NCBI RefSeq assembly: GCF_000518085.1
Contig: NZ_JACX01000001.1
Location: 248,001-312,000 of the forward strand
Source of the DNA: Bartonella grahamii ATCC 700132
Lineage (GTDB): Bacteria; Pseudomonadota; Alphaproteobacteria; Rhizobiales; Rhizobiaceae
Length of the DNA: 64,000 nucleotides
Direction of reading: 5' to 3'
How positions within the stretch are numbered: position 1 is the first letter of the stretch; each line of letters begins with the position of its first letter. Positions 1 through 64,000 of the stretch are shown here, in pieces. The notes under the pieces are model-generated. The model did not search any database. It was not told the DNA's origin and was given only the letters and a program-made list of their open reading frames with translations. Both the position numbers and the translations under genes were made by a program.

Positions 1-371
1 TTACAGTGGATGGGGGTTTTTCTTTCTGGATCACGAAGATGATCGTAAAGTGTGACTTCGTTGTTCTTTTTCCACCAAATATACCAAGTTCCTTCGTATT
101 TTTCCCCTGTGTCTGCGACTACATTTGCAGCAATGACGCGATCGCCTTTCCATTTGAAATCAACCAACGAAATATTATCAGCATTGAGATAGACTGCTTC
201 AACGCGCTCTTTACTTGTTCCAGTATCACACTGGTAGGTAATGGTCTCAGTTTTTGGCTCTGGATTGTCTGGTACCTCAATGATAAAAGAACCAGCTAAG
301 CTATTGTTTGAGCTGAAGATTGATAAACTTAAAGCGGTGAAAAATCCTAAAATATGTAAAGTTTTTTTCAT
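1..371 (-). CDS. MliC-like C-type lysozyme inhibitor, 3' end cut by window edge
   Basis: The gene reads leftward from the ATG at 371 to the window edge without a stop; its last visible in-frame codon is Cys, so only a short C-terminus is missing. About 22 N-terminal residues form a signal peptide (KK, hydrophobic stretch, then SLAGS). The mature part has YQCDTG near residue 45, a WYIWWKK strand and a final Cys, the pattern of the MliC/PliC fold in which a Cys near the start of the domain pairs with one near the end. Family members inhibit host C-type lysozyme in the periplasm or outer membrane. I see no lipobox, so this copy is probably periplasmic. Family assignment is by motif resemblance only. 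Confidence 0.6.
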   Translation of the reverse strand, partial: MKKTLHILGFFTALSLSIFSSNNSLAGSFIIEVPDNPEPKTETITYQCDTGTSKERVEAVYLNADNISLVDFKWKGDRVIAANVVADTGEKYEGTWYIWWKKNNEVTLYDHLRDPERKTPIHC

Positions 372-424
372 GATGCTTCCCTATATTCCTATATTGCGCA
401 CAAAGAATAATTTGATTGATACGA

Positions 425-727
425 TGGTGTCTACGGCAGGATTCGAACCTGCGACCCCAGGATTCATACCACTTCGATTTTCACCGCCAGCCTTATCGGC
501 TGTTTGTGGTCTGGACTGTCTCTTCACCTTGAAGCTTTTGCTCTTTAGGTGCTGCCCGTTCAGTCTCTACACCTTTCTCTCATTTGAAGAGAGACTTGGC
601 TCGGGATTGGCATATAGTCTCCCATGAAGCTTTCCCCGAATTTGAGCAGATTCACTTTGAGGATTTCTCCTCAAAATGCCCAATTTCTTTAGGAATCCTG
701 TGCTCTATCCTACTGAGCTACGCAGAC
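425..727 (-). tRNA. tRNA-Arg(CCU) interrupted by a group I intron
   Basis: Read on the minus strand, the 5' exon (727-691) begins GTCTGCG and carries the D-arm and anticodon half ending TTCCT. The 3' exon (464-425) begins AATCCTGG, contains the T-arm GGTTCGAATCC and ends with an encoded CCA. The acceptor stem pairs GTCTGCG with CGTAGAC (one G-U). Joining the exons gives the anticodon stem CAGGA/TCCTG with loop TTCCTAA, anticodon CCT, so it reads AGG codons. The 226-nt insertion sits directly after the anticodon. tRNA-Arg(CCU) is a known group I intron site in alphaproteobacteria such as Agrobacterium. Confidence 0.93.
465..690 (-). other. Group I self-splicing intron (IC3-like) in tRNA-Arg(CCU)
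   Basis: The intron follows a U (end of the 5' exon) and ends with G, the two bases expected at group I splice sites. Just inside the 5' end is a hairpin with an 8-bp stem (TTTGAGGA/TCCTCAAA) and a GAAA tetraloop. Further on, AAATTCGGGGAAAGC and GCCAATCCCGAGCC match the P3/P4-P6 core blocks of tRNA introns such as that of Anabaena tRNA-Leu, and GACAGTCCAGAC matches the P7 region. There is no open reading frame for a homing endonuclease. Subgroup IC3 is inferred from these blocks. Confidence 0.88.
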
Positions 728-787
728 ATCATCATACTTATTCCTTTAATAGAAGTATAAAAACGAATCAATTATATTCAATATGAA

Positions 788-1921
788 TTAACGAATTTCT
801 GCTAATTTTTGTTCCAGAAAAGTCAAAACTGCTTCCGGAGAGACATTTTTTGCAATAAATGATTGACCAAGTCCGCGTGTTAAGATGAAGGTCAAATTGT
901 TTTTTGAGACTTTTTTATCTTGGGCAATGAGAGTCATTAAAGTTTCAGTATCTGGTAAGTTCCCTGGGATATCCTTTAATTGTGTAGGCAACCCTATAGA
1001 TTTAAAGTGTGCTCCAATGCGTTGTGTAAGTGTGGGGCTTATCAAATTTAGTTGAGCAGAAAATTGATGCGCTAGAATCATTCCAATTGCTACAGCTTCA
1101 CCGTGAATTAAACGCTTTGAGTTATAAGCCGTTGCTGTTTCAAGCATGTGTCCAAATGTATGGCCGAGATTTAAGAGCGCGCGCTCTCCTGTTTCTTGTT
1201 CGTCACGTGCTACAATGGCGGCTTTAAATTGGCATGAGCGGACAATGGCTTCTGTTCGCATAGGGCCATTAGAAAAGACTTCTTGTCCATTTTTTTCAAG
1301 CCACTCAAAAAAATCAGGCTGGTTAATGAGTCCATATTTAACCATTTCTGCGTAACCAGCACGAAATTCGCGCGGTGGTAGGGTATCAAGAAGACATGTG
1401 TCAGCAATAACGCATTGCGGTTGATAAAAAGTACCAATAAGATTTTTACCATATTGGCTATTGATTCCAGTTTTTCCACCAACGGAGGAATCAATTTGTG
1501 CAAGAAGCGTTGTGGGCATTTGAATGAAGTTCATACCACGGCGGATTATACTTGCCGCAAATCCTGCTAGATCGCCAATGACACCACCACCAAAAGCAAT
1601 AACACAATCGCCTCTTTCTAAACGCGCAGCAAGAATTTGATCGATGACAACTTGCAGGGTTGAAAATGATTTTGATTGTTCTCCCGCTTCTACAATAATA
1701 GGGACAGTATGAATTTTATTTTTTGTTAACTCTGCTTGTAATATCTCCAAATGAAGAGAAGCAACATTTGTATCTGTAACAAGTGCCAAGCGCGTTGGAT
1801 GAGGATCTTTTTTGTTAAGAGCATGTTTAATCTGTGAAGCAGCTTGGGCAATCAGACTCGGACCAATGATGATATCGTAACAGTGTTTGTCCAGTTTAAC
1901 AGTGACGGTCTTTGTTTGCAT
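788..1921 (-). CDS. aroB: 3-dehydroquinate synthase
   Basis: Converts DAHP to 3-dehydroquinate, the second step of the shikimate pathway, in the cytosol with NAD+ and a divalent metal. Visible family blocks are GEQSKS, the glycine-rich [30 protein letters not shown], and the metal-ligand regions around [11 protein letters not shown] and [12 protein letters not shown] chose the ATG at 1921 (protein of 377 residues, normal length), preceded by AGGG; a longer reading upstream to 1981 lies inside aroK and lacks family similarity. It overlaps the end of aroK by 26 nt, so the two are probably translated from one leftward aroK-aroB transcript. That gene pair is standard in Rhizobiales. Confidence 0.95.
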
Positions 1922-2552
1922 GCTGGTTTTCCCTATTGTTAATTTCTGTGTATAGGTAGTGCTGTACAGATCGTATAACATTTTGTGCTACGGTATGACG
2001 GCTTTCTTTATGACTGTTAATTGTTAAGTTTGCCTTTGCATAGATAGGATAACGCTGTTCCATGAGTTTTTGCATGGTTTCTTTAGGATTGGCTGTTTGA
2101 AGCAGGGGGCGTGTTGGGTGCTTTGAGACACGTTGCATGAGGATATCAAGATCGACTTTTAGCCATATGGATATACCATTTTGGTGAATGGCTTTTCGGA
2201 TATTTTCATTTATGTAGGCGCCACCACCTGTTGCTAAAACAAGGGGACTTTTTTTTATGAGGTTTAGAATAACACGCTGTTCAAGAGCACGAAATTCTGA
2301 TTCACCATAAATTTCAAAGAGTTCAGTGATTGTCATTTGCGCAGCTTTTTCAATTTCTTGGTCAGAATCATAAAAGGGTAAACGGAGCATGGTGGCGACG
2401 CGTTTTCCGATCACTGATTTGCCTGCTCCCATAAGACCAACAAGGACAAGTGCTTTTTTATCAAGGGACGATAAGAGCTGATTCTTTATTTGTGTTATGG
2501 GGACGCGTTTTGGTCGATTGCTTTTCATAACGTTATTTCGGCATTTATCCAT
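1896..2552 (-). CDS. aroK: Shikimate kinase
   Basis: Phosphorylates shikimate to shikimate-3-phosphate with ATP. The Walker A block GLMGAGKS lies near residues 39-46. DSDQEIE gives the shikimate-binding Asp, EFRALE the conserved Arg, TGGGAY the Gly-Gly loop and HPTRPLL the lid Arg. At 218 residues it is longer than the usual ~175 because of a basic N-terminal extension of about 35 residues; rhizobial AroK proteins are often extended in this way. The start at 2552 has AGGA 14 nt upstream; an alternative is the ATG at 2528. It leads the aroK-aroB operon and diverges from the small membrane protein and xerD on the other strand. Confidence 0.94.
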
Positions 2553-2625
2553 CTTAAAGTCAATTCCTGTTAATCTTTGTGAGGCATAATACGAGATAGA
2601 ATATTTTTGGGTAGGTTATTATCTT

Positions 2626-2787
2626 ATGCCAACATTGACCAGATTTTTGATGATTCTTTTCATTTTGCTTTCTGTTCTTTTCATTATAATGGGTGCTCTT
2701 GTGGTTTGGGTTGAACCAGTAACTGTGGATATGTACATCGATGTTCCCTTGGATTCATGGAATCTTTCTACGGAAGCGAATCAATAA
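2626..2787 (+). CDS. Small single-pass membrane protein upstream of xerD
   Basis: This 53-residue reading frame runs from the ATG at 2626 to the TAA at 2785, one base before the xerD ATG at 2789. Residues 5-30 form one strongly hydrophobic helix, followed by a short polar tail (EPVTVDMYIDVPLDSW). Rhizobiales commonly have a short membrane protein with a Pro/Val-rich tail at this place, between the aroK and xerD starts. The close coupling to xerD suggests co-transcription. Its function is not known. Confidence 0.7.
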   Translation: MPTLTRFLMILFILLSVLFIIMGALVVWVEPVTVDMYIDVPLDSWNLSTEANQ

Positions 2788-2788
2788 A

Positions 2789-3727
2789 ATGAAAAGTGGT
2801 GCTGTGATAGATCATTTTCTTGAGATGATGAGCGCGGAGAGAGGGGCTTCACCTCATACGCTTGCGGCTTATCAGCATGATTTGCAGTGGGCACAAGACG
2901 AATTGTCTTCACACTCTGTTTCGCTTTTTTCAGCACAAAAAGAAGATTTAATTGCCCTTTTGTCGCTTATGCATACTTTTGGTTTTGCGGCATCGTCGCA
3001 AGCGCGCCGTTTATCAACTTTACGTCAGTTTTATCAATTCCTTTATGCTGAAGGGTTGAGAGCAGATGATCCCTCTCATGATATTGATGCACCTCGTCAG
3101 GGGCGCCCTTTGCCCAAAATCATGAGTGAAGATGCAGTGATAAAATTGCTTGATTTAGCACAGTTAGAAGTCAATCAAGCAGATTATGGGTCTAAGGATT
3201 ATCTGCGTGCATTGCGTCTTCAGCTATTGAGTGAAATGCTTTATGCAACAGGATTGCGTATTAGTGAATTGGTGAGTTTGCCTGTGCAGGCTGTTCGGGG
3301 GAAAGCATACAGCATTTTGGTTCGTGGTAAGGGCAAAAAAGAACGAATGGTGCTGTTATCAAAAAAAGCATATCAAGTTCTTTTGCAGTGGTTAAATTTA
3401 CGTGATCAGGGAAAGGATGTCGCAAGTCCTTATCTTTTTCCTGCGAATTCCGAGACAGGATATATTGCTCGTCAAGTTGTTGCCCGGGAGTTGAAAAATC
3501 TCGCTAGAAGGGCAGGAATAGAAAGTGATAGCTTTTCTCCCCATGTGTTGCGCCATGCTTTTGCTAGTCATCTTTTGCAAAATGGTGCCGATTTGCGTGC
3601 AGTTCAACATTTGTTAGGTCACTCTGATATTGCTACCACTCAGATTTATACCCATGTGTTGGAAGAGGGACTTTATCGTTTAGTTAATGAGCATCATCCA
3701 CTTGCCGATGAGCAAAAGGCTCGTTAA
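2789..3727 (+). CDS. xerD: Site-specific tyrosine recombinase XerD
   Basis: Works with XerC at dif to resolve chromosome dimers at the division septum. The N-terminal SAM-like domain (residues about 5-90) holds SPHTLAAYQHDL and the RRLSTLRQFYQFLY block. The catalytic domain shows the tyrosine-recombinase residues: Arg in ATGLRISELVSL, Lys in RGKGKKER, HxxR in HVLRHAFASHLL, His in LLGHSDIATTQIYTH and the nucleophile Tyr in QIYTH. Length 312 residues is normal. The ATG at 2789 was chosen because it opens the family's usual N-terminus; a start at 2741 lies inside the preceding small gene. Confidence 0.93.
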   Translation: MKSGAVIDHFLEMMSAERGASPHTLAAYQHDLQWAQDELSSHSVSLFSAQKEDLIALLSLMHTFGFAASSQARRLSTLRQFYQFLYAEGLRADDPSHDIDAPRQGRPLPKIMSEDAVIKLLDLAQLEVNQADYGSKDYLRALRLQLLSEMLYATGLRISELVSLPVQAVRGKAYSILVRGKGKKERMVLLSKKAYQVLLQWLNLRDQGKDVASPYLFPANSETGYIARQVVARELKNLARRAGIESDSFSPHVLRHAFASHLLQNGADLRAVQHLLGHSDIATTQIYTHVLEEGLYRLVNEHHPLADEQKAR

Positions 3728-3805
3728 AGAAAAGGTGATGTTTTTGAAAAAGACTTTATAAAGCAAAATATAAGTGTATAAGTGACACTGAATGAGTTGG
3801 TACAA

Positions 3806-4762
3806 ATGTATAATTATCTTGATTTTGAAAAACCAGTTGCTGATCTTGATGGGAAAATTCTTGAATTAAAAAAAATTTCTCAGGAAAAAGGCAGTCTTGA
3901 TATGAGCGATGAGATTGTTCGTCTTGAAGCGCGTTCCCAAACAGCGTTGCGCGATATTTATAAAAAATTATCGCCGTGGCAAAAAACACAAGTCGCTCGT
4001 CATCCTGATCGTCCCCATTTTATGGACTATTCTAAACGCCTATTGAGTGATGTTACACCTTTGGCAGGAGATCGCAAGTTTGCTGAAGATGAGGCTATTC
4101 AAGCTGGGTTTGCACGCTTTAGGGGAGAAGCAGTTGCTTATATCGGTCAAGAGAAAGGTCACGATACGCAAACACGTTTGCGCTATAATTTTGGTTCTGC
4201 CCGCCCAGAAGGCTATCGTAAAGCTGTACGTATTATGGAAATGGCTGACCGCTTTGGTTTGCCACTCCTCACTTTTATTGATACAGCAGGTGCTTATCCT
4301 GGGGTAAGCGCTGAAGAACGTGGGCAAGCGGAAGCAATTGCTCAATCAACAGCTGCAACTTTGCGTTTGAAAGTTCCTGTGGTTTCCGTTGTTATTGGAG
4401 AAGGCGGTTCTGGAGGGGCGATAGCAATCGCGGCTGCCAACAAAGTTTATATGTTGGAGCACGCAATTTACTCTGTTATTTCACCAGAAGGAGCAGCTTC
4501 TATTTTATGGCGTGATCCAGCTCGTGCAAAAGATGCTGCAATGAATATGCGTATTACCGCTCAAGATTTATATCGCTTAAAGATTATTGATGGCATTATT
4601 TCGGAACCTTTAGGGGGAGCGCATCGTGGCAAAGAGATTGTCATTGATGCAACGGGTGATGTTATTTCAGAGGCTTTAAAAGTTATGGCTGGAAAAGATG
4701 GTGAAGCTCTTAAACAAGAGCGAAGGGAAAAATACCTTCAAATTGGTCGATCTCTAACATAG
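3806..4762 (+). CDS. accA: Acetyl-CoA carboxylase carboxyltransferase subunit alpha
   Basis: Alpha subunit of the carboxyltransferase half of acetyl-CoA carboxylase, which makes malonyl-CoA for fatty-acid synthesis together with AccD. The protein starts MYNYLDFEKP, the usual AccA N-terminus, and carries RPHFMDY, FGSARPEGYRKA, FIDTAGAYPG, GEGGSGGAIAI and SPEGAASILWRD, all core blocks of the family. It has 318 residues, a normal length. The reading frame is open upstream to a GTG at 3782, but that would add residues with no family match. It follows xerD by about 80 nt in the same direction. Confidence 0.95.
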   Translation: MYNYLDFEKPVADLDGKILELKKISQEKGSLDMSDEIVRLEARSQTALRDIYKKLSPWQKTQVARHPDRPHFMDYSKRLLSDVTPLAGDRKFAEDEAIQAGFARFRGEAVAYIGQEKGHDTQTRLRYNFGSARPEGYRKAVRIMEMADRFGLPLLTFIDTAGAYPGVSAEERGQAEAIAQSTAATLRLKVPVVSVVIGEGGSGGAIAIAAANKVYMLEHAIYSVISPEGAASILWRDPARAKDAAMNMRITAQDLYRLKIIDGIISEPLGGAHRGKEIVIDATGDVISEALKVMAGKDGEALKQERREKYLQIGRSLT

Positions 4763-4802
4763 GTTATTTTTTGTGAGGGGTGTTGGATTGGAGTTTTATT
4801 CG

Positions 4803-5552
4803 ATGACATTTAGCAGATTCCTCGCTGTGTGTGTGTTATTTGTAATGGGAATATTGGCGGCATGTGGGGGAAGATTGCCAGCTTCTATTCGTGCCAAAGT
4901 TGAGCAGCCGTTGCCACAAGAAATCCAGAACAGAATGGCTTTGTACGATATTGATCCTTATGCACCAATTGTAATGCGATTTTTCAAGGAAGAAAATCTT
5001 GCTGAAGTTTGGAAGCAATCTCGTTCAGGGCCTTTTATCTTGGTTGCTCGCTATGGCATTTGCAAATGGTCTGGTAAGCTTGGACCTAAATATAAAGAAG
5101 GGGATCTTCAGACACCAGAGGGTTTTTATACTATTAGTGCAAACCAAATGAATCCTTATTCAAAATATTATCTTTCTTTTAATATAGGATTTCCTAACCT
5201 TTATGATCAGGAAAATGGTCGTACAGGAAGCAATCTTATGGTGCACGGTTCTTGCTTTTCCGCAGGTTGTTATTCTATGAGTGATAAGAACATGGCTCAG
5301 ATTTATGCGTTTGCACGGGATGCTTTTAAAGGAGGACAAAGAGAGTTTCAGTTGCAGGCTTTTCCTTTCCGCATGACCGAGGATAATATGTTACGTCATA
5401 GCAATGATCCTCATTATCAATTCTGGGTTATGCTTAAGAAAGGTTATGATTTTTTTGAAAAAAATCGTCAGCCTCCAACTGTTGAAGTTTATGGAAAACG
5501 TTACGTTTTTAATCGCGATATTGATAAAACTTCAGTTTCTCTATTGCAGTGA
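4803..5552 (+). CDS. L,D-transpeptidase (YafK type) lipoprotein
   Basis: A 249-residue exported protein. The N-terminus is a lipoprotein signal with the lipobox ILAAC, giving lipidated Cys21. The catalytic region of the YkuD superfamily is visible as MVHGSCFSAGCYSM, with His148 and nucleophile Cys156; upstream blocks GDLQTPEGFY and FPNLYD are typical of the YafK branch. Family enzymes form or cut 3-3 cross-links or link lipoproteins to peptidoglycan; which of these applies here cannot be told from sequence. A start 10 codons upstream is possible, but the ATG at 4803 places the signal peptide correctly. In Rhizobiales this gene often follows accA, as here. Confidence 0.85.
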   Translation: MTFSRFLAVCVLFVMGILAACGGRLPASIRAKVEQPLPQEIQNRMALYDIDPYAPIVMRFFKEENLAEVWKQSRSGPFILVARYGICKWSGKLGPKYKEGDLQTPEGFYTISANQMNPYSKYYLSFNIGFPNLYDQENGRTGSNLMVHGSCFSAGCYSMSDKNMAQIYAFARDAFKGGQREFQLQAFPFRMTEDNMLRHSNDPHYQFWVMLKKGYDFFEKNRQPPTVEVYGKRYVFNRDIDKTSVSLLQ

Positions 5553-5795
5553 GTGTTATTGTATCCTGATGGACCATAGACACTATCACTTATAAATGGC
5601 GATACAGGATATGCAAAAACTTTACGCATAAGGTGTTTAAGTGAGTAGTCAGTCTTTTAAAGCCTAGAGTTTTTTCATAGAGTCTTATGTAAGTAAATCA
5701 GATGAAGTGGGAAGCCAAGAGGAACTTTCTCAAAGAAGTTGGATTGTTTGCACATCGGTACTAGTATAAATCTTCGTTTTTAGTGAAGAGTAAGT
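5545..5795 (+). repeat. Dispersed repeat R2-R3, diverged copy
   Basis: Just after the L,D-transpeptidase stop the spacer carries AAAACTTTACGCATAAGGTGTTT (R2), which recurs near 18990 and 38440. It is followed at 5735-5790 by a GTTGGATTGTTTGCACATCGGTA stretch ending in AATCTTCG (R3), which recurs near 19535, 33180, 38600 and 54000. The rest of 5800-6130 has no gene I can recognise. Confidence 0.5.
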
Positions 5796-6129
5796 TAATA
5801 TAAAAAATGTACTTCTCTTTTTATTTCTTTCATGCTGTAAAATATTATCGTGTCGTGCTATTATATAAGATACATTCACACATTTTAAAATGCGATATTG
5901 CCTCTGTATGATTTTGTTTTTTTTCTTAACAGGGATTTTGATTTCACTTAGCTGGAGTAAATATAGAGTTGAACAGAACATTTTAGAACCAAAAATTTAT
6001 CCAATCGGTTTGTGAAATGAGTCACATGAAGTGGTTCGCAGATGAAGTGCATTTAGAGAGAAAACAATCTGATTACAGATTTATGGATATTAAAATTTTT
6101 ATCATAACAATTTGATTTACAATGACAGT

Positions 6130-6390
6130 TTATTATCTTCAGTTTGAATTGATGGACTCAATATCATAAGATCCTTTTATCTTAAAATCTGTTTATAATG
6201 AATCAATCTAAACCATTTTTTGCACACCATAAAATTGGATTAGCATGTGAATAAAACTCTTAAAGAAAAGAGCACAGATAGTTTTCATGAGTACTCTAAA
6301 GTGCCAAGTTTTCTAAAACATTTTTAACTGGCAAGAGTATGAGGCTACCAGTTTGCATATTTATAGAGTAAAGATGGAGAATTTTGTATT
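6130..6390 (-). repeat. Dispersed repeat R1, inverted copy
   Basis: Read on the minus strand, this stretch matches the R1 family: the core CTTGGCACTTTAGAGTACTCATGAA corresponds to the 9958 and 31710 copies, followed by the Gln/Asp-like unit TTGATTCATTATAAACAGATTTTAA and the A+T-rich tail. It is strongly diverged and lacks a long open frame. Confidence 0.55.
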
Positions 6391-6504
6391 ATATTATTTA
6401 TGGGTAGCGTCTTGAAATAGGAATGATGCGTATTGAGAGACGGTGTTTTTAAACGAGTGCGTGAATTCGCGATAAAATGATGTTCTATTTTGTGTGAGGG
6501 TGAC

Positions 6505-6760
6505 TATTTTACAGATAAGGGTAATATGTTAGCGCTGGAGTGTTTTAATACGTAGTTATTTTGCGTCATGCGGTTTTGTAAGAGAGCTAAAAAGTTTCAA
6601 TTGTGGTAGTCTATAGTGATTTTGCCGTCCAGTGAAAAGGTACGAATAATTTTATGGGAGGCATTATTGTTTAGAACGCATTGTTAAAAATGTGTATTTT
6701 CTTATTTTTTATTCCATTATGTGAATAAACTTGAATAGGAATGTTTATAGATTTATATCA
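6505..6760 (-). pseudogene. Decayed partial copy of the COG0523 GTPase gene
   Basis: This stretch matches part of the neighbouring intact GTPase gene (7300-7560). Shared words, in the same order, include TTTAATACGTA, TTCAATTGTGG, AGTGAAAAGGTACGAAT, TTTTATGGG and CATTATGTG. Many substitutions and small indels destroy the frame. It lies between two inverted R1 copies (6130-6390 and 6785-7045), as expected if a unit made of R1 plus the 3' half of the GTPase gene was tandemly duplicated and the outer copy then decayed. Confidence 0.75.
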
Positions 6761-6784
6761 TATTGATTTATAAGGATATTTTTA

Positions 6785-7045
6785 GCATTATTCAACTTGA
6801 ATTAGAATCTTGGATACCGTAGGATTCTCCCGTTTCAAAGTTTCTCCATGTTGAATCAATTAAAACCATTTGCTTGCGCATTACAAACGGGGATAGCCGC
6901 GGGGGTAAAGCTGTGCAAGAAAAGACTAAAACGCTTTTTATGAACCATCTAAAGTGCCAAGAGCTTGTTCGACATTGGGGATTAGCAAAGTGTGTGATGA
7001 TGCCAGTTTGCTCCTTTAAAAGCATAAAGATGGTAGTACCAATGA
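6785..7045 (-). repeat. Dispersed repeat R1, inverted copy
   Basis: One of the clearer R1 copies on the minus strand. It carries, in R1 order, ATCTTTATGCTTTTAAAGGAG, CATCACACACTTTGC, CTTGGCACTTTAGATGGTTCAT, TTGATTCAACATGGAGAAAC and GAGAATCCTACGGTATCC. The copy ends about 35 nt from the GTPase stop codon. Short reading frames on either strand here are incidental. Confidence 0.7.
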
Positions 7046-7078
7046 ATTTAATATTATATCATTGAAGGGGAGAAAAAA

Positions 7079-8149
7079 TTAAAATTTTATTCCTGGAATG
7101 ACCAGAGGATTTTCTAAGAGAGCTGTTTTGTCTGCAGTATCTATTGCTGGTTTATTAAAAAAAGCATTGAGGAGCTTTTGTATTGCTTCCTTTTCAACAC
7201 CATCGGCAATGATGACAAAACGTGTTTGTTTTATTCCTTTTGGCCATGCTGGCAATCTTATGGGAGGATGAAAAAATGTTTGTACGCCATGTAATACAAG
7301 TGGGCGATAAGGGTCATCACGCAATGCGATAATTGCTTTAATACGTAATAATTTTGTACCATAACGCTCTTGTAGGAGATCTAAAAAAGCTTCAATTGTG
7401 GCGGAATCAACAGGACCCTCACAGTTGAGTGAAAAGGTACGAATGGTTTTATGGGGGGTATGATCATGTGGGGTAGTCGTAAGATTTTGTTTAAGTTTTG
7501 TATTTTCTACTTTTTCATCCCATAATGTGTTATTTATTAACAGATTTGAACAAAAATCTTCAGAATGGGCGTCAATGATTTGTGCTGTAGGATTAATCGT
7601 TTTAAGTGTGTTAAGGAGCGTATCTGAAGGTGTTTGTTGGGCCATAAGGTCTGTTTTGGTGAGAATAATTTTATCAGCAAATATTAATTGTTTATATATT
7701 TCAGGATAGCGCTCACATATGGAAAGTGTGCTTAATGTATCAAATGTTGCAAGAACAGCATTTATGGACAATGTTTGAATAAATAACGGGTGGCTTAAAA
7801 GTATTTGTAAAATAGGGGCGGGATCAGCCATCCCTGTGGTTTCAATGATAATATGATGGAGTTGTTTGATCTGTCCTGTCTGAACGCGATTTATTAAATC
7901 AATTAATGTGTCTATGAGATCACTGCGTAAATTGCAGCATAAGCAGCCATTGGCAAGCTCAATAATTCCCTCTGTCGTTTTTTCAACTAGAAGGTGGTCA
8001 ATACTGATTTCGCCGAATTCATTGATGATAACAGCACATTCTGTTAAAAGAGGGTCTTGTAGCATACGGTTGAGCAAAGTTGTTTTGCCAGAGCCTAAAA
8101 AACCAGTAATAAGCGTGAGAGGGATGCGCTTTATTTTCATGTTAATCAT
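7079..8149 (-). CDS. COG0523 (CobW/YjiA family) metal-handling GTPase
   Basis: A G3E-family GTPase of 356 residues. Walker A is GFLGSGKTT at residues 16-24, the metal-binding CXCC motif is GCLCC at 68-72, followed by ETTGMADP (Walker B-like) and the guanine motif TKTD near residue 163. The C-terminal CobW_C domain follows residue ~240. Family members insert or traffic zinc, cobalt or other metals into client proteins. No CobN, nitrile hydratase or Zur-regulated partner lies next to it, so the metal and client are unknown. The start was set at the ATG at 8149; the ATG at 8140 and a longer frame to 8197 are possible. A broken copy of its 3' half lies just beyond the stop. Confidence 0.88.
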   Translation of the reverse strand: MINMKIKRIPLTLITGFLGSGKTTLLNRMLQDPLLTECAVIINEFGEISIDHLLVEKTTEGIIELANGCLCCNLRSDLIDTLIDLINRVQTGQIKQLHHIIIETTGMADPAPILQILLSHPLFIQTLSINAVLATFDTLSTLSICERYPEIYKQLIFADKIILTKTDLMAQQTPSDTLLNTLKTINPTAQIIDAHSEDFCSNLLINNTLWDEKVENTKLKQNLTTTPHDHTPHKTIRTFSLNCEGPVDSATIEAFLDLLQERYGTKLLRIKAIIALRDDPYRPLVLHGVQTFFHPPIRLPAWPKGIKQTRFVIIADGVEKEAIQKLLNAFFNKPAIDTADKTALLENPLVIPGIKF

Positions 8150-8245
8150 CAACCGTGGTTTTGTTTTAAAAAAACATATTTCAGTACGTTTAACCAATTT
8201 ATAATGGTGTCCGTGAGGGATATAATGGTTAATACCCTATGAAAT

Positions 8246-8545
8246 CCATTGTACCACTATCTTTACGCTTATAAAGGTAGGTGTATGCAGGGTATATCAT
8301 ACACTTTTTTAGCGTCAATGTTATGATAATTCTTGGTTCTTGAAAGAACTTATAGGAGGAATTTTTATTCCTTGTTTTAATTATTTTATCTACATGTTCA
8401 TCTACCTCGTGACGTGCAAGAGACAGGTTTTTATTGATTCAACAAATACAGATTTGAAATGAGAGAATCTTACAACATTTGTGGTTCTAACATAAGATAC
8501 AAAATAATTAATTATCATTATAAATCAAAGTATTATAATTAATCG
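8246..8545 (+). repeat. Dispersed repeat R1, direct copy
   Basis: The copy begins CATTGTACCACTATCTTTACGC and runs through TATCATACACTTTTT, TTCTTGAAAGAAC, TTATAGGAGGAATTTTTATTCC, GACGTGCAAGAGACAG, TTGATTCAACAAATACAG and GAGAATCTTACA to an A+T-rich TTATAAATCAAAGTATTATAAT tail. It occupies most of the spacer between the GTPase and the carboxypeptidase, which diverge from no other gene here. Confidence 0.65.
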
Positions 8546-8556
8546 TAGATTATGAT

Positions 8557-9648
8557 TTATGGCTTTTTTATAGAATGGTTTGCGCGTCTTTTATACGAAC
8601 TATAGGGCTTTCTTAGTGGCTTTACTGTTATTTTAGGTGTTTTTGGCGTACGAATGAGGTGTACTGGTAAAGGATGAGAAAAAGGAGGTGGAGCAGTGAT
8701 AAAAGGTGAGGTGAGAATAATATTTCCTTGATCATCATATGAATTTGCATGCATTTTTATGGCTTCAGGTGTGCATGTTTGTTGTCTCATATTGTTGGCT
8801 TGTGTTATATTTCTCCCATAAGGTTTTAATGTTGCTAGTGTTAATTGGGGTCTTCCTTGGTGCAAAAATCCTGTTTCAAGAAGTTGTGCAGCTTTTTCTT
8901 CTCTTTCAGTTATGTTGTTAGCACCTAGAATGACAGTAATAATTGTACGTTTATTGCGGGTGGCTGAGGCAACAAGATTAAAACCAGAGGCACAAATAAA
9001 GCCTGTTTTCATACCGTCTATTCCATAAAAACGGCCAATGAGGTTGTTTGAGTTATGCTGGATTTTTCGATTATTACCAAAATCAATGGCTGGAATAGAA
9101 AAATAATGAGCATATTGTGGAAATTCTCGACGTATTTGAACGGCTAAAAGAGCAATATCGCGCGCTGTGGAGTAGTTTTGAGGGTCTGGTAAACCACTTG
9201 CGTTCGCAAAATGCGTTCCAAACATGCCTAAACGTTTAGCTTCGCTATTCATTTTACGTACAAAATTTTTCTGTGAACCTGCAACAGCTTCACTCATGGC
9301 AATGGCTAAATCATTGGTAGATTTAACCATGGTGATACTTAAGGCTGTATCAAGTGTGAGTACAGAACCAGCTTTATAGCCTGAACGATATGAGGGAGCT
9401 TTTGCGGCGTATTCGCTGATGGTGATATGTTTGTTTGGTGAAATTTCCCCTCGGCTCATGGCACGAAAAATAACATAAGCGGTCATTAATTTTGTCAAGG
9501 AAGCAGGATACCAACGCTCAAAAGCTTGATTATGTTTTAAGATATGCCCCGTTGTAACATCAACAGAAATAAAAGGCTGCGCTAGAGCAATAGCGCTGAA
9601 TAAACTCAAAATCACAGAAAAAAATAAATTATAGAAGAGACGTTGCAT
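8557..9648 (-). CDS. D-alanyl-D-alanine carboxypeptidase (S11, PBP5/6 type)
   Basis: Removes the terminal D-Ala of peptidoglycan pentapeptides in the periplasm. The signal peptide ends ALA|Q at residue 23. All three active-site motifs are present: SLTK (50-53, nucleophile Ser50), STN (110-112) and KTG (214-216). The protein has 363 residues; after the catalytic domain the tail is Pro/Lys-rich and unlike the usual PBP5 C-terminal domain with amphipathic anchor, so membrane attachment is unclear. It stands alone between two R1-containing spacers. The symbol dacA would be plausible but cannot be separated from dacC/dacF by sequence reading. Confidence 0.92.
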   Translation of the reverse strand: MQRLFYNLFFSVILSLFSAIALAQPFISVDVTTGHILKHNQAFERWYPASLTKLMTAYVIFRAMSRGEISPNKHITISEYAAKAPSYRSGYKAGSVLTLDTALSITMVKSTNDLAIAMSEAVAGSQKNFVRKMNSEAKRLGMFGTHFANASGLPDPQNYSTARDIALLAVQIRREFPQYAHYFSIPAIDFGNNRKIQHNSNNLIGRFYGIDGMKTGFICASGFNLVASATRNKRTIITVILGANNITEREEKAAQLLETGFLHQGRPQLTLATLKPYGRNITQANNMRQQTCTPEAIKMHANSYDDQGNIILTSPFITAPPPFSHPLPVHLIRTPKTPKITVKPLRKPYSSYKRRANHSIKKP

Positions 9649-10354
9649 TAATTTAAATCTAGTTCCTTCTTATTCGTTATTTAGAATTGTTTTAATGTAA
9701 CACACAAAGCTTTTAAGTCTAGGTTAGGAAGAAAAGATGGTTAATTGCTGTATCCGTTGTGTCTCGGAGATAAAAACCAATACTCATTTTTATTTTCCCC
9801 TTGAATTTGGTTTGATGACTTACAGTATCTCAAGAAATACTTTTTAAATAATGAAGATTGTACAAGATTTCAGGTTCTTGGGGGATTGATATTTCTCAGG
9901 AAGGAACGAATCGGCATAATCATACATTTTTCTTGTCCTCCTGTTAGGACAGCCCTTGGCACTTGAGAGGGGTCGTAAAAAGCATTTTAATCTTTTCTTG
10001 TATCGTTTTATTCACACAGATATCTCTGCTTGTAATGTGCAAGCAAAAGATTCTAATTGATTCAAAATGGAATAGATTTGAAATGAGAGAATCTTACGGT
10101 ATTTCGGGGTCTCATTCAAGTTGAATAACGATAAAATATCCTTATAAATCAATATGATTTATGTTATTTAAACGATTTTAAAGAGAGGAAGAGTTCTTTC
10201 TCAAAAAAATTCACACATCAATCATTTCTTGTAATGTACATGTGTTTTATAATTTTGAATTAGAAAGTTTGAAGTATCTTTCTTATATTTTTGTTCCATA
10301 TACTCTTCTCAATATACAAAGTGATGCATTATTCTGATCAATCAATACATTGTT
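9649..10354. other. Gene-free spacer containing an R1 copy
   Basis: Between the carboxypeptidase start and the plsC stop I see no credible gene. Positions 9900-10165 are an R1 repeat (listed separately); the rest is A+T-rich and without recognisable features. The carboxypeptidase promoter should lie just right of 9648. Confidence 0.6.
9900..10165 (+). repeat. Dispersed repeat R1, direct copy
   Basis: Contains the R1 words ATCATACATTTTTC, CAGCCCTTGGCACTTGAGAG, TTTATTCACACAGATAT, GCTTGTAATGTGCAAGC, TGATTCAAAATGG, TTTGAAATGAGAGAATCTTACG and a TTATAAATCAATATGATTTA tail. The GCTTG/CAAGC arms around TAATGTG form a perfect 5-bp hairpin in this copy. Confidence 0.7.
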
Positions 10355-11152
10355 TCATGATGAATGATTTAGTTTTTGAAGTTTCTGAACAGCGTATGGT
10401 GGCATAGGAGGAGGGGTAGGATCTTGAGCTGCTAAGAGAAGCAGTTCATCACATGCTTTTTCAGTTTTTTGGACAAGTTGATCTAGAAAATCACGTTTGC
10501 TTAAACCAGCTTCTATCGGGGGAAGAATACGGACACGAATTGTTCCGGGATAGCGGCGAAAATTATTGCGTGGCCAATATAAACCCGCATTGTGTGCAAT
10601 AGGCACAACTTGAAGCCCTAATTCATTATAGAGCGCGACAATTCCTGACTTATAATCTGGTTCTTGACCGGGTTGTCGGCGTGTTCCTTCGGGAAAAATC
10701 AAGATTTGGCGCCCTTGTTTTACTTTCTCTTTTGCTTTTTGTATAACCATTTTTAAGGCTTTGATGGGCGTTGTACGGTTAATGGGGATAATTTGTGTTT
10801 TTGCCATATACCAGCCAAACAATGGAATCCACATCAATTCACGTTTTAAAATGAGAGTAGGATCATCTAAATAGGGAACAAGACTGAAAGTTTCCCAAGC
10901 CGATTGATGCTTTGGAGCAATGATATAGGCTCCTTTGGGAAGATTTTCTAAACCTTCAATCTCATAACTTGTACCTGCGATGTATTTTTGCAAAAAGAGT
11001 GTAACGCGCGCCCATGTTTTAGGGACAATCCATGCCTTTTTGCGGGGCATTAAAAAATAAACGGGAGCGTAAAGAATCATTTGTATGAAAGTTGTTGTAT
11101 AAAAAGCGAACGTAAAAAGAATAGAACGAAGGATAAGCACTACATTTTCCAT
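10355..11152 (-). CDS. plsC: 1-acyl-sn-glycerol-3-phosphate acyltransferase
   Basis: Transfers an acyl group to lysophosphatidic acid to make phosphatidic acid at the inner membrane. A hydrophobic N-terminal segment (about residues 5-35) is followed by the catalytic block KHQSAWETF at 81-89. The acid position of the HX4D motif is Glu87 here, a variant also common in proteobacterial PlsC. The substrate-binding block FPEGTRR lies at 153-159, and INRTTP matches motif II. Length 265 residues is typical. The start at 11152 is the only good ATG before the hydrophobic helix. It diverges from thiD, with about 130 bp between them. Confidence 0.9.
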   Translation of the reverse strand: MENVVLILRSILFTFAFYTTTFIQMILYAPVYFLMPRKKAWIVPKTWARVTLFLQKYIAGTSYEIEGLENLPKGAYIIAPKHQSAWETFSLVPYLDDPTLILKRELMWIPLFGWYMAKTQIIPINRTTPIKALKMVIQKAKEKVKQGRQILIFPEGTRRQPGQEPDYKSGIVALYNELGLQVVPIAHNAGLYWPRNNFRRYPGTIRVRILPPIEAGLSKRDFLDQLVQKTEKACDELLLLAAQDPTPPPMPPYAVQKLQKLNHSS

Positions 11153-11281
11153 TTTATATCTATAAGAAGACTTCGTATATAATATAATTCATATGAGAAA
11201 ACATCTTCTTTATGTTTTTTCAAGCATCTATTTTTTCGGTAACTCATTTTCCGATATTTAAAAACAGAAGGAAAGAGGTTG

Positions 11282-12136
11282 ATGGAATTACAAAAAGATA
11301 AACTTTTTATTCCACGGATTTTATCTATTGCGGGAACAGATCCTTCTGGTGGCGCTGGAATGCAGGCGGATTTGAAGGTTTTTTCAGCTATGAAAACTTA
11401 TGGTATGAGTGTGGTTACAGCTGTTGTTGCACAAAATACTCAGGGTGTGCGTTCTTTTCAGGCATTAGATGCTTCTTTTGTTGCAGATCAAATTGATTCT
11501 GTTTTTGAGGATATTCATGTTGATGCCGTTAAAATTGGTATGGTTGCAAATGCTCAGATTGCACAGGTTATTGCAGAACGTCTTGCTTATCATAAAGCGC
11601 GTTCCATTGTTTTTGATCCGGTTATGGTTGCAAAAAGTGGTGATGTTCTTTTAAAGTCTGATGCAATTGAAATTATGCGTGATGTTCTTGTGCCGATGTC
11701 AACTTTAATCACGCCAAATTTGCCTGAAGCTGCACTGTTATTGGGAGATGAAGTGCAATGGTCTTTAGAGACTATGTATCAATATGCTCCACGACTCTTG
11801 GCGCTAGGGTGTCATGCAGTTTTGTTAAAAGGGGGACATTTGAATACGCTTACCAAGAATAGTACAGAAAATTACGATTATTCTAGTCCAGATCTTTATT
11901 GTGATTGTGAAAACCTTGTTATACTTGAAGCTTCTCGTCTTTCAACCACTCATGATCATGGGACAGGGTGTACTATTTCTGCCGCTATTGCAGCTCTGTT
12001 ACCTACCCAATCTTTAAATTGCGCTGTTAAACAAGCAAAAGATTATTTGCATGGCGCTTTAACTGCCTCAAATGCTTTAAAAGTAGGGAAAGGGCGAGGA
12101 CCGCTTCATCATTTTTATGCATTATGGAAAGATTAA
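11282..12136 (+). CDS. thiD: Hydroxymethylpyrimidine/phosphomethylpyrimidine kinase
   Basis: Phosphorylates HMP and HMP-P to HMP-PP for thiamine synthesis or salvage. Family blocks are ILSIAGTDPSGGAGMQADLK at the N-terminus, VVAQNTQGV, DPVMVAKSGD, TPNLPEAALLLG and the C-terminal anion hole THDHGTGCTISAAIAA. The 284-residue length is normal. The ATG at 11282 follows GAAAGAGG closely. No other thiamine genes lie beside it, so in this window it is a single gene, perhaps serving salvage. Confidence 0.93.
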   Translation: MELQKDKLFIPRILSIAGTDPSGGAGMQADLKVFSAMKTYGMSVVTAVVAQNTQGVRSFQALDASFVADQIDSVFEDIHVDAVKIGMVANAQIAQVIAERLAYHKARSIVFDPVMVAKSGDVLLKSDAIEIMRDVLVPMSTLITPNLPEAALLLGDEVQWSLETMYQYAPRLLALGCHAVLLKGGHLNTLTKNSTENYDYSSPDLYCDCENLVILEASRLSTTHDHGTGCTISAAIAALLPTQSLNCAVKQAKDYLHGALTASNALKVGKGRGPLHHFYALWKD

Positions 12137-12271
12137 TACAATAATTGATTGTGAAAAATCTTCACTCTATGAATTTGTTTCGTTATTATATGCTACTTTG
12201 GACTTATGACTGATAAGTGTTAGCGCATTGTAGCCTAACAGTTATTTTGTATTAAGAAGGATGAGAAAAAA

Positions 12272-12481
12272 ATGCTACAATTCATTCTTTTTATATATTT
12301 TTTACGATTAATCTATCCTGTTTTAGAGGCAATTTTGAGTATAAAAAAAGAGAGCAAAGAATTGTCAAATCAGAATTTGATAGCAAAAAGAGTAGAGGGA
12401 AAGACTTTTTACAAGACTATATTAAAGCTGGCTGATCCCACTATATTTGCTGTTTCTTACATTGGTGGCAAAACAGGATGA
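12272..12481 (+). CDS. Hypothetical 69-residue protein, possibly a remnant
   Basis: I do not recognise this short frame. It has a reasonable ribosome-binding site (AAGGATGAG) before the ATG at 12272, one N-terminal hydrophobic helix (residues 2-24) and a Lys-rich tail. A second short frame in another phase (12532-12720) follows; together they may be the remains of one membrane-protein gene. Either could be chance in A+T-rich spacer. Confidence 0.25.
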   Translation: MLQFILFIYFLRLIYPVLEAILSIKKESKELSNQNLIAKRVEGKTFYKTILKLADPTIFAVSYIGGKTG

Positions 12482-12720
12482 GCCAAAATCGTTATAAAAA
12501 TTATTGAATATATCTAACATTTACAGAGTTTTTGTCGGCATGGGTAGGGTTTTCTAAATGGAAATTGATACGTAACGTCATTATCCTTTTTTTATGGAAC
12601 TGCTTTATGGAATTATTGGCGTTTCAGATGAGCAGCCATGAGGAGTTTCAACATTTAATACAGCAAGATCTAGAAACTTTTACGGATTTAGAGTGGGCTT
12701 TAAGGTTTTTATATTTATAG

Positions 12721-13456
12721 TGATTTAGTTCTAGCGAGAAGGTAGTCGATTGTACAATCGGAGTTTCAATAGACCTGTAGCGTGTAGTCTAATCTTTTCA
12801 AACTTGAATTTTTATTCTGTCATTTAATGGATTTCATCATTAAGTATTTAAACTGATCTGATTTTATTGGTGCGCTATGACTGTTCAACACCTTGTTTTA
12901 CGTTGATTGAAGTTATGTTCCTCACGTAAAATAGTATGCTTCAAGTAGAATGCACTTATATTGTTAATTCACATGTTTATTTTAAAGAGATTTCTCATCA
13001 TCAACTGTGATATAAAAAAAGAAACAATATACATAAAGGACCTTTAAAAGGGTTTTGATGCTCCTTTGATTATTGTTAAAGCGAAGATTTTTTCTATTAA
13101 TTGACTAACAGACTAACCATCTAAAAAACTGTGATGCAACTGTAGTTTTAAATATTTGCTTTCGAGTTTTTTATAATTATCAGTAACAGACAGTAAATTA
13201 TCAATCATATCAAATAAAATTTTCACTTGTTCAACTTAGATCTGTGATAGATATCTTTTTTAAGACAATGATCCTGAAAATTATAAAAGTAAGAAAATTT
13301 GAGTGAGTCATTTGAAACAATTATATTTGTAATAACTTTTTAGCTTTTCACTATCAGTATTAAAGGAGATTGGCTAAAATTTCTTGGTTGTATAGATTGG
13401 TTTTCTGTATTTGAGTTTTACTGAAAATAATAAGTTCGCTTATCGATGAAAAGAAT
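12721..13456. other. Gene-free spacer
   Basis: About 740 bp of A+T-rich sequence with stops in all frames on both strands. I see no repeat of the R1-R3 family, no RNA gene and no convincing promoter or terminator. Confidence 0.6.
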
Positions 13457-14239
13457 TCATCGCTCAATGATCATGTGTTTATTGGAATAAACTTTAAATT
13501 CACCAAAGTTTATAAAACCCAATTTTTTATAAATGCCAATTCCCTCGTGAGATGCTTGCATACCAATAACATGACATTTCTTTCTTTTTAAATGCTCAAT
13601 AGCAATTTTTGTCATGAATGTCCCAACACCTCTTTTCTGAAAATCTGGATTGGTGACAATATCATACACTCCACTAACTCCATCTGCTTTAATACAAAAA
13701 CATATTGCTACAGGATTATTATTTATGTAACCAACGAACATCTCTACATCGGGACCTTTTTTATAACAACGGCCTATTGTTTCATAAAATATAACCGCTT
13801 CTTCATCAAAAGGCTCGAAGACTGATGCCATAACATTTCCGTAATCTCTAACATCTTGAAGTGATTCAACTTCCTTGATTTTGAAATTATCTGGCGTAGA
13901 AGTAACATGTGAGTCTATATTTTGTGCTAAAGCTGCCATTCCTACCTCTGTTTCAACATGCTCTAAACCAATAGATAAGAGAACTTCATCAACTTTATAA
14001 TGAGACGAATGAGGTCCAACCCACTAAGTTAAAGGTAGTTTTTGTGCATTAAAGGAATGGATTATGGATTTTGCTTGGTCTGCAGGTATAGTTTCTTGTA
14101 AACTTTTAGCAGAGACAATATTGAATGTGTCTGAAGCAAATGTTGAATTAACAGAAGATACTCCATTTGGAAAATCAACAACCTTCATTTTAGGGCATGA
14201 TTTTGGTAAAAAACGTACCTTTGAGCAAAAATTATTCAT
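13457..14239 (-). pseudogene. GNAT-family N-acetyltransferase, interrupted by an in-frame amber codon
   Basis: Read leftward from the ATG at 14239, a 71-codon frame ends at a TAG at 14024-14026. The same frame then stays open to 13457, giving 260 codons in all. Right after the TAG come WVGPHSS and, further on, the acetyl-CoA-binding motif NPDFQKRGVGTFM and IYKKLGF of the GNAT fold. Related acetyltransferases have a WWVGP block at this point, so TAG most simply replaces a TGG Trp codon. The C-terminal 160 residues from the ATG at 13939 hold the GNAT core and might still be made by reinitiation. Confidence 0.8.
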
Positions 14240-14732
14240 CTAATGATAAGCCAATTTTTGATTTGTTTAACATTTGTTTTTCTTGTCATTATTCATCATT
14301 TTAAATTGATCTTTTAATACTAGGGCTATAAAAAATTCGTCAATTCAAAAGTAATCCCAAATTCTTTTATATAAGCTTCCATAACCTGCTAAGGTCGTAA
14401 AAGATCTGCCGCCAATAGTGAAAAATTATTCTCGGGATTGCAAGAAATAAAGTTATTGTTGCCAAATAACGTCATGAACCAATGGGAATTGTCCATCTCG
14501 CTTTTCAAGCTTATTTTACACGGCTTTAACGATCTAATAGACAACGGTAACCTTCCAGAAAAAATCCGTCTAAGTTAAAAATTGTTATCTTATGATCTAA
14601 GCCCCCAATCCAATAGATGCTTCACAAGGAATTACGAATTAAAAAAAACTTTGAAAAAATAAATTGGCACAAAACCTAGTGGAAAAATATACAAAACCCG
14701 CTGGCAAGCTACAGAATAAATACAAAATTCAA
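14240..14732. other. Gene-free spacer
   Basis: Nearly 500 bp between the acetyltransferase remnant and tRNA-Gly with no open frame of note. I see nothing in it I can name. Confidence 0.55.
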
Positions 14733-14807
14733 TGGAGCGGGCGATGGGATTCGAACCCACGACCCCAACCTTGGCAAGGTTGTGCTCTACCCCTGAGCTA
14801 CACCCGC
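14733..14807 (-). tRNA. tRNA-Gly(GCC)
   Basis: On the minus strand it starts GCGGGTG, with D-arm GCTCAGGGGTAGAGC, anticodon stem-loop CAACCTTGCCAAGGTTG (loop TTGCCAA, anticodon GCC), T-arm GTGGGTTCGAATCCCAT, acceptor 3' strand CGCCCGC and encoded TCCA end. The acceptor stem pairs throughout, with one G-U. It reads GGC and GGU codons. Confidence 0.97.
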
Positions 14808-14992
14808 TGACCGATTCGATATATATCTTGCCTGTATGGCGTAGGCTTCTACGAATTGCAACAAAAAAATATCATTTTAGTTTGATTTATTTTGTACATG
14901 TTTTAATAAATTGAAATAAAGATTGATTTTAGAAGATTCTTCAGTAATAGATTGTTCCTTCTTTAATTTTGCATAGAGAGGGGTGGAGTATA

Positions 14993-15970
14993 ATGTTGAA
15001 GAGAATAAAAATATTAGGGATTATCATTGCAGCTGTTTTTATGATGAACAGTGTTGCAAAAGCGGATGACCAAGTTAAACGCATTAAAGTTGCAATTACA
15101 CAGATTATGGTCCATCCTGCTGCGGATACCGTTCGTAAAGGTGTGGAAGATGTTCTTGCAGAAAATGGCTATAAGCAAGGTGAAAATTTTCAACTTACCT
15201 TTTTATCAGCGCAAGGCAATATTTCAACAGCAACGCAAATTGCACGTAAATTTGTTGGTGATAAACCTGATGTTATTGTAGCGATTACCACGCCTTCAGC
15301 ACAAACAATGCTTGCGGCGACAAAAACAATTCCTATCGTCTTTGCTGCGATTTCTGATCCTATTGGAGCTAAAATCGTTTCTTCGCTTACCAAACCTGGC
15401 GGTAATATGACGGGAAGTTCTGATCGTATAGATGTTGCAGAAAGTGTTAAACTTTTACAAGAAGTAAAACCAGATTTGAAAAAACTCGGTTATCTTTATA
15501 ATGCTTCTGAAGCAAATTCTGTTTCAACACTTAAGGTGTTAAAGGATGTGGCAAAAAAAGTTGGAATTGAAGTCATTCCTTCATCGGCACCAAAACCTTC
15601 TGATGTTCAGGCGGCAACGCGGGCTTTAATTGGTAAAGTGGATGTTATTTTTATTCCCGCTGATAATACGGTTCTTTCTGTTTTAGAAGGAGCAGCAAAA
15701 GTTACACAGGAAGCAAATGTTCCTGTATTTACTGTCGATTCTAATTCTATTGGACGCGGTCCTTTTATGACGCAGGGCGTAAATTTTTATGATGTAGGGG
15801 TTGAAGCTGGGAAATTGGTTGTGCGTATTCTAAAGGGTGAAAAGCCTGGTGATATTGATGTTGTGCAGGCGGCTAGTAATGACATTCGAATTGATATGAA
15901 AGCAGCAGAAAAAGCGGGGATTGTTATTCCGCAGGCAGTTATTGATCGTGCGACAAAAGTGATTCAATAA
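14993..15970 (+). CDS. ABC transporter substrate-binding protein (TrpX-like family)
   Basis: Periplasmic binding component of the three-gene importer at 14993-17712. A signal peptide ends near residue 24 (VAKA|DD). The body follows the ABC_sub_bind fold (PF04392 type): VAITQIMVHPA at the start, then AITTPSAQTML, IVFAAISDPIGA, GGNMTGSSD and the C-terminal QGVNFYDVGVEAGKL. Relatives are annotated as tryptophan/tyrosine or unspecified amino-acid binders; the ligand cannot be read from the sequence. The ATG at 14993 is preceded by GGGGTGGAG. Spacing to the permease is about 58 nt. Confidence 0.88.
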   Translation: MLKRIKILGIIIAAVFMMNSVAKADDQVKRIKVAITQIMVHPAADTVRKGVEDVLAENGYKQGENFQLTFLSAQGNISTATQIARKFVGDKPDVIVAITTPSAQTMLAATKTIPIVFAAISDPIGAKIVSSLTKPGGNMTGSSDRIDVAESVKLLQEVKPDLKKLGYLYNASEANSVSTLKVLKDVAKKVGIEVIPSSAPKPSDVQAATRALIGKVDVIFIPADNTVLSVLEGAAKVTQEANVPVFTVDSNSIGRGPFMTQGVNFYDVGVEAGKLVVRILKGEKPGDIDVVQAASNDIRIDMKAAEKAGIVIPQAVIDRATKVIQ

Positions 15971-16028
15971 CTTTGATAGGATGTTGATACAATAAAATAC
16001 GTTAAGTTTTCATGGGGATTGTCTTTAC

Positions 16029-16925
16029 ATGAATATATTTGCGTTTTCTGGCGCTGTGGAATTGGGTCTTATTTATGCGTTTGTGGCTATAGGGGTTTAT
16101 CTCTCTTTTCGCGTTTTGGACTTTCCTGATTTAACAGTTGATGGCTCATTTCTTCTTGGGTCTTGTGTCTGTGGTGTCTTGATTCTTTTAGGTTTTAACG
16201 CATGGACAGCTATGGCATGTGCTTTTTGTGCAGGCATGGTAGCTGGTTTATTAACAGCTATGTTGAATTTGCGTTTTGGTATTTTGAATCTTTTGGCTTC
16301 CATTTTAACAATGTCAGCGCTCTATACGGTTAATCTTCGTATTATGGGAATTATGGGAGGATCTAATGTTAATTTAGCGCTTGCTGATACGGCGTTAACG
16401 CCCTTTTATAATCTGTTTGGCTTGTCTGATATTTTTGTGCGTCCTCTTTTCATTGGTACTGTATTGCTGGTTGTAGCGTTTTTGATTTGGCGTTTTTTGG
16501 AAAGTGAAATAGGTCTTGCTATGCGTGCAATGGGAGCTAATCCACGGATGGCTACAGCTCAAGGGGTTCATACGTCGGCGCTAATTTATTTTGGTATGGG
16601 GCTTTCAAATGCCTGTGTTGCACTTGGTGGTTCTCTTTATATTCAAACTGCAATTGCAACGGATATTACCGGTGGAATTGGAACAATTGTTTTTGGGTTG
16701 GCAGCTGTGATTATCGGTGAAACTTTGTTTCGTACGCGTAATATTTTTTGGATTATAATCAGCTGTATTGTGGGGTCTGTGCTTTATCGTGTGGCGGTGC
16801 AATTTGCATTTGAGGCAAATGGAATTGGTATTGATACGTCGACAGATCTTCAGTTGATTACTTCACTGTTGGTTATTTTAACCCTTATTGTGCCACGTTA
16901 TTGGAGGAGGCGTAAACGTGATTGA
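16029..16925 (+). CDS. ABC transporter permease (TrpY-like)
   Basis: Integral inner-membrane component with about eight or nine hydrophobic segments over 298 residues. It starts with MNIFAFSGAVELGLIYAFVAIGVYLSFRVL-type sequence and has FPDLTVDGSFLLG, a block typical of permeases that pair with PF04392 binding proteins, and RAMGANPRMA, the cytoplasmic loop expected to contact the ATPase. Its stop overlaps the ATPase start by 8 nt, so translation is probably coupled. Confidence 0.88.
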   Translation: MNIFAFSGAVELGLIYAFVAIGVYLSFRVLDFPDLTVDGSFLLGSCVCGVLILLGFNAWTAMACAFCAGMVAGLLTAMLNLRFGILNLLASILTMSALYTVNLRIMGIMGGSNVNLALADTALTPFYNLFGLSDIFVRPLFIGTVLLVVAFLIWRFLESEIGLAMRAMGANPRMATAQGVHTSALIYFGMGLSNACVALGGSLYIQTAIATDITGGIGTIVFGLAAVIIGETLFRTRNIFWIIISCIVGSVLYRVAVQFAFEANGIGIDTSTDLQLITSLLVILTLIVPRYWRRRKRD

Positions 16926-17712
16926 GTTTTCTCATGTTGGGGTTACATTTAAACCGCAAACACCTTTGGAAAAACAGGCTTTGATTGATATTAACCTTAA
17001 AATTGATCAGGGTAGTTTTGTTACGGTTATCGGTTCAAATGGCGCTGGTAAATCAACCTTGCTCAGTGTTTTAGCGGGGGCAACGCTTCCCTCAACAGGG
17101 AAAGTGGTTATCAATGGGCAAAATGTTTCTAGACAATCAGTCAGTGAACGCGCTGGAAAGGTTGCTTGTGTTTTTCAAGATTCTTTGATAGGCAGTTGCG
17201 GTTCTTTAACAATTGAAGAAAATTTGGCTCTTGCTGCTCTTCGAGGAAGTCGTCGTGGTTTGCGTTCGGCTTTAAACCATGAGAAACGGCAATTTTTTCG
17301 AGAAAAAATTGCTCAATTAGGCATTGGTCTTGAAGCATATATTCATAATCCTATGGACAGTTTATCCGGTGGGCAACGCCAAGCTGTTTGCCTTGTGATG
17401 GCAACATTAGCCCATGCGGATGTTTTATTGCTTGATGAACATACCTCAGCGCTTGATCCTGGAATGGCTGATTTTGTGATGCGGTTGACTGAAAAAATCG
17501 TTGAAGAGAAAAAATTAACGACTATCATGGTGACTCATTCTATGCGTCAGGCTCTTGATTATGGCGATCGCACCTTGATGTTGCATGGTGGAAAAGTGAT
17601 TTTGGATGTCTGTCATGAAGAACGTAAGGGCTTGGATGTCAATGATTTAATTGGCATGTTTCAGAAAGTTCGCGGGGAAGTTCTTGATGATGATGAACTG
17701 TTAATGGATTAA
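16918..17712 (+). CDS. ABC transporter ATP-binding protein (TrpZ-like)
   Basis: ATPase of the same importer, 264 residues from a GTG at 16918 with the site GGAGGAGG placed correctly upstream. Walker A is GSNGAGKST, the signature is LSGGQRQ, Walker B is VLLLDEHTSALDP and the switch His is in MVTHSM. The Glu after Walker B is present, so the protein should hydrolyse ATP. The longer frame beginning at 16888 would lie in the permease gene and is not needed. Confidence 0.9.
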   Translation: MIEFSHVGVTFKPQTPLEKQALIDINLKIDQGSFVTVIGSNGAGKSTLLSVLAGATLPSTGKVVINGQNVSRQSVSERAGKVACVFQDSLIGSCGSLTIEENLALAALRGSRRGLRSALNHEKRQFFREKIAQLGIGLEAYIHNPMDSLSGGQRQAVCLVMATLAHADVLLLDEHTSALDPGMADFVMRLTEKIVEEKKLTTIMVTHSMRQALDYGDRTLMLHGGKVILDVCHEERKGLDVNDLIGMFQKVRGEVLDDDELLMD

Positions 17713-17716
17713 TAAT

Positions 17717-18757
17717 GTGGCTCAGAAAAAAGCACATGAAGTTGATCAGTTTTTAACGCGTTTTTCACGTGCTTTTCCTATTGTTCTCATTTATGGGCCA
17801 GATCGTGGTCTTATTTGTGAGCGTGCACAATGTTTTGCAAAACTTACACAGGTAGCAATAGAAGATCCATTTTCGACAATTCGTTTGGATGCTGCTGAAA
17901 TTGATAAAGATCCTGCACGTTTGGAAAATGAAGCGCGTACGTTATCGCTTTTTGGGGGAGATCGTTTGATATGGATCTCTAATGCTGCTAACCAAAAAGG
18001 TTTTCTTGCTGCCTTGAAAATTTTAATTGAGAAGCCACCAGAGTCCTGTTTTATTCTTATTGAATCAGGGGACTTAAAAAAAGGAACAGGGTTGCGCAAT
18101 GTTGTTGAAACGTCATCAAAAGCAATGGCTTTGCCCTGTTTTGCGGATGATATGCGTTCTCTTGACGGTTTGATTGATGAGGTTTTAGGGCAGTTTAAAA
18201 AGACTCTTTCTTTGGATGCACGTAGATGGTTGCATGAAAGTTTAGGGGCGGATCGCCTTATATCACGAGGTGAATTAGAAAAGCTTTGTCTTTACGCTGC
18301 AAATGTTCATATTACTCTTGAAGATGTGAAAGCTATTGTAAGCGATGTCAGTGCTCTTTCTCAAGATGAAGTTATTGATGCTCTTTTATTGGGCGATATA
18401 TCAGGCTTTGAAGCGCATTTTAACCGACATGCAGCATTGCATGGGGCGCTTTTTTTCATTTTGAGTGCAGCACAAAGGCATTTTCAGCAATTACAGCTAT
18501 TGCGTTATCAGGTAGAAGTTGAAGGAAAATCGCCTTTTACGGTGGTTTCTCAAGCACGGCCTCCCATTTTTTTTCAACGGAAAAAGACAGTTGAACAAGC
18601 TTTAAAATATTGGAAGTTAGAACAGATTTCCTACGCAATGGAAAGAATTCAGGGTGCTGTTTTAGACAGTCGTAAAAATCCACTTTTGGGTGAAGCTATC
18701 ATTCGTCAAGTTTTGTTAGGGCTCACAATTATTGCACGACGCCAGATGGCAGCTTAA
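17717..18757 (+). CDS. holA: DNA polymerase III subunit delta
   Basis: Clamp-loader delta subunit that opens the beta clamp during replication. The protein has 346 residues and the expected order: IVLIYGPDRGLICERA near the N-terminus, then the middle block LFGGDRLIWISN and SCFILIESGDLKKGTGLRN. The C-terminal collar domain runs from about residue 210. Start is GTG at 17717, four nt after the ATPase stop, so it is probably cotranscribed with the importer; an ATG two bases earlier is out of frame. In many Rhizobiales holA lies after lptE and leuS, so this placement is a rearranged one. Confidence 0.85.
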   Translation: MAQKKAHEVDQFLTRFSRAFPIVLIYGPDRGLICERAQCFAKLTQVAIEDPFSTIRLDAAEIDKDPARLENEARTLSLFGGDRLIWISNAANQKGFLAALKILIEKPPESCFILIESGDLKKGTGLRNVVETSSKAMALPCFADDMRSLDGLIDEVLGQFKKTLSLDARRWLHESLGADRLISRGELEKLCLYAANVHITLEDVKAIVSDVSALSQDEVIDALLLGDISGFEAHFNRHAALHGALFFILSAAQRHFQQLQLLRYQVEVEGKSPFTVVSQARPPIFFQRKKTVEQALKYWKLEQISYAMERIQGAVLDSRKNPLLGEAIIRQVLLGLTIIARRQMAA

Positions 18758-18929
18758 CAGTTTAAAAATATGATGATTTTTTATTTTTAGTACGCCACAG
18801 AGGTATTTTCAGCAATTAAAACTTTTGTGTTAACAAGTAGAAGTTAGTTGTAGTTTTGAAGAGCTTGAAAGTTTTATAGAAATTTTTCTTCAGAAAAATT
18901 ATTTATCTTCGAAAGGCAGTTTTTAAACC

Positions 18930-19030
18930 GTTTTATTATCTTGTTGTGCCGTAAAACACTGTTGGTTCGTGATATAGAGCTCAGGTAAAATTTTACGCAT
19001 TCGGTGTTTTTGTGTGAGTATGTGGTGAAT
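18930..19030 (+). repeat. Dispersed repeat R2 copy
   Basis: Starts about 170 nt after the holA stop with TTGTTGTGCCGTAAAACACTG, then AGGTAAAATTTTACGCATTCGGTG. The same words in the same order occur at 38397-38465 and, more weakly, at 53800, 33003 and 56950. Confidence 0.65.
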
Positions 19031-19059
19031 ATTAGGCTGGTTCATAGCGCCTTAATGGG

Positions 19060-19485
19060 GTAACACCCCTCATGCAAAACAGAGCACCTCAAACAACAGA
19101 AGACACTTGTATGATAAATTCATACGCTTTCTTAGAAATATTTTTCAATGCGCGTCATATCTATTTCGCGACGGCGTTTGTGAATGGTATAACGGCAAAG
19201 TTCTCCGTGAAGAATATAAAATCCATAGAGCATCTCTATCTTTACGCTTAATAAAAGTGCAAGCCAGAGCACTATCATATATTTGTCTAGTCTCTAATTT
19301 GCTACAGTTTTTGGCATTAGAGAGTGTTTTTCATCATTTTTTTCTCACATGCCTTCTTGTGACGTGCAGACAAGAGATTTTAATTGATAAGAGGATTTGT
19401 GATGGAAGAATTTTACCGTATTTGAAGTTATGATTCAAATTCAAAAACAATTATTATATTTATAAATCAATATATTATAGATTAA
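19060..19485 (+). repeat. Dispersed repeat, long copy including R1
   Basis: Matches 54120-54540 along most of its length. Shared words are CCCCTCATGCAAAACAGAGC versus CTCCTCACGAAAAACAGAGC, then TATTTCGCGACG, GGTATAACGG, CATCTTTACGC, TTGGCATTAGAGA, the GACGTGCA hairpin region, TTGATAAGAGGATTTGTGATGG and a TTATAAATCAATATATTATA tail. Short frames within it are incidental. After it, 19490-19580 carries an R3-like GAATTGTTTGCAGATCGGTA stretch. Confidence 0.7.
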
Positions 19486-19659
19486 TTGAATCACTTAAAA
19501 TAGTGAATTAGTGGAATCTTTTAGACAAGAAAATGAATTGTTTGCAGATCGGTATGAATTAAGAATCTTCGTGGGATGAGGAGAAAGTCAAAATAGATTA
19601 TGATGAAAACAACAGTACCTATGGGGAGACTTTTATGTTTGAGACAGAGATGATTATCT

Positions 19660-19895
19660 TAGCAATGAATGTGTCTCATAAACAGAGCAAGTCATTGTTT
19701 ATTATTAGTAATTCATTATTTTTCATATTGAGTCAATCAAAACGATGTCTTTTGCACGTCATAAGTGGGGGCGTGTGGATAAAAACTGTGCAAGAAAGCA
19801 CTAAAAATGCCTCTTAGGAATGCTCTCAAATTCCAAGGGTTTTTGCAACATTGGGGGTAGGCAAATATAATGATAGTGTTTTATTAAGTGTGAAG
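19660..19895 (-). repeat. Dispersed repeat R1, inverted copy
   Basis: On the minus strand it carries the R1 series: CACTATCATTATATTTGCC, TGTTGCAAAAACCCTTGGAATTTGAGAG, CATTCCTAAGAGGCATTTTTAG, TTTCTTGCACAGTTTTTATCC, ATGACGTGCAAAAGAC and TTGATTGACTCAATATG. It lies inverted only 180 bp from the direct copy at 19060-19485. Confidence 0.65.
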
Positions 19896-20689
19896 AGGGT
19901 CGTGCTTAATGGATTTATAGTTATAACATTTACAAACACTGTCGTGAGATAGGCTGGGGAGAGAGATGTCTTTTTAAAACAAACGCATGAATTTGTAATC
20001 CAAACCTATTCTGTTTGGGGCGTTCTATTTTATGTGAGGGTTGTGATTCCATTAAAGGGATGTTTGGTGTTTTTGTTATCAAACTTTTTCTTTATTGAGA
20101 GGGCGTGTTTTTCTCGTATTTGTTTGATTTACGGTATCAGGAGTCGGGAGAGGAAAATGTTTTTAATGGTATTTTTTGTATGCGTTATTTTACGGTGTTT
20201 TCAATATTCATAAAACTTGTGTTGATGTTGTAGGTGGAGGCGTAATACATTCCTATATAGGTCTGATGTACAAATTAATGAACGTATTGGGATAATTGGG
20301 AAAGAGTTGGTGTCTGCTTACGCTTTTGATGCGTTTTTTATGAGTAAATTAGTAAGATAAAGTAAACTGATGAGATTTTATGTAGAGTCGTTGTTATCAT
20401 AATTGAGAGTGCATTTATATTTTGTTTCAGTGATGTGCTTTGATTAGTAATTAAGTGGGAGTTTTAGAGCGTGATGTTAGATTTCTCGTCATTTATTTTT
20501 TATGTGTTTTCTAGGTAAAATGATCTGTTGTCAGCTTGCGCAGGTGGTGATTGGTAAACTGCGTTATTCTTTATTCTCTAGTTGTCGTTTTTTAATGTTT
20601 TACGCATAATTCTTGAACAAACAGACAGGAAAATTATGATTTTACAATTGTCTTTATTGCCATTTGCAAAGAATCTTTGAAGGTGAAAG
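19896..20689. other. Gene-free spacer upstream of tyrC
   Basis: No gene recognised in about 790 bp. A block near 19985-20045 (CGCATGAATTTG, then CGTTCTATTTTATGTGAGGGT) resembles 6455-6505 (GTGCGTGAATTCGCG, GTTCTATTTTGTGTGAGGGT), so more decayed repeat sequence is present. The histidinol-phosphate aminotransferase gene that often precedes tyrC in related bacteria is not here. Confidence 0.5.
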
Positions 20690-21619
20690 ATGCCCCATAT
20701 TCAATTTGAAAAAATAGCGCTCATTGGGATCGGTCTGATTGGATCTTCTTTAGCAAGGGTGATTAAAAAGAAAAATCTTGCGGCTCAAATTTCTATTGCA
20801 ACACGTCGTTCAGAAACCCTGAAAAGAGCACGCGAATTGGAGCTTGGGGACTTTTATACGACAGATAATGCAAAAGCTGTTGAAGGAGCGGATTTGGTTA
20901 TTGTTTCTGTTCCTGTTGGGGCGAGTGCAGAGGTGGCAAAAAATATTCATGATCATTTAAAACCTGGAGCGATTGTGAGTGATGTTGGTTCTACGAAAGC
21001 GTTGGTTATTGCGGAAATGGCACCTTTATTGCCAAAAACGGTTCATTTTATTCCAGGGCATCCAATTGCTGGAACGGAATATTCAGGACCGGATGCTGGT
21101 TTTGCTGATTTATTTATGAATCGTTGGTGTATTTTAACGCCTTTTGCTGAGAGTGATGCTGCGGCTGTCGCACAATTGACAGCGTTTTGGGAAGCTTGTG
21201 GTGCGTGTGTCGAAAAGATGGATCCTAAACATCATGATCTTGTTTTGGCTATTGTTTCGCATTTGCCGCATTTGATTGCTTATAATACTGTTGGGACAGC
21301 GAGTGATTTAGAAAAAGTAACAAATTCAGAAGTCATTGCTTATTCCGCTTCTGGTTTTCGTGATTTTACACGTTTAGCATCTTCTGATCCTGTTATGTGG
21401 CGCGATATTTGTTTGCATAATAAGGATGCTATTTTAGAAATGTTGAGCCGTTTTAGTGAGGGGCTTGCTTTTTTAGAGCAGGCAATTCGTTTAGGAGATG
21501 GTGAGACATTGTTTAACTTTTTTACACGTACGCGTGCTGTACGTCGCAATATTATTGATGCTGGACAGGAAATTGATGCTCCTGATTTTGGACGTCAGAG
21601 TGTTTCTAAAAAAGGGTGA
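20690..21619 (+). CDS. tyrC: Prephenate/cyclohexadienyl dehydrogenase
   Basis: Oxidises prephenate (or arogenate) with NAD(P)+ in tyrosine synthesis. The Rossmann motif IGIGLIGSSLARV lies near residues 12-24, with VSVPVGAS, SDVGSTKA, FIPGHPIAGTEYSGP (active-site His and substrate contacts) and SHLPHLIAYN following. The protein has 309 residues without a fused chorismate mutase domain; a separate chorismate mutase is encoded at 48352-48684. ATG at 20690 is preceded by GAAGGTGAAAG. Confidence 0.9.
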   Translation: MPHIQFEKIALIGIGLIGSSLARVIKKKNLAAQISIATRRSETLKRARELELGDFYTTDNAKAVEGADLVIVSVPVGASAEVAKNIHDHLKPGAIVSDVGSTKALVIAEMAPLLPKTVHFIPGHPIAGTEYSGPDAGFADLFMNRWCILTPFAESDAAAVAQLTAFWEACGACVEKMDPKHHDLVLAIVSHLPHLIAYNTVGTASDLEKVTNSEVIAYSASGFRDFTRLASSDPVMWRDICLHNKDAILEMLSRFSEGLAFLEQAIRLGDGETLFNFFTRTRAVRRNIIDAGQEIDAPDFGRQSVSKKG

Positions 21620-22030
21620 ATAAAAGCAAGGTTTTTTTGTTAAATTTCATTGGTTTTTTTTAGAAATCGATAAGAAGTTTTTTCTCTATTCAGTCATAGA
21701 TTGCAATAAATAAAGAGTGGCGATTGCTTCGATACAGATAACCATGACTTCAAAAGGTTTTATGTGTGCAAGATTATCGTGCTTAACTCTCTATAGGGCA
21801 TATGATGTACAGAAGAGGTTACTGATCTATAGAAGAGACAAAAAAATGAAGTCGTTGTAGAATTTCATATAGTGGGTTGTTGTTTTTGTTTTAGTATAAA
21901 GTCAGGCTTGACCGTATTGATTATTGCCATTTATATTGCAACATCGGAAAATGTTTGTTTGCAGAGTTTTGATGTTTTTTATAAAGCTTGAAATAGACAG
22001 AGGAAGAGTTTTACCAGAAAGTATAGAGAT
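21620..22030. other. Gene-free spacer
   Basis: About 410 bp with no credible frame. I see no clear repeat or RNA gene. Confidence 0.55.
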
Positions 22031-22897
22031 TTGTTAAGAAATATCTTTTGGTATAGCTATCGTATCCTTGTTGACGCAGTAAGCCATTATTGGCGTGATA
22101 ATGGGAGTGCTTTTGCAAGCCATGTCGCGCTCTCTGGGCTTTTAGCATTTTTCCCTTTTTTTATTTTTGGAACTTCTCTTGCCAGTTTTCTTGGTGCTTT
22201 TACATATACACCGCAAAAAATCAAAGCTTTGGTGCAGTTATTACCAGATGTCATTGCAGAGCCTTTATCTCAGGAAATTATCAATGTTTTAACCATACAG
22301 CGGGGAGGAGTGTTGACAGTTTCTGTCATTGGAGCGGCTTATTTTGCCTCTAATGGGGTAGAGGCGTTACGTACAGCTTTAAATAGAGCTTATCGTGTTG
22401 TTGATCGGCGTAGCTTGTTGTTTTGTCGTTTTCAAAGTTTGTTTTTTGTGATTCTTGGAGCTGTAGGTCTTATTGTGATCAGCGTTTTGTTGATTTTAAC
22501 ACCTCTGCTTATCAAGATTATGCAAAATCATCCTTTTTTCATTACAGAATATATCGGTGTCATTCGTCTATGGCGTTACATAATCGCAGCGGTTGTTCTC
22601 TTTGTAAGCCTTTTGATTGTTCATAAATGGCTACCAGCAGAGCGGCGGAAGTTTATAGATATTTTACCAGGAATTGTACTGACAATGTTTGTATGGTTTA
22701 TGGCTTCAATTGCTTTTGCTCAATATTTAACAATGTTTGATTATATTTCTACCTATGCAGGGTTAGCATCTATTATGGTTGCTATTATTTTTCTTTACAT
22801 ATTGAGTGCAATTTTTATTTTGGGAGGAGAAATAAACGCGGCGATAATGTTTCATCGCAAGCATTTGCAACATTCAGATGAATATGAAAGAACTTAA
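22031..22897 (+). CDS. YihY/BrkB-family membrane protein
   Basis: A 288-residue inner-membrane protein with about six hydrophobic segments. Family marks are the N-terminal SHYWRDNGSAFASHVALSG-like block (here residues about 18-36), NGVEALRTALNRAYRV, and GLASIMVAIIFLY. These proteins were once called ribonuclease BN, a role that belongs to another gene; their function is uncertain. The only plausible start in the frame is the TTG at 22031, because no ATG or GTG occurs between it and the previous in-frame stop. It runs toward the YaiI-like gene, 21 nt downstream. Confidence 0.85.
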   Translation: MLRNIFWYSYRILVDAVSHYWRDNGSAFASHVALSGLLAFFPFFIFGTSLASFLGAFTYTPQKIKALVQLLPDVIAEPLSQEIINVLTIQRGGVLTVSVIGAAYFASNGVEALRTALNRAYRVVDRRSLLFCRFQSLFFVILGAVGLIVISVLLILTPLLIKIMQNHPFFITEYIGVIRLWRYIIAAVVLFVSLLIVHKWLPAERRKFIDILPGIVLTMFVWFMASIAFAQYLTMFDYISTYAGLASIMVAIIFLYILSAIFILGGEINAAIMFHRKHLQHSDEYERT

Positions 22898-22918
22898 CTA
22901 TTGCGTGAAAGCCAAGGT

Positions 22919-23395
22919 ATGAATATCCCAATAAAGCCTGCTATCACTTTGTTGATTGATGCGGATGCTTGTCCTGTAAAAGATGAAGTTTATCGTGTGA
23001 TGAATCGTTATCAGCTTAAGACATTTATTGTAGCAAATCGTTTTTTGTCCCTTCCAGATGAAGCGCTCATTGAAAGAGTGGTCGTTGCTGGTGAATTCAA
23101 TTGTGCTGATGATTGGATCGTAGAACATGTGCATGAGGCAAGTATCGTTATTACCAGTGATATTCCTTTAGCAGCACGGGTTGTGCAAGCTGGGGGTTTT
23201 TGTCTTTCGCCAACGGGGCGTTTTTTTGATGTAAATTCAATTGGTCAAGCTCTGGCGATGCGCAATTTGATGGAAGATTTGCGGGGACAGGGCAGTATAA
23301 CAGGTGGTCCCCGTCCTTTTTGTCGTAAAGACCGTTCTGCTTTTTTATCAGCACTGGATCTCGTTATACAACGTTTAAAAAGACGCGGTTATTAA
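22919..23395 (+). CDS. YaiI/UPF0178 family protein
   Basis: A 158-residue cytosolic protein with the family's DADACPVKDE block near residue 13, then VANRF, DDWIVEHV, ITSDIPLAARV and the C-terminal GGPRPFCRKDRSAFLSALD. The fold is related to PIN/NYN nucleases with a cluster of Asp residues, but no activity is established. The ATG at 22919 has AAGG in front; the frame is open a little further upstream. It is probably cotranscribed with the YihY gene and converges on tlpA, with 2 nt between stop codons. Confidence 0.88.
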   Translation: MNIPIKPAITLLIDADACPVKDEVYRVMNRYQLKTFIVANRFLSLPDEALIERVVVAGEFNCADDWIVEHVHEASIVITSDIPLAARVVQAGGFCLSPTGRFFDVNSIGQALAMRNLMEDLRGQGSITGGPRPFCRKDRSAFLSALDLVIQRLKRRGY

Positions 23396-23397
23396 AG

Positions 23398-24093
23398 TTA
23401 TAGGGCTTCTTTTATAACAGCTTTTATAAGTGCTTTGGCATCGTCATTGGCCCATGGGGCTGCACCATTGAAGGAAGCAATGAGATATCCCTCTTTATCG
23501 ATGAGAAATGTAATGGGGAGTCCTAAAGCAAGCCCCTGTTTTCTAACATTGTTGAAAATATCCATTGTTTCATCGCGATAGTAAAGCAAATTATCCGCAT
23601 GAATATTCTGTAAAAATTGCTGAATTTTTTCAGGAGAAGCAGTTTTATCGATATTAATAGCTATGACATCAAAGTTTTCTCTACCTAATTCATGTTTTAA
23701 TTGCGCAAGTTCGGGCATTTCTGTGCGGCAAGGTGCACACCAAATAGCCCATAGATTGACCAGCATCGGTTTTCCAGTAAATTCGCTGAGTGTGTGCTCT
23801 TTTCCTTGAATATCCTTGAAAGAGAGTTTCTTCATATCTGAGGGCGTATCAGAAAATCGTACGTGGCTAAAAAAGCCCTTTGCTGCTTTTCGGATTGCCA
23901 TCATTTTTTCTTCTCGTGTTTTATCAATGTTTATTTTTTGTGCTTTTGCTGCTGAAATGAAATTGAAAAGGAAAGACTCTCTTTTGTTATCGTAGTTTGT
24001 GGTTGCGTATAAACTCAATGCAATGATAAAGAATGCAAGGGAGAATTGCCTTTTTTTATTGTTTTTTTCGCTGATGAAAATTTGAGAAATCAT
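23398..24093 (-). CDS. tlpA: TlpA-type thiol:disulfide oxidoreductase, membrane anchored
   Basis: A 231-residue periplasmic thioredoxin-fold protein. An N-terminal hydrophobic helix (about residues 16-31) serves as signal anchor. The redox motif WCAPC lies at 118-122, with cis-Pro in GLPITFLID. TlpA proteins reduce cysteines for cytochrome oxidase maturation in rhizobia. In Rhizobiales tlpA and argH are commonly divergent, as here. The start at 24093 was preferred; the frame extends to 24189 but would then run into argH. Confidence 0.87.
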   Translation of the reverse strand: MISQIFISEKNNKKRQFSLAFFIIALSLYATTNYDNKRESFLFNFISAAKAQKINIDKTREEKMMAIRKAAKGFFSHVRFSDTPSDMKKLSFKDIQGKEHTLSEFTGKPMLVNLWAIWCAPCRTEMPELAQLKHELGRENFDVIAINIDKTASPEKIQQFLQNIHADNLLYYRDETMDIFNNVRKQGLALGLPITFLIDKEGYLIASFNGAAPWANDDAKALIKAVIKEAL

Positions 24094-24125
24094 AATTATG
24101 TCCTTTGTATGGGTGTTTTCAGAAT

Positions 24126-25526
24126 ATGACAGATGAGATGTTAAAGAACCAAATGTGGGGTGGTCGGTTTGCGGCAGGTCCTTCTGCAATTATGGAAGAA
24201 ATTAATGCCTCAATTGATTTTGATCAAAAACTTTATCGACAAGATATTGAAGGTTCCCTTTCTCATGCGGCTATGTTAGCGCAAACGAAAATCATTTCAC
24301 AATCAGATTATAAAAAAATTGTTCATGGTTTGAAACTTATTCGCCAAGAAATTGAAGACGGTAAATTTGTTTTTTCACGAAAGCTTGAAGATATTCATAT
24401 GAATATTGAAGCGCGGCTGAGCGAATTGATTGGTCCTGTAGCGGGGCATTTGCATACAGCGCGTTCACGCAATGATCAAGTTGCTGTTGATTTTCGCTTG
24501 TGGGTGCGTGAAGCAACGCAAAAGATAGCACAAGCTTTAAAAGGATTGATAGAGCAATTGCTTATTCGAGCAGAACAACATGTTGATACCTTTATGCCAG
24601 GCTTTACGCATTTACAATTGGCTCAACCGGTAACATTTGGCCATTATATGATGGCTTACGTTGAAATGTTTGGTCGAGATTTATCGCGGATGCGTGATGC
24701 TCTTGAGCGCATGAATGAATCGCCTTTAGGGGCGGCTGCTTTAGCGGGGACAGGCTTTCCAATTGATCGTTTTATGACAGCAAAAGCGCTAGGTTTTCGA
24801 GAACCAACACGCAATTCGATTGATAGTGTTTCAGATCGTGATTTTGCATTGGAATTTTTAAGCGCTGGCGCTCTTTGTGCAACACATCTTTCACGTTTAG
24901 CAGAAGAAATAATTCTTTGGTCAAGTGAACAGTTTTATTTTATTCGTTTATCAGATGCTTTTTCAACGGGTTCGTCTATTATGCCGCAAAAGCGAAATCC
25001 TGATGCTGCCGAACTTGTGCGGGCTAAAGTGGGACGGTTGAATGGCGCATTAATGGGGCTGTTAACGGTGATGAAAGGGTTACCCCTTGCTTATTCAAAG
25101 GATATGCAAGAAGATAAGGAATATATCTTTGATGGGGCTATGAGTTTGGAATTATCACTAGCAGCAATGACAGGGATGATTGCTGATTTGCAAGTTAATA
25201 AAGAAGCTATGAAACAAGCCGCTGATTCTGGCTATGCAACTGCAACCGATTTTGCTGATTGGCTTGTACGCGAATCAGGGATTCCTTTTCGCGAAGCACA
25301 TCATATTACAGGGTGTGCTGTGGCATTAGCAGAAAAAAAACAGTGTCGCCTTCAGGATTTATCATTGGATGAACTTCAAGCAATTTGTCCTAATATTAAT
25401 GCGACACTTTTTGATGTTTTGACCGTTGAAAAATCTGTTGAAAGTCGCAAAAGCTTTGGGGGAACAGCACCTTCAGAGGTTCTTCGGCAAATTACGTATT
25501 GGAAAAAGCGTCTTGTGAGCGCTTGA
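24126..25526 (+). CDS. argH: Argininosuccinate lyase
   Basis: Cleaves argininosuccinate to arginine and fumarate. Family blocks: [10 protein letters not shown] at the N-terminus, [39 protein letters not shown], and the mobile signature loop [12 protein letters not shown] holding the catalytic Ser. Length 466 residues is normal. ATG at 24126 places MTDEML in front of the usual N-terminus; an earlier in-frame start at 24105 would overlap the tlpA leader. It heads the argH-lptM-lysA run. Confidence 0.94.
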
Positions 25527-25577
25527 GTGATTGTATTTTAAAGGTAAAAAAGAGATCGAGATGAGGAAAGAGGACAG

Positions 25578-25757
25578 ATGAAAATTATATTAAAGGGGTT
25601 GATGATTGTCCTTTTAGGAGGCGTTTGTGTCGCTGGGTGTGGGCGTAAAGGGTCATTGGAAATGCCTCTTACAAGTGTGGAAAAGTCTGTGCAAGGAACA
25701 TCTGTTACTCAAAGTGAAGATGATAAACCTTTTATTCTTGATCGTTTGATAAAGTAG
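25578..25757 (+). CDS. lptM: LptM-like small lipoprotein
   Basis: A 59-residue lipoprotein between argH and lysA. It starts at the ATG at 25578 after GAAAGAGGACAG, has a signal peptide ending VAGC (lipidated Cys21), followed at once by GRKGSLEMP, the LptM/YifL hallmark in which CGxKGPLxxP follows the lipid-bearing Cys. In Escherichia coli LptM assists assembly of the LptD/E lipopolysaccharide translocon at the outer membrane. The argH-lptM-lysA order is widespread in proteobacteria, which supports the call. Confidence 0.82.
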   Translation: MKIILKGLMIVLLGGVCVAGCGRKGSLEMPLTSVEKSVQGTSVTQSEDDKPFILDRLIK

Positions 25758-25766
25758 GAGGAAAGT

Positions 25767-27041
25767 GTGGATTTTTTCTCTTACCATCAAGGTATGCTTC
25801 ATGCTGAGGGTTGTTCACTTGCTGTTCTTGCGCAGGAGGTGGGGACTCCTTTTTATTGTTATTCCGCCAATGCATTGGTTACACGTTTTAAAGACTATAA
25901 AAAGGCATTTCAAGGGATGCCTAGTCTGCTTGCTTATGCGGTTAAAGCCAATTCTAATCAAGCAGTTTTACGGCTTTTAGCGAACAATGGAGCGGGAGCT
26001 GATGTGGTTTCAGAAGGGGAATTACGGCGCGCCCTTGCTGTTGGTATTCCGGCACATCGTATTGTTTATTCTGGTGTTGGTAAAACCATGAGAGAGATAG
26101 ATTTTGCTCTTGCTCAGGATATTTATTGTTTTAACGTTGAATCAGAGCCGGAACTTGAACAGTTATCTCAACGTGCTGTTGCGCTTTCAAAGATAGCACG
26201 TGTTTCATTGCGCATTAATCCAGATGTTGATGCAAAGACCCATAAGAAAATTACAACAGGAAAATCTGAAAATAAATTTGGTATTCCATTGTTGTTGGCA
26301 AGAGAGGCTTATAAAAAAGCGGACTCTTTACCTGGATTGCAGGTTTGCGGTATTGATATGCATATTGGCAGTCAGATTTGTGACTTAAAGCCATTTGAAG
26401 AGGCATTCTTTCTTATTGCAGATTGTGTGCGTCAATTGTGGAGCGATGGTTATGCAATAACGCATATAGATATCGGTGGTGGGCTTGGTATTGCCTATGG
26501 TTGTGAACAACATACTGTACCTTCTCCTTTTGATTATGCTGCGCTGGTAAAGAAATATATTGCTCCTTTAGGGATTAATATTGTTGTGGAGCCGGGGCGG
26601 AGCATTGTGGGTCAAGCTGGTGTACTGATGACATCTGTTCTCTATTTAAAAAGGGGACAAGGGCGGAATTTTGTTATTGTAGATGCGGCGATGAATGATC
26701 TGATGCGTCCAACGCTTTATGATGCTTGGCAAAATGTCGTCCTTGTGAAAAAAGCAGCAAAAGACGCTCCCCTTATTCGTGCAGATATTGTTGGTTCTGT
26801 TTGTGAGACTGGCGATTATTTAGCATTAGATCGTTGCTTGCCGATTTTGGCACCTGGTGATCTTTTAGCAATTACGCAAGCTGGAGCTTATGGTGCTGTG
26901 ATGGCGAGTACTTATAATAGCCGACTTTTGGTCCCAGAAGTTCTCGTTCAAGATACGTGTTATGCGGTTGTTCGTCCACGTCTTGATTATGCTCAATTGA
27001 TGGGATGTGATCATATTCCTGATTGGGTTGAGAATTCTTAA
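25767..27041 (+). CDS. lysA: Diaminopimelate decarboxylase
   Basis: Final step of lysine synthesis; PLP enzyme of the alanine-racemase-fold group. PLP Lys60 sits in AYAVKAN; GADVVSEGEL, HIGSQI, DIGGGLG and EPGRSIVG are the phosphate and substrate-binding blocks, and SVCETGD supplies the Cys/Glu from the partner subunit. Length is 424 residues. The start is GTG at 25767, 9 nt after the lptM stop, with AGGAGG well placed. Confidence 0.94.
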   Translation: MDFFSYHQGMLHAEGCSLAVLAQEVGTPFYCYSANALVTRFKDYKKAFQGMPSLLAYAVKANSNQAVLRLLANNGAGADVVSEGELRRALAVGIPAHRIVYSGVGKTMREIDFALAQDIYCFNVESEPELEQLSQRAVALSKIARVSLRINPDVDAKTHKKITTGKSENKFGIPLLLAREAYKKADSLPGLQVCGIDMHIGSQICDLKPFEEAFFLIADCVRQLWSDGYAITHIDIGGGLGIAYGCEQHTVPSPFDYAALVKKYIAPLGINIVVEPGRSIVGQAGVLMTSVLYLKRGQGRNFVIVDAAMNDLMRPTLYDAWQNVVLVKKAAKDAPLIRADIVGSVCETGDYLALDRCLPILAPGDLLAITQAGAYGAVMASTYNSRLLVPEVLVQDTCYAVVRPRLDYAQLMGCDHIPDWVENS

Positions 27042-27157
27042 GTGTTTTTGGTCTTATTTTTACTAAACTTTGATGAAACAATTTATTTTCTAGAAATTGT
27101 CTTGTATGGGGTTTATGATCTTAATGCACCACGATAAAAGGGGATAAATGCTTGTTT

Positions 27158-29587
27158 ATGAAAAATAAAAACATCAAAGGCTTTGCAATGAAGCTTTTGT
27201 GTGTGCGCATTTTGATGTGGGGAATCCTTTCATTTGAACGGATGTGGGTACGGTTGTTGCCATTTTTCCTCGTTGTTAGTCTCTTTTGTTCGTTTAGCTG
27301 GTTGGGACTTTTTGGCATTTTGGGCTATTGGTCACATTTGCTCTTACTTGGGGTTATACTTGTTTGTGCTGGGGCGAGTTTATTTTTTCTTGTTCGTTTT
27401 CGGTTTCCCACAATACGGGAAGTGAATTGCCGTCTTGAACGCGTCAATGATCTTAGACACCAGCCTTTGAATATTCAGACAGATCGTTTATGTTCTGAAA
27501 ATGATGAAGATTTTAGTGCTGTTATTTGGCGTGAACATCAACGCCGAATGGCAAAACAATTATACCATTTAAAAACTGGATTTATCTCTCTTAATAGTGC
27601 GGATTATGATCCTTTGGCTTTGAGGGCTTTGTGTGTTCTTCTTTTTGTTTGCGCTTTTAGTTTTTCTTTTGGTTCACAAGGGGGGCGTTTGGCTGATGCC
27701 TTTGATTTTCGCCCTGTTGTTGATGAAAAATTCATGCGGATTGATGCTTGGGTAACACCACCTGCTTATACCGGTGTGGCACCGATTTATTTGACAAAAG
27801 ATGAGAAAACACAACTAGAAATCCCTGAAGGGAGTAATGTTGTTGTGCGTGTTGTCAATGGGGCTGGCGTTACAGTAAAAGCAAAGTCTGTAGAAGATGG
27901 GAGGGAAGTTTCGTTTTCAGAGAAAAAGGAACAAACAGCTTTGAATGATCCAATCGCTCATTTTGAAACACATTTAAATCATTCAATGAATTTAGTTGTA
28001 TCATCACGTCGTAAAAAACAGCAGTGGCATTTGCAGATAATCAAGGATACGCTTCCGACAATTCATTGGCTGGAAAAACCAGGGCGGATTTTAACGGGAT
28101 CGTTAGAGTTACGATATGTGGTGGATGATGATTATGGTGTGACAAAGGCTTTTGTTGAAATAGAGCCTTTTCTTTCTCAGAATAAAAGTGCTTCCTCTCT
28201 TTATAATGCTCCGGAAATAGAGCTTCTTCTTCCGCGTGGTGGAAAGGGGAAAATGCGGATGGTGCAAGATATATCAGCGCATCCATGGGCGGGTTCGCAA
28301 GTCAAAATTACTTTGGTGGCAGAAGATGGTGCTGGGCAGAAAGGGCGTAGCAAAACTTTTGTTATGACATTACCGCAACACGTTTTTTCAAATCCTGTTG
28401 CGCGTGCGGTGAGTGAATTGCGTCGTTTATTAGCGCTTGATGCTTCTGCGAGAGAGCGTGTATTGGATATGCTTTCTGCTTTGCTTGTGCGTCCAGAAAA
28501 AGGTTTGCAAAATGTCAAGCATTTTCTTGTTCTACAAAGTGCGTGGACAAGACTTTCTTTAGCACAAACAGAAGAGGATTTGCGTGATGTGGTGGATTAT
28601 TTATGGCAAATTGCTTTGGGTATTGAAGATAATCAGCTTGAATCCGTGCAAAAAAATTTAAAACAAGCACAAGCTGCTTTACGTGATGCATTGCGTTACG
28701 GTGCTTCAGCGGCAGAAATTGAACGCCTTATGGCAGATTTACGTCAAGCTATGGATGAGTATATTCATGCTTTGGCTGAAAAAGCACCAGATACTCAAGT
28801 TTCTAAAAATTCTAAAAGCTCAAAAAGTCCTAATCTTTCTGAAGCTACATTACAAGAAAAGCTAAATTTAATTGAGGAAATGGCTAAAACGGGCTCTTCT
28901 TTAGCAGCTGAACAACTCTTGGCGGAAGTTGAACAGACGCTTGATCATTTGCATGTGCAAAAAGGCAATCAAAATGAGGGAGAAAAAAGCCAATCTGCAC
29001 AAATGAAAGAAAAGATGGACCAGCTTGGAGATTTAATGCGTCGTCAGCAAGAAATTCTCAATGAAACACATCAGTTAGAGATGGAACAAAAACGCGGAGA
29101 AAATGTGCCGGAAACACAGAAAAAATCTTTAAAAAAACGTCAAGCTGAATTGCAGTCTGAATTATCAACATTAGAAAAAGAATTATCAGAACAAGGATTT
29201 GAAACAGGAGGCGCATTGAAAAGGGCGGAAGAAAAAATGAATTCTGCGGAAAATGCTCTTGATAATGGAAATCATCAGGTATCTATACAAAATCAGTCTG
29301 ACGCTTTGGAATCTTTGAGGCAAGGTGCACAAAATGTTTTGAAAAAAATGCGCGAAACACTCAAAGAAACGGGAAATGATCAAAATGCTGATTCTGGTCC
29401 TAAAGATCCGTTAGGACGTCCACTTTCTTCAAAAACAGGTGAAGAACAAGAAGGTGAGGCACTACCACAAAAAAGTGATCAAATGCGTACGCGGCAGATT
29501 TTGGATGAAATTCGCAAGCGTCTTGGTAAAGAGCATATTCCAGAAGAAGAAAAAAACTATCTTGAAAGATTGCTTCATTTTAATTAA
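27158..29587 (+). CDS. TIGR02302/DUF4175-like large membrane protein
   Basis: An 809-residue protein. Hydrophobic segments lie at about 25-50, 55-75 and 145-165; the middle holds Ig-like beta-rich regions (AWVTPPAYTGVAP, YVVDDDYGV) and the C-terminal 300 residues are Gln/Glu/Lys-rich coiled coil with repeated EKM and QQEIL-type heptads, ending in LGRPL and RKRLGKEH. This architecture and the position after lysA fit the alphaproteobacterial TIGR02302 family, whose function is unknown. ATG at 27158 was chosen over a TTG six nt earlier. Confidence 0.8.
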   Translation: MKNKNIKGFAMKLLCVRILMWGILSFERMWVRLLPFFLVVSLFCSFSWLGLFGILGYWSHLLLLGVILVCAGASLFFLVRFRFPTIREVNCRLERVNDLRHQPLNIQTDRLCSENDEDFSAVIWREHQRRMAKQLYHLKTGFISLNSADYDPLALRALCVLLFVCAFSFSFGSQGGRLADAFDFRPVVDEKFMRIDAWVTPPAYTGVAPIYLTKDEKTQLEIPEGSNVVVRVVNGAGVTVKAKSVEDGREVSFSEKKEQTALNDPIAHFETHLNHSMNLVVSSRRKKQQWHLQIIKDTLPTIHWLEKPGRILTGSLELRYVVDDDYGVTKAFVEIEPFLSQNKSASSLYNAPEIELLLPRGGKGKMRMVQDISAHPWAGSQVKITLVAEDGAGQKGRSKTFVMTLPQHVFSNPVARAVSELRRLLALDASARERVLDMLSALLVRPEKGLQNVKHFLVLQSAWTRLSLAQTEEDLRDVVDYLWQIALGIEDNQLESVQKNLKQAQAALRDALRYGASAAEIERLMADLRQAMDEYIHALAEKAPDTQVSKNSKSSKSPNLSEATLQEKLNLIEEMAKTGSSLAAEQLLAEVEQTLDHLHVQKGNQNEGEKSQSAQMKEKMDQLGDLMRRQQEILNETHQLEMEQKRGENVPETQKKSLKKRQAELQSELSTLEKELSEQGFETGGALKRAEEKMNSAENALDNGNHQVSIQNQSDALESLRQGAQNVLKKMRETLKETGNDQNADSGPKDPLGRPLSSKTGEEQEGEALPQKSDQMRTRQILDEIRKRLGKEHIPEEEKNYLERLLHFN

Positions 29588-29809
29588 CCAGTGTTGGCTT
29601 TTTTCTTAATTGATGTCAGAAACAGTGTATGAAGAACCTCTATGGGGTTCATCTCCAAGAAAATGATTAAAGCGCTTGTAACGCAATAATCATCCTTTTG
29701 TGCTGATTTTTTAATCATTTAAGTTTAAAATATGAAATATTGAAATGTTCGCTGTTGCGGAAAAAGAGCAGAAGTCCATATAAGTTTGGTATATGAAAAT
29801 CTGTAATGT
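29588..29809. other. Short spacer between TIGR02302 gene and methyltransferase
   Basis: About 220 bp; no gene. A weak inverted repeat (GAACC/GGTTC) lies at 29634-29650 but lacks a T-run, so I do not call a terminator. Confidence 0.4.
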
Positions 29810-30580
29810 TTGAAATTTGTTTCTACATGGTATGTTGAGTTGGATATCGTTACGCTGAAAGATTTTTATGCTTCTGCACTTGGGCTGCGTGTGCAAAAGA
29901 CGCTGTGTGACCAATTGAATTTATGGTGGCCTGATCTTACAGATAAACGGATTATGGGGTTGGGTTATGCACTTCCTTATCTTTCTACATTGCGTGAACG
30001 TGCCCAACAATGTTTTGCTTTTATGCCAGCTTCCCAGGGTGCTTCGCCTTGGCCTTGTGCTGAGCAAGTTGCTACAGCGCTTGTTTTTGAAGAAGATTTG
30101 CCGCTTCCTGATGCGTCAGTTGATTGTATTTTATTGGTACATGCATTAGAATATACAGAAAATTCATTTGAAACGTTGAATGAAATATGGCGTGTTTTAG
30201 CACCCAATGGCCACTTGATCGTTATTGTACCTAATCGCTCTGGCTTTTGGGCGCGCAATATTACTACGCCCTTTGGTTATGGCGAGCCTTATAGTCGGCA
30301 ACAAATTACTCGTTTGTTCGAAAAAACAAATTTTGTTTCTGGGCCAATACAAGAAATTGTACATTATATGCCTTCTACGGGTTATGTTTCGCGGTTGTTC
30401 TCATTTTTTTATGAGCCATTTGTACGCTATCTTTTGCCTTATTTTGGGGGACTCTTAATGTGTCAGGCACAAAAACGTGTTTATCAGGGTTTGCTGGTAC
30501 AGCGTCGTCAATCGCGACGTGTTTTTATTCCTGCTTTATCACCACAAGTGCGAAATATTTTAATTTATAAAGATAATTAA
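29810..30580 (+). CDS. SAM-dependent methyltransferase, class I
   Basis: A 256-residue Methyltransf_11-like protein. The start is DIVTLKDFYASALG; GLGYALPYL stands at the SAM-binding glycine position, LPLPDASVDCILLVHALEY is motif II, and EIWRVLAPNGHLIVIVPNR motif III. The last third, with PYSRQQITRLF and QEIVHYMP, is typical of a rhizobial gene usually found beside hydroxyacylglutathione hydrolase. No ATG fits the frame; the TTG at 29810 is the likely start, and the family start is usually near codon 8. Substrate unknown. Confidence 0.8.
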   Translation: MKFVSTWYVELDIVTLKDFYASALGLRVQKTLCDQLNLWWPDLTDKRIMGLGYALPYLSTLRERAQQCFAFMPASQGASPWPCAEQVATALVFEEDLPLPDASVDCILLVHALEYTENSFETLNEIWRVLAPNGHLIVIVPNRSGFWARNITTPFGYGEPYSRQQITRLFEKTNFVSGPIQEIVHYMPSTGYVSRLFSFFYEPFVRYLLPYFGGLLMCQAQKRVYQGLLVQRRQSRRVFIPALSPQVRNILIYKDN

Positions 30581-30724
30581 TCATTTTGCCATTGGCATAA
30601 GAACCGCAAATATAGAAGGATTTTCTTATTTCAATTTTTGCACATTATATGTGAAGGTTTTTTTCATCTCGTTTTTGTTTTCATTTAAGATATTAAAATT
30701 ATTTTTGAAACAGTGAATCTCGAA

Positions 30725-31405
30725 TTAAAGATTTAAACGATAACCATTTTGATCTGTCATGAGAATTTGTGCATTGGAGGGATCTTTTTCGATTTTTTGT
30801 CGCAAACGATAGATATGGGTTTCTAAAGTATGGGTGACAATATTTTCATTATAACCCCAAACTTGTTCTAACAATGTTTCACGGCTGACAATTTTATCAT
30901 TGGCATAATAGAGACATTTAAGAATTGCTGCTTCTTTTTCTGTGAGACAGATTTTATTGTCGCATTGATCAAGAAGAAGTTTTTGTTTCAGTTTAAAAGT
31001 ATAGGGGCCAATATGAAAGGTTGTGTCTTCATTTTGTTCATATTGACGCAACTGTGCTCGAATTCTCGCTAATAACACAGCAAAGCGAAAAGGTTTTGTC
31101 ACATAATCATTGGCGCCTGTTTCAAGATCTAAAATATTATCGCAGTCTGTATCATGATTTGTTATCATGATAATGGGGGCACGAAATCCTTGGGTGCGTA
31201 ATTGTTTCACGGCTTTGAAACCATCAAGATCAGGAAGTTCAAGTCCCAAAATAGCGAGATCAATATTTTCTTCTTGGATTATTTTCATTCCCTCTTCTGC
31301 TGTTTTTGCTTGGAAAATTTCAAACTCTTGATGCATTTGCAATTGTTCTACTAAAATGGGGCGTAGATCATTGTCTTCAACAATTAAAAGAGTATAGTGG
31401 TTCAT
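30725..31405 (-). CDS. OmpR-type response regulator lacking the phospho-acceptor Asp
   Basis: A 226-residue two-domain regulator. The receiver domain (1-115) has the acidic pair in IVEDND (10-11), switch Thr82 in IMITNHD and Lys104 in VTKPF. The third-strand position that normally carries the phosphorylated Asp is Gly54 ([12 protein letters not shown]). The winged-helix DNA-binding domain (130-226) is intact: [24 protein letters not shown] and [16 protein letters not shown]. The start at 31405 follows AAGGA. No sensor kinase gene lies beside it. It may act without Asp phosphorylation; its targets cannot be read from the sequence. Confidence 0.85.
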
Positions 31406-31639
31406 GTTTTTCCTTATAGGCATGTTGATGAACTGATTGTAGTTTCGTGAAAAATGAGATTTCATGCAAGAAAAATTAAAAGAGGAAAATTAAAAAAGAG
31501 CGTTTCTAAAAAATAAACTTTTATAATTTCTATGGTTGCTTGCCGAAAAGAAGGTATTTCCGTCTGCAGAGTATTTTACGTATTGGTTGGAAGCGTTTGT
31601 TTATGCTCTAGAACGTGTTTTAGCCATTGAGTGTCATCA

Positions 31640-31915
31640 TCTTTACGCTTATGGAGAAATAAAGCCGGCACTATCATACACTTTGCCAGCTCGTGGGTGT
31701 TGCGGATAGTCCTTGGCACTTGAGACTCTTCATAAGAGGAATTTTTAGTCCTTTCTTTCACGTTTTTTATCCATACGGGACTTTTCCTGCTTGTAATGTG
31801 CAAGAAAATAGCTTTTGATTGATTTAATATAAACAGGTTGGGAATGAGAGAATCCTGCGGTATGAGGGGCTCTCATCCAACATGTAAAACAATGAACACT
31901 CAATATGATGCGTTT
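31640..31915 (+). repeat. Dispersed repeat R1, direct copy
   Basis: A well preserved copy: CATCTTTACGCTTATGGAG, CACTATCATACACTTTGCC, GTCCTTGGCACTTGAGA, TCATAAGAGGAATTTTTAGTCC, TTTTTATCCATACGGGA, CTTGTAATGTGCAAG, TTGATTGATTTAATATAAAC and GAATGAGAGAATCCTGCGGTA in order. It fills much of the 785-bp gap between the regulator start and the EVE gene; the rest (31916-32190) shows no gene. Confidence 0.72.
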
Positions 31916-32190
31916 TTTAAGCGTGAAGATAACTGTGCAACACCTAACACATATGCACTGTTTAGGAGAATTTCACGGTCATTTTTATTGTTTTTTATCC
32001 ACGTTCAGTTTTGTTTTTTCGTTGCATTTGTGTGCGAGGGGTTTTTGTGTGTGATGTTCGTGGTGTTGCTTATTATAAGCGTTGAGTAAGCTTTGCATTT
32101 AGCAATGCCGAAAAGATGCATCATAAAGAGATTTTTTGTGCAATGCTATGAAGCATTTTTTATATGAGTTAATGAATAAAAATTATTGTT

Positions 32191-32625
32191 TTAAGATACA
32201 AGCATTTCCCTCTTAAGGTTCCCCATCAAACAAACTTCTTTCCATTCATCTTCTGTCACAGGTTGCACTGATAAGCGGCTGGCTTTAACCAGTACCATAT
32301 TTGCTAGTTTGGGATTGGCTTTAATTTGTTTTAATGAAACAGGTGTTGGCATGTCACAAAGTGCACGGATATCCACACATTCCCAGCGTGGATCAGAGCT
32401 TGTAGAATCAGGGTGTGCTTCAGCACATATTTCTACAATGCCTACAATTTCTAAACCTTTATTTGAGTGATAAAAAAAACCTTTATCGCCATATTTCATG
32501 GCGCGCATATTATTACGGGCTTGATAATTGCGTACACCATCCCATTGTTCGCCATCAGCTCCTTTTTTCTTTTGCATCTCCCATGACCATTTATGGGGTT
32601 CAGATTTAAAAAGCCAATAAGCCAT
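32191..32625 (-). CDS. EVE domain protein (DUF55)
   Basis: A 144-residue protein with the family start AYWLFKSEPHKWSWE, the WDGVRNYQARNNMR block and FYHSNKGLEIVGIVEI, then VDIRAL. EVE domains belong to the PUA-like superfamily and bind modified bases in DNA or RNA. In Rhizobiales it often lies close to tsaD, as here, where both are on the minus strand about 600 bp apart. Confidence 0.9.
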   Translation of the reverse strand: MAYWLFKSEPHKWSWEMQKKKGADGEQWDGVRNYQARNNMRAMKYGDKGFFYHSNKGLEIVGIVEICAEAHPDSTSSDPRWECVDIRALCDMPTPVSLKQIKANPKLANMVLVKASRLSVQPVTEDEWKEVCLMGNLKREMLVS

Positions 32626-33235
32626 GAGTTCTCCTTTTTCATAGACTGTTATGCATTCATCATATGCATTTTTATAAGCATCTTTGTAACACCATCAACG
32701 ATGATTTTTAAAATGGGGTAAAGAATGGGCATTATCTGTTTTTTCTTGTTTCAAAATAACGTGTAGCAGAGAAACGCGATTCATTGATATTTCATGTTGT
32801 ATAAGGGTATTTTGCTCTTTGCTTATCTTTTCAGCTATGGTTTGAAATGCGGTCACTATAAGAGTTTGTTGGAGAAAATTAAGAAAATTGATTCTAAAAA
32901 GTTTCAAGATTACAACGGCAATGAAACAAATAGATGATCAAAGATGATGAAGTCAAAGAATGGCTTTCATATCTATACTTCGTGGGAGAGAATAGATCTT
33001 ATTATGCCGTAAAATACCGTCATTTGAAGTGTAATGATATAAGGCAGTTTTTTGAAACATGAAATTTTTAGAATGTGTGGTGCATATTTAGGTTTGCGTG
33101 TCGAGCTTTGGGTTAAGTGAATTGTGTGAGTGGGAAGCAGGTGGAATTCGCTCGATAGGGAATTCGGACTATCTACAGACCGGATTGAGTAGAAATCTTC
33201 GTTCTTTAAGATGTGTGTGGGGGGCGTCAGTTTTA
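32626..33235. other. Spacer between EVE gene and tsaD, with R2-R3 repeat
   Basis: Positions 32995-33225 carry R2 (TTATTATGCCGTAAAATACCGTC) and R3 (GGACTATCTACAGACCGGATTGAGTAGAAATCTTCGTTCTTTAAGATG). A 70-codon minus frame at 32695-32907 has no features I recognise. Relatives often have gpsA and a YciI gene between tsaD and the EVE gene; neither is visible here. Confidence 0.5.
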
Positions 33236-34330
33236 TTATGCTTTTGTTCCACGGCGTCCCATCCCGATCAAGGGCGTGGCTTTTTCATCTAATGGCCAGC
33301 GTGAGCGGGGTGCAATGTCAAGAGAGCTTGTTTCTCCTCGTGCGAGTTTTTGTGCACCGGCAAAAGCAATCATTGCAGCATTATCGGTACACAAGGAAAG
33401 AGGAGGGGCTATAAATTCAAAACCATGTTGATAGGCAAGTTCTTGCAACGTAGAACGAATGGCTTGGTTTGCGGCAACACCGCCTGCGACAACCAAAGCA
33501 GGAGAACGCTTTCCTTGATCATGAGAGAGAGGATATTGGTGGGTAAAGTGTTGTAGGGCTAGATGAATACGATCATGTACTGTATCGGTCACGGCGGCTT
33601 GAAAACTTGCGGCAATGTCAGCAATATCATTTTCTGTAAGAGGAGCTATGGCTGTTGCGGCTTGTCGAACAGCAGTTTTGAGTCCTGAAAAAGAAAAATC
33701 TAACCGTTTTTCACCTTTTAAAGGGCGTGGAAGGGGGATGCGATTTTTATCACCAAATAAAGCTGCTTTTTCAAGTGCTGGTCCACCAGGATAAGGAAGA
33801 CCTAAAAGTTTTGCAGTTTTATCAAAGGCTTCTCCTAATGCATCATCAATGGTGGTTCCTAAACGTTGGTAGTTACCTACTCCATGAACAATGATTGTTT
33901 GTGTATGACCCCCTGAAACTAAAAGTAATAAATAAGGAAAGCTGACGTTGTGCGTTAACACAGCTGTTAAAGCGTGTCCCTCTAAGTGATTTACCGCAAT
34001 AAATGGTTTGCCAGTGGCAAGAGAGAGTGCTTTTGCGCTCATAACGCCTACCAATAATCCTCCTATCAAGCCTGGTCCACTGGTGGCTGCAATGCCATCA
34101 ATATCTTTTAATTTTGTGTTTGCTTCTGTTAGTGCTTGCAGAATTAAATGATCAAGAACTTCAACATGGGCACGAGCAGCAATTTCAGGAACAACACCGC
34201 CGTAAGGTGCATGGTGATCAATTTGGCTCCAAACAACATTGGAAAGAATTCGGCTGTTTGATTCATTGTTATATTCAATGACAGCCGCTGCCGTTTCATC
34301 ACAACTTGTTTCTATTCCCAGCAGACGCAT
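33236..34330 (-). CDS. tsaD: tRNA N6-threonylcarbamoyladenosine transferase TsaD
   Basis: Transfers the threonylcarbamoyl group to A37 of ANN-reading tRNAs, with TsaB, TsaE and TsaC. The ASKHA-fold marks are [14 protein letters not shown] at the start, [32 protein letters not shown] (metal ligands His115 and His119), [16 protein letters not shown] and [12 protein letters not shown] near the end with its metal Asp. The length of 364 residues is normal. The start at 34330 gives MRLLGIETS; an ATG three codons upstream is also open. Confidence 0.95.
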
Positions 34331-34706
34331 TTTAAACAAAACCTTATATTGAAGCTTCTTTCCTGCGTGCGTACCATGAACAGAAAAAGATGCAAAGTAT
34401 TTCTCTTAGAATTGATTTTTCTATGAAAAAATATGTGTTTTGGCATTTTCTTTGAATTTCATGATATTGTTGATTTAAAAATAAAGCTGTATTTTTGAGT
34501 ATAAAATGCAAATGTGTTTTTTAAAACTTGTCTATTAAAGTCTATAATTGTAAATATTATTGAGCAAAATGATATTTGGAAAATTTCTATAAAGTTATAC
34601 TCTTTATAAAAAGAATGTAAAACAAACGAAGATATCTGAGAAAAGCTTCATTTTTAAAACTTTTTTCATTTTATTATTTTATCATTAAAAAAAGTGTGCA
34701 CAAAAA
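34331..34706. other. Gene-free spacer where hemC/hemD stand in relatives
   Basis: About 375 bp, very A+T-rich, with no frame of note. In heme-making Rhizobiales the genes hemC and hemD usually lie between tsaD and the COG4223 gene. Bartonella cannot make heme, and the two genes are absent here. The leftmost part must hold the tsaD promoter and the right part that of the COG4223-hemY pair, but I could not place either with confidence. Confidence 0.55.
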
Positions 34707-35900
34707 GTGACAGAGATGGTCGATTCTTCAAAACCAAAAGTTAAAACACATTATGCTGGTACGCGCCGTAAGAAACCAGTTATTGAACATGAAGCTGTTC
34801 CCCATGATTCAGAGGAAAAAATCCACAATTCTGTAGAGTCTCATGCGCGAGAAAAACAGAATATGCAAGGTCAGGATAAAAGTAGCTCTCGTACAACTTG
34901 GCTTTTCTTGTCCCTTTCTGGGATTTTGGGGGGATTCATTGCTTTGGGAATTTTTATGGGGCTTCAATGGGCTGGTCTTTTTCCTTCTTCTTTTGTGGAA
35001 AATTCTGCTGGAGGGGAAAAAGCTTTGCAGATTGCTGAAGCCGCAAAAAATCAAGGTGAAGACACAAAGGAACAATTGAGACGGGTGTTTCAAGAAATCG
35101 ATGCGTTAAAAACAGAGTTTTCTTCTTTTTCATCACAACAGTTTAAAACAACGAAAAACGATGAACTATCGAAAGAAGAAATCAAAAAAGCTTTTGCGAT
35201 TTTAGAGGAAAAAGTAAAAGCTCTTGAAGAAACTGTACAAACTTTTGTTAGAGAGTCGAAAGAGATAGAGACGGCTTTGTCTGTTGGGCAGAGCAATGCA
35301 AATGATCTTGCTGCATTAAAACAACAGTTAGAAGCTATACAGGAAGAAACTGCTGTTAAAAATAGTGAGAAAAGAGAAATAGATACCGCACTCTTTACAG
35401 CAATTAGTTCATTAAAAAATGCTATAGAGCGTGGTGGATCTTATAATAATGAATTAAAGCTGTTACAGCAATTATCGCCTTCAATTGATGGACTTGATGT
35501 GTTGCAAAAAACAGCTACTGTGGGTCTTCCAAGTTCAGCACAACTTTCTGTTGATTTTTCTCATGTTGCCGATGCAATTGTTGGTACGCAAAATATTGTT
35601 GCGTCAGATGCTGGTTTTTTTGACCGAATTTTAGCGTGGATAAAAGGGCTTATTGTTTCGCGACCGATTGGCAATGTTGAAGGGACGACGCTGGGGGCTA
35701 TTGCGGCACGCATGGAAGTTGCTATTCAAGCTGGTGATTACGAAAAGGCTTTGAGCGAATGGCAATCATTGCCACAAAGTGCAAAAGATGTTTCAATGGA
35801 TTTTGTTAAGCAGCTTGAAAGACATATTGCTATTCAACAGTTGTTGCAGCAATTGTTATTGTCTGTGCAACAAGGATCTTTTAAGGCAACAAAGATGTAA
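34707..35900 (+). CDS. COG4223/mitofilin-like inner-membrane protein
   Basis: A 397-residue protein with a charged N-terminal tail (about 65 residues, Lys/Glu rich), one transmembrane helix (about 66-88), a long coiled coil (about 105-220) and a C-terminal mitofilin-like domain with PIGNVEGTTLGAIAARMEVAIQAGDYEKAL-type sequence. This order and the place before hemY fit the alphaproteobacterial COG4223 family, related to mitochondrial Mic60. Two starts are possible: GTG 34707 or ATG 34716. The hemY gene follows after 11 nt. Confidence 0.8.
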   Translation: MTEMVDSSKPKVKTHYAGTRRKKPVIEHEAVPHDSEEKIHNSVESHAREKQNMQGQDKSSSRTTWLFLSLSGILGGFIALGIFMGLQWAGLFPSSFVENSAGGEKALQIAEAAKNQGEDTKEQLRRVFQEIDALKTEFSSFSSQQFKTTKNDELSKEEIKKAFAILEEKVKALEETVQTFVRESKEIETALSVGQSNANDLAALKQQLEAIQEETAVKNSEKREIDTALFTAISSLKNAIERGGSYNNELKLLQQLSPSIDGLDVLQKTATVGLPSSAQLSVDFSHVADAIVGTQNIVASDAGFFDRILAWIKGLIVSRPIGNVEGTTLGAIAARMEVAIQAGDYEKALSEWQSLPQSAKDVSMDFVKQLERHIAIQQLLQQLLLSVQQGSFKATKM

Positions 35901-35911
35901 ATAGGCCCAAG

Positions 35912-37471
35912 ATGATACGTGTTTTTATTTATACTTTTGTTGTTTGTATCCTCGGTTTAGCTTTCGCGTGGGTTGCTAATCACAATGGTATTTTTGTTCT
36001 TACATTTTTGCATTTCAGATTTTCTGCTTCATTGCTTACAGTGTTAAGTGTGCTTATTTTGCTTTTTGTAACGCTGGTGCTTTTATGGTGGTTATTGTCT
36101 TTCTTTTTTTCCTTACCGAGTGCTCTTTCCAATTATTTGTATAAACGTCATAAAAAGCGCGGTTATGAAGCTCTTTCAAAGGGAATTCTTGCAACTTTTG
36201 CTGGTGATAGTATGGTTGCGCAAAAAATGGAAGCACAGGTTGCTAAATATCTTGCAGGGAAACAAGAGCCATTGGTAAAACTCTTACAAGCGCAAACCTT
36301 GTCTTTACAAAATAACTCTGTTCGCGCCATCGGTCTTTATGAGGGGATGAGAAAGGAAGATTCGACAAAATTGGTTGGACTTTATGGTTTGTTTTGTGAA
36401 GCGATGAAGAGTAAAGCTTATGAGGCAGCGCAACAATATGCCGAAGAGGCGCTGACTTTATCGCCAGCACTTTTATGGGCGCATCAGGCGGTGCTTGATC
36501 GGTTAAGTACTGAGGGTAAATGGGATAAGGCACTTGCTATTTTTGAAAGAGCGCAAAAAGCTCTCCCGCGTTCTGTTCGCGCGACTCCAGAGCGGCAGCA
36601 TATACAGGTTTTACTATTAAGTGGGCAGGCACTTTCTTTGTTTGATACACATCCTGTACAAGCGCGTGAAGCCATTTTGAAAGCCCATAAATTGGCGCCT
36701 GATTTTGTTCCAATAATAGTTATTGCTGCTGATATTCTTTATAAGTTAAATGAAACGCGTAAAGCGGATAAAATGATTATAGCGGCTTGGCAAAAGGATC
36801 CTCATCCTGATTTGGCGGCGCTTTATCTCGAAAGAGAAGAAGGAGCTATTGGGCGATTGAAAAGGGCTAGGACACTTGCTTCTTATAATAAAGATGCATT
36901 TGAATCGGCTTTCCTTATTGCTAAAGCAGCTTTAGATGCTGGTGAAACAGCAATAGCGAGAGAGCAGGCAAAAAAAGCATTACAATATCATCCACGGGAA
37001 AGTGTTTATTTATTGTTGGCAGATATTGAAGAGGCACAGGGAAACAATCAAGGTGCTGTGCGTCAATGGCTTTCTTTAGCACTTCGTGCTGAACGTGATC
37101 CAGTATGGATGTGTGATGGGTCCATTTTTTCTTCTTGGTCAGCGGTTTCTCCAATCAGTGGACGTTTGGGCGGTTTTGAATGGAAGGCGCCTCCCTGTAT
37201 GCCTTCTCTCACATTAGAGGCGGACAATATTGTGCCGAAAAAGCAAGACAAAGAGTATGTTACGGGGAAAAGTGATGGTGTTGAAGATAAGAAACTTGAA
37301 AAATTAACACCTATAGATGATTCTCTTTTGCATAATGTGCAGGTGGAGAAACAAGATATAAAAGAACAAGATGTAAAAATGTTCAGTCAAACCCACTTAA
37401 ATGTTGATGATCCAGGGGTTAAAACAGAAGAAGAAACATTTTTATCGAGGAAAAAATTTCGTTTATTTTAA
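35912..37471 (+). CDS. hemY: HemY N-terminal domain/TPR membrane protein
   Basis: Two hydrophobic segments (about 1-22 and 40-68) are followed by the HemY_N block and then TPR-like helical repeats over about residues 90-400 (for example YAEEALTLSPALLWAHQAVL, LADIEEAQGNNQGAVRQWLSLALRA), with a WKAPPC end and a charged tail of 85 residues. In relatives the gene follows hemC-hemD, but this protein is not a protoporphyrinogen oxidase and no catalytic role is shown. It remains here although heme biosynthesis genes are lacking, so its job is probably structural or regulatory. Confidence 0.85.
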   Translation: MIRVFIYTFVVCILGLAFAWVANHNGIFVLTFLHFRFSASLLTVLSVLILLFVTLVLLWWLLSFFFSLPSALSNYLYKRHKKRGYEALSKGILATFAGDSMVAQKMEAQVAKYLAGKQEPLVKLLQAQTLSLQNNSVRAIGLYEGMRKEDSTKLVGLYGLFCEAMKSKAYEAAQQYAEEALTLSPALLWAHQAVLDRLSTEGKWDKALAIFERAQKALPRSVRATPERQHIQVLLLSGQALSLFDTHPVQAREAILKAHKLAPDFVPIIVIAADILYKLNETRKADKMIIAAWQKDPHPDLAALYLEREEGAIGRLKRARTLASYNKDAFESAFLIAKAALDAGETAIAREQAKKALQYHPRESVYLLLADIEEAQGNNQGAVRQWLSLALRAERDPVWMCDGSIFSSWSAVSPISGRLGGFEWKAPPCMPSLTLEADNIVPKKQDKEYVTGKSDGVEDKKLEKLTPIDDSLLHNVQVEKQDIKEQDVKMFSQTHLNVDDPGVKTEEETFLSRKKFRLF

Positions 37472-37616
37472 ATTGCACCAATGTGATAATGCGAATGTTT
37501 TCTCAGAAGAAACAATTGACCTAGAAGAAAAAATATCGTTAGTCTTGTCCAATAAAATTATTCTCTTATGCTTTAAAAATGAAGTTTTGCTTGGTTGCAG
37601 AGGTGATTGGTTAAAA

Positions 37617-38363
37617 ATGTTTTTAAATCAGAGATGTCTTGATAAAAAACAAAAAAATAACAAACCAAGGATTGCTGTTGTTATTCATCGGCGGTCTACC
37701 TATACTGGTCGTTTAGGAAAATTTTTACAACAAAATGGTTTTGTTCTTGATATTTATCGTCCTATTTTTGGACAAAAACTCCCTGATACATTAGAGCATT
37801 ATGCCGGTGTTGTTATTTTAGGGGGACCGATGAGTGTGAATGACAGCGAAGCCTATATTGGTGAGGAAATTGATTGGATTTCGTTATCATTAAAGGAAAA
37901 TAAGCCTTTTTTGGGTATTTGTCTTGGAGCACAAATGTTAGCGCGAAATCTGGGGGGGCGCGTTGGTACAAGAAGTGATGGGACTGTTGAAGTCGGCTGG
38001 TATCCACTAGAAGCAACCCCTCAAGGGAGGGAATTGATGAATTGGCCAGAAATGGTCTATCATTTTCATGATGAAGGTATTTATGATTTACCGAAAGAGG
38101 CAATGCTTTTGGCAACAGGGCATACATATCCTACACAAGCTTTTCGTTATGGAAACAATGCATGGGGTTTGCAATTTCATGCTGAGTTTACACGTGCTAT
38201 GATGCGGCGTTTGGTCGTGCGTTCGGCACATAAATTGACTGAAAAAGGTGCTCAACCTGCTTGTGCACATTTGAAAGGTCGTTTAATTTATGATCAAGCT
38301 TTAAGCCAATGGTTTGAAGGTGCATTACGACAGATTTTTTGTGTACCGCCCGCATTTGTGTGA
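37617..38363 (+). CDS. Class I glutamine amidotransferase-like protein
   Basis: A 248-residue single-domain amidotransferase. VILGGPMSVND is followed by the nucleophile elbow GICLGAQMLA (Cys in LGICLGAQ), and QFHAEFT gives the His/Glu of the triad. Close relatives are annotated as GMP synthase-like glutamine amidotransferase or gamma-glutamyl hydrolases. It is not fused to a synthetase and the acceptor is unknown. The frame is open upstream to 37401, inside hemY; the ATG at 37617, after AGAGGTG, gives a normal N-terminus. Confidence 0.83.
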   Translation: MFLNQRCLDKKQKNNKPRIAVVIHRRSTYTGRLGKFLQQNGFVLDIYRPIFGQKLPDTLEHYAGVVILGGPMSVNDSEAYIGEEIDWISLSLKENKPFLGICLGAQMLARNLGGRVGTRSDGTVEVGWYPLEATPQGRELMNWPEMVYHFHDEGIYDLPKEAMLLATGHTYPTQAFRYGNNAWGLQFHAEFTRAMMRRLVVRSAHKLTEKGAQPACAHLKGRLIYDQALSQWFEGALRQIFCVPPAFV

Positions 38364-38384
38364 GTGTTAGAAACACTATTCATT

Positions 38385-38660
38385 ATCGTTCTTGTTGTGC
38401 TGTAAAACAGTATCGTTTAAGGTAGAGATAGAAAACTCATGTAAAACTTTACACATGAGGTATTTTTTGTTAGAAAGTGTAACGGATTTTCTTAAAAAGA
38501 TCTTGGTGGGTGGACTTATGAGATACTGTACTTTAGAACGATGTATAGGAACTCCTTGAAGTGATCATTAGATAAAATCCGGTCGATTAAGAAGTTGGAT
38601 TGTTTATAAACTGACTGTGGTTAAGAATCTTTGTCCTTTTTAGGGTGGGGAGGAAGTTAA
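38385..38660 (+). repeat. Dispersed repeat R2-R3 copy
   Basis: R2 at 38395-38470 reads TTGTTGTGCTGTAAAACAGTATCG, then GTAAAACTTTACACATGAGGTA; R3 at 38585-38655 has AAGAAGTTGGATTGTTTATAAAC, then GGTTAAGAATCTTTGTCCTTTTTAGG. The copy starts about 20 nt after the amidotransferase stop and ends just before the DUF2125 gene. Confidence 0.65.
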
Positions 38661-38678
38661 GAGATAAAGAAAGTTTTA

Positions 38679-39841
38679 ATGTTGTCTAAATCCTTTCAAA
38701 TACCGTCATCACAAAAGAGATTTTCTTTGAGCTATTTAATTTGTGGGCTCGTTTGTCTTGCTCTGATATTTATTTATAGCGCACTCTGGTTTTTTTTTCA
38801 CGTAAAATAGAAGAGCAAGTTTCTGATATATTTGCAAAAGCGTCTTCCTATAATATGGCGGCGATATGTGAGAATGTGCGCAAGGATGGTTATCCTTTAC
38901 GTATCGGTGTTGTTTGCGACAATTTTCAATTTTCTTGGCCTTTACATGGGGTTTCTTTATCGACGGGGCGTTTGACGGCTGGTGCACCAATTTATGCACC
39001 TCATTTGGTCGAGTTTAATGTTCATTCTCCTGCATCAATTGTTTTTTCCGGACAAACTTCCATAGTATCGCGTTGGCGCAATTTGGTTATTGAAACAGAA
39101 CCTTATTGGAAAACGGGTAAAACATTGAAGTTTATAGCTGAAGGGCTTGAAATTTCACCTCTTTCCTCTTCCCTTGAAGATCAAAAGCCTCAAGAAGCAT
39201 TAGGAGCACAAACAACAGATAAAAAAACGACGCAGGAAAATGTAGAAGATCAAGCATCTTTGCAAAATACGCATGACATAATTACTCAGCCGTTAGAGAC
39301 AAAAGATACGCCTCAAAAAATAACGGCAGAATTTTTGCGCTTTGATCTGAAACATGAAAATAATGATTTATTGGGAAATATAACTTTTGACGGTTTTGAT
39401 GTTTCTCTAGTTTTTACATCTTCTTTTGTTGATGTCCCAAAAATTGATGGTAACTTGAAAGTGATTTTAAATGACATCTCTTTTTTGTCTGAAGATGAAG
39501 GGAAAAATTGGCAACAGCGACTGTATGGAAAAAGTGGGCTTTTAAAGCAAGGTGAATTGACTTTTCATACAGGTGGTGGGTTACGTATTAGTGGACCTTT
39601 TTCTTTTGATGAAGAAGGATATTTGACAGCAGAATTCGAACTTGTCCATATTCAGCCCATGAAGCTTCTTAACACTTTGCAGCGCTTATTTCCCGCGCAG
39701 GACAATAATCTTCAAGCGTTATTTTTTATTTTGGGTGCACTGCCTAAAAATGCCGATGGCGCTCCCGTTCTTCCCTTGCTCATTAACAATGGGTGGGTAA
39801 AATTAGGTTTTTTAAAACTTGGTCGTCTCGCTCCACTTTAG
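38679..39841 (+). pseudogene. DUF2125 membrane protein, frameshifted at a T9 tract
   Basis: A frame from the ATG at 38679 encodes 43 residues with one membrane helix and stops at TAG 38808-38810. If one T is added to (or two taken from) the nine-T run at 38790-38798, the frame continues through SRKIEEQVSDIF into the long open frame that contains CENVRKDGYPLRIGVVCDNFQF, VEFNVHSPA and the C-terminal LPLLINNGWVKLGFLKLGRLAPL. These blocks match DUF2125 proteins, whose function is unknown. The body is otherwise intact, so this could be a recent mutation, an assembly error, phase variation or transcriptional slippage. Without repair the membrane anchor is lost. Confidence 0.78.
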
Positions 39842-40254
39842 GTTTTGTACCCAAGCCTTTTTTCATTTTTACCACCAAATTTCGATTTTTTCTGATTTTC
39901 ACACTTTTTTGCAATTTTAGAGTGTCAAAATCTATTTTAACAAAATGCGTATTTAATGGTAAAAAATAGCTGTAAAAATAAAAAATTACCACTTACTCCT
40001 AACTAATCCCACCTCTTTTCACTTAGTACAAAATCTTATGTCAAACTACATATAGCAACAGTGTTTGTGTGAAAAAAGTGGCATTTTAAAGTATGCTGAA
40101 TTGCCTTTTTATACAGGTAGTGTGGTGCCGTGTTAGGAACCTTTTTTCTTTATGTATGGAATTTTGAGCATATTGCAGATGTCTGTTTAGAGTGACCTTT
40201 GAAATAGGTAAAACAGCCTAGTTGGATAAGAATATGAAGTTGTAAAGGGGGAAA

Positions 40255-40555
40255 TGGACGTCCATCTTTTCATTTATGGAGTAAGAAGCTAAGGGGGGCA
40301 CCATCATATTTATATTTTCCCACTCCTAATGTTTCTACAGCTTTTGGCATTTGAGGTGGTTTATGAGGGGCATTTAGTTCTTTCTTTAATATTTTTTATC
40401 TATACGGTTTTCCCATTTGCAATATGCAAGGGGAAATGCGTTTAGTTGATTGAATATAAACAGATTTGAAATGAGACAAACTTAGAATATCAGCTTCTCC
40501 TTCAACATAAAAATAATAAAATTATGATTGTAAATCAACATATTATATTTTTATG
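40255..40555 (+). repeat. Dispersed repeat R1, direct copy
   Basis: Carries CATCTTTTCATTTATGGAG, GCACCATCATATTT, CAGCTTTTGGCATTTGAG, TTTTATCTATACGG, TTGCAATATGCAAGG, TTGATTGAATATAAACAG, TTTGAAATGAGAC and a TTGTAAATCAACATATTATA tail, all in R1 order. The region 39842-40254 to its left has no recognisable gene. Immediately right begins a decayed copy of the DUF2125 3' end. Confidence 0.65.
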
Positions 40556-40870
40556 TTGAAGGATGTTTGACAGTAAAATTTGAATTTATTTTTTATTTTA
40601 ATTGCTTTGTCTAAAAATGCGGGATAGCGCCTCCGTTCTTTCCTTACTGATTAGTCATGGATAGATAGAAAGGGGGCTATTTTGTACTGCTTTTAAGACT
40701 GAAAATTGATGTTTTTAGGGTGGGAAATCAATCCTGTTGTCGTTTTGAAATTGTTGCAAACATTCTATTGTGATAAATAGCAAGATTCTTATTTTGGGTA
40801 CTATGTATAAAATGCAAACTTCCGCTCCATCTTGGCTGGTTTACTGTGGTGGGATAGAACGGGAGATTGA
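40556..40870 (+). pseudogene. Decayed duplicates of the DUF2125 3' end and gdh 3' end
   Basis: 40556-40690 matches the 3' end of the DUF2125 gene: GAAGGATGTTTGACAGTAAAATT aligns with 39618 onward, then after an internal deletion TTATTTTTTATTTT, CTAAAAATGCGG and GCTCC-like words align with 39719-39790. 40697-40760 resembles the 3' end of the glutamate dehydrogenase gene (GAAATCAATCCTGTTG versus GAAATTAATCCTGCTG). A second, weaker DUF2125-like stretch lies at 40785-40870. The simplest reading is tandem duplication of the junction between the two convergent genes followed by decay. Confidence 0.6.
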
Positions 40871-40891
40871 GTGGGTCGTTTTGTATTTGCT

Positions 40892-43800
40892 TTAGGTTTG
40901 AAAGCCAGTATTTTGTAGTTGAGAAATTAATCCTGCTGCAAAAGTAAAACGAGAAATATTGAGATCATTTTCAATAAGGGCACTAATGTGGTTTGTAATT
41001 TTGTGAATATGATCTTCTTCTGTTTTTTTCCAAGTGTCAAAAGGATCTTTTTTCTTTCCATAATTTTTGAGGATTTTCATAACGATTTGCCGTAAGCTTT
41101 CAGAAACATTTTCTTTTGCTTGGCTTAAAGCCATACTATCATAATAATCTACTACAGGAATTATACGACTTGCTTCGTTAATGCGGTTTATACGAATGAT
41201 TTGCGCAAGTGAAAAATAGATCTCTGCGGTTTTAATAAGATCACTGTTGCTTTTTTTTGCAATTAAAGAAATATCACAGATTGTTGAAGCAGCTTCTAAG
41301 AGAGCTAATTGTTTCGCTAATGCTTTTGGTGCTCCCTCTTCGTTGTAGTGTACTGCTTTTTCTTCAATCTTTTGCTTAATATCGTTGTCGTGAGAATGCA
41401 TAAGCTCTTGTTCAATAACGCTACGGGCTTGCTTTATTGTTTTTACAATTTCTTCTAATGGACGTGAGAGATCTATGTTGTGTAAACCCCAATTGGTTGT
41501 TTCAAAGAGCATTGGGGTCATTGCTGCGTAGAATTTGTTTTGGACAAGACCGGGTATTTTATTATCAAGCTTATCAATTTGCTCAGACAATTGAGGAATT
41601 TCAAAACCATCGCGAATGGCAATGAAAACGCGAATAATATTTTCAGCTTTTTGTTCTGTTGCATCGTGTAGTCTATTAACAAAAGTGGGGCCTCCACGAT
41701 TTACAATATCGTTGGCAATCAGCGTTGCTATAATATTACGACGCAATTGATGGTGAATGACTTCCTTCTTAAAATTTTCTTGAATTTGTGTTGGAAAATA
41801 GTTCAGCAAGGTTGTATTGAAATAGTGATCATCAACAATGGGGCTATTAGCAATTTCTTCTTTTAAGGTTAATTTAGCATACGCAAAAATAACAGCGAGT
41901 TCTGGACGGAGAAGACCTTTGCCTTGGGTTGTTCTTTGTCGTAAAATTTGCTCATCAGGGAGTATTTCAACTCTACGATCTAGAAGCTTTTTTTGTTCTA
42001 AATCGTGCATAAAGCGTATTTGATAGGGCAAATCAGTAGTGCTTTGATTTTCCGCCAAAGAAAGAGCAAGGGGTTGTAGATAATTGTTGCGCAAGACGAG
42101 TTGCTCGACTTGAGGTGTCATTTTTTTCAAGAGCTTATTGCGTTCTTCGCGGGTTAATGTTTTGGCGCGTAGTGCTGATGCAAGAACAATTTTGAGATTG
42201 ACCTCAATATCAGAACAATTCACACCAGCAGAATTATCAATGGCATCCGTATTGCATCGACCACCATTTAAGACATATTCAATCCGTCCACGTTGTGTAA
42301 CACCAAGATTAGCCCCTTCGCCAATAATTTTTGCACGCACTTGCTCTCCGGTAATGCGTATCGCATCATTTGCACGATCACCTACTTGGGCATCATTTTC
42401 TGTTGCAGCGCGGATATAAGTACCAATGCCGCCGAACCATAAAAGATCAACAGGGGCTTTGAGAAGAGCAGAAATAATTTCAAAGGGTGTTCCTGTTTGT
42501 TTTTCAAAACCAATGGCTTGTGCTGCTTCAGGTGAGAGAGTAATGGTTTTTTCTTTTCGTGAGAAGATACCACCGCCCTTTGATAATTTGCTTTGATCGT
42601 AATCTTGCCAGCTGGAGCGAGGAAGTTTAAAAAGGCGCATACGCTCTGCATAGCTTTCGTCTATGCTTGGATCTGGATCAATAAAGATATCTCGGTGATC
42701 AAAAGCAGCAATCAATTTTGTTTGTTTGGAAAGCAGCATCCCATTACCAAAGACATCGCCAGACATGTCTCCAACACCGACACAGGTGAAGGGCGTTGTT
42801 TGAATATCTTGATCAAATGTTTCTCTAAAATGTCTTTTGACAGCTTCCCATGCACCTTTGGCTGTAATACCAATGGCTTTGTGGTCGTAACCTGCTGAGC
42901 CTCCAGAGGCAAAAGCATCATCGAGCCAAAAGTGATTTGCTTGGCTGATGGCGTTGGCGGTATCAGAAAAAGTTGCTGTTCCTTTGTCTGCTGCGACAAC
43001 AAAATAGGGGTCAGGGTCATCATGACAGATAACATTGGGGGGAGAACTGATTTTGCCGTTAATCAGATTGTCTGTGATTGAGAGCAAAGCTGTGATAAAG
43101 TCTGTATAAGCTTGTCGTGCTGCTTCTACGATGAGAGTACGGTCATTTGTTTGGGGAAGCCGATGAGGATAGAAACCACCTTTTGCACCTGCAGGAACGA
43201 TAACCGCATTTTTAACTTGTTGGGCTTTGACTAAGCTGAGGACTTCGGTGCGATAATCTAATGCACGGTCAGACCAACGAATTCCGCCACGAGCGATAGG
43301 TCCAAAACGCAAATGCACCCCTTCAACTTCCGGTCCATAAACAAAAATTTCTCGGTAAGGGCGTGGTTCAGGCAAACCCTCAATTTGGCGCGGATTTAAT
43401 TTGGTGGCTAAAATACGCCGAGGACTTCCATCGTCAAGAGGCGTAAAGGCATTCGTTCGTAAACTCGCATCGATAAGGTTGCAATAACGGCGTAAGATGA
43501 GATCATCATCTAAACCAGATACTTTCCGTAATTTTTCTCCAATACGCTTTTGAATAACCTGTTGCCTTTTTTCCCGTTCTTTTTCTGTATGGCTTTGGTG
43601 AAATTTTAAATGAAATAAAGTATAAAGATCTTGGGTAATGTCAGGATAAGCATTTAAAGTTTGGGCAACGCGATCTTGCGAATAAGGAATACCAGCTTGC
43701 TGGAGATAGCGCCCATAATGGCGCAAAATAACAATTTCATACCAATCAAGTTCAGCTGTTTGGGTGAGCGCGTTAAAAGCGTCATTATCAGCATTTTGTG

Positions 43801-45607
43801 CCCAAATGGCCTCAAAGGTTTCGGCGTGTTTTTGACCGTTTTTTTCAAAATCGATACAGAGCTGGAAAGTGCTTTCCAGCTGCATATCATGAAGATACAC
43901 AGAGTGCCCATAGCCATCTGGTAATTCAAGGGTTTGTTCGGCAATAACGCGAAACCCCATGTTTTCAAGGAGTGGTACACGTTTGGAAAGGGCAAGAGCT
44001 TCATGGCGGTGAAAAAGCCGAAGAGAAATAGCGCGTTTTTCTTTGTTTTGTGCGTGATAAAAGTTCACGAAAAGGGGCTTCTCATCATGAAGATTTAAAA
44101 TATGTCCGGCATCGTTAATAGCGTCTTCAGTTGAAAATAAATCACGATAACTGTTGGGAAATTCGCTGGCTAGACGTGTTTGTTGCTCTGTTGTTTTCTG
44201 AGCAAGAGCGATGGCTTGAACGCTGTCTTCCCAACTTCGTGCAATCGAACGTACATGTTGTTCAAGTGTGGAGCGCTCGTGAAGGGGAACAGTTTCGTTT
44301 CCTTTGCGATGGATGATGTAATAGACACGTATAAGGGTGCTTTCCAAAAATAGCGGATAAGATTCAAAAAAGTCGCCTTTATAGAGCTCAACAAAATGTT
44401 CGCCAACTTTTTCACGCAGGCTGCTGCTATATTGGTCACGCGGTACGTAGACAAGGATAGAAACAAAGCGCCCAAAAGAATCAGTGTGGGCAAGAACCCG
44501 TAAACGTGGGCGCTCATCTAATTGTAGAATAAGTTTAGTGTTTTCTGTCAATGTATCAACATCAGAGCGAAACATTTCATCTCTTGGATAGGTTTCTAAA
44601 GCACTGATGAGTGCTTTTCCTGAATAATCGGTGTGATTGTGTCCAAGACGTTGAATAATAGTTTGGGCTTTTTCTTTTAAGAAAGGAATTTGCAAAATAG
44701 AACGTGTATAAGCTGAGGAGGTAAAAAGCCCTACAATGCGTAATTCTCCACAGAGTTGTTTTTCTTTATCAAAGATTTTAAGACCAATATAATCGAGCCA
44801 GACAGAACGGTGAATTTTGGAGCGGCTGTTAGCTTTTGTCACGATAAACAGATTATCGCTTTCCATGAAGGATAAAACTTCTTGAGGAGGTTCTTTCATA
44901 CTTTCATCGTCAACAATATGAATAGAAGCATCCGTGAGTATACCAAGTTCAATATTACTCGCTGTAAAGGATTTTAGGGGTTTTTGGTCTTTGATGAAGT
45001 TGTAGGTGCGCATACCAAGGAAAATGAAATTATCGTCCATTAGCCAGTGAAGAAATTCAATAGCTTTTTCGCCTTCTTGTTTGTAGTGCGGGGGAAGACT
45101 TATTTGGTAGGCATGAATATGCTTTTTAACTTCTTCAAGCATAGGCTTCCAGTCTTGTACAGCAGCATTAACCTGTTCAAGAACTAAGGTGAGTTCATTT
45201 TCAAGTTTTTGTACTTGCTGTTTGTTTAATGACTCGATGTGAATTTGCATCAGACTGATGCGTTTTCCAGAAGCACAATCAAGAATAGGATGCGCAATCA
45301 AATAGATATGGTTTTTGTGTTGATTGAAAACATTTAAAATAGAATCGAGAAGGAAGGGTTTGTTATCATTGACAAGCGTGATAGCGGTTATAGGCTTGTT
45401 GTTACGGGTCAAATTTTGTTCAAAGTAGATAGTATTTTTTCCCGTCTGATGGAGATTAAAAGCTTTTACTGCGACGGCTGCGGCTTTTTGAAGTTCTTTA
45501 TTTTCGTAATAAACAATATCTTCTTCATCGGTTTGAGCAAAAAGGATTTGTTCTATTTTATCTTGGGTGTTTTTTGTCTCTGTTTTTTTTGGTTGCAACA
45601 CATCCAC
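40892..45607 (-). CDS. gdhB: NAD-specific glutamate dehydrogenase, large (GDH-180) type
   Basis: Deaminates glutamate to 2-oxoglutarate with NAD+. At 1571 residues it belongs to the ~180-kDa class. The N-terminal half (about 1-700) holds ACT-like regulatory modules; the catalytic core, roughly 700-1250, shows EGVHLRFGPIARGGIRWSDR, KNAVIVPAGAKGGF (catalytic Lys), FVVAADKGTATFSDTAN and CVGVGDMSGDVFGNGMLLS, followed by IIGEGANLGVTQ. The C-terminal 300 residues are helical. Start at 45607 gives a normal N-terminus. The gene stands alone, convergent with the DUF2125 gene and divergent from the carbonic anhydrase. The symbol gdhB follows usage for this class and is not certain. Confidence 0.93.
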   Translation of the reverse strand: MDVLQPKKTETKNTQDKIEQILFAQTDEEDIVYYENKELQKAAAVAVKAFNLHQTGKNTIYFEQNLTRNNKPITAITLVNDNKPFLLDSILNVFNQHKNHIYLIAHPILDCASGKRISLMQIHIESLNKQQVQKLENELTLVLEQVNAAVQDWKPMLEEVKKHIHAYQISLPPHYKQEGEKAIEFLHWLMDDNFIFLGMRTYNFIKDQKPLKSFTASNIELGILTDASIHIVDDESMKEPPQEVLSFMESDNLFIVTKANSRSKIHRSVWLDYIGLKIFDKEKQLCGELRIVGLFTSSAYTRSILQIPFLKEKAQTIIQRLGHNHTDYSGKALISALETYPRDEMFRSDVDTLTENTKLILQLDERPRLRVLAHTDSFGRFVSILVYVPRDQYSSSLREKVGEHFVELYKGDFFESYPLFLESTLIRVYYIIHRKGNETVPLHERSTLEQHVRSIARSWEDSVQAIALAQKTTEQQTRLASEFPNSYRDLFSTEDAINDAGHILNLHDEKPLFVNFYHAQNKEKRAISLRLFHRHEALALSKRVPLLENMGFRVIAEQTLELPDGYGHSVYLHDMQLESTFQLCIDFEKNGQKHAETFEAIWAQNADNDAFNALTQTAELDWYEIVILRHYGRYLQQAGIPYSQDRVAQTLNAYPDITQDLYTLFHLKFHQSHTEKEREKRQQVIQKRIGEKLRKVSGLDDDLILRRYCNLIDASLRTNAFTPLDDGSPRRILATKLNPRQIEGLPEPRPYREIFVYGPEVEGVHLRFGPIARGGIRWSDRALDYRTEVLSLVKAQQVKNAVIVPAGAKGGFYPHRLPQTNDRTLIVEAARQAYTDFITALLSITDNLINGKISSPPNVICHDDPDPYFVVAADKGTATFSDTANAISQANHFWLDDAFASGGSAGYDHKAIGITAKGAWEAVKRHFRETFDQDIQTTPFTCVGVGDMSGDVFGNGMLLSKQTKLIAAFDHRDIFIDPDPSIDESYAERMRLFKLPRSSWQDYDQSKLSKGGGIFSRKEKTITLSPEAAQAIGFEKQTGTPFEIISALLKAPVDLLWFGGIGTYIRAATENDAQVGDRANDAIRITGEQVRAKIIGEGANLGVTQRGRIEYVLNGGRCNTDAIDNSAGVNCSDIEVNLKIVLASALRAKTLTREERNKLLKKMTPQVEQLVLRNNYLQPLALSLAENQSTTDLPYQIRFMHDLEQKKLLDRRVEILPDEQILRQRTTQGKGLLRPELAVIFAYAKLTLKEEIANSPIVDDHYFNTTLLNYFPTQIQENFKKEVIHHQLRRNIIATLIANDIVNRGGPTFVNRLHDATEQKAENIIRVFIAIRDGFEIPQLSEQIDKLDNKIPGLVQNKFYAAMTPMLFETTNWGLHNIDLSRPLEEIVKTIKQARSVIEQELMHSHDNDIKQKIEEKAVHYNEEGAPKALAKQLALLEAASTICDISLIAKKSNSDLIKTAEIYFSLAQIIRINRINEASRIIPVVDYYDSMALSQAKENVSESLRQIVMKILKNYGKKKDPFDTWKKTEEDHIHKITNHISALIENDLNISRFTFAAGLISQLQNTGFQT

Positions 45608-45874
45608 TCTCCCTTTTTGCTCTTAGGGGTCTTCTCTTCTTTATTGAAAGCTGACCATCATATTTTTGTATACTGTAACACCTTCTTCCTGAAGAAAACA
45701 GCTCTTTATTTGGAAAGAATGAGTTTGTTTTTGCTATTTTTTAGTAATAGTTTGTACTTTAAAGAAATATTTTACGTCAGAGAAAGGGCATTTTTAGTAT
45801 TTTTGTATGTTAATAGTTTGTTTTTTTAAATATACAAAATGTAAAGTAAAAAAAGAAGCAGAAGTAAAGAGAGA

Positions 45875-46531
45875 ATGGCGCGTTTACCAGCAAGACTTTT
45901 AAGTGGTTACCAAAATTTTATAAACAATCATTTTTTATATAAAATAGCACATTATCAGCAATTGGCGACTGAAGGGCAGAAACCTGAAGTTTTGGTCATT
46001 GCTTGTTGTGATTCGCGTGCAGTGCCAGAAATGATTTTTGATGCTAAGCCAGGGGAAATCTTTACCTTGCGCAACGTGGCAAATGTGGTTCCTCCTTTTT
46101 CTCCTGATGATCAATATCACGCAACATCAGCAGCTCTTGAATATGCTGTACAATTGCTCGAGGTGAAACATATTGTCGTTTTTGGTCATGCCCATTGTGG
46201 AGGCATTCGTACTGCTCTTAAGGAGACATGTAAATCTTTATCATCAAATGATTTTATTGGTCAATGGATAGGTCTTTTAGCACCAGCAGCAGAAATCGTT
46301 TTGAATAATAAGTCGCTGTCTTGGCCAGAAAAACAGACGGCATTAGAGCAGCTTTCTATTCGCCATTCGTTGAGAAATTTAGAGACGTTTCCGTGGATAA
46401 AGCTTCGCAAAGATCAAGGTTTTTTGACATTGCACGGGGTTTGGTTTGATATCTCTAGCGGGAAATTATGGAGTATGGAACAGGAAACAGGTTGTTTTAT
46501 GCGTGTTGAAGTTGAAAGTTTTGAAGTATAG
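45875..46531 (+). CDS. Beta-class carbonic anhydrase
   Basis: Interconverts CO2 and bicarbonate, supplying carboxylases. A 218-residue protein with zinc ligands Cys44 (in ACCDSR, with the Asp46-Arg48 dyad), His105 and Cys108 (in GHAHCGG). EIFTLRNVANVVPP and HATSAALEYAV are standard blocks. The start ATG at 45875 has AAAGAGAG upstream. The gene lies between the glutamate dehydrogenase and ffh as a single unit. Confidence 0.93.
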   Translation: MARLPARLLSGYQNFINNHFLYKIAHYQQLATEGQKPEVLVIACCDSRAVPEMIFDAKPGEIFTLRNVANVVPPFSPDDQYHATSAALEYAVQLLEVKHIVVFGHAHCGGIRTALKETCKSLSSNDFIGQWIGLLAPAAEIVLNNKSLSWPEKQTALEQLSIRHSLRNLETFPWIKLRKDQGFLTLHGVWFDISSGKLWSMEQETGCFMRVEVESFEV

Positions 46532-46580
46532 TATTTGCTGTTTTTATTTCTTCGTATAAAAAGACATTTTATGATAAAAC

Positions 46581-46609
46581 TTGACAAAGCTGGGGTTTTA
46601 TTGTTTGAA
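46581..46609 (+). promoter_or_regulatory. Possible sigma-70 promoter before the ffh leader
   Basis: TTGACA at 46581-46586 matches the -35 consensus perfectly. A TTTGAA at 46604-46609 is 17 nt further on but is a poor -10; a TTATTG at 46599-46604 is another choice. It would start transcription near 46617, just before the structured leader. The call rests on the -35 alone. Confidence 0.35.
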
Positions 46610-46639
46610 GGAGCAAGCTTTCAGTGACAAAATTAACTT

Positions 46640-46735
46640 GGAGCCACCGACTGAGACCCCAGTTTAAGGGTATAAAGAGATCTCAGAGGTCAACATCCGA
46701 CGGCGCGATGCGTTCTCGGATGCTATTTTGGTTTG
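46640..46735 (+). ncRNA. Structured leader upstream of ffh, two hairpins
   Basis: The 200-bp gap before ffh contains a first element in which CTGAGA (46651-46656) pairs with TCTCAG (46681-46686) around an inner CCC/GGG stem, and a second element in which CATCCGA (46694-46700) pairs with TCGGATG (46716-46722) around a G+C-rich loop, followed by a T-rich stretch. This part is much more G+C-rich than other spacers in the window and ends about 35 nt before ffh. It is not the SRP RNA: the conserved SRP tetraloop and asymmetric loop are missing. A regulatory leader or small RNA is inferred. Confidence 0.45.
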
Positions 46736-46761
46736 TTTGTTATGCAACAATGAGGTAAATG

Positions 46762-48330
46762 ATGTTTGAATCCTTGCAAGAGCGACTTGGTTCTATCCTG
46801 TCTCATTTGACGGGACGTGGCGCTTTATCGGATCAGGATGTTGTAGAGGCGCTGCGTGAAATTCGTCGCGCTTTATTGGAAGCTGATGTTGCTCTTGATG
46901 TTGTACGCTCTTTTACCGATAGGGTTCGGGAAAAAGCCGTTGGGGCCGAAATCGTTAAATCAATTAAACCGGGCCAGATGGTGGTTAAAATTGTTCATGA
47001 TGAATTGGTTCATATTCTTGGAAATGAAAGCGTTCTGAGTGATTTAAATGCACCAGCTCCAGTTGTTATCATGATGATTGGTTTGCAAGGTTCCGGAAAA
47101 ACAACTACAACAGCAAAGCTTGCGAAACGGTTCACTGATAAGCACCATAAAAAAGTTCTTATGGCGTCATTAGATACACGTCGTCCCGCTGCACAGGAGC
47201 AGTTGCGCCAATTGGGAGAACAGGCGAAACTTGCAAGCTTGCCTATTATTGCGGGGCAGCTGCCCGTTGATATTGCATCACGTGCCGTGCAGGCTGCTAA
47301 ATTGGGTGGTTATGACGTGCTTCTTCTTGACACAGCAGGACGTAATCATATTGATGAAGCTTTGATGCTCGAATTGGCTGAAATTAAAGCATGTTCCCTT
47401 CCTCATGAAATTATGTTGGTGGCTGATAGTTTGACAGGGCAAGATGCCGTTCATCTTGCTCGTTCTTTTGATGAGCGTGTAGGGATTACAGGGATTATTT
47501 TAACACGTATGGATAGTGATGGGCGTGGTGGTGCTGCTCTTTCTATGCGTGCGGTTACAGGTAAACCAATTAAAGCAATTGGAACTGGTGAAAAAATAGA
47601 TGCTTTAGAAGAGTTTCATCCCAGCCGTATTGCTGATCGTATCCTCGGAATGGGGGATATTGTTTCTTTGGTTGAAAAAGCTGCTGAAACAATGGATCAT
47701 GAGAAAGCTGCTGCTTTTGCAAAAAAAATGCAAGCCGGAAAATTTGATCTGAATGATCTTGCAGAACAGTTGCAGAAAATGAAAAAACTGGGTGGAATGG
47801 GCGGTATTATGGGCATGTTGCCAGGAATGGGGAAGGTCAAAGAGCAGATTGCGGCTGCGGGGCTTGATGATCGTTTGTTTGATCGTCAATTGGCCATTAT
47901 TTCATCTATGACACCGCAAGAGCGGGCGAATCCAGAGCTTTTAAAACATAGTCGCAAACAACGAATTGCTAAGGGATCTGGTACAACGGCAGCTGATATT
48001 AATAAACTTTTGAAAATGTATCGCCAAATGGCTGATATGATGAAAGCTATGGGTGGTAAAGGAAAAAGTGGTTTTATGGGAAAAATGTTGGGAGGACTTG
48101 GTTCCAAAATGGGTTTTGGTGGTATGGGAAATTTGGGGGGGAATTCTTCAGCTATGCCTGATTTGTCGGGATTGGATCTAAAGCAATACTCAACACTTCA
48201 AAAGCAAATTGAAAATGGTAATGGAGGGAAGCTCTTGCCCGGACTTCCCAAGCGTGGACCTACATTTCCTGGTCTTTCCAATGACATTGCTGATAGGGGA
48301 AAATTTCCTCAGCATCCTAAGAAAAAATAA
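46762..48330 (+). CDS. ffh: Signal recognition particle protein Ffh
   Basis: SRP54 homologue that binds signal sequences of nascent membrane proteins with 4.5S RNA and docks on FtsY. The N domain (1-85) starts FESLQERLGSI, the G domain has GLQGSGKTTTTAKLA (P-loop), DTRRPAAQEQLRQLG, LLDTAGR and TRMDSDGRGGAALS, and the Met-rich M domain runs from about 325 (MGMLPGMGK, then Gly/Met repeats). Length is 522 residues. The ATG at 46762 has GAGG six nt upstream; the ATG three nt earlier would be too close. Chorismate mutase and rpsP follow, as in other Rhizobiales. Confidence 0.94.
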   Translation: MFESLQERLGSILSHLTGRGALSDQDVVEALREIRRALLEADVALDVVRSFTDRVREKAVGAEIVKSIKPGQMVVKIVHDELVHILGNESVLSDLNAPAPVVIMMIGLQGSGKTTTTAKLAKRFTDKHHKKVLMASLDTRRPAAQEQLRQLGEQAKLASLPIIAGQLPVDIASRAVQAAKLGGYDVLLLDTAGRNHIDEALMLELAEIKACSLPHEIMLVADSLTGQDAVHLARSFDERVGITGIILTRMDSDGRGGAALSMRAVTGKPIKAIGTGEKIDALEEFHPSRIADRILGMGDIVSLVEKAAETMDHEKAAAFAKKMQAGKFDLNDLAEQLQKMKKLGGMGGIMGMLPGMGKVKEQIAAAGLDDRLFDRQLAIISSMTPQERANPELLKHSRKQRIAKGSGTTAADINKLLKMYRQMADMMKAMGGKGKSGFMGKMLGGLGSKMGFGGMGNLGGNSSAMPDLSGLDLKQYSTLQKQIENGNGGKLLPGLPKRGPTFPGLSNDIADRGKFPQHPKKK

Positions 48331-48351
48331 GATGTAAAGAGGGAAAGGAAT

Positions 48352-48684
48352 ATGATGCAGGAAACAGTATTAAACGAATTGGCACATTTACGAGCATCTA
48401 TTGATAATTTTGATGCAACTTTGATTCATATCTTAGCAGAGCGTTTTCGTTGTACGAAAGCTGTTGGGCGCTTAAAAGCGCGTTATGATTTGCCTAAAGT
48501 AGATCCTCTGCGTGAGCAACATCAGGTAGAGCGTTTGCGGCAATTGGCTATAGATAGTCATCTTGATCCTGATTTTGCTGAAAGATTTTTAAAATTTATT
48601 ATTAAAGAAGTTGTGCGTCATCATGAAGTTATTGCTGAAGAGCAAAAAACAAAAAAAGTTAATTTAAACGAAAGCCAGAGCTGA
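48352..48684 (+). CDS. Chorismate mutase, AroQ type
   Basis: Converts chorismate to prephenate for Phe and Tyr synthesis. A 110-residue all-helical protein with LRASIDNFDATLIHILAERF at the N-terminus, KAVGRLKA (active-site Lys), and DPLREQHQVERL and FIIKEVVRHHE further on. It is a free-standing enzyme that would feed prephenate to the tyrC product encoded at 20690-21619. It lies 21 nt after ffh and 16 nt before rpsP, so the three are probably one operon. Confidence 0.9.
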   Translation: MMQETVLNELAHLRASIDNFDATLIHILAERFRCTKAVGRLKARYDLPKVDPLREQHQVERLRQLAIDSHLDPDFAERFLKFIIKEVVRHHEVIAEEQKTKKVNLNESQS

Positions 48685-48700
48685 CAATAGGAGATAAAAT

Positions 48701-49075
48701 ATGGCATTGAAAATTCGTTTGTCCCGTGGAGGTTCAAAAAAACGTCCTTACTATCATATCGTCGTTGCAGATGTTCGTAGTCCGCGCGATGGGCGGTTTC
48801 TTGAACGTGTTGGTGCATGGGATCCAATGTTGCCTAAAGATGGACCGAGGGTGAAACTTAATGAAGAACGTATCCAATATTGGCTTGGGCAAGGGGCACA
48901 ACCAACAGATCGCGTTTTACGGTTTTTAGATGCAGCTGGCTTGAAAAAGCGTCCAACCCGTAATAATCCACATAAAGGTGAACCGGGTAAAAAAGCACAA
49001 GAACGTATAGAAGCAGCAAAGCAAGCGGCAGAAGAAGCAGCGGCAACGGCTGAAGCAGAATCTGCTTCAGCATGA
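48701..49075 (+). CDS. rpsP: 30S ribosomal protein S16
   Basis: Small-subunit protein of 124 residues. The conserved N-terminal block [20 protein letters not shown] is followed by [13 protein letters not shown] and [23 protein letters not shown]. An Ala/Glu-rich tail of about 40 residues is typical of alphaproteobacteria. In relatives rimM, trmD and rplS come next; here rpsP is the last gene before a terminator. Confidence 0.95.
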
Positions 49076-49129
49076 GAAGCATGATTGTTTAATCAACGTG
49101 TCTTTAAAAGCTTTAGAAAAATAAATATT

Positions 49130-49163
49130 ATCCGTTTTTGTCTATCAAAAACGGATTTTCTTT
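49130..49163 (+). terminator. Rho-independent terminator after rpsP
   Basis: An 11-bp perfect inverted repeat, ATCCGTTTTTG (49130-49140) and CAAAAACGGAT (49146-49156), with a 5-nt loop, followed by TTTTCTTT. Located about 55 nt after the rpsP stop, it should end the ffh-chorismate mutase-rpsP transcript. Confidence 0.85.
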
Positions 49164-49211
49164 AAAAAGCTGCTTGTTTAAACAGCGCTGGTTTTTTAAA
49201 AATCAATGGTT

Positions 49212-49427
49212 TTAAAAGTCAATAGCGCGGCCTTTAATTTCCCAGTCTCCATAGCGGGAAGGGTCTTTTCCGCCGCGTCCGCCGTTTTCTAAAGGTTGTT
49301 CTTTTTTTGCTGCGCTTTTTCGCCTTTCTTCAGCTTCTTTAAGGGCGCGTTGTGCTGCGGGAGAAAGAGATTGCTGTTTAACGACAGTTGCATTTTTTTT
49401 GCTTGTATTCTCATCTTTTTTATTCAT
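49212..49427 (-). CDS. DUF1674/SDHAF4-like protein
   Basis: A 71-residue protein whose C-terminus GGRGGKDPSRYGDWEIKGRAIDF-type block (listed here in parts: GGRGGKDPSRYGDWE and KGRAIDF) is the DUF1674 hallmark. Its mitochondrial relative SDHAF4 helps flavinylated SdhA during succinate dehydrogenase assembly. The N-terminal half is Lys/Glu-rich and disordered. It diverges from htpX, an arrangement common in Rhizobiales. Confidence 0.88.
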   Translation of the reverse strand: MNKKDENTSKKNATVVKQQSLSPAAQRALKEAEERRKSAAKKEQPLENGGRGGKDPSRYGDWEIKGRAIDF

Positions 49428-49510
49428 TTTACACCTATTCCATTGAAGAAGCAGAAAGAAAACACCATCATATAATATTGATTGACTTTTATCATGGAGT
49501 TTTTTGAGTA

Positions 49511-50557
49511 ATGAATATAATGCGTACAGCCATGCTTTTGGCTTTTTTAACTGCTCTCTTTATGGGAGTTGGTTATCTTGTTGGAGGGGGCGGTGGCATG
49601 GTCATTGCTCTTTTGATGGCAAGTGGTTTAAACTTTTTTTCTTATTGGAATTCGGATAAAATCGTTTTACGCATGTACGGGGCGCGTGAAGTTGATCAGC
49701 ATTCGGCACCAGTTTATTATAAGATTGTAAGGGATTTAGCGCAAAGGGCTTCTCTTCCTCAACCAAAGGTTTATGTTATTGAGAATGCACAGCCAAATGC
49801 TTTTGCGACGGGACGTAATCCGCAAAATGCTGCTGTTGCTGCAAGTACTGGGTTGTTAGAGCGGTTGAGTTCAGAGGAAATTGCCGGCGTTATGGCGCAT
49901 GAGCTCGCACACATTGAGCACCGTGATACCTTAACAATGACTCTAACCGCAACGATTGCAGGGGCAATTTCAATGCTTGGTAATTTTGCTTTCTTTATGG
50001 GAGGACCGCGTAACTCTTCAGAAGATTCTCATGGCGCTGGGGCAATTGGAGGATTTATTGCACTGCTTGTGGCACCTTTTGCAGCGATGCTGGTGCAAAT
50101 GGCGATTAGTCGTACGCGTGAATATGCTGCGGATCGGAGAGGGGCTGAAATATGTGGTAATCCTTTATGGTTGGCTTCGGCATTGCGTAAGATTGCTGAT
50201 GGGGGACGTGGGGTATATAATGAAGAAGCAGAGCATAATCCAGCAACCGCGCATCTGTTTATTATTAATCCTTTGAGCGGTGAGGGAGCGGATAGTCTTT
50301 TTTCTACACATCCAGCAACTGCAAATCGTATTGCTGCTCTTTATCAGCAAGCAGAAGAGATAAAAGGGGCTCTTGCCAAAAGTGTGGGATGGAATAAAGA
50401 AGACACTATACATGAAAAAAGCAACGGGATGAACTATGGAGATTTTCATAGTGGTCAGGCTCATGCATTAGGTGAGCAAGAAAACAGTTCTTTTCAGCGT
50501 GTTACAAAACGTCCTTCTTGGCTTCGTTATGAAAATTCAAAAAGATCTCGTTCATAG
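49511..50557 (+). CDS. htpX: Protease HtpX, zinc metalloprotease
   Basis: Inner-membrane M48 protease for quality control of membrane proteins. Two N-terminal helices (about 5-50) precede the zinc motif [10 protein letters not shown] near residues 132-141, with the third ligand region [15 protein letters not shown]; two further helices lie between them. The protein has 348 residues, longer than the usual ~290 because of a polar C-terminal tail, as in other rhizobial HtpX. ATG at 49511 follows GGAG. Confidence 0.93.
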
Positions 50558-50604
50558 AGTTACTGAGGGAGTTTTTAAGGAAACAGTGATATAAAGGTGG
50601 CGTT

Positions 50605-51969
50605 TTGAAACACAAAAAAGCGGGGCATGTGTCTGAAAAAAATGTTCCAGGATTAGCTGTTCGACAGGTGTGTGTGCGTCTTTTGGGGGCGGTAGTTGAT
50701 AAGCACACGCCTCTGTCTGGTTTGACGGATAATGAACACGGACATCCACAATATTTAAAGCTTTCACAACGAGATCGTTTGTTATGTCGGGCTATTTTAA
50801 CAGCTTCATTGCGTCATCGAGGGCAGATTACGGCAGCTCTCTCACGCCTTTTAGCGCGTCCTTTGCCTTCACAAGCACTTTCACTCCAGCATCTTTTGCA
50901 TATCAGTGTTGCACAAATTCTTTATCTTGATATTCCAGATCATGCGGCTATTGATTTAGCTGTGCGTGTGGCGAAACTTGACCCTCGAATGCGCCGTTTT
51001 TCAGGGGTGGTGAATGCTCTTTTACGCAATATTGCACGTGAGGCGGTGTCTTTACGCCAACAAATTCCTTCCATTGAAGGTGTGCCAGCGTGGTTTGGAC
51101 AGCTTTTAATGTCAGCTTATGGAACAGAAAAGGCGCATCAGATTATAGCAATTCAAAGTGTAGAACCCCCTTTTGATTTGACAGTGAAATCTGATAGTGT
51201 TGGATGGGCTGAAAGGCTTGGCGGTTTGGTGTTGCCCAATGGTTCTGTTCGATTGAATCGTCTGGAGTGTTCTGTTTCTGATTTACCAGGCTATAGTGAA
51301 GGAACTTGGTGGGTTCAAGATTTTGCTGCAGCGTTGCCTGCTTGTTTACTAGGAACACTTCGGGGTAAACGAGTTGCTGACCTTTGTGCGAGCCCTGGGG
51401 GAAAAACAGCACAATTGGCTTTACAAGGAGCGCAGGTGACAGCAATTGAGCTTTCTGCTAACCGCGTAAAGCGTTTAAAAGAAAATATGGAACGGCTTCA
51501 TTTTTCAGTTCATATTTGGCAGGGCGATGTGAGAAATTTCCATCCCACACAGCTTTTTGATGCGGTTCTTCTCGATGCTCCTTGTTCTTCTACTGGAACA
51601 ATCCGTCGTCATCCAGATATTTTATGGACGAAATCGAGGGATGATATCGTCAAGTTAGCGGCGTTGCAACATGATTTGCTTGTCGCAGCAATTTCTTTGG
51701 TAAAGGTGGGGGGACGGATTGTTTTTTCCAATTGTTCATTGGCAAGAGAAGAAGGTGAAGATCTTATTGAAAAAATTTTATCGACACGCAATGACATTGT
51801 TTTAGAACCTATTTATCCAGAGGAAATGGGAGCACTGGCACATTTGCTTTGTGGGGGGATGTTACGTACAACGCCTGCGGATTTTTGTCATAAAAATTTT
51901 GATGCTGAGAAAACCGCATTTTTAGGAATGGATGGTTTTTTCGCTGCGCGCTTACGAAAAATTGCTTAA
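50605..51969 (+). CDS. RsmB/NOP-family rRNA (cytosine-5) methyltransferase
   Basis: A 454-residue enzyme predicted to methylate cytosine in rRNA. An N-terminal NusB-like domain (about 40-160) contains RDRLLCRAILTASLRHRGQI. The SAM domain has ADLCASPGGKTAQLA (motif I), DAPCSSTGTIRRHPDI with the release Cys (motif IV) and the nucleophile Cys in SNCSLAREEGED (motif VI). The start is a TTG at 50605, since GTG and ATG codons nearby fall in other frames. It follows htpX by about 48 nt. Confidence 0.88.
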   Translation: MKHKKAGHVSEKNVPGLAVRQVCVRLLGAVVDKHTPLSGLTDNEHGHPQYLKLSQRDRLLCRAILTASLRHRGQITAALSRLLARPLPSQALSLQHLLHISVAQILYLDIPDHAAIDLAVRVAKLDPRMRRFSGVVNALLRNIAREAVSLRQQIPSIEGVPAWFGQLLMSAYGTEKAHQIIAIQSVEPPFDLTVKSDSVGWAERLGGLVLPNGSVRLNRLECSVSDLPGYSEGTWWVQDFAAALPACLLGTLRGKRVADLCASPGGKTAQLALQGAQVTAIELSANRVKRLKENMERLHFSVHIWQGDVRNFHPTQLFDAVLLDAPCSSTGTIRRHPDILWTKSRDDIVKLAALQHDLLVAAISLVKVGGRIVFSNCSLAREEGEDLIEKILSTRNDIVLEPIYPEEMGALAHLLCGGMLRTTPADFCHKNFDAEKTAFLGMDGFFAARLRKIA

Positions 51970-52033
51970 TTAACGCTTCATTTACAAAAATGGTCGAAAT
52001 TGTATTTGAATCAGCATAAATGGAGATGAAATT

Positions 52034-53779
52034 TTGGCGGTTGCGGTAAAAGCTCCTCAGGTAAAAGTGGCAGCCTGTATCGATACGATACAGAATGTTA
52101 TGCGGCGTTTATGGGTTGGACCATTGTTTCGTTGGCGGTTTTCAGGGTTTCGTCCTCATAAAATTTTAGCGCATCCCATGGATTTGCATGTGGCTAATCC
52201 TATGATGGCGCATGAATTTTATCATGGTCGTTTTGCTTTTGCTGGTCACATTGTTCATTCTGGTGCTGTTTCGCCGTTTGCATTGGTTCCACCAACGCTA
52301 GAATGGGAAGCAGCTCTACATGATTTTCATTGGTTGCGCCATATGGAGGCAGCAGGAAGTGATTTAGCTTCTGCACATGCACGCTCTCTTTTAGAAGATT
52401 GGTTTGACCATGCTGGCAAGAAGGTAAAAGGGCTTGCTTGGAGTGGTCCTGTTGTGGCGCGGCGCTTGATTTCATGGATTTGTCATTCGAAAATGTTGTT
52501 AGAAGAAGCAAGTGAGCGGTTTGAAAAACGCTTTTTACGTGCGCTTGGTTTGCAATTTCGTTATTTGCGCGTAACAATTTGCAGTATGGAGCATGATGAC
52601 CGACGTTTACAAGCAGCAGCGGCTTTGACGTTCGCATCTCTTGCTTTGCCTGTTTCTGTGGCAGTGAAAAAAAAGGTACAAACCACACTTATAAAAGAGC
52701 TTTCCCGTCAAATCCTAGTTGATGGTGGGCATATTTCTCGTAGTCCTGTTATTTTGCTGAATTTGTTATCGGATTTATTGTCGTTACGGCATCTTTTTAT
52801 GCGTAGCAATGAAACAGCACCACGTATTTTGATTGATTCTGTTGAGCGTATGTTGCCAGCTTTACGATTCTTTATCCATGAGGATCAAACGTTGGCTCAT
52901 TTTAATGGGGTTGGTCCCCTTGTGTCGGAACGGTTATCGTCCCTTTTGGAGCTTGATGAAACAGGAGGGCATCCTTTTAGTTATGCCCGTTATTCAGGAT
53001 TTCAGCGCTTAAAAGCCAATCAAACAACAGTGCTTGCAGATACAGGAAAGTTTCCACCCCGCTTTGTAGCACAGCAGGCTTGTTCGGGGTGTTTGTCTTT
53101 TGAAATGTCTTCACAAGGGCACCGTTTTATTATCAATACCGGAGTTAATCCTGATGGGCGGGAAGATTATCGACATTTAGGGCGTGTTACTGCAGCACAT
53201 TCAACAGCTACGCTTAATGATTGTTCAGTGGGTGCTTTTTATCAGAAAAAGAAAAATGGCGCGCCATTTTTGTTTGATGGCCCCAGGGAAGTTCAAGTGC
53301 GCCGTATAGAGGATTCAGAGAAGACGGGTTTTATTGCGAGTCATAATGGTTATGTGCGACCCTTTAATTTTATTCATGAGCGTGGTCTTATTTTGGCAAC
53401 AAATGGAGATATGATCGAAGGTTTTGATCGCTTTTTTATGCCAAATAAAGGGGGAAAGAGACACAAGAGTGTGCAAAATGAACAAGATCATGTTGCTGTT
53501 CGGTTTCATCTTCATCCACAAGTTGAAGTTAACTATGATGGCAAACGTGTGTGTTTAGCTGTAAAGAACGAGAACGTGAAGAGCGAACAAGTATGGTATT
53601 TTGTATCGCCTGACGCAGATATTTGTCTTGAAGATTCGATTGATTTTGCAGAAGTAACAGGTCCACAGCGGACACAACAGATTGTTTTATATTTTCGTCC
53701 TGCATTTCAGGAAAAAGTTCGTTGGCGTTTTATCCGTAAAGCGTTTGATAAAAAATCAGAACATTATTCCAACCCATAG
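52034..53779 (+). CDS. Heparinase II/III-like protein
   Basis: A 581-residue protein. The N-terminal part is helical, with FYHGRFAFAG and WLRHM-type sequences; the C-terminal beta-rich heparinase II/III domain (about 350-570) has INTGVNPDGREDYRHLGRVTAAHSTATLN-type blocks and GYVRPFNFIHERGLIL. I see no signal peptide. Despite the family name, a polysaccharide lyase activity is not shown for the rhizobial proteins found beside rsmB and purH. Start is TTG at 52034, after TGGAGATG. Confidence 0.82.
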   Translation: MAVAVKAPQVKVAACIDTIQNVMRRLWVGPLFRWRFSGFRPHKILAHPMDLHVANPMMAHEFYHGRFAFAGHIVHSGAVSPFALVPPTLEWEAALHDFHWLRHMEAAGSDLASAHARSLLEDWFDHAGKKVKGLAWSGPVVARRLISWICHSKMLLEEASERFEKRFLRALGLQFRYLRVTICSMEHDDRRLQAAAALTFASLALPVSVAVKKKVQTTLIKELSRQILVDGGHISRSPVILLNLLSDLLSLRHLFMRSNETAPRILIDSVERMLPALRFFIHEDQTLAHFNGVGPLVSERLSSLLELDETGGHPFSYARYSGFQRLKANQTTVLADTGKFPPRFVAQQACSGCLSFEMSSQGHRFIINTGVNPDGREDYRHLGRVTAAHSTATLNDCSVGAFYQKKKNGAPFLFDGPREVQVRRIEDSEKTGFIASHNGYVRPFNFIHERGLILATNGDMIEGFDRFFMPNKGGKRHKSVQNEQDHVAVRFHLHPQVEVNYDGKRVCLAVKNENVKSEQVWYFVSPDADICLEDSIDFAEVTGPQRTQQIVLYFRPAFQEKVRWRFIRKAFDKKSEHYSNP

Positions 53780-53789
53780 TATATTGCGT

Positions 53790-54040
53790 TTTATCTTCGT
53801 GTCGCAAAACATCATCGTTTATTGTGGTAATATTCTCAAAATTTGAAGATCATATAAATTTTATACATGAAGCATTTTATTAGAGTATAGGTTGGATGTT
53901 TTTAGGTAAGGTTTGCTCATAGAATCTCATGAGGTGATGCTAAGAGGGATTGGCTCCCGAAAAAAGAGTTTTTGATAGACCATTGTTGACAGATGAGTAC
54001 TGGTTAAGGATCTTCATTCTTTAAAGATGTGGAGAGAAAA
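53790..54040 (+). repeat. Dispersed repeat R2-R3 copy
   Basis: Begins about 10 nt after the heparinase stop. R2: TCTTCGTGTCGCAAAACATCATCGTTTATTG and TATAAATTTTATACATGAAGCA in two parts; R3 at 53960-54035: GTTGACAGATGAGTACTGG, then TTAAGGATCTTCATTCTTTAAAG. Confidence 0.55.
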
Positions 54041-54119
54041 TAAAGCTGTTGCTTATCTTCTATAAGTTCTTAAGTGTGCTGTTGGGATTAATATTTATCT
54101 CTGAGAGAGTTGCATTAAT

Positions 54120-54540
54120 AGGGTTACGCTCCTCACGAAAAACAGAGCGCTATTTATTGCATATTCACGGACTTATATTAAAGAAAAATCCCTTAATACT
54201 TCCAAGCCTATTTCGCGACGATGTCTGTGATGGGTATAACGGTAAATCCATGAAGCACCTCATCTTTACGCAAGGAGCAATTTAGCACCATCACACTATT
54301 TATTAGTGCCCAATTTTTGTAACAGCTCTTGGCACTAGAGATGATTCATAAGAGGTATTTTTAGCCTTTTCTTAATAGTTTTTATCCACACAAAATTCTC
54401 CGCTTGTAACGTGCAAGTGCAAGCGAATGGTTTTGGTTGATTCAACATACATAGATTTTGAATGGGAGAATCTTACGGTATTCGGGGTTCTAATTCAATA
54501 TGAATAACGCTAAATTATCATTATAAATCAAATTTACTTC
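54120..54540 (+). repeat. Dispersed repeat, long copy including R1
   Basis: Aligns with 19060-19485 over its full length and with the other R1 copies over 54260-54540. Visible words are TATTTCGCGACG, GGGTATAACGG, CATCTTTACGC, CACCATCACAC, CAGCTCTTGGCACTAGAG, TTCATAAGAGGTATTTTTAGCC, CTTGTAACGTGCAAG, TTGATTCAACATAC, GAGAATCTTACGGTATTCGG and TTATAAATCAA. Confidence 0.72.
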
Positions 54541-54694
54541 ATAGAAGCACTGAGAATTCGAGAAACAATACATAGCAACGCCCGAGAAAGACAACCCTCC
54601 TGCTCTTTGTTATTATAAATGAAGTCATAATAACAAGCCACAAAATGCACGTTTTTTCACAGCAAAGCACTCTCTCAAATGCTTCAAACAACTT

Positions 54695-54847
54695 TTATAA
54701 AGATTTACGCGAATAACGTCGTGCAATCAAATCAATATCACCGCGACAAATTCCAAGATCGCTGAGTTCATATGTTGAAAGACACCTTAATGCATTAACG
54801 GTTCGACGATAACGGCGCCAATTACTATAAAAACGTAGAATATTCAT
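54695..54847 (-). CDS. DUF1127 micro-protein
   Basis: A 50-residue Arg-rich frame from the ATG at 54847 to the TAA at 54695. It starts MNILRFYSNWRRYRRTV and continues LSTYELSDLGICRGDIDLIARR, the DUF1127 signature (WRRYRRT...L..LSDRELxDLGI.R.DI). In other alphaproteobacteria DUF1127 proteins bind RNA-linked partners and affect phosphate and carbon metabolism; no role is known here. It is the only gene between the repeats and purH. Confidence 0.85.
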   Translation of the reverse strand: MNILRFYSNWRRYRRTVNALRCLSTYELSDLGICRGDIDLIARRYSRKSL

Positions 54848-55196
54848 ATCCTCTACTCAAACTTTTCATTTCACTCTTTGGTTTAAGAATAGAGCATATT
54901 ACTAAAAAGAGTTGTGTTATAATATCATAACAGGTATGCATATACATACAAGATAATATCCCTTTAACATTTTGCTCATGTGAAAGGGAAGCCATTAAAA
55001 TATTAACAACAACAATATCCTATCCCTAAATAATGGTTAAATTATGTGCATTTTCTGTGGTGATAAACGTCTTCACGAGTAGATTCTTTGGATTGAATAA
55101 CTGCTTCCATTTCAATAGTGATCAATAGTCATACGATGATTATGAAAAATTCCTTGAAACATTTGTCTCATATAATAGAGAGAATCAGCAAAATTA
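54848..55196. other. Gene-free spacer between DUF1127 gene and purH
   Basis: About 350 bp with no recognisable gene. It should include the promoter of the leftward DUF1127 gene and the 3' end region of purH. Confidence 0.5.
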
Positions 55197-56816
55197 TTAA
55201 TGGCGGAAGTGTCGTGTTCCTGTGAAAACCATCGCTAAACCCTGCGCATCAGCAGCCGTGATAACTTCTTCATCACGCATGGAGCCTCCTGGTTGAATAA
55301 CTGCTGTTGCTCCTGCTTCAGCTGCTGCTAATAAACCATCTGCAAAAGGAAAAAATGCATCTGATGCAACAACCGATCCTTTTGTGAGAGTTTCTGTTAA
55401 GCCTGCTCTTTGCGCACTTTCTGCTGCTTTACTTGCAGCAATTTTTGCTGAATCGATGCGGCTCATTTGTCCGGCTCCAATTCCAACTGTTGCGCTATTT
55501 TTCGCGTATACAATAGCATTTGATTTAACGTGTTTTGCTACACGAAAAGCAAACTGAAGATCACGCATTTCATCTTGAGTTGGTGCCCGCTTTGTCACTA
55601 CTTGCAATTTAAGATCATCAACCACCACGTTATCACGCGATTGCACTAAAATGCCTCCTGCAAGTGTTTTCGCAAGAAGTCCTCCACAGCGTGGATCAGG
55701 AACTCCACCTGTAATGAGCAAACGAAGATTTTTTTTCTTGGCAATAATTTCACGTGCCGCCATTGTGGCATCAGGAGCAATAATCACTTCTGTGAAAATT
55801 TTAACAATCTCTTCAGCACATTCCTCATCAAGGGTTTGATTTAAAGCAACAATTCCACCAAATGCCGATACATTATCACACATAAGAGCTTTCAAATAAG
55901 CTTCTTTCAAATTTTTTCCTTCCGCAACACCACAAGGATTGGCATGTTTAATAAGAGCGACAGCAGCGGTTTTTTGCGGATCAAATTCTGCCACAAGCTC
56001 AAAGGCTGCATCTGTATCATTCAGATTGTTATAAGAAAGCGCTTTGCCTTGTAAAAGTTTTGCTGTTGCAATACCAAAACGTTTTTCATTATTGCGATAA
56101 AATGCTGCCTGTTGATGTGGATTTTCCCCATAGCGCATAACACTCTCAAGATGACCAGAAAAACTCTGCCACGATGGAATTTCAATTTTTAAATCCCGTG
56201 CAAACCACGATGCTATTGCCGTATCATAAGCGGCGGTGTGTGCATAAGCGCGCATTGCTAGCTGATGACGCATAGATAAGCTTAAACATCCATTATGCTG
56301 TTTTAATTCAGCTAGAATCGAATCATAATCTTTTATCGCTGTTACAACACCAGTATAAGCATAATTTTTTGCCGCGGCGCGAATCATTGCCGGTCCACCG
56401 ATATCAATATTTTCAAGAATCGTTTGCCCATCGGCTCCCGATAAGATCGTCTCTTCAAACGGATAAAGATTCACCACCAAAAGATCAATTCCATGAATGC
56501 TGTTCTTTTCCATAGCTTCCCTATGGCTAGGATCTTCTCTTACCCCTAACAAAGCACCATGAATCAAAGGATGGAGTGTTTTTACACGCCCATCCATGAT
56601 CTCAGGAAATCCGGTAACTTCAGCAACATCTTTTACCGGTAAACCGGCTGCTATGAGGGTTTTGGCTGTTCCCCCTGTTGAAATCAATTCAACATTGTAA
56701 GTAGTATGAAGGGCTTGTGCAAAAGCAACCACACCCGTTTTATCAGACACAGAAAAGAGAACACGACGAACCCGATGAAGATCAGGTATGGGAAAATTTT
56801 TGGCAATAACACCCAT
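55197..56816 (-). CDS. purH: Bifunctional AICAR formyltransferase/IMP cyclohydrolase
   Basis: Performs the last two steps of IMP synthesis. The N-terminal IMP cyclohydrolase/MGS-like domain (1-200) has [26 protein letters not shown] and [13 protein letters not shown]; the C-terminal AICAR transformylase domain has [24 protein letters not shown] with the catalytic Lys-His pair, and AFGGIVALN, then [11 protein letters not shown]. Length 539 residues is normal. In Rhizobium and Brucella purH follows the heparinase-like gene in the same direction; here it is on the opposite strand. Confidence 0.95.
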
Positions 56817-57536
56817 AACAGAAGCCTTAAAAATGAAAGAGTTAAAATTCTAGTAAAACAAGCTTATAGATTTATAGCATAAGCCTTTAGCAAAATACAC
56901 TGAAAGGATAAACTGTCTTTTTAGAATATAGGGTGACTCACCTTTTTTATTATCCTGTAAAACACTCTCATTTGAGGTGTGGTGGTGGGTGTATAAAGTC
57001 TCATTGAGACATTAAATGTTTTTTTGTTGCTTATAACTCAACATCTCATCTTCATAGCAGTTTTGAAACAAAAAATGCATCCGTATGTTCTCTGCTATAT
57101 TAGCTTTTATACTAGATGAAGGCGAAAGTATTGCGTATATCAATTGGAGTAATCTCTGAGATGGGAAACAATCTAATGAAGCAAGAATATAAAATTATAA
57201 AGGCAAAAATGAGTGCCTATCTTTCCTATCATTTTTAAATTTGGCTGTATGTTTTTCAAAAGCGTTTATGACAATGTTTTTTTAGAATGAATTTTTTTTA
57301 AGAGTGGAGATAATGCATTGTTTCACATTTTTGGGCATTACATTTTTAATGAATCATCCCTCGTTTTATGATGGTTTTTTGAAGAGTGTCGCGTAAATCT
57401 TTTGTGGATGGTATAAAGATTCATTGTATGCCTATGATCTTTATTTAACAAAGGCGCAAGTTAGTAGATTCTGTTCTCTTTATCAGTTTCCAAGATTCTA
57501 AAAATTTTTGTTACTTGAGATGGAAGAGGTCTTTTT
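56817..57536. other. Gene-free spacer with a short R2 trace
   Basis: About 720 bp with no gene. At 56945-57010 the words TTATTATCCTGTAAAACACTCTCATTTGAGGTG, given in parts as TTATTATCCTGTAAAACACT and CATTTGAGGTG, resemble R2. The rest is A+T-rich and featureless to me. Confidence 0.5.
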
Positions 57537-58319
57537 TTAGTTTTTTTGCCGTAGCAGAAAAAGAAAAGCTCCTAACACACCAGCAGCTAAAATAAACCAC
57601 GTGATTGCATAAACGAGATGATTATTTCGAAAATGGACAATCGTAAGACCAACGACGGGAAGGTTTGCTTGTGGAGATGTTTTTCTGGCATCAATGAAAT
57701 AAGGGGCAACAGTGGACAGACCAAGTTTTTGTGCCATAGCGGGGAGATCGCGCGTATACCATAAATTCTTGTCCGGATTATTTTTACGCGGGAAAAATCC
57801 ATTTTTTTCACTCATGCGTAATAAACCTATAATTGTTGTTTGTTCTGTGTCTGTGGTCGAATTTTGCTGAGATGAGGCATTTGTATGCGATTGCTCTGAG
57901 TTTTGAAAATTGTTACGTTCATCCATGGGGATAAAGCCACGGTTGATAAAGGTCAGTGTATTATCAGTAGTTTGTAAAGGAGTCAAAACCCAATATCCTG
58001 TAGTATTTTGAGCGGCAGCAGTGACTAAAATATTTTTATCTGTTAAAAATTTTCCTGTGATAACAACAGGTTGATATTCATTTTTTTCAAAAGTAACATC
58101 TGACCATTGATTTTTTGGGGGGGCTTTTATGGGGGGCAAATGAATGCGCTGATTGGCACTGGTGATGAGATTTGTTTTCCAGTTTAACCGTTGTACTTGC
58201 CATATACCTAATGCACTGAAGAGAAGAAAAAAACAAATACATAAAGTCCCAAACAAAAAAGAAGAAAAACGGCAAGAATCTTCTTGAAGCTTTGTTATGG
58301 GGGGCTCTTTTTTACTCAT
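57537..58319 (-). CDS. SURF1 family protein
   Basis: A 260-residue inner-membrane protein with helices at about 22-40 and 235-255 and a periplasmic domain between them. SURF1 marks are LGIWQVQRLNWK, YQPVVITGKF, GYWVLTPL, INRGFIP and the C-terminal NNHLVYAITWFILA. SURF1 assists assembly of heme-copper oxidases. An insertion of about 30 Ser/Thr/Asn-rich residues lies near 140-165. No oxidase genes lie beside it in this window. Confidence 0.9.
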   Translation of the reverse strand: MSKKEPPITKLQEDSCRFSSFLFGTLCICFFLLFSALGIWQVQRLNWKTNLITSANQRIHLPPIKAPPKNQWSDVTFEKNEYQPVVITGKFLTDKNILVTAAAQNTTGYWVLTPLQTTDNTLTFINRGFIPMDERNNFQNSEQSHTNASSQQNSTTDTEQTTIIGLLRMSEKNGFFPRKNNPDKNLWYTRDLPAMAQKLGLSTVAPYFIDARKTSPQANLPVVGLTIVHFRNNHLVYAITWFILAAGVLGAFLFLLRQKN

Positions 58320-58473
58320 GATTTATGCTTCCTTTCGGGATAATAGGTTTTCATTCTAACATGGTATGTATTTAAAAAACATTTTGTACGCTTTTTGGTG
58401 GAATTTGCACGCCTTGTTGAGGAAAAAGATGAAGAATGAGCTAGTAAGATATGAAAAAGGTTTTATAAAAGAC

Positions 58474-58502
58474 TTGACCTTTTGTTGTCGACCCCCTATT
58501 AG
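58474..58502 (+). promoter_or_regulatory. Predicted sigma-70 promoter for rpmB
   Basis: TTGACC (58474-58479), a 17-nt spacer and TATTAG (58497-58502) lie about 110 nt before the rpmB start on the plus strand. Both boxes are close to the consensus with ideal spacing. Confidence 0.55.
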
Positions 58503-58615
58503 AAAGAGACTTCCTAATGATGCCCGTTCAAGGTTGCATTGTGCGTGTTTTGCGTTCATTGTGTCCTTTGGGTATGGGGATTTTGAAAGTTTCTTAGAGT
58601 TTAAGGGTGAAGTTT

Positions 58616-58933
58616 ATGTCTCGTGCATGTGAATTGACAGGGAAGACGGTTCTGTATGGTAATAATGTTAGCCATGCGAATAATAAGACTCGGCGTCGTT
58701 TTTTACCAAATCTTTGCAATGTGACATTGATTTCAGAAGTGTTACAGCAAAGTTATCGCTTGCGCATTTCAGCAAGTGCATTGCGTTCTGTTGAGCATCG
58801 TGGTGGCCTTGATGCTTTTTTGGTCAAAGCAGATGATAAAGAGTTGTCGCAACGTGCGCGTTTGCTAAAACGACAAATTATTAAGAAAAAAGCTGAGCAA
58901 GAAGGTGAGCAAAAGGCTGAACAAGCAGCGTAA
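58616..58933 (+). CDS. rpmB: 50S ribosomal protein L28
   Basis: A 105-residue ribosomal protein. It begins [10 protein letters not shown], followed by [18 protein letters not shown] and [21 protein letters not shown], the standard L28 blocks, with an Ala/Glu/Lys-rich tail usual in alphaproteobacteria. The ATG at 58616 is the family start; the frame is open nine nt further upstream. Confidence 0.95.
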
Positions 58934-59051
58934 TTGTTAGCGCCATTCTTTTTGGTTTATTGACGCTTTTATTCCGGTCTTCTGTTCTAGAAGTTAAGTT
59001 TTTTCAGGTTGATCGTTTAATTTTATTGGTTCCGTATCATAGGTTAAAAAA

Positions 59052-59735
59052 ATGCCCTCAAGCAGTCCTTTACGAGAACAGCAAAAGAAGAGGTACATTG
59101 TTTTTTCTATTTTAGCAATGTGCCTTGCTGTCACTGCTTCTAATATTTTTGTTCAATATCCTGTCTACTGGTTTGATTTAAATGAGCTGTTGACTTATGG
59201 GGCTTTTACCTATCCATTTGCTTTTCTGATCAATGATTTGACCAATCGTTTTTATGGTCCATCTGCTGCACGGCGTGTGGTTTACGCTGGTTTTTTTGCG
59301 GGTGTCTTTGTTTCTTGGATATTGGCGACACCACGGCTTGCACTTGCTTCTAGTTTTGCATTTTTATTTGGGCAACTCCTTGATATTGTTGTTTTTACTC
59401 CTTTGCGACGTAAAACATGGTGGAAAGCACCTTTAGCAGCAGCGTTGGTTGGTTCGGCTTTGGATACAGTGCTGTTTTTTGCTCTTGCTTTTTCTAGCTC
59501 TTTTGCTGTTCTTGATAAGATAACAGGCTATGCTGATAGTTCACTGGTGGAGAGTACTGTTTTGGGAGGGGTAGGCATGCCAGTTTGGCTCTCGCTTGCT
59601 TTTGGTGATTTTTCGGTAAAAATTGTTATGAGCCTGTTTATGTTGATTCCCTATGGAACAATTCTTAATATTGTAAAACTTCCTCTTTATCAAAGTCATT
59701 CAAAGGATGATTCTTCTTTTGTTTGTAACAAATAA
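59052..59735 (+). CDS. Queuosine-precursor transporter (VUT family, YhhQ-like)
   Basis: A 227-residue inner-membrane protein with about six helices. Family marks are ASNIFVQYPV, LTYGAFTYPFAFLINDLTNRFYG-type sequence (start LTYGAFTYPFAFL, then NDLTNRFYG), and FGQLLDIVVF. YhhQ imports 7-cyano-7-deazaguanine or related queuosine precursors; the assignment here is by family. The place directly after rpmB is conserved in Rhizobiales. Confidence 0.88.
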   Translation: MPSSSPLREQQKKRYIVFSILAMCLAVTASNIFVQYPVYWFDLNELLTYGAFTYPFAFLINDLTNRFYGPSAARRVVYAGFFAGVFVSWILATPRLALASSFAFLFGQLLDIVVFTPLRRKTWWKAPLAAALVGSALDTVLFFALAFSSSFAVLDKITGYADSSLVESTVLGGVGMPVWLSLAFGDFSVKIVMSLFMLIPYGTILNIVKLPLYQSHSKDDSSFVCNK

Positions 59736-59799
59736 TGATCTTTGTCCTTTTGTTTTGCTAAAGAAGAGAAGGTTGTGCGTTATGTCTTCTGCGAACAGA

Positions 59800-59990
59800 A
59801 TTTGAGTGGATTCAAAAAAGGGATTTTGCTTCTTTTCTCAAGTTGTATTTATCCATACATCATCTATGCTTATGATGTGTAAGGAAATAGTTTTGATTGA
59901 TTCAGTATGGGATAAGAGCATCTTATCAGTATTAAAAACAGATAATAAAGCTCTTATAAAGGCCAAAAAATGTCTTGTTAAGAATAGTGA
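59800..59990 (+). repeat. Dispersed repeat R1, badly decayed copy
   Basis: The order GGGATTTTGCTTCTTTTCTC, GTATTTATCCATACATC, CTTATGATGTGTAAGG, TTTTGATTGATTCAGTATGGG and GAGCATCTTATCAGTATT resembles the right half of R1. Region 59991-60293 to its right shows no gene. Confidence 0.45.
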
Positions 59991-60293
59991 TGTCTTACTT
60001 ATGATTATTTGAGCTATAAGAAATTTGGTTCTTATAAAGGAAAAAACATTTCGATATACATTTGGGTAGTATATAAATAGAAAAATAAATACCAATGGTA
60101 TCAAGTCCTTTTTGACAGTTTTAAAATTTGGTTATACTGGTATTTATCATTATTTTAGTAACAAATGTTTGTGCAGATATGTTAATGAATTTACAATTTG
60201 TTATAATGCGATCTCTGTAGAATTTGGCAAACGCTTCGAGTATTTATTTTAGATAATTGTAGGTTAGAAAATGTGATACTTGGAGCTGATAAT

Positions 60294-61144
60294 ATGAACA
60301 AAATGATAAATCAAAGAGATCATACAAAGGCTTTATTGGATAATTTGGTCTTAACTTCCTTGAAAAAACAGAGAGAGACTAGGGAGTTGCCTATTGTAAA
60401 ATCACCTCTTCGTTATCCGGGAGGGAAAAGTCGCGCTGTTCCTATGATTATTAATAACTATATAAGGAAACAGAAAACTTTATGTTCTCCTTTTGTAGGA
60501 GGCGGTTCAATTGAATTAACCTTAGCAAAAAGAGGAACAAAGGTTTATGCTTATGATGCTTTTAAGCCGCTTGTTATTTTTTGGCAGATGCTTTTGAAAG
60601 ATGCTTCAGCTCTTGCAGAAAAAGTGAGAGAATATGAAGATATGACTCCCGTAATGTTTTATAATCTCCAAAAAACTTTTGGGAATATTAAAAATCAATT
60701 AGAAATTGCTGCCGTTTTTTCTTACTCTTAATTGCTCTTTTTTTCGGAACAACACTTTCTGGCGGTATGTCTCTAGGACATCCTCGATACAATTATCATT
60801 CTATTGAACGGCTTAAAGATTTTAAGATTGAAAATTTCACGGTGGAACACAGAGATTTTACAAAAAGTACTCCTAAACACTTTAACGATTTTCTTTATTG
60901 TGATCCTCCATATCTTATTAATCAAAAACCTTATGGTCAAAAAGGCGATAAACATAATTCTTTTGATCATCAATTTCTTGCTGAACTTTTGAGAAAGCAT
61001 CACAGATGGGTTTTATCTTATAATGATTGTGTGGAAGTTAGAGAACTTTATAAAGGACATACAATACTTAATCCTGAATGGATTTATGGTATGGGAAACA
61101 ATAAAAAATTAAATGAACTCGTAATTTTGAGTAAGGATCTTTAG
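60294..61144 (+). pseudogene. Dam-type (D12 class) DNA adenine methyltransferase, frameshifted
   Basis: The first frame (from the ATG at 60294) has the SAM-binding blocks LRYPGGKSRAV and PFVGGGSIELTLA and ends at a TAA at 60729-60731. A second frame, opened by the ATG at 60767, continues with SLGHPRYNYHS, the catalytic motif CDPPY and NDCVEVREL. The join TTLSGGMSLGHP, which sits in the second frame upstream of its ATG, is the normal D12 sequence, so this is one gene of about 284 codons with a net 2-base gain (or one lost) near T-runs at 60714-60719 and 60744-60750. It lies 9 nt before a restriction endonuclease remnant. Confidence 0.8.
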
Positions 61145-61152
61145 GAAATTGC

Positions 61153-62049
61153 ATGAAACAGGTAGAAAATGGAAAAGCCTTTGAATATGCTTTGCTATGG
61201 GTTTTAAAAAAGCAACAAAGGCTTCTATAGAGTTTAACTCGTCCTTTCAAATAGCGGAGTCTTTTTATAATTTATTTAATGATACTGAAAAAAGGCTTTT
61301 AAATCTCGCTTCTATTGAAGCAGCTATTTTCTTACAGTTACATGATAAAAATATTAGAAAGATGAAAACTATTGTTCTTCAGGAAGATTTTGTTGGGATC
61401 AAAGGAGATGTCTGTGATATTATTTTAAAAGTTCCTGAAAATCACATTGGTATTTCTGCAAAACATAATCATAGCGCTATCAAACATCCTCACCTTTTTG
61501 GTAAAATAGATTTTGGTAAAGAATGGGCAGGTTACCCCGTGTAGCAGCCTTTATTTCAATGAAGTTAGACCTATTTTTGATTATTTAGCAGAGCTTAGAG
61601 ATAAGAAGATGTTCTTTAGAGATATAGAGGATAAAGACAGCAGAGTTTATCTTCCAATCCTAGAAGCTTTTTCTAAAGAACTTCAAAGGCTTTGTTTAGA
61701 TTATCAAGATAAATTTGTGAAGCTATTGTTTCAGTATATTATAGGTTCTTATGATTTTTATAAGATTATGATAGATACAAGATCTAAACAAAAACGGGTT
61801 ATTATTCAGTCTTTTAATTTGAATGGCACTCTGGGATATGGTCGTAAATGGAAAATTCCAAGCAAAATTTTATCAGTTGCAATAAAACCAGAAAGTAAAA
61901 ACAAACTCATTATAATTTTTGAAGATGGTTGGAGCATTTCTTTTAGGATTCATAATGCATCCAGTAAAGTAGAAGCTTTCTTAAAGTTCGATATTCAATT
62001 TGTGGGATTATCTTCTCAGGTTGTTAGTCATCAAATTCCGATGGTTTAA
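61153..62049 (+). pseudogene. Type II restriction endonuclease (HaeIII-like), two frameshifts
   Basis: Three overlapping frames together make one endonuclease of about 298 codons. Frame 1 starts at the ATG at 61153 (ENGKAFEYALLW) and stops at 61228. Frame 2 continues with IEFNSSFQIAESF, GDVCDIIL and ISAKHNHSAIKHP, stopping at TAG 61542. Frame 3 resumes across the C4 run near 61535 with PCSSLYFNEVRPIFDYL and ends with FNLNGTLGYGRKWKIPS and FRIHNASSKVEAFLKFDIQ. These blocks resemble the RE_HaeIII family. The gene could not give a working enzyme as it stands. Confidence 0.68.
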
Positions 62050-62099
62050 TGATAGAGATAATTTTTTAAGATGTAATTGTTGGCTGTTTCAAGGCAGGT

Positions 62100-63995
62100 T
62101 TATTTCTTATGAATATGAGGCATTTTATCACTAAAAAGTATTTCTAATTGTTTTGTTATGGCGTCGGCAAGTTCTTCAGCATTCATAATTGTTACAGCAC
62201 GCTGATAATAACGTGTGACATCATGACCAATTCCAATGGCAATGAGTTCAATGGGGGAATGTGTTTGGATTTCTTGAATCACTGCGCGTAAGTGTTTTTC
62301 TAAATAATTGCTGGAGTTGACCGATAGTGTCGAATCATCAACTGGAGCACCATCAGAAATGACCATGAGGATGCGACGTTGTTCACGCCGTGATAAAAGG
62401 CGTTGATGAGCCCAAATTAAAGCTTCTCCGTCGATATTTTCTTTTAATAATCCTTCTTGCATCATTAAACCTAAATTGCGTCGTGCGCGACGCCATGGGG
62501 TATCAGCACTTTTATAGATGATATGGCATAAATCATTAAGGCGCCCAGGATTATGGAGTTTGTTTTGGGTAAGCCATTGTTCGCGCGATTTTCCCCCTTT
62601 CCAAGTTTTAGTGGTAAAACCTAAAATTTCAACTTTGACACCACAACGTTCAAGAGTTTGTGCCAAAATATCAGCACAACTTGCGGCAACGCTAATGGGG
62701 CGTCCGCGCATTGAGCCCGAATTATCAATGAGGAGTGAAACAACCGTGTCCCGAAATTGGGTGTTGCTTTCCATTTTAAAAGAAAGGGGTTGCATGGGGT
62801 CAATAATTAGACGTGGAAGCCGTGCTGTATCAAGATATCCTTCTTCAAGGTCAAAGTTCCAGTCGCGATTTTGTTGCGCCATCAAGCGGCGCTGGAGACG
62901 GTTTGCTAAACGTCCAACGATGTTTTGAAGATGATTGATTTGCTTATCAAGATAACGGCGTAAGTGATCTAACTCGTTTTCAGAACAAAAATCTGTTGCT
63001 TCCAAAATTTCATCAAATTGATGGGTGAAGATTTTATAATTGCCAAGTCTTTCCATTTGTTCCGAATCAGAAAAAAGGTGTTTGGGTCTGCTCGGCTTTT
63101 CTTGCCAAGGTCCATTTTTTTGCTCGCCGTCAGCTTGATCATTGTTGTTTGATTGTGTCGCTTGTGTTTTTCCGTCGTCTTGCACATCACTTTCTTGTTC
63201 AGTGCTGGTTTGTTCTTCACTTTGAGCGTGTTTTTTGTTTTTACTCTCTTCTTCTGCTTGGTCTTGAGGTGCACATTCGTTTTTTAATTTTTTATTGTTT
63301 TTACTGTTAGAAGCTTTAGCTTGTTGCACTGTCATTTTGAGTGTAACAAGCATTTGGCGAACAGTCTGTGCAAAAGCTTGTTGGTTGTAAATATGATGTG
63401 GGAGCTCATTGAGTTCTGCTGCTGCTTTTTGTTCGAGTTCTTGACGCCACAATTCTAAGACAGGACCTGCTTCTTTTGGAGCTGTGCGCTTTGTTATTTT
63501 TTCACGCAATAAAAGTGCAATCGCTTCTTGGATGGGGGCTTCACTTTGGTTGCTAATTTTATGATAATGGGCTCTTTTGTATTTATCGGCGAGCATGATA
63601 TCAAGATTTTTTGCAAGTCCCTCCATGGCTAAAGTGCCAATTGCTTCAACACGTGTTTGTTCGAGGGCATCAAAGACAGCACGTGCTTCTGATTCTAGTG
63701 GAGCAAATTGCATGTGAATACGGTTATCATGCCATGCTTTGCGTAGAGCCATGGAATCACCTAATCCGCGAGTAATGGTGATGTCTTTATTCGTTGCGTA
63801 TTGAGGTAATTCTGGTAAACGCGCACAACTTTCGCTTAAAGATGGTCGGTTATGACTAAAGGAAACTTCAAGGTCGCTTGTGCCTGCAATTGCACGCATA
63901 CAGGTGGAAAGTGCTTTTTTAAAAGCTTCAGCATTAAGAGTGTTGTTGGAAGAGTCCTTTACCGGATTTTTGTTGTCGCCAATATTGGTAGCCAT
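62100..63995 (-). CDS. cobT: Cobaltochelatase subunit CobT
   Basis: A 631-residue protein. The helical N-terminal half (about 1-220) is followed by a long acidic and Gln/Asn-rich linker (about 225-310) and a C-terminal VWA domain with the MIDAS motif [22 protein letters not shown] and ISDGAPVDD. With the AAA+ protein CobS it forms the chaperone part of the aerobic cobalt chelatase CobNST. The start codon at 63995 is only 5 nt from the window edge, so cobS, usually just upstream, would lie outside. CobN is not visible in this window. Confidence 0.92.
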
Positions 63996-64000
63996 GAGTG

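Follow-up and report, generated by a model that had tools for sequence, protein, structure and literature searches.

The ffh motif of alphaproteobacteria was described as a single bulged hairpin ahead of ffh to which no function was assigned (Meyer et al., 2009; PMC2704228). In its published description the motif carries two nearly invariant cytosines, and it was reported from all Rhodobacterales, Sphingomonadales and Rhizobiales sequenced at that time and from no Rhodospirillales or Caulobacterales. An RNA-seq study of Bartonella bacilliformis counts an expressed “ffH leader RNA” among the sRNAs of that species (PMC7717549). From Mesorhizobium huakuii, an RNA (MH_s5) in an intergenic region labelled Pb (apparently a plasmid) has been annotated as RF01793, the Rfam family of the motif (PMC5596092).

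Leaders of ribosomal-protein operons provide a second point of comparison. They are bound by a protein encoded in their own operon—stated to be true in all known cases—and likeness to the 16S rRNA site is noted for some of them only (PMC7247131). The same paper proposes an S16 leader candidate in Flavobacteria, likewise a structured leader of rpsP, usually with rimM, though from another phylum and compared here by description only; the word ffh is absent from its main text. A 2024 review calls rpsP-rimM-trmD-rplS a rare ribosomal-protein operon about whose regulation there is no information (PMC10931766), and among the open-access papers listed by our searches none links the ffh RNA with S16.

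Here, we analyze the leader ahead of ffh in a 64,000-nt stretch of the Bartonella grahamii ATCC 700132 genome (hereafter “the window”), together with related leaders from its genus, family and class. The window RNA is itself already known, being the same element as RF01793 in identity, position and P2 hairpin (Table 1); its fuller structure, range and likely partner are new. Compared with the published single bulged hairpin, we add a preceding hairpin (P1), recast the bulge as a C.C mismatch plus a covarying position, roughly double the range in our class sample and add a family in which rpsP stands in place of ffh.

Results

The window leader and its gene line

Two hairpins had been placed between the TTGACA box and the ffh start in an initial annotation of the window, and both were found there (Table 1). 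The same annotation held that the segment stands out in composition from every other spacer. It is G+C-rich (54.7% over 46640-46725 vs 38.2% window-wide) but ranks second among the 28 stretches of at least 86 nt free of cover by an ORF of 100 aa, the higher one being a stretch with a tRNA gene. The leader also has a named match, which the initial annotation could not give: against the Rfam covariance models it scored 55.3 bits with RF01793 (“ffh”), over the gathering cut-off of 35, and it lies ahead of a Pfam-confirmed ffh in an alphaproteobacterium. When the short leader region alone was searched at E-values up to 10, only two eukaryotic families appeared besides RF01793, far below their cut-offs, so that no other Rfam family came near its cut-off. 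The leader gave no match to the bacterial small SRP RNA (RF00169), Ffh’s cellular partner, which is undetected where the leader persists (see below). Elsewhere in the window, a group I intron (RF00028) was matched at 500-703 on the minus strand (66.3 bits).

Table 1. Features of the leader and its gene line, in window coordinates.
Feature	Position	Strand	Basis or remark
Carbonic-anhydrase gene	45875-46531		bounds the leader spacer on the side away from ffh
-35 box TTGACA	46581-46586	+	sequence; TTGAC kept upstream of related leaders
Putative -10 TTTGAA	46604-46609	+	17-nt spacer, weak; predicted start near 46615-46618
P0, weak first hairpin	46624-46644	+	minimum-energy fold of the window leader
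P1	46646-46690	+	ACC-GA-CTGAGA (46646-46656) with TCTCAG-A-GGT (46681-46690); RNAalifold and covariation
P1 inner arms CTGAGA / TCTCAG	46651-46656 / 46681-46686	+	sequence
RF01793 “ffh” match	46679-46730	+	P1 3' strand (unpaired in that model) and P2
P2	46694-46722	+	7 bp, C46701.C46715 mismatch, G46702.U46714, 4 bp, loop GAT
P2 outer arms CATCCGA / TCGGATG	46694-46700 / 46716-46722	+	sequence
Downstream TTTG box	46732-46735	+	part of model R1
Shine-Dalgarno-like GAGG	46752-46755	+	sequence
ffh (SRP54 GTPase and SRP_SPB domains)	46762-48330	+	Pfam; ORF start at 46759 also possible
Chorismate mutase type II gene	48352-48684	+	21 nt past ffh
rpsP (ribosomal protein S16)	48701-49075	+	16 nt past the chorismate mutase gene
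Hairpin and T run, likely gene-line terminator	49130-49159	+	by eye

The promoter box is a conserved part of the layout. TTGAC occurs within 160 nt upstream in 156/158 leaders (29/29 from Bartonella, 55/57 from the family, 58/58 from other groups and 14/14 from the marine family f51 described below), as against 13% in mononucleotide shuffles. Because this box is conserved upstream, transcription is predicted to start ahead of both hairpins and, as far as a predicted promoter can tell, not downstream of 46722, the position that the initial annotation had given as its test; a generic promoter scan of the window did not list the weak -10 TTTGAA promoter. In leaders that precede ffh, the interval between P2 and the start codon spans 16 to 292 nt. 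Of the 158 leaders, 72 have TTTT in the 8 nt that follow P2 (11/29 Bartonella, 34/57 family, 22/58 other, 5/14 f51) and 86 do not, and the window P2 is not among the six terminator-like sites found by a terminator scan of the window.

The line of ffh, chorismate mutase and rpsP genes ends at a hairpin with a T run, located outside the stretch that the terminator scan covered, and beyond it lies an opposite-strand ORF. In the window genome, rplS is found at contig position 317912, about 21 kb beyond rpsP; it is thus apart from rpsP, unlike in the contiguous rpsP-rimM-trmD-rplS order of locus L173 (see below).

Two covarying hairpins

The 81-nt segment holding P1 and P2 folds at -28.5 kcal/mol, compared with -19.6 +/- 3.1 for its shuffles (z -2.88; 2/200 as good); positions 46640-46735 give z -2.20 (7/200 as good), and the longer stretch 46610-46775 folds unremarkably (z -1.01; 26/200). 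Applied unprompted to 68 leaders from the window’s family and genus (alignment A1), RNAalifold drew both P1 and P2, and 15 of the 20 pairs carry double changes. The first of the two originally annotated hairpins is real: in A1, 8 of the 9 P1 pairs show double changes, 97.4% of cells are paired, and covariation reaches 0.396, compared with 0.192 in shuffles (0/500 as high) and at most 0.116 when the helix is slid. P2 covariation is 0.308 against 0.111 shuffled (0/500). The CTGAGA/TCTCAG arms of the window differ from the common CCGGGA/TCCCGG at two pairs, where both strands have changed to give A-U. Shuffle controls of this kind do not remove relatedness, and the alignments share ancestry; as covariation of P1 and P2 beats the shuffles, we regard the element as more than chance.

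Outside the family, P1 takes a different form. Among 19 leaders of other groups that were picked by eye for a local P1 (set A2), it is a short-looped hairpin of 5 bp, with a covariation of 0.882 vs 0.286 shuffled; in this selected set the count of doubly changed pairs is ordinary (263/500 shuffles reach it), the other four measures being out of the ordinary. RNAalifold on 55 mixed class leaders recovered P2 only, and on the f51 leaders it left P1 unplaced. In single-sequence folds, P2 forms in 29/29 Bartonella, 57/57 family, 48/54 other and 14/14 f51 leaders. In 29, 50, 42 and 14 of these, respectively, it is accompanied by a helix of 5 bp or more whose end lies no further than 6 nt from P2; 42-50% of shuffled upstream sequences yield such a helix. 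These folds and the promoter and T-run counts exclude leaders whose matches or flanks are short, and the 55-leader set and the other-group P2 set omit some duplicates and odd-length matches.

P2 is the more uniform hairpin. Over 81 leaders from all groups its covariation is 0.511 vs 0.167 shuffled, and its mismatch is C.C in 80 of them and T.C in one. The adjoining position is A.C in 53, A.A in 9, C-G in 9, G-U in 7, U-A in 2 and G-C in 1; as this neighbor is mostly A.C, and a standard pair in 19/81, we prefer to interpret the 2x2 bulge in the Rfam model as a single C.C mismatch plus its neighbor. TTG is found inside the 3' tail in 77/81 leaders.

Other foldings were considered and set aside. 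A local GATCT-CAG-AGGTC hairpin drawn by eye in the window as an alternative P1 gives way to the long P1 both in the fold and in RNAalifold; P0, present in some folds, was left unplaced by RNAalifold on A1; and an upstream ORF within P2 (ATG in GCGATGCG) is, by eye, not conserved across groups. Two further pairings were seen by eye, neither of them in Bartonella: a CUCCG/CGGAG alternative in some family members, and, in several family members (L003, L012, L015, L064 and others), CCTTC/ACCTC-type bases between P2 and the ffh start, close to the latter, with the potential to pair with the Shine-Dalgarno sequence.

Distribution across alphaproteobacteria

At E <= 0.001, RF01793 matched 61/61 genomes of the genus, 58/61 of the family sample and 75/289 of the class sample (59/289 over its own cut-off), and 0/14 control genomes in each of the genus, family and class searches. 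A lack of conservation beyond Bartonella and of covariation, which the initial annotation had named as evidence against its leader, is thus the reverse of what we observe: conservation is wide and covariation strong.

We then used a model (R1) that adds the TTTG box and a better P2. Built from 81 leaders, many of them from these same genomes, R1 matches 170/289 class genomes at the E-value at which RF01793 matches 75/289, and by this comparison the RNA is far commoner than catalogued; 119/289 class genomes are without an R1 match, although S16 is present in 272/289. The wider reach of R1 is made believable by the positions of its matches ahead of ffh or S16. Among the R1 matches listed, 75 places are not RF01793 places, and one RF01793 place (G067:C63) was examined alongside them. 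For 64 of these 76 the Ffh M domain or S16 lies downstream on the same strand by coordinates, and for 11 of the remaining 12 tblastn finds ffh downstream, the last, G067:C63, being at a contig end; all 75 of the R1-only places among the matches listed are therefore upstream of ffh or S16. An S16-anchored sample—the top 80 among 421 relatives of the S16 from f51, and so biased towards that protein’s kin—gave R1 in 75/80 loci, each upstream of rpsP and on its strand, and three of the five misses have less than 1 kb of sequence before rpsP. With R1, the two loci titled Robiginitomaculum reach 26.6 and 32.4 bits; RF01793 does not report them at its own cut-off.

Two genes recur downstream. ffh follows the element in 145/149 first loci, the exceptions being three loci with rpsP (L055, L097 and L103) and one whose sequence ends 58 nt past the match (L107). 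Of the RF01793-positive class genomes, 69/75 have rpsP downstream, a tally of 36 by listed place, 31 by tblastn and two f51 genomes. By listed S16 place, the gene is on the same strand 53-5078 nt downstream of the element in 36/38 class genomes; by tblastn, S16 was found in 31/33 class stretches (38/40 with seven extra family stretches). As for the other six genomes, in five the sequence stops at a contig end (G232, G067, G159, G081 and G336) and one assembly is without an S16 match (G290). ffh is also present in nearly all rpsP-linked carriers, and f51 alone separates the two genes.

A marine family without detectable SRP

The family f51 (OCS116/PS1 clade) comprises 18 genomes in our sample (G109, G234, G330 and G409-G423). 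At L055, L097 and L103 rpsP lies directly downstream of the element and dapF is divergent upstream; the genomes concerned gave no match to the window Ffh in a search that returned Ffh and weaker FtsY-like matches from other genomes. RF01793 detects the element in 14/18 genomes of the family, and rpsP starts about 26-33 nt after it in all 14 carriers (L097 and L103 are second copies of two of these 14 loci). The gene order in L173 is mtaB-like, dapF (divergent), element, rpsP, rimM, trmD, rplS and leuC-like—the first and last named by eye—and ffh does not intervene between the element and rpsP. The one gene that this arrangement and that of the window share downstream is rpsP.

The family is also devoid of recognizable SRP components. 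PF00448, the GTPase domain that Ffh and FtsY have in common, was over cut-off in 0/18 f51 genomes (one sub-threshold match) vs 14/14 controls, and the SRP RNA (RF00169) was matched in 0/18 vs 11/14 controls, nine of these over cut-off. Both protein genes and the RNA are missing in 18/18, which is hard to put down to assembly gaps; in the six genomes that are near-complete (at least 90% complete, at most 5% contamination) neither PF00448 nor RF00169 was found, and five of the six have the element. The loss was probably a single event in one family, and we found no report of it for the OCS116/PS1 clade in the open-access literature; in another alphaproteobacterial group, the Rickettsiales, a signal recognition particle protein is said to be absent (PMC3264578). 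Across the class sample, 31/289 genomes had no match to SRP_SPB (PF02978), including some nearly complete ones in which S16 is present (e.g., G135, G170 and G190).

The structure has persisted in this setting. P2 is 100% paired in the f51 leaders, with double changes at 2/11 pairs and a covariation of 0.245 vs 0.157 shuffled (0/500), the count of doubly changed pairs being no more than in shuffles (228/500; 12 distinct rows). We read the fully paired, covarying P2 as a sign of selection on structure after the loss of SRP. P1 support here comes from single-sequence folds, which predict a helix beside P2 in 14/14 leaders vs 43% of shuffles.

Discussion

We put at about even the chance that the ffh RNA serves the S16 operon as its 5' leader, which free S16 would bind so as to lower expression, most likely via translation. 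The element is a structured, covarying 5' leader, and rpsP, the gene of the putative ligand, lies in the same predicted gene line, as is expected of a ribosomal-protein leader. Given the rule that such leaders are bound by a protein of their own operon, and given that rpsP is common to both gene arrangements, S16 is the best candidate for a ligand. The operon, namely ffh, chorismate mutase and rpsP in the window and rpsP-rimM-trmD-rplS in the OCS116 record L173, would be transcribed with its leader from the conserved promoter. The leader would present a variable hairpin, P1, followed by the more conserved P2 with its constant C.C, usually stacked on an A.C pair. Free S16 would bind this P1-P2 unit and thereby reduce operon expression, most likely through a block to translation initiation. 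Translational control is favored because fewer than half of the leaders have TTTT after P2 and the window P2 is not terminator-like. Because P2 lies at such varied distances from the start codon, the Shine-Dalgarno sequence cannot be directly occluded in every leader, and a translation block, if any, would not work by one fixed overlap.

The role suggested in the initial annotation, a regulatory leader for SRP protein synthesis, holds as to the structured leader and fails as to SRP in general, the f51 element standing before rpsP. Autoregulation by SRP, with Ffh or the Ffh:4.5S balance acting on the leader to control ffh, would fit the near-constant presence of ffh downstream, and a role in ffh regulation was put forward as possible with the original motif (PMC2704228). 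Yet that description also finds the motif unlike the site that Ffh has on 4.5S RNA, and the element survives, its P2 fully paired, ahead of rpsP in a family where Ffh, FtsY and SRP RNA all go undetected, so that SRP sensing cannot be its general role; we reject it as such and consider autoregulation improbable overall. Ffh is unlikely to be an obligatory ligand, and control of the S16 operon is a likelier role for the element than control of the SRP protein. Survival before rpsP is also compatible with an element that binds no ligand and serves mRNA stability, processing or translation enhancement, with selection for structure only. This reading fits the same data as the S16 proposal and accommodates the TTGAC-P1-P2 layout with its variable distance to the start codon; the near-invariant C.C and the restricted pairs beside it, however, resemble a recognition surface rather than a simple stabilizing hairpin, and we think it rather unlikely.

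The T run after P2 bears on two further readings. In 72 leaders a G+C-rich P2 has TTTT in the next 8 nt, as would suit a transcription attenuator with P2 as its terminator, but the run is missing from the other 86 and the window P2 escaped the terminator scan; with no constant T run this reading is rejected, and we regard it as highly improbable. The same inconstancy speaks against a stand-alone, trans-acting small RNA, as does the location of every listed R1-only place upstream of ffh or S16. Such an RNA would agree with the Rfam type (“Gene; sRNA”) and with the inclusion of the “ffH leader RNA” among B. bacilliformis sRNAs (PMC7717549), and we judge it to have only a small chance of being correct.

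Returning to the S16 leader proposal, we suggest tentatively, with somewhat less than even confidence, that “ffh RNA” is a misnomer for what may be an S16-sensing leader of the alphaproteobacterial rpsP operon, ffh being merely its usual first gene. This would be shown up by a marine clade in which the SRP pathway (Ffh, FtsY and 4.5S RNA) is undetected and the leader is kept on rpsP. The SRP-less clade thereby joins two questions, the function of the ffh motif, posed in 2009, and the regulation of the rpsP operon, and two proteins and a single RNA would suffice to test both.
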